Part shown: piece after piece, positions 1-13,698 of the stretch
Layout of the letters: every line of letters starts with the position of its first letter
Numbering within the stretch: position 1 is the stretch's first letter
Origin: an uncultured Muribaculaceae bacterium
GTDB taxonomy: Bacteria > Bacteroidota > Bacteroidia > Bacteroidales > Muribaculaceae
NCBI GenBank assembly: GCA_947177435.1
Contig: CAMWUM010000020.1
Span: 1-13,698 of the forward strand
Direction: 5' to 3'
DNA length: 13,698 nt
The notes under the pieces: model-generated
The model's database searches: none
Told to the model about the DNA's origin: nothing
Seen by the model: only the letters and a program-made list of their open reading frames with translations
Translations under genes and position numbers: made by a program

Positions 1-57
1 CCCCCGCCCCCTCCAGTGATGCCCGCGCAGGAAGCCACCGACGACCTGCCTTTCTAA
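1..57 (+). CDS. ssb: Single-stranded DNA-binding protein, C-terminal end only
   Basis: Reading from base 1 in frame 1 gives 18 residues and a TAA stop. They are a proline run followed by a short linker and the terminal residues DDLPF. A disordered Pro-rich linker ending in an acidic tip with a final Phe (DDIPF/DDLPF) is the hallmark of bacterial SSB, where this tip docks partner proteins such as RecO, PriA and exonuclease I. The OB-fold domain lies outside the window, so identity rests on the tail alone. The next gene, gpmI, begins 27 nt after the stop (or 9 nt if its earlier ATG is used), so the two may be cotranscribed. A tail match this short could in principle occur by chance, but length, position and stop all fit. 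Confidence 0.75.
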   Translation, partial: PPPPPVMPAQEATDDLPF

Positions 58-84
58 ACAACGATAATGCTGACTAATAAGACT

Positions 85-1599
85 ATGGGAAAGAAAGCTT
101 TGCTGATGATCCTCGACGGTTGGGGCATCGGCGACAAGTCGAAAAGCGACGTCATATACAACACTCCCACCCCCTACTGGGAATCGCTGCTGGCCAACTA
201 CCCTCACTCTGAGCTGCAGGCTTCGGGCGAGAACGTGGGCCTGCCCGACGGCCAGATGGGCAACTCTGAGGTGGGCCACCTCAACATCGGCGCCGGCCGC
301 GTGCTGTACCAGGACCTGGTGAAGATCAACAAGGCCATCGCCGACGGCTCGATCCTCAAGAACGCGCAGGTCAAGAACGCCTTCGAGTACGCCCAGCGCA
401 CCGGCAAGGGCATGCACTTCATGGGCCTGACCTCGAACGGCGGCGTGCACTCGTCGCTCGACCACATCTTCGCCCTGTGCGACATCGCCGCCCACTATGG
501 CCTGAAGGACGTGTACCTCCACTGCTTCATGGACGGCCGCGACACTGACCCCCGTTCGGGCAAGGGATTCATCGCCGAGCTGCAGGACCACTGCGCCAAG
601 ACCACCGGCACCATCGCGTCGATCATCGGCCGATACTACGCCATGGACCGCGACAAGCGCTGGGAGCGCGTCAAGGTGGCCTACGACCTGCTGGTCAACG
701 GTCAGGGCGAGCAGGCTACCGACATGGTGGCCGCCATGCAGCAGAGCTACGACAATGACGTGACCGACGAGTTCGTAAAGCCCATCAACAACGCCACCGT
801 CGACGGCACTATCAAGGACGGCGATGTGGTGATTTTCTTCAACTACCGCAACGACCGCGCCAAGGAACTCACCGTCGTGCTCACCCAGCGTGACATGCCC
901 GAGGAAGGAATGCACACCATCCCCGGCCTGCAGTACTACTGCATGACGCCGTACGACGCTTCGTTCACCGGCGTGCACATCCTCTTCGACAAGGAGAACG
1001 TCGACAATACCATCGGCGAGTACCTCTCGGCCCAGGGCAAGAAGCAGCTGCACATCGCCGAGACCGAGAAGTACGCCCACGTCACATTCTTCTTCAACGG
1101 CGGCCGCGAAGCCCCCTTCGACGGCGAAGACCGCATCCTGGTGCCCTCGCCCAAGGTGGCCACCTACGACCTCAAGCCCGAGATGAGCGCCTACGAGGTC
1201 AAGGACAAGCTCGTCGAAGCCATCGATTCTGAGAAGTACGACTTCATCGTGGTCAACTTCGCCAACGGCGACATGGTGGGCCACACTGGCGTGTACTCTG
1301 CTATCGAGAAGGCCGTCAAGACCATCGATGCCTGCGTCAAGGAGGTGATCGAGGCCGTCAAGCACCACGGCTACGAGGCCATCATCATCGCCGACCACGG
1401 CAATGCCGACAACGCCCTCAACGCCGATGGCACCCCCAACACGGCCCACTCGCTCAACCCCGTGCCCTGCGTCTACGTCACCGAAAACAAGGATGCCCAC
1501 GTCACCGACGGCATCCTGGCCGACGTGGCCCCCACCATCCTGCGCATCATGGGCCTTCCCCAGCCGGCCGAGATGACCGGCAAGTGCCTGATCAACTAA
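85..1599 (+). CDS. gpmI: 2,3-bisphosphoglycerate-independent phosphoglycerate mutase
   Basis: Interconverts 3- and 2-phosphoglycerate in glycolysis and gluconeogenesis in the cytoplasm, through a phosphoserine intermediate and two metal ions (Mn2+ in characterised enzymes). Alkaline-phosphatase-superfamily signatures are visible, numbered from an alternative ATG at 67: DGWG (D17), the phosphoserine loop [10 protein letters not shown] (S67), [20 protein letters not shown] (D402, H406), ADHGNAD (D443, H444) and TAHS (H461). The usual catalytic set therefore looks complete. I prefer the ATG at 85 because the protein then opens [14 protein letters not shown], as family members do, placing the serine at 61, close to its position 62 in the Bacillus enzyme. 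It gives 504 aa, a normal length. The ATG at 67 would add six residues. No ribosome-binding site decides the matter. The 3' end overlaps the ComF-type gene or stops just short of it. Confidence 0.96.
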
Positions 1600-2300
1600 C
1601 CGTGCGCTCGCTGCTCGCAGGCCTGGGCCACATTGCGGCCCCGCGGGTGTGCCGCGTATGCGGACGCGCGCTCGCCGCCGCCGAGGAGCACCTCTGCCTG
1701 GGGTGCCTCGTCGATCTCCCGCGCACAGGCGCGCACGCCAGCGAGTTCAATATCATACACCAGCGGCTCGGCCACAATTGCCATGTGGACCGGGCCGCTG
1801 GCTGGTTTTTCTACCGCCGCGCCACCCCCTACGCACGCCTGCTGGTCGACGCCAAGTACGGCGGCCTGCCGCGCCTGGCCCGCTCGCTGGGGCGCATCTG
1901 CGCAGCCGAACTGATGGCTGACGGATTTTTCGACGGCATCGAAGCGCTGGCTCCCATGCCCATGCACTGGACCAAGCGCCTGGCCCGAGGCTACAACCAG
2001 GCCGAGGAGATATGCCGGGGCATAGCCGACGCCACCGGCATAGCCATCTGCCATTCGGCGCTGCGCGCCGCCAAGAGCCACGGCATACAGGCGCGCCAGA
2101 GCGCCGCCGGCCGCTACGCCAACATCGCCGGCACAATCGCCCCGGGCCGAGGAGCCTCAACACTTGTTGGACGCCATGTGCTGCTGGTCGACGACATCAT
2201 CACCACCGGGGCTACGGTCGCCGAAGCCGTGCGCGCCCTTGCCTCCGAATCGCCATCTGCCATTTCAGTCCTGGCTCTGGGACTCACCACAACCAACTAA
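1584..2300 (+). CDS. ComF family phosphoribosyltransferase-like protein
   Basis: A ComF/GntX-type protein of 238 aa. The N-terminus carries two CxxC pairs (C23/C26 and C38/C41), the usual zinc-ribbon of the family. Residues 124-141 hold the conserved [18 protein letters not shown] stretch. Residues 199-211 hold [13 protein letters not shown], the PRPP-binding loop of type I phosphoribosyltransferases. ComF is required for DNA uptake in naturally competent bacteria, where it works with the ComFA helicase. In Bacteroidetes the substrate and role are not established, and no other competence gene is visible here. The start is uncertain: GTG at 1584 overlaps gpmI by 16 nt, while an in-frame GTG at 1602 begins just after the gpmI stop and would still keep both CxxC pairs. 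It is probably translated from the gpmI transcript. Confidence 0.9.
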
Positions 2301-2340
2301 CACAATGTTTTTCAAAAACAAACCGTTTTTTTTGGTAAAA

Positions 2341-2372
2341 TTTGGTTAATTTTAAAAAACTTGCTATCTTTG
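2341..2372 (+). promoter_or_regulatory. Bacteroidetes-type promoter for the OmpA-family gene
   Basis: TTTG at 2341-2344 (-33 element) is followed after 20 nt by TATCTTTG at 2365-2372, matching the Bacteroidetes -7 consensus TAnnTTTG. Transcription would start near 2379, leaving a leader of about 170 nt. A run of A/T lies directly upstream, which would suit a strong promoter. Confidence 0.75.
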
Positions 2373-2378
2373 CATTCT

Positions 2379-2548
2379 GAATAGTGGCATCAATCGATAC
2401 CGCTCGCATAACTAATAGATTATCAACGAATAGCGCCTATTCATTAAAAATTCGACCTCTCCCGCGAACAAATAACCCAACCAAACGTTTCAATAGAGAA
2501 ATATCACCAATTCATTAAGAATACATAAATTATTTTAAATAAGGTTAT
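2379..2548 (+). other. Long AT-rich 5' leader of the OmpA-family mRNA
   Basis: About 170 nt without a convincing reading frame, markedly more AT-rich than the surrounding genes. It contains a small hairpin, GAATAG-CGC-CTATTC (2428-2442), and two copies of a TTCATTAA(A/G)AAT stretch (from about 2440 and 2511), the second close to the start codon. Only a weak AAGG (2541-2544) precedes the ATG. An A/U-rich unstructured leader is expected for a highly translated Bacteroidetes mRNA. No known riboswitch was recognised. Confidence 0.45.
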
Positions 2549-3790
2549 ATGAAGAAAATGTTACTTCTCGCGGGAGCCGCTACGCTCTTCGCGGTTTCCT
2601 CTGCCAAGGCTCAGGAGACAATCCTCGTCCAGGACGAAGCAGTTGTGGAGTACGACATCACCAACTGTAAGACTGTGTACGACACGAACTGGAATAAAAA
2701 CTGGTTCCTCGAAGTAGGCGCTGGCTTCAACCTCCCCTTCGTTGAGAATCCCGTTGGTGCCGATCGCCACTTCACCGCCAACTACGGCGTAGGCTTCGGC
2801 AAGTGGTTCTCTCCCTACTTCGGCTGGCGCGCCGAGTTCTCCGGCGGCTCTATCCACTGGAACAACTGGCATCACCCCGCAGGCAGAATTGCCGGCGCCA
2901 AGACTGTCAATGCCAACCTCGACATCATGTGGGATATGTTCAACTCAATCGGCGGCGTAAACGACAAGCGCGTCTTCTCGATCGTTCCCTTCATCGGTGT
3001 CGGCGGTACTTTCAACTGGAATTACAAGCACCTCAACGAGTACGAGGAATACATCCCCAAGCATGACTGCCTCTACCCCAACTATGGCGGCAAGAACAAG
3101 AGCAACGAGTGGCTGCTCCCCGTATCTGCCGGTATCCAGTTCCGCTTCCGTCTCTGCAAGTACGTTGACTTCTTCGCTCAGGCACGCGCTTCGTTCTACA
3201 GCGATAGCTACGACAATGTCGTTGTTGCTAAGCCCATCGACGTAAACCTCAGCGCTCTCGGCGGCTTCACCTTCAACCTCGGCGGCCGCAGCTTCAACGG
3301 CTTCAACCCCTGCGACTATACCCAGCAGGTTGCCGACCTCAACACTCAGGTCAACGACCTCCGCGCCGAACTCGCCACCACCGCCCAGGCTCTGGCTGAG
3401 GCTCAGGAACTCCTTGAGAACTTCCCCTGCCCCGAGGCAGAAGTTGTTGAGGTTGCTCCCGACTACGCTCCCCTGCTCGGCACCGTTCGCTTCTCGATCG
3501 GCTCTGCCGCTATCCGCGACATGGAGAAGGTTAACGTTTACAACCTCGCTCAGTGGATGAAGGGCAACGACGCCAAGGTTGTCATCACCGGCTACGCTGA
3601 CAAGGGCACCGGCACCAGCAACTTCAACATGCAGCTCTCTAAGAAGCGCGCTGATGCCGTTTGCAACATGCTCGTTAAGCAGTACGGCATCAACCCCAAC
3701 CGCCTCATCGTTAAGGCCGACGGCAGCAACGTTCAGCCCTACGAGATCAACAACTGGAACCGTATCGTCATCTTCACTGTTGCCGAATAA
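2549..3790 (+). CDS. OmpA-family outer-membrane protein with peptidoglycan-binding domain
   Basis: 413 aa. Residues 1-21 form a signal peptide (MKKMLLLAGAATLF core, cleavage likely after SSAKA). Residues about 25-255 are rich in aromatic and Gly residues, with alternating strands typical of an outer-membrane beta-barrel. Residues about 259-290 form a short Leu/Ala-rich coiled coil or linker. From about 303 to the end is an OmpA C-terminal domain, with TGYADKGTG (D351) and LSKKRADAV (R367) at the positions that bind diaminopimelate in OmpA homologues. It should anchor the outer membrane to peptidoglycan. The spacing from D351 to R367 is one residue longer than in the classical NxxLSxxR pattern. 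The gene uses GTT and GCT often, whereas neighbouring genes favour GTC and GCC, which suggests very high expression. It has its own promoter and a hairpin after the stop. The exact barrel subfamily is not resolved. Confidence 0.93.
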   Translation: MKKMLLLAGAATLFAVSSAKAQETILVQDEAVVEYDITNCKTVYDTNWNKNWFLEVGAGFNLPFVENPVGADRHFTANYGVGFGKWFSPYFGWRAEFSGGSIHWNNWHHPAGRIAGAKTVNANLDIMWDMFNSIGGVNDKRVFSIVPFIGVGGTFNWNYKHLNEYEEYIPKHDCLYPNYGGKNKSNEWLLPVSAGIQFRFRLCKYVDFFAQARASFYSDSYDNVVVAKPIDVNLSALGGFTFNLGGRSFNGFNPCDYTQQVADLNTQVNDLRAELATTAQALAEAQELLENFPCPEAEVVEVAPDYAPLLGTVRFSIGSAAIRDMEKVNVYNLAQWMKGNDAKVVITGYADKGTGTSNFNMQLSKKRADAVCNMLVKQYGINPNRLIVKADGSNVQPYEINNWNRIVIFTVAE

Positions 3791-3819
3791 TCATTCCCCA
3801 TACTCCTCAAAAATCACGG

Positions 3820-3840
3820 GCCCGGGCCGAAAGCCCGGGC
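3820..3840. terminator. Bidirectional hairpin between convergent genes
   Basis: GCCCGGGC (3820-3827), loop CGAAA, GCCCGGGC (3833-3840): a perfect 8-bp GC stem located 29 nt after the OmpA-family stop and 30 nt beyond the stop of the convergent FISUMP-like gene. On the minus strand it is followed closely by TGATTTTTG, a fair T tract. On the plus strand only CTCTTTG follows, so termination of the OmpA transcript may be less sharp or act mainly as 3'-end protection. Confidence 0.7.
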
Positions 3841-3870
3841 GCTCTTTGTATTGTCTCGCTGCCGTCGTTG

Positions 3871-4629
3871 TTATGGCAATACGGGCCGTATGCTGTAGCC
3901 AGTGTCGCGGTCAAACGTCTCGAGCCATCGGCGGTGCAGATTGATCCAAAGGGCGTAAGCCTCCTCGTCGCCGGCAGGTGTAGCCGTCCAGTAACGGCCC
4001 AAATCGCCGGCATCCTGCACCGAGGTCATGTTATGCCAGCCGGCGGCGGGCAGATATAGCACGTTGCCGTTGCGGGCCGTCACCTCATAGCCCGAGCCAT
4101 CCCAACGCCACGAGCAGCTGTCAATCAGTTCTTGGCATTCCTCCCTGGTGGGCAGGCGCCAATCGCCGCCCCACAGGGCGCGGGCCGCGTCGCAAGCGGC
4201 ATTGCCGGCTATGCCCCCAATTCTCTTGCCGTATGTGAGCGAGTTGTCCGTGTCGTAAGTCTCCTTGGCCGAGATTTCACCCCAGGCGTAAAAGTCTCCG
4301 TGGTCGCGGGGCGAGGCGGCGCCAATGTTGCAGGCCGCCCACCTTACCCTCGTGCCCATGTCGAGCCACTGGTGGCCGCCTTCGTCGCCAATGCAGGGAT
4401 TTTCCAACTCCACCTCTTCGTCGGAGAGCGGCTCCACTGACAGTTTGCCTTCGGCGGCTGGGCTTTCACTGCCGGCCTCGGCATTCCCTGGGACGTTTTC
4501 GGGGGCCGGCTCATCGGGCAATTCGGGCCGGGCGGCATCCTTGGCAAGAAAATAAACGGCGACGCCTGCCGCGATAAAGGCCGCGGTGGCTATCGGGATG
4601 ATGATCTTTTGCTTGTTTTTGGGTGTCAT
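3871..4629 (-). CDS. FISUMP-like membrane-anchored extracytoplasmic protein
   Basis: 252 aa. Residues about 8-29 form one hydrophobic N-terminal segment after a lysine-rich start, probably an uncleaved anchor. Residues about 31-80 are an acidic Pro/Glu/Ala linker. From about 84 to the end is a domain resembling the Fibrobacter succinogenes major paralogous (FISUMP) family: GHQWLDMGTRVRWAACNIGA, GDFYAWGE, WGGDWRLPTREECQELID, LYLPAAG, GRYWTATP and a final GYSIRPV. Such domains are abundant in Bacteroidales surface or secreted proteins, and their ligand is generally unknown. No lipobox cysteine is visible, so this copy is more likely membrane-anchored than a lipoprotein. The start lies 24 nt after the recO stop, which suggests cotranscription from the recO promoter, although no functional link to RecO is apparent. 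Confidence 0.8.
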   Translation of the reverse strand: MTPKNKQKIIIPIATAAFIAAGVAVYFLAKDAARPELPDEPAPENVPGNAEAGSESPAAEGKLSVEPLSDEEVELENPCIGDEGGHQWLDMGTRVRWAACNIGAASPRDHGDFYAWGEISAKETYDTDNSLTYGKRIGGIAGNAACDAARALWGGDWRLPTREECQELIDSCSWRWDGSGYEVTARNGNVLYLPAAGWHNMTSVQDAGDLGRYWTATPAGDEEAYALWINLHRRWLETFDRDTGYSIRPVLP

Positions 4630-4653
4630 TATAGTCGTATAGCTTTAATTTCA

Positions 4654-5373
4654 TCAGAAGAGTGATCGCAGGATGGGCAGAGAGGCAAGCGAACGCATCG
4701 ACGCGTAATGAATCGAGTAATAGTCGAGGATGGCGTCGAGGATAGCGTTGCGCTCACTCCGGCTCAGGCGCAGCAGCCGCAGGGAGCGCGGGCTCAGGCG
4801 CATAAGCACAGCCACCACGCGGGCCTGCTCAGGCGGCAGCGCAGCGCGGTGCAGGGGCGCGGCAATGCTAAAGCGGCCCTCGCGCATATCGAAGTAGGCG
4901 CCAGAGGAGTATGTGCCCATGTCAGGCTCGATGCCCAGGAAGCGGCCGAGATGGGCCAGAAAATAAAGGTGGAAATTAGCAAGGGCCGTGCCGCCGAGTG
5001 ACTGAAGATGCGTGGCCGACGAAAAGATGAAGTCAGACATCAGTTCGTCAGGCCCGCTCTGCCGCAACGCCGAGCATAGGAAGTCGCTGACAAACAGGGC
5101 CACGGTGCCCGCCGCCGGGTCGGCCGACATAGGCGCGGGCACCGGCTTGACGTCGGTGATGCGCGCCAGTTCGCGCCCGGGCTTGGTCCAGGCCACGGCC
5201 TCGAACACCCGCATGGGCATCATGATGGCGCGCCGACGACTCGCCTCTCGCCCTGCGCCCGAGGGTATAACGGCCGCCAGGGCCCCGAGCTCGCGGGTCC
5301 ATAGCGTGGCCACCGACTGCGAGTCGCTGTACTTGACGGCGCGGAGGCATATGCAGGTCACTTTTTGCGGCAT
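4654..5373 (-). CDS. recO: DNA repair protein RecO
   Basis: 239 aa, the usual length. RecO helps load RecA onto SSB-coated single-stranded DNA together with RecR in gap repair. The N-terminal OB-fold signature is visible (CLRAVKYSDSQSVATLWTRELG, about residues 9-30), followed by the central helical region (LFVSDFLCSALR, about 93-104; LANFHLYFLAHLGRFLGIEPD, about 131-151) and a C-terminal segment with YFDMREGRFS (about 160-169). No zinc-binding cysteine cluster of the Deinococcus type is seen. The ATG at 5373 fits the family N-terminus. A possible promoter lies immediately upstream in the shared region with lepB. The ssb tail at the left edge of the window encodes the known RecO partner, but the two genes are about 5 kb apart and on opposite strands. 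Confidence 0.93.
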   Translation of the reverse strand: MPQKVTCICLRAVKYSDSQSVATLWTRELGALAAVIPSGAGREASRRRAIMMPMRVFEAVAWTKPGRELARITDVKPVPAPMSADPAAGTVALFVSDFLCSALRQSGPDELMSDFIFSSATHLQSLGGTALANFHLYFLAHLGRFLGIEPDMGTYSSGAYFDMREGRFSIAAPLHRAALPPEQARVVAVLMRLSPRSLRLLRLSRSERNAILDAILDYYSIHYASMRSLASLPILRSLF

Positions 5374-5392
5374 GGACTGGGTCTTTTAATTG

Positions 5393-5425
5393 CAAAATTA
5401 GCCCAAATTCGGGTCATATCGCCAA
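5393..5425 (-). promoter_or_regulatory. recO: Possible promoter for recO
   Basis: On the minus strand a TAATTTTG -7 element (plus-strand 5393-5400) matches TAnnTTTG. A TTG (plus-strand 5423-5425) stands 22 nt upstream of it as a weak -33. Transcription would start about 14 nt before the recO ATG. The weak -33 lowers confidence. Confidence 0.4.
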
Positions 5426-5458
5426 TTTTGGCGTGAAATTAGCATTTTTAACAGTAAA

Positions 5459-5493
5459 TTGCCCGTGCGTGACAAGATTTTTGAGTAATTTTG
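5459..5493 (+). promoter_or_regulatory. lepB: Possible promoter for lepB operon
   Basis: TAATTTTG at 5486-5493 matches the -7 consensus. TTG at 5459-5461 is a possible -33, with a 24-nt gap that is longer than the roughly 20 seen at the better promoters in this window. Transcription near 5500 would give a leader of about 30 nt to the ATG at 5530. It would also rule out the in-frame TTG at 5491 as a start, because that codon lies inside the -7 element. Confidence 0.45.
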
Positions 5494-5529
5494 TGCTCAT
5501 ATAGACTAATAGCCCTTATACATATCATA

Positions 5530-7089
5530 ATGGTCGACAAAGCACCGTCCGGCACTAATGACCGGCTGAAAAATTTCAAAGACAATTTCTTGGCACGATG
5601 CAAAGACAACACCACTAAGCGTTGGATACGGTTCTCGGCCGTGGCCATCATATACACTTTGTGGGTCGTATGGCTGGGCAACTACTGGTTCCTGCTGGGC
5701 CTGCCGCTGCTGTTTGATATCTACATCACGGGCTACATCCCGTTCTCGTGGTGGCGCACGAGCAAGAGCAAGATGGTGCGCTCAGTGATGAGTTGGGTCG
5801 ACGCCATCGTGTACGCGCTCATCCTTGTCTACTTCATCTTCAACTTCCTGGGCCAGAACTATATGATACCCTCCTCGTCGCTTGAGAAGACGCTCCTGAC
5901 GGGCGACTACCTCCTGGTCGAGAAGGTGACCTACGGACCCCGCGTGCCTATGACGCCCGTCCACTTCCCCCTGGCACACAACACCATGCCGGTCATCGGC
6001 GGCGACAGCTACGCCGACTGGCCACAGAACGGATACCGCCGCCTCTCAGGCACCGGCCAGATCGAGCGGGGCGACATCGTGGTGTTCAACTTCCCTTACG
6101 GCGACACCATCGTATCCAACGAGGAGCGCCTGGCCGCCCAGGGACAAGTCAACGTCTACTATGACATCGCCCGCGACATCGAGCGCAACGGCGTGGCCGA
6201 AGACGGTGCAGCCTTCATCAAGTCGAATCCCGAGGTGTTTGGCGAGGTAAGATACAGGCCCGTCGACCGACGCACCAACTACGTGAAGCGCTGCGTCGGC
6301 CTGCCCGGCGACACGTTCAAAGTGGTGCACGACACCATCTACGCCAACGGCCGAGCACTCCCCACGCCAGTCAACTCGCAGCAGCGCCAGATCGTAGCCC
6401 TCTCGCGACCGCTCACCGACGACGACCGCGCCAAGTACCGCATCACCAACGAAGATATGGCCTACTCCGGATTCTCGCCGGAGGAGACGCCCCACATGCA
6501 GGCTTACCTGCGCCTGCCGGCCAACACGCCCATCTACAAACTGCCCCTGTCGCTCGCCACAATCGAGCAGATGCGCGCCGACGGGCTGCTCATCTCCAAC
6601 CTCAAATACAACGATTACCTGCGCCGCATAGGCCATCCCGACCTTTTCAGGGGCATCTTCAATCCCCGCCCGCTGTGGACCCCCAGCGACTGGGGCGGCG
6701 ACGGAGTCGTAATCCCATTCCGCGGCCTCACAATCCCCCTCACCGAGGACAACTGGACGCTCTACGAGCGCTGCATCCGCAACTACGAGGGCCACAACGA
6801 CTACTATTTCACAGATGGCAAGGTACTTGACGGCCAGGGCAACGAGGTGAAGGAATACACCTTCGCCATGGACTATTATATGATGATGGGCGACAACCGC
6901 GACAACTCGTCCGATTCCCGCTTCTGGGGCTTCGTGCCCGAGGACCACATCGTGGGCCGCCCGCTCATCGTGCTCATATCATTCGATCCCGACAAGGGCC
7001 TCTTCTCCAACATACGCTGGAGCCGAATGTTCTCCAACCCCAACCCCGACAAGGCCGCCTTCAAGGCCTTCGAAAAAGGCATCGACTAA
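5530..7089 (+). CDS. lepB: Signal peptidase I
   Basis: 519 aa, an inner-membrane serine protease that removes signal peptides from exported proteins at the periplasmic face. Two or more hydrophobic segments lie at about 34-70, and another at about 89-108. The catalytic serine box reads IPSSSLEKTL (S117 by alignment with SMxPT), then TGDYLLVEK. The lysine box is YVKRCVGLPGD (K253), and the closing motif is MGDNRDNSSDSRFWGFVP (about 453-470). The Ser-Lys distance (136 residues) and the Lys-to-GDNRDNS distance (about 200) are far longer than in E. coli LepB, so two large insertions sit around the periplasmic catalytic fold. Long forms are common in Bacteroidetes. It heads an apparent operon with the next two genes (4-nt gap, then a 16-nt overlap). 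The ATG at 5530 is chosen over a TTG at 5491 that would fall within the likely promoter. Confidence 0.93.
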   Translation: MVDKAPSGTNDRLKNFKDNFLARCKDNTTKRWIRFSAVAIIYTLWVVWLGNYWFLLGLPLLFDIYITGYIPFSWWRTSKSKMVRSVMSWVDAIVYALILVYFIFNFLGQNYMIPSSSLEKTLLTGDYLLVEKVTYGPRVPMTPVHFPLAHNTMPVIGGDSYADWPQNGYRRLSGTGQIERGDIVVFNFPYGDTIVSNEERLAAQGQVNVYYDIARDIERNGVAEDGAAFIKSNPEVFGEVRYRPVDRRTNYVKRCVGLPGDTFKVVHDTIYANGRALPTPVNSQQRQIVALSRPLTDDDRAKYRITNEDMAYSGFSPEETPHMQAYLRLPANTPIYKLPLSLATIEQMRADGLLISNLKYNDYLRRIGHPDLFRGIFNPRPLWTPSDWGGDGVVIPFRGLTIPLTEDNWTLYERCIRNYEGHNDYYFTDGKVLDGQGNEVKEYTFAMDYYMMMGDNRDNSSDSRFWGFVPEDHIVGRPLIVLISFDPDKGLFSNIRWSRMFSNPNPDKAAFKAFEKGID

Positions 7090-7093
7090 TGCA

Positions 7094-7630
7094 ATGAAAC
7101 ACATGGATATAGACCAGAAATTCAAATACGCCGACGAGCGCGACAAGTGCTACGGCCTGGCCGGCATCGCCATCTCGCTCAACGTGTGGGACGGCCACCA
7201 GGCCATACGCCAAATCACGATCGACGGCCCCGAATCCATTAGCTTCGCCCCCGAGGCCGAAGTGTACACCAACCCCCGAATGTCGGCCAAAATCGTCTGG
7301 AACGACCAGTTGCGCCAGTACCAACTGCTGATGGGCATGGCTCTGAGCAACCTTATGAGCCGCGCCATCGTGCTGCGCCACAAACAGATAGGCAGCGACC
7401 TGCGCGACCGCTTCTTCGCCATCGCCGACGCCGACGGCCAGGCCTACTGCGCCCTCGAGCACGACGAGACAGAGATGATCTTCAACAAGACGTACCAATA
7501 CCTCAACTCCCTCTACTCCAACTCTCAGGTGATCAACGCCGTGCGCCAGTTCGCCGAGACGCTGCAAAGCCGGCGCACAATGTCGGCGGCCGAAGTCGAG
7601 GAGGAACTTGCTCGATGCCTTCGCCACTGA
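7094..7630 (+). CDS. Unrecognised conserved-looking cytoplasmic protein
   Basis: 178 aa that I cannot assign to a family. It begins 4 nt after the lepB stop and its end overlaps the WbqC-like gene by 16 nt, so it is almost certainly translated from the same mRNA. No signal peptide, membrane segment or cysteine cluster is visible. The first half looks alpha/beta (AGIAISLNVWDG, ISFAPEAEVYTNPRMSAKIVW). The second half is strongly helical and charged (LRQYQLLMGMALSNLMSR, then a region around IGSDLRDRFFAIADADGQAYCALEHDETEMIF). The C-terminal 40 residues look like one or two amphipathic helices. Codon usage and GC-rich third positions match its neighbours, which supports a real gene. A second in-frame ATG at 7103 is an equally possible start. 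Function is unknown; association with secretion or envelope biogenesis is inferred from neighbours only. Confidence 0.8.
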   Translation: MKHMDIDQKFKYADERDKCYGLAGIAISLNVWDGHQAIRQITIDGPESISFAPEAEVYTNPRMSAKIVWNDQLRQYQLLMGMALSNLMSRAIVLRHKQIGSDLRDRFFAIADADGQAYCALEHDETEMIFNKTYQYLNSLYSNSQVINAVRQFAETLQSRRTMSAAEVEEELARCLRH

Positions 7631-8256
7631 TCACACGCCCCGGCCGCACCGCCATCCTGCCCCCGCAGTACTGCGGGCAGGTGGGGTATTACGCCCTGTT
7701 GGCCTCATACCCGCGCGCCGTCATCGACCTGGCCATGCCCTACGACAAGCGTCGCAAGAGCGCGCACCGCTGCTCTATAGCCGACGTGCGAGGCCCGCTC
7801 ACGCTCACCGTGCCCATCGAGAAGGCCCATCGGGGCATGACATGGGCCGACGTGTGCGTATCAAGCCACGCCGGCTGGTGGAGCGACCACGCCGTGTCAC
7901 TCGAGTCGGCCTACGGCCGAACACCTTATTTCGAATTCTACTATGACCGCTTCAAGCCCCTGCTCACTCCTCCGGCCCCGGGCCTGACAGTCGGCGATCT
8001 CGACCGCGCCCTCGACCAAATCATCCGCCAAATCCTCGCCCTCGACACCGAAGTGACCTACTACGTCGAGGAACAGCCAGATGCAATAGACGATTACCGT
8101 CGCCAAACCAATTTCGACATCGAAAACGCCCCGGCCTATTACCAAGTCCGCGCCGACCGCCTGGGCTTCATCCCCAATCTCAGCATCCTCGACCTAATCT
8201 TCAACCTCGGCCCGGAATCCCCCCTCCTCCTGCACCGCATATTACAAAAGGCCTGA
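7615..8256 (+). CDS. WbqC-like family protein
   Basis: 213 aa. The N-terminus reads TAILPPQYCGQVGYYALLAS (residues 12-31), followed by a basic DKRRKSAHRC segment (44-53) and LTLTVPIEK (62-70). This matches the WbqC-like family pattern of an I-L-P-x-Y-x-x-x-x-G-Y-x-x-L opening and an R-rich segment before a L-T-V-P strand. Family members often occur in O-antigen or polysaccharide loci, where a role in sugar modification has been suggested but not settled biochemically. No other glycan gene is visible here, and in this window it is the third gene after lepB. The start overlaps the preceding gene by 16 nt. Its last 56 nt overlap a minus-strand reading frame. No terminator hairpin follows the stop. 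Confidence 0.8.
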   Translation: MPSPLITRPGRTAILPPQYCGQVGYYALLASYPRAVIDLAMPYDKRRKSAHRCSIADVRGPLTLTVPIEKAHRGMTWADVCVSSHAGWWSDHAVSLESAYGRTPYFEFYYDRFKPLLTPPAPGLTVGDLDRALDQIIRQILALDTEVTYYVEEQPDAIDDYRRQTNFDIENAPAYYQVRADRLGFIPNLSILDLIFNLGPESPLLLHRILQKA

Positions 8257-8602
8257 CACAATTCTCTACCCACAAGTCACTTACGCTAATGCATATCAGC
8301 ATCATAAGCGTAAGCAAATCAAATATTAATAGTATTTTATGCGGGACAATAATACGTACCAATAAATGATTAATGATTACATAAAGCAGATAGATGCCCA
8401 ATGTTATCAGTACGATTAGAAAATAACTCAACGGCTTGACAGAAACCCTAACATTATATGAGTAATACAATGCTATAAAACAGAATGTCCCAAATAGATA
8501 TACATATGCGACAAATCTAACCAACAAGGTGCGCCAGTTATTTTTAACATACTCCCTGAATACATCCATTAGCCGCTTAATATTTTTCGAATCCAATTCC
8601 AT
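8201..8602 (-). CDS. Small AT-rich multi-pass membrane protein, unknown function
   Basis: 133 aa starting at an ATG at 8602. Three hydrophobic segments are clear: LLVRFVAYVYLFGTFCFIALY (about 26-46), PLSYFLIVLITLGIYLLYVII (about 57-77) and ILLIFDLLTLMMLICISV (about 89-106). A charged N-terminal helix (about 1-24) precedes them. By my count 8281-8580 is about 33% G+C, against roughly 65% in a sampled stretch of the WbqC-like gene, so this patch looks foreign or weakly conserved. The last 17 or so residues (Gly-rich) are read from the antisense of the WbqC-like gene, so the native C-terminus may have been lost and the frame may run on by chance. I recognise no family. The three consistent membrane segments argue against a random frame, but expression is unproven and no good promoter was found. 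Confidence 0.5.
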   Translation of the reverse strand: MELDSKNIKRLMDVFREYVKNNWRTLLVRFVAYVYLFGTFCFIALYYSYNVRVSVKPLSYFLIVLITLGIYLLYVIINHLLVRIIVPHKILLIFDLLTLMMLICISVSDLWVENCVRPFVICGAGGGGIPGRG

Positions 8603-8632
8603 ACTAATTTTGAATATTGATACCTGACAGAC

Positions 8633-8702
8633 GGACGCACGGACCGTGCGTCCCTACTATATGGAAATCAGCAGATTGTAGGGGCGCACGGTTCGTGCGC
8701 CC
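8633..8702. repeat. Inverted pair of palindromic intergenic repeats
   Basis: Two related palindromes face away from each other. The left unit is GGACGCACGG-A-CCGTGCGTCC (8633-8653). The right unit is GGGCGCACG-GTT-CGTGCGCCC (8682-8702). Each is flanked on its inner side by a short shared tag: CCCTAC (8652-8657) is the reverse complement of GTAGGG (8678-8683). Read from the tag outward, both units follow GTAGGG(A/G)CGCACGGT(C/T)CGTGCG(T/C)CC. The differences are compensatory in the stems (A-T in one, G-C in the other), so the fold is kept. This is the architecture of a REP/BIME-like element. It lies 14 nt past the FKBP-type gene stop and could protect that transcript's 3' end. Confidence 0.8.
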
Positions 8703-8716
8703 GCGACCATCGGCTA

Positions 8717-9115
8717 TCACATCACATTTAGCAGCTCGATGTCGAATATGAGGGTTGAGCCACCGGGGATGTCGGGCTGGTTGAGGTTGCCATAGGCTTG
8801 CGAGGCGGGGATGTACACCTCCCATCTGTCGCCCGGATGCATCTGCTGCAAGGCTATTATCCAACCGGGTATCAATTCGCTCAGGCGGAAGGCCGGTGCG
8901 ACACCGCCTCGGCTACTGTCAAACGTCTTGCCGTTGATGGTCTTGCCCATATAGTGCACCATCACCACGCTGCCCCTGTGGGGCGAGCGTCCGCCCTTGT
9001 CGCCTGTCTTGAGCACCTTGCAATAAATGCCTGCGCCGATAGGCTTGACGCCCGGCTCCGCAGCCTTCTCGGCAAGCCACGCTTTATTCTTCTCTACGTA
9101 TTCCTTCTTTGCCAT
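8717..9115 (-). CDS. FKBP-type peptidyl-prolyl cis-trans isomerase
   Basis: 132 aa, a cytoplasmic prolyl isomerase since no signal peptide is seen. After a charged helix (residues 1-20) come the FKBP core motifs: VVMVHYMGKTINGKTFDSS (about 50-68), FRLSELIPGWIIALQQMHPG (76-95) including the buried Trp that lines the active site, RWEVYIPASQAYG (97-109) and IPGGSTLIFDIELLNV (116-131). The domain is complete and the chain ends at its last strand. The ATG at 9115 is chosen because translation from it begins the recognisable protein, while the longer frame above it runs into gpsA. The start lies 8 nt after the gpsA stop, so it is probably the last gene of a lysS-gpsA-FKBP transcript. It may assist folding generally; no specific client is suggested by the context. 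Confidence 0.92.
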   Translation of the reverse strand: MAKKEYVEKNKAWLAEKAAEPGVKPIGAGIYCKVLKTGDKGGRSPHRGSVVMVHYMGKTINGKTFDSSRGGVAPAFRLSELIPGWIIALQQMHPGDRWEVYIPASQAYGNLNQPDIPGGSTLIFDIELLNVM

Positions 9116-9123
9116 TGCCGGGG

Positions 9124-10119
9124 TCAGGTGAGGTGGTCGCAGAGGCCGTTGATGGCCTTGTTGGCGGGGGTGCCGCCGTAGAGGATTGAATAGACGGCGT
9201 CGAGGATGGGCATATTTACGCCGTAGGTGGCATTGATATCGCGGATGCACTTGGTGCCGTAGTAGCCCTCGGCGGTCTGCTCCATCTCCATCAGGGCGGC
9301 CTTGACGGAGTAGCCCTTGCCGATCATAGAGCCGAAGTTGTGGTTACGCGAGAATCGCGAGTAGGCCGTGACGAGCAGGTCGCCCAGGTAAACCGAGTCG
9401 CATATCTGGCGCGGGCGCGGGCTGACTGCGTATACGAAACGCTCCATCTCGCGGATGGCGTTGCTGACGAGCATAGCCAGGAAGTTGTCACCGCGCTTCA
9501 TGCCGTGTATGATGCCGGCGGCGATGGCGTAGACGTTCTTGAGCACGGCTGCGTACTCGATGCCGTCGACGTCGCTCGATATGATGGCATGGGAGTTTTT
9601 CGACTTGATGCACCGGGCGAACGCCTCGGCCTTCTCGGCTGAGTCGCCGCCGATGGTGAGGTATGATATACGGTCGAGGGCCACCTCCTCGGCGTGGCAG
9701 GGGCCGGAGATGACGAGCATATTGTCGTGGCTCATGCCGAAGCGCTGGGCCATGTAGTCGGTGACGAGGATGTTTTCGTCAGGCACGATGCCTTTGATAG
9801 CCGTAACCAAGGCCTTGCCGCTGATGTCGGTGGTAATTTTGTCGACGTGGGCCTTGAAATAGGGCGAAGGCATAGCCAGAAGCATGGTATCGCACTTGTC
9901 GCACACCTCGTTGATGTCGGATGAGAAGAATATGCGGCTGACGTCAAACTCCACGTCGGTGAGGTATGCGGGGTTGTGGCCCACGTGCTTGAACTCTTCG
10001 ATGCGGTCGTCGCGGCGCATGTACCAGTGTATGGTCTCGCAGTTACGCATCAGCAGCTTGGCCAGGGCGGTGGCCCAACTGCCGCCGCCCATCACCGCTA
10101 TGTTGCCGGGGAAATCCAT
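9124..10119 (-). CDS. gpsA: NAD(P)-dependent glycerol-3-phosphate dehydrogenase
   Basis: 331 aa, reduces dihydroxyacetone phosphate to sn-glycerol 3-phosphate for phospholipid synthesis in the cytoplasm. The N-terminal Rossmann motif is present as VMGGGSWATALAKLL (about 9-23). It has Ala where most members have the third Gly of GxGSWGTA. Further family motifs are TAIKG (K109), GPCHAEEVA (139-147), AAVLKNVYAIAAGIIHGM (190-207, with the catalytic Lys K194), GDNFLAML (210-217) and the C-terminal YLGDLL, GKGYSVKAAL and EGYYGTK segments. Length is normal. It starts 9 nt after the lysS stop and is followed at 8 nt by the FKBP-type gene, so all three are likely cotranscribed from the lysS promoter. 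Confidence 0.95.
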   Translation of the reverse strand: MDFPGNIAVMGGGSWATALAKLLMRNCETIHWYMRRDDRIEEFKHVGHNPAYLTDVEFDVSRIFFSSDINEVCDKCDTMLLAMPSPYFKAHVDKITTDISGKALVTAIKGIVPDENILVTDYMAQRFGMSHDNMLVISGPCHAEEVALDRISYLTIGGDSAEKAEAFARCIKSKNSHAIISSDVDGIEYAAVLKNVYAIAAGIIHGMKRGDNFLAMLVSNAIREMERFVYAVSPRPRQICDSVYLGDLLVTAYSRFSRNHNFGSMIGKGYSVKAALMEMEQTAEGYYGTKCIRDINATYGVNMPILDAVYSILYGGTPANKAINGLCDHLT

Positions 10120-10128
10120 AGGCGCTCG

Positions 10129-11643
10129 TTATTTCTTCTCGGGACGCATCTGGGGGAAGAAGAGCACCTCCTGGATGGCGGTCTGGCCGGTCATGAGCAT
10201 CACCAGGCGGTCCATGCCGATGCCCATGCCCGATGTGGGGGGCATGCCGTATTCGAGGGCGCGCACGAAGTCGCGGTCGATGATCATGGCCTCGTCGTCG
10301 CCCTTCTGTCCCAGGCGCATCTGCTCAACGAAGCGCTCGTACTGGTCGATGGGATCGTTGAGCTCGGAGTATGCGTTGGCGAGCTCCTTGCCGTTGACCA
10401 TGAGCTCGAAGCGCTCGGTGAGCTCGGGGTTGTCGCGGTGGCGCTTGGTCAGCGGCGACATCTCAATGGGATAGTCGATGATGAATGTGGGCTGGATGTA
10501 CTTGCCCTCGCACTTCTCGCCGAAGATTTCGTCGATGAGCTTGCCCTTGCCGAGCTTGGGGTCGACGGGAATGTCGAGGTCCTTACATACCTGGCGCAGC
10601 TGGTCCTCATCCATGCCGGTGATGTCCACGCCGGTGTGGTCGAGGATGGCCTGTGCCATGGTGACGCGGGGGAAGGGGGCCTTGAAGCTGATGGTATTGT
10701 CGCCGACCTTAACCTCGGTTGTGCCATTGACGTCGAGGCAGATCTTTTCGAGCATGCGCTCGGTGAAGTCCATCATCCAGTTGTAGTCCTTGTAGGCCAC
10801 GTATATCTCCATGCAGGTGAACTCGGGGTTGTGGGTGCGGTCCATGCCCTCGTTGCGGAAGTTCTTAGAGAACTCGTACACGCCCTCGAAACCGCCCACG
10901 ATCAGGCGCTTGAGGTAGAGTTCGTCGGCTATGCGCAGGTAGAGAGGGATGTCGAGCGCGTTGTGGTGCGTGATGAACGGACGGGCCGACGCGCCGCCGG
11001 GAATCGACTGCAGGATGGGAGTCTCGACCTCCATGTAGCCTGCGGCGTTGAAGTATTCGCGCATCGAGTTGTATACCTTGGTGCGCTTTACGAATATATC
11101 GCGGATGCCGGGATTGACCACCAGGTCGACGTAGCGCTGGCGGTAGCGCAGCTCGGGATCCTCAAAGGCGTCGTATGCCACGCCGTCCTTCACCTTTACG
11201 ATGGGCAGCGGGCGCAGGCTCTTGCTCAGCAGGGTGAGCTCCTGGCAGTGCACCGAGATTTCGCCTGTCTGGGTACGGAACACGTAGCCCTTTATGCCCA
11301 CGAAGTCGCCGATGTCGAGCAGCTTCTTAAACAGCACATTGTACAGGTCCTTGTTCTCGCCCGGGCATATTTCGTCGCGGCTGACGTAGACCTGGATGCG
11401 GCCATGCGAGTCCATCAGCTCGGCAAACGAAGCCTTGCCCATGACCCTGCGGCTCATCAGACGGCCTGCGATGGCCACTTGGCGCGGGGGCTCGAGAGCG
11501 TCGTCGAAGTTGGCTTTGATTTCGTCGCTGTATGCGTTGACGGGGAACAGCGCGGCGGGGTAAGGCTCAATGCCCATCTGGCGTATCTTGTCCAAGCTGG
11601 CGCGGCGGATGGCCTCCTGCTCGCTCAATTCAATATTGCTCAT
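10129..11643 (-). CDS. lysS: Lysyl-tRNA synthetase, class II
   Basis: 504 aa, charges tRNA-Lys with lysine. An N-terminal OB-fold anticodon-binding domain covers about 55-140 ([21 protein letters not shown]). The class II catalytic domain follows, with motif 1 around [10 protein letters not shown] (202-211), motif 2 as [20 protein letters not shown] (262-281) and motif 3 as [15 protein letters not shown] (472-486). The chain ends 18 residues past motif 3, at [10 protein letters not shown]. The ATG at 11643 ([14 protein letters not shown]) is chosen because its promoter lies just upstream. An in-frame start at 11703 would fall within the -33 element and add 20 atypical residues. It leads an apparent operon with gpsA and the FKBP-type gene. 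Confidence 0.96.
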
Positions 11644-11673
11644 GCTCAAAATGCGGTTTAAGATAATAATGCG

Positions 11674-11704
11674 CAAAGGTAGCGCTTTTTTTTGGCATTG
11701 CAAA
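11674..11704 (-). promoter_or_regulatory. lysS: Bacteroidetes-type promoter for lysS operon
   Basis: On the minus strand TTTG (plus-strand 11701-11704) is followed after 19 nt by TACCTTTG (plus-strand 11674-11681), an excellent match to the TTTG/TAnnTTTG pattern. Transcription would start near 11667, giving a leader of about 24 nt. The upstream stretch is pyrimidine-rich on the plus strand. Confidence 0.75.
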
Positions 11705-11751
11705 GCCTTTTTTTCGTCAGCCCGCCCCCTCCCCCCATTTTTTACCCCGCA

Positions 11752-13509
11752 TCAGTACATTGAGTCGATGACGGAGGCGTAGTTGGCGGCGATTACGGGG
11801 CGGCGGATTTTGAGGGTGTTGGTGAGTTCGCCGCTCTCGATGGTGAAGGCCGAGGGCAGCAAGGTGAACTTCTTAATCTGCTCAAACGAGGGCAAGCCTC
11901 GCTGCAGGCGGTCGATGCGCCGCTTGAGCATGTCCATGATTTCGGAGTTGCGTATCAAGTCGTTGATGCTCTTGAAGGCGATGCCTTTCTTGCGGGCGTA
12001 GTCCTTCAGAGCCTCGTAGGCGGGGATGATGATGGCGGTGACGTAGCTGCGGCTCTCGCCCACGACGGCCACCTGGTCGATGTACTTGTCAGCGCCGAGG
12101 CGGCTCTCGATGGCCTGCGGGGCCACATACTTGCCGTTGCTGGTCTTGAATAGGTCTTTCAGCCTCTCGGTGAGCACCAGGCCGCCGGCGTGGTCGATGC
12201 GGCCGGCATCACCGGTACGCAGCCAGCCGTCGCCGGTGAACGCCTCGCTGGTGGCCTCCTGGTCGCGGTAGTAACCGCGCATCACGATGTCACCCCGGAC
12301 CTGCACCTCGCCCTCCAGGCCGATGCGCAGTTCTACGCCTGGCATTGCCACGCCCACCGAGCCTATCTCGTAGGCCTGATCGGGGTAGCAGGTGACGGTG
12401 GCAGTGGTCTCCGACATACCGTAGCCGATGAAGATGGGCACACCGATGCTGCGGAAAAAGTCAACAATCTCAGGCGAGATGGGCGCGCCGGCCGTAGGGA
12501 ATATGTTGCCCTGGTCCACGCCCATGGCCCTGCGGGTGGGCGCCAGGAAGTGACGGTCGAAAAAGCGGTACAGCCTCTCTGTTAGCCACGGAGCGGGACG
12601 GCCCATGCGCTCATATTTGACGTTGCGCTTGTGTCCGCAGCGCACGGCGGCGCGGGCCAGCCAACGCTTCGGGGCGGGCAGGGCTGCAATCTTCTCCTGG
12701 ATCAAAGCGTAGGCCTTCTCCCAGAAGCGGGGCACGGAGCACATGCACGTGGGGCGCACGGCCCTCACGGCCTTGGCTATCTCCTTGGCATTCTGGTTGA
12801 TGGCAATGTTGATGCCAAGGGTGATGCAAAGGTACGTCCAGGCCTTCTCAAATATATGGCACAGAGGCAGGAAGCACAGTGAGCGGTCGGCGTCGCTGAG
12901 CATGTCGAGCCGCACGCGGTGGGTGCGCATCTGGGCGTCGAAGCAACGGTGAGGCAGGTCGGCGGCCTTTGGATGCCCCGTAGTGCCGGAGGTATAGATG
13001 AGCGTAGCCGTGTCGTCGGGGGTGACGGCAGCGCGGCGGCGCTCGATTTCATCCATCGGGAAGACGGCATTGGCCGTGTCGAGCCTCGGGCCGGTGCCAT
13101 CCCAGGCGTACAGCTTGGGAATGCCGCCAAGCGAGGCAAGCATATCGTACTGCCCCTGAGCGCCGGCGAAGGCCAACTTGGGCTGGCTATTTTCTATGAT
13201 GTGCGCCACCTGCTCGCGGCTGGCCGTGGCATAGATCGACACGGGGATTGCGCCGTTGGCATAGCAGGCAAAGTCGGTAATGATCATCTCGGGGCGGTTG
13301 GCCGAGAACACCAGGCAGACGTCGCCTGGGCCGAGTCCCTGCCCGGCCAGCGCACGGGCCGTCTGACGCACAGCCTCGGCCAGTTCCACGTATGAATACG
13401 AGGCTAATTCCTCGCCGCTTTCGTTGACCCACGAGAGGGCCTGCCGCGACCCATATTTCCGGGCCTGCTCATCAATAATGTAAGGCAATATGCAACGTGT
13501 ATTTTCCAT
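11752..13509 (-). CDS. AMP-forming long-chain acyl-CoA synthetase-like protein
   Basis: 585 aa, ANL-superfamily adenylating enzyme, most like long-chain fatty-acid-CoA ligases, which activate fatty acids through an acyl-AMP intermediate. Motifs in order: ATP loop TLIYTSGTTGHPKAAD (about 169-184), LPLCHIFEKAW (214-224), GYGMSETTATVT (362-373), GEVQVRGDIVMRGYY (400-414), GWLRTGDAGRID (428-439), ERLKDLFKTSNGKYVAP (448-464) and the C-terminal TNTLKIRR with the adenylation Lys K567. The ATP loop reads PKAAD where the family usually has PKGV(M/V). The ATG at 13509 is chosen over an in-frame TTG at 13524. No signal peptide is present. Substrate chain length cannot be read from sequence alone. It stands alone on this strand, and its upstream region carries an operator array more than 90 bp away. 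Confidence 0.88.
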   Translation of the reverse strand: MENTRCILPYIIDEQARKYGSRQALSWVNESGEELASYSYVELAEAVRQTARALAGQGLGPGDVCLVFSANRPEMIITDFACYANGAIPVSIYATASREQVAHIIENSQPKLAFAGAQGQYDMLASLGGIPKLYAWDGTGPRLDTANAVFPMDEIERRRAAVTPDDTATLIYTSGTTGHPKAADLPHRCFDAQMRTHRVRLDMLSDADRSLCFLPLCHIFEKAWTYLCITLGINIAINQNAKEIAKAVRAVRPTCMCSVPRFWEKAYALIQEKIAALPAPKRWLARAAVRCGHKRNVKYERMGRPAPWLTERLYRFFDRHFLAPTRRAMGVDQGNIFPTAGAPISPEIVDFFRSIGVPIFIGYGMSETTATVTCYPDQAYEIGSVGVAMPGVELRIGLEGEVQVRGDIVMRGYYRDQEATSEAFTGDGWLRTGDAGRIDHAGGLVLTERLKDLFKTSNGKYVAPQAIESRLGADKYIDQVAVVGESRSYVTAIIIPAYEALKDYARKKGIAFKSINDLIRNSEIMDMLKRRIDRLQRGLPSFEQIKKFTLLPSAFTIESGELTNTLKIRRPVIAANYASVIDSMY

Positions 13510-13521
13510 AATATTCCTTCT

Positions 13522-13556
13522 CAAAAATAAAAATACTATATATTAAAAACGCCCAA
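13522..13556 (-). promoter_or_regulatory. Weak candidate promoter for the acyl-CoA ligase gene
   Basis: On the minus strand TATTTTTG (plus-strand 13522-13529) fits TAnnTTTG, with a TTG (plus-strand 13554-13556) 24 nt upstream. The spacing is long and the implied leader is only a few nucleotides. The region is so A-rich that the match could be chance. Confidence 0.25.
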
Positions 13557-13599
13557 CCCTTCAGCATTGCTCACCACCGTACTGCTCAACCACCCTAAA

Positions 13600-13675
13600 T
13601 GATTATTGCAATAATCAATCAATAAAAATGATTATCGCAATAATCATTTCTCAAATTTGATTATTGCAATAATTA
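13600..13675. promoter_or_regulatory. Array of three 18-bp palindromic operators at 29-bp spacing
   Basis: Three copies of TGATTATTGCAATAATCA. Copy 1 (13600-13617) is a perfect palindrome. Copy 2 (13629-13646) differs at one base (TC for TT before GCAA), and its arms extend to AAATGATTAT...ATAATCATTT. Copy 3 (13658-13675) differs at one base near its right end. Centres lie at 13608.5, 13637.5 and 13666.5, exactly 29 bp apart, with unrelated 11-nt spacers. The third copy fills the interval between the -33 and -7 elements of the rightward promoter, a classic repressor position. The protein that binds is unknown. Confidence 0.8.
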
Positions 13676-13687
13676 TTTGTACCTTTG
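13656..13687 (+). promoter_or_regulatory. Rightward promoter for a gene beyond the window
   Basis: TTTG (13656-13659), 20 nt, TACCTTTG (13680-13687): a full match to the Bacteroidetes pattern, with the same -7 octamer as the lysS promoter. Transcription would start near 13694. Its gene is outside the window. The palindromic operator at 13658-13675 overlaps the spacer and the end of the -33 element. Confidence 0.75.
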
Positions 13688-13698
13688 CACCATAATAC

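Follow-up and report, generated by a model that had tools for sequence, protein, structure and literature searches.

A row of three near-identical 18-bp palindromes stands at the right-hand end of a Muribaculaceae contig, over a putative promoter that points off that end. Which gene does this array serve, and which protein reads it? The window, i.e. the whole stretch of 13,698 nucleotides analyzed here, is the entire contig C20 of the genome bin G000 (2.0 Mb in 311 contigs, 78.6% complete); the contig thus lacks the right-hand gene altogether, whereas a sequence-only reading of this DNA had placed it just outside the window. Positions 67-11703 carry ordinary-looking chromosomal genes, named by eye as phosphoglycerate mutase, ComF, OmpA-like, RecO, signal peptidase, FKBP, GpsA, and LysS.

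The window array and its promoter

The three palindromes start at positions 13600, 13629, and 13658, with a step of exactly 29 bp. The predicted operator box 1 (13600-13617) is the perfect 18-bp palindrome TGATTATTGCAATAATCA, with 0 mismatches; the predicted boxes 2 (13629-13646, TGATTATCGCAATAATCA) and 3 (13658-13675) each have one mismatch to it. None of the boxes is assigned a strand, and the 11-nt spacers between them, ATCAATAAAAA and TTTCTCAAATT, are unrelated to each other. Bacteroides promoters follow the consensus TTTG (-33) / TAnnTTTG (-7). On the plus strand, a TTTG at 13656-13659, the last two bases of which are the first two of box 3, and TACCTTTG at 13680-13687 both fit this consensus with a 20-nt spacer, and box 3 fills the gap between them. 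By its fit to the consensus, this rightward element with box 3 inside makes a good candidate promoter of the Bacteroidota type. No sigma-70-type promoter was found at 13400-13698, and an Rfam search of the region returned no match. The sequence-only reading had described three palindromes with one or no mismatches, an exact 29-bp step, unrelated spacers, and a third copy lying between the two promoter elements, and each of these points is confirmed in the sequence. It had also called for a genome-wide search as a test for a dispersed repeat: at up to 3 mismatches, TGATTATTGCAATAATCA occurs in the G000 bin at the three window sites only, and thus the array is not a dispersed repeat. Furthermore, 200 dinucleotide shuffles of the window gave 0 matches to TGATTATTGCAATAATCA at up to 3 mismatches.

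The acyl-CoA ligase gene that diverges from the same region had been proposed to be co-regulated by the array, a suggestion that the relatives do not bear out. In G004 and G020, the two same-genus genomes that hold a same-motif array, ligase and array reside on different contigs (C6 and C38 in G004, C35 and C8 in G020, respectively), and the gene adjoining the ligase varies from relative to relative. A possible -7 element of the ligase gene, TATTTTTG on the minus strand at 13522-13529, sits ~70 bp left of box 1, so that the ligase promoter appears to be separate from the array. Since the right-hand neighbor of the ligase is not conserved, it could not name the gene missing from the window. The Sir2-like gene that accompanies the ligase in the nearest relatives is located, in G000, 2.1 kb inside another contig, and no ligase relatives were found in viral contigs.

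Related arrays and the ATPase gene that most of them precede

A strict array pattern reports nothing outside the window, either at 29 bp in 297 family genomes or, when gaps of 6-36 are allowed, in 393 order genomes and viral contigs, because the boxes of the relatives are less palindromic, as revealed by blastn. This search used positions 13530-13698 against 397 family genomes, and 19 loci besides the window's own were scanned among the matches listed; eight of these 19 hold arrays of the motif, all with exact 29-bp steps. There are five box copies in G078, four in G181, two in G746, and three in each of G758, G742 (contig C90), G291, G004, and G020. A ninth array, with three boxes at 29 bp, is found on contig C97 of G742. 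The phasing of an operator-like array over a rightward promoter, on which the sequence-only reading had built its interpretation, is hence conserved at nine loci elsewhere. Searching plasmids and phages with the window region by blastn returned weak matches (best E-value 0.04), and the exact palindrome has two matches in viral contigs, both within open frames.

Directly downstream of four of the nine arrays (G078, G742 C90, G004, and G020) is an intact gene encoding the same ~396-residue protein, an AAA_14/DUF4143 ATPase; the four proteins are 76-80% identical among themselves. The array on G742 C97 (L273) precedes the first 35 bases of the ATPase gene, where the contig ends, and the two boxes and promoter of G746 (contig C170, L157 / L277) are retained ahead of an ATPase remnant in which approximately the first 23 and last 35 residues are in frame and the middle is deleted. 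Six of the nine arrays thus precede the ATPase gene, its start, or its remnant. The other three (G758, G291, and G181) have no ATPase within the stretch read; one of these orphans is located before a glycosidase-like gene and another before glyS, the latter assigned by eye. The three-box orphan of G758 (contig C83, L156 / L276, positions 754-829) begins where a Phd/RelE-like pair ends, the two members of this pair being weak Pfam matches below cut-off, and the 2.4 kb read there contain no ATPase.

Motif, spacing, and promoter place the putative operator of the window with the arrays of G742, G746, G020, G004, and G078. In these five relatives, an ATG follows 36-38 bases after the last box. The window stops 23 bases past box 3, its last bases (13688-13698, plus strand) being the leader that runs to the contig end, and the start codon is therefore expected about 13-15 bases past 13698. 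The missing gene, predicted and not seen, is quite likely the AAA_14/DUF4143 ATPase, and we do not rate this assignment higher because three of the nine related arrays are orphans. No ATPase copy was found in the G000 bin at an E-value of 1e-20, nor in two further homologue searches. The ATPase genes appear to be repeated units that break assemblies, as supported by G742 C97, a contig of another genome that ends within the ATPase gene shortly after a near-identical array; the break at the window's contig end would be what such a repeated gene causes. The last 21 window bases have one other match at up to 3 mismatches, which is internal to contig C14 and not at its end.

Pfam analysis of three of the relatives' proteins assigns AAA_14 (PF13173) to each of them (95.9, 95.9, and 97.3 bits, for a cut-off of 27). 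DUF4143 (PF13635) scores 26.7, 24.0, and 22.4 bits, all below its cut-off of 28.1, and is listed in the precomputed domains of many homologues. Judged by E-value and not by PADLOC's own cut-offs, each of the three proteins matches six PADLOC models of PDC-S01 (best E-values from 1e-25 to 2e-24). According to the available portions of two reports (PMC12988326, PMC13356809), PDC-S01 ranks fourth among defences across prokaryotes and is, in rumen genomes, the commonest single locus; the report with the prokaryote-wide ranking adds that most such candidates still await experimental validation. These portions describe no mechanism, regulation, or operator for it. Within the genus, 12 of 49 genomes have ATPase matches at an E-value of 1e-20, with 7 matches in G013 (about 6 nearly full length) and 11 in G006 (about 8).

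The AlphaFold model of P0001, which is the closest database protein and is 97% identical to the G742 protein, has a mean pLDDT of 90.4; in it, an AAA core is followed by a helical part, a winged helix (residues 234-306), and a small α/β C-terminal part. This predicted order of AAA core, helical domain, and winged helix is that of STAND/NLR-like ATPases. By sequence, the profile aligns over its positions 263-319 with residues 364-420 of Orc4 (E-value 4.5e-4), which we take to be the Orc4 winged helix; the PDB rows that score better are RecA P-loop matches. With residues 1-320, a fold search reports the archaeal proteins SSO1545 and PABY2304 as closest, followed by CED-4 and plant NLRs; this match says little on residues 320-396. 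Foldseek returns Apaf-1 first, with low TM-scores (0.22-0.34) and a best E-value of 4e-7. The C-terminal domain is devoid of a canonical E-x-K, as inferred from conserved columns.

Boxes, spacings, and promoter phase across the ATPase family

Such arrays recur well beyond the close relatives of the window. From 102 ATPase loci collected, 13 were dropped, namely fragments or genes with internal stops (L178, L202, L203, L226, L230, and L247), duplicates (L175, L234, and L235), a masked locus (L201), and loci with too short an upstream region (L182, L240, and L253). The remaining 89 were reduced to 76 by removal at 80% identity or above. Of note, the masked locus (G006, contig C272) has a 33-bp unit repeated several times upstream of its ATPase, which runs into the masked stretch. 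Each 200-base upstream region was scored on its best pair of 18-19 bp windows, by likeness plus palindromy, at spacings of 22-45; this scorer was changed once, admitting central-base palindromes (39 of 52 genes before, 41 of 48 non-redundant genes after). A score of at least 24 is reached by 61 of the 76 non-redundant genes, which are the best-scoring homologues of the searches and not a random sample, and a score of at least 26 by 45 of them. The spacings of the 61 arrays are confined to 28 (1), 29 (17), 32 (17), 33 (25), and 34 bp (1). Among 284 control regions, taken upstream of open frames of at least 150 residues on 30 contig stretches (nearly all from Bacteroidota by title, operon-internal starts included), 11 reach 24, none of them at the spacings of the ATPase arrays, and 0 reach 26. 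Single-nucleotide shuffles of the ATPase upstream regions (240 in total) reach 24 in 19 cases and 26 in one, which leaves room for a few of the 61 to have passed on their score, though not at those same few spacings. The window array has the family geometry, a palindrome repeated at 28-29 or 32-34 bp over a promoter, here at 29 bp. At the threshold used, 15 of the 76 genes have no array, including three ATPases (L265, L267, and L270) located directly before nifJ (pyruvate:ferredoxin oxidoreductase); these nifJ-linked ATPases perhaps have a different, vertically inherited role.

Plasmids carry the arrays as well. Ten of the 14 plasmid records read, from 32 matched, score at least 24, with arrays at 32-33 bp in Runella slithyformis, Emticicia oligotrophica, Segatella copri, and Persicobacter, and at 34 bp in the Campylobacterota plasmid of Aliarcobacter. 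Among archaeal plasmids, that of Methanosphaera has three near-identical boxes at 32 bp, and that of Methanomethylovorans a weaker array, also at 32 bp.

The architecture is kept from gene to gene and the box is not. Upstream regions of the genus homologues repeat other words in the same arrangement (TGTCGGTTGCAACCGACA three times in G047, and TGCTCTCTCGGGAGAGCA, TGCACCTTGGAAGGTGCA, and TCCCTCATTGAGGGA, among others), and six paralogues of the single genome G006 (L179, L187, L192, L195, L197, and L199) have differing boxes. In the two cases in which privacy was tested, G000 and G047, the box is private to its own array. That of G047 has 3 sites in its own genome, all within the array; in other genomes it has weak, scattered matches at up to 3 mismatches, numbering 2 in G004, 2 in G020, 0 in G041, and 3 each in G013 and G006, for 0-1 matches with a reversed control.

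The arrays are also locked to the promoter. Among the Bacteroidota genes with an array, 53 of 57 have a TAnnTTTG within 200 bases, and 44 of these 53 box ladders, which have 2 to 6 boxes, are within 3 bp of one common phase, with a box centre ~21 bp before the -7 centre; none of 10,000 random draws is as tight. A box in this phase fills the -33 to -7 gap. In the window, the centre of box 3 is 17 bp before the -7 centre, i.e. 4 bp off the common phase. A simpler count, by which 43 of the 53 genes have a box in the promoter core, was dropped in favor of the phase test as a weak measure, since any point along a 30-bp ladder has a box close by. The array geometry suggests an operator whose occupation would block the promoter.

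The more identical two ATPases are, the more alike are their boxes (Mantel r 0.34, p 0.0005, 41 genes), and spacing class follows the ATPase tree, on which it changes twice versus 15.8 times for shuffled labels (0 of 500 as low), shared ancestry contributing to both results and not being fully separable from co-evolution. Apart from the outlier L218, whose boxes are weak, the genes with 29-bp spacing group in a single supported clade of 17. Some boxes were registered automatically and are possibly a few bases off. In Mantel tests by domain, no domain stands out. Residues co-varying with the box show no enrichment in the winged helix, which holds 3 of the top 25 columns (mean partial r 0.008), and thus do not locate a putative DNA-reading surface.

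The proposed reader of the boxes and its alternatives

A shared regulator will not do, because paralogues in one genome have different boxes. These differing boxes, the parallel likeness of box and protein, and the spacing that follows the tree point to the ATPase as its own reader. We infer that it binds its array directly and, from the geometry, that binding would repress the gene. The window array is probably the operator of a lost gene, most likely that of a PDC-S01-type AAA_14/DUF4143 ATPase of ~396 residues that represses itself, i.e. an NLR/Orc-like STAND ATPase with a predicted winged helix. If box 3 were occupied, RNA polymerase would be blocked, since this box fills the gap between -33 and -7. 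Further subunits may bind side by side at boxes 1 and 2, which are separated by one fixed step. The most economical regulator would be the ATPase itself acting on its own gene and, because each paralogue has its own palindrome, it would not cross-talk with the paralogues of the same cell.

The sequence-only reading had instead looked to a dimeric regulator, without assigning the motif to any of the Fur, MarR, and TetR families that it named. AT-rich 18-bp palindromes are indeed typical of such dimers, and the annotations near two plasmid copies (L263 and L264) include helix-turn-helix genes, so that a separate protein of the Fur, MarR, or TetR type, encoded elsewhere, could bind the array and have the ATPase as a mere target gene. 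We consider this quite unlikely. The right-hand gene of the window is missing, and at the related loci no regulator gene consistently adjoins the arrays (by eye, with a family search on three neighbors); their partner is the single ATPase with its predicted winged helix. The six differing boxes of G006 would need a dedicated regulator each, spacing class follows the tree of the ATPase, and both boxes tested occur only in their own array in their own genome, which makes them private rather than shared. What stands of the earlier interpretation is thus the operator-like array with its conserved phasing; ligase co-regulation is not supported, and the separate regulator was not seen at the related loci.

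A different role for the ATPase is conceivable, in which array and gene form a small mobile unit and the array is a recognized end or replicator-like site, handled by the ATPase as by Orc/Cdc6 or a transposition ATPase, promoter control being secondary. The two G742 copies share spacers, leader, and first codons and diverge just ahead of their first box (by eye), orphan arrays exist, G013 and G006 have multiple ATPase matches, the longest contig of P0001 is only 1437 bases, and the ATPase profile matches Orc4. We nevertheless find such a unit improbable, as past the genes the motif is matched at 6 mismatches at best in the loci scanned, the boxes are phase-locked to the promoter, the copies of G006 and G013, with 35-51% identity to the query, are not recent duplicates, and the C-terminal domain has no canonical E-x-K. 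It is easier, if still somewhat unlikely, to picture the window array itself as an orphan whose ATPase was lost or replaced and whose promoter now drives another gene. The three related orphans, the G000 bin devoid of an ATPase, and the 4-bp offset of box 3 are in line with this. Against it, spacing and promoter are intact, G742 C97 ends close to the corresponding point, within the start of the ATPase gene, as would be expected of a repeated gene, and the three near-identical boxes suggest current selection. A chance or dispersed repeat, finally, is next to impossible: single sites at up to 2 mismatches do occur in 51 of 146 relatives (G000 counted), and 23 of the 29 relatives' loci read are within an open frame and uninformative, but the shuffles, the bin search, and the arrays at nine other loci rule it out.

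Taking the self-repressing ATPase further, we can imagine AAA_14/DUF4143 ATPases as minimal NLR-like guards, held as side-by-side oligomers on their own promoter, each at a private address, the array serving as thermostat and sensor at once. If the DNA-bound state were lost, e.g. to invader DNA competing for the boxes or through host DNA damage, the protein would be freed, its dose raised, and the C-terminal domain triggered, and the diversity of boxes and spacings would allow six to eight or more paralogues per cell without cross-talk. This extension is, in our estimate, unlikely as a whole. PDC-S01 is reported to be among the commonest predicted defence systems of bacteria and archaea, and the private promoter code of most members offers a testable entry into it: the array raises the questions of which protein binds, which nucleotide state governs this binding, and what ends it. 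If the ATPase is the reader, it would be an NLR-like ATPase acting as a sequence-specific DNA-binding autoregulator, Orc/Cdc6-type DNA recognition would be linked to immune-receptor ATPases, and the family would provide a large natural set of matched protein/operator pairs.

Known systems resemble this arrangement in part. Residues 1-320 of the ATPase model share their fold with Orc1/Cdc6 and with STAND/NLR proteins (SSO1545, CED-4, and Apaf-1), from which the ATPases differ by the C-terminal DUF4143-like domain. Archaeal Orc1/Cdc6 proteins read origin boxes; to our knowledge, these are not known as private promoter arrays, nor is the winged helix of CED-4 and Apaf-1 known to read DNA. The available part of PMC4599002 groups Cdc6/Orc1, SSO1545, Apaf-1, CED-4, and NLRC4 together and reports DNA binding and distortion by the plant NLR Rx1. 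RptR, a phage-defence-island repressor, has a palindromic site with three repeats in a promoter; according to the accessible text of PMC12255303, this small regulator is a protein apart and has a single conserved 6-bp palindrome, whereas here the palindrome is gene-specific and no separate regulator gene is seen. The winged-helix phage-defence protein AbiEi likewise represses its own promoter through inverted repeats, but AbiE is a two-gene toxin-antitoxin system with two repeats, and the portion of PMC3985639 at hand describes no ATPase and no family of private boxes at a fixed 29 or 32-34 bp. In the repABC operons of Rhizobium plasmids, nucleotide-binding RepA paralogues repress their own operons via their own imperfect palindromes; RepA is a ParA-type plasmid partition protein and not a STAND ATPase (from the part of PMC4492784 available). 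The literature searched, from which subscription papers and preprints were mostly outside, yielded no prior account of such arrays, and a text search with box fragments returned nothing relevant among the titles listed. None of the known systems above joins a STAND-type ATPase, a fixed-spacing array, and a different box for most members examined. One published gene of similar composition is TT_P0211 of Thermus thermophilus, for which the available part of PMC4406477 lists AAA 14, DUF4143, and HTH motifs and, downstream of CRISPR 2.7, tabulates it with a value of 6.6 among expression changes associated with plasmid DNA.
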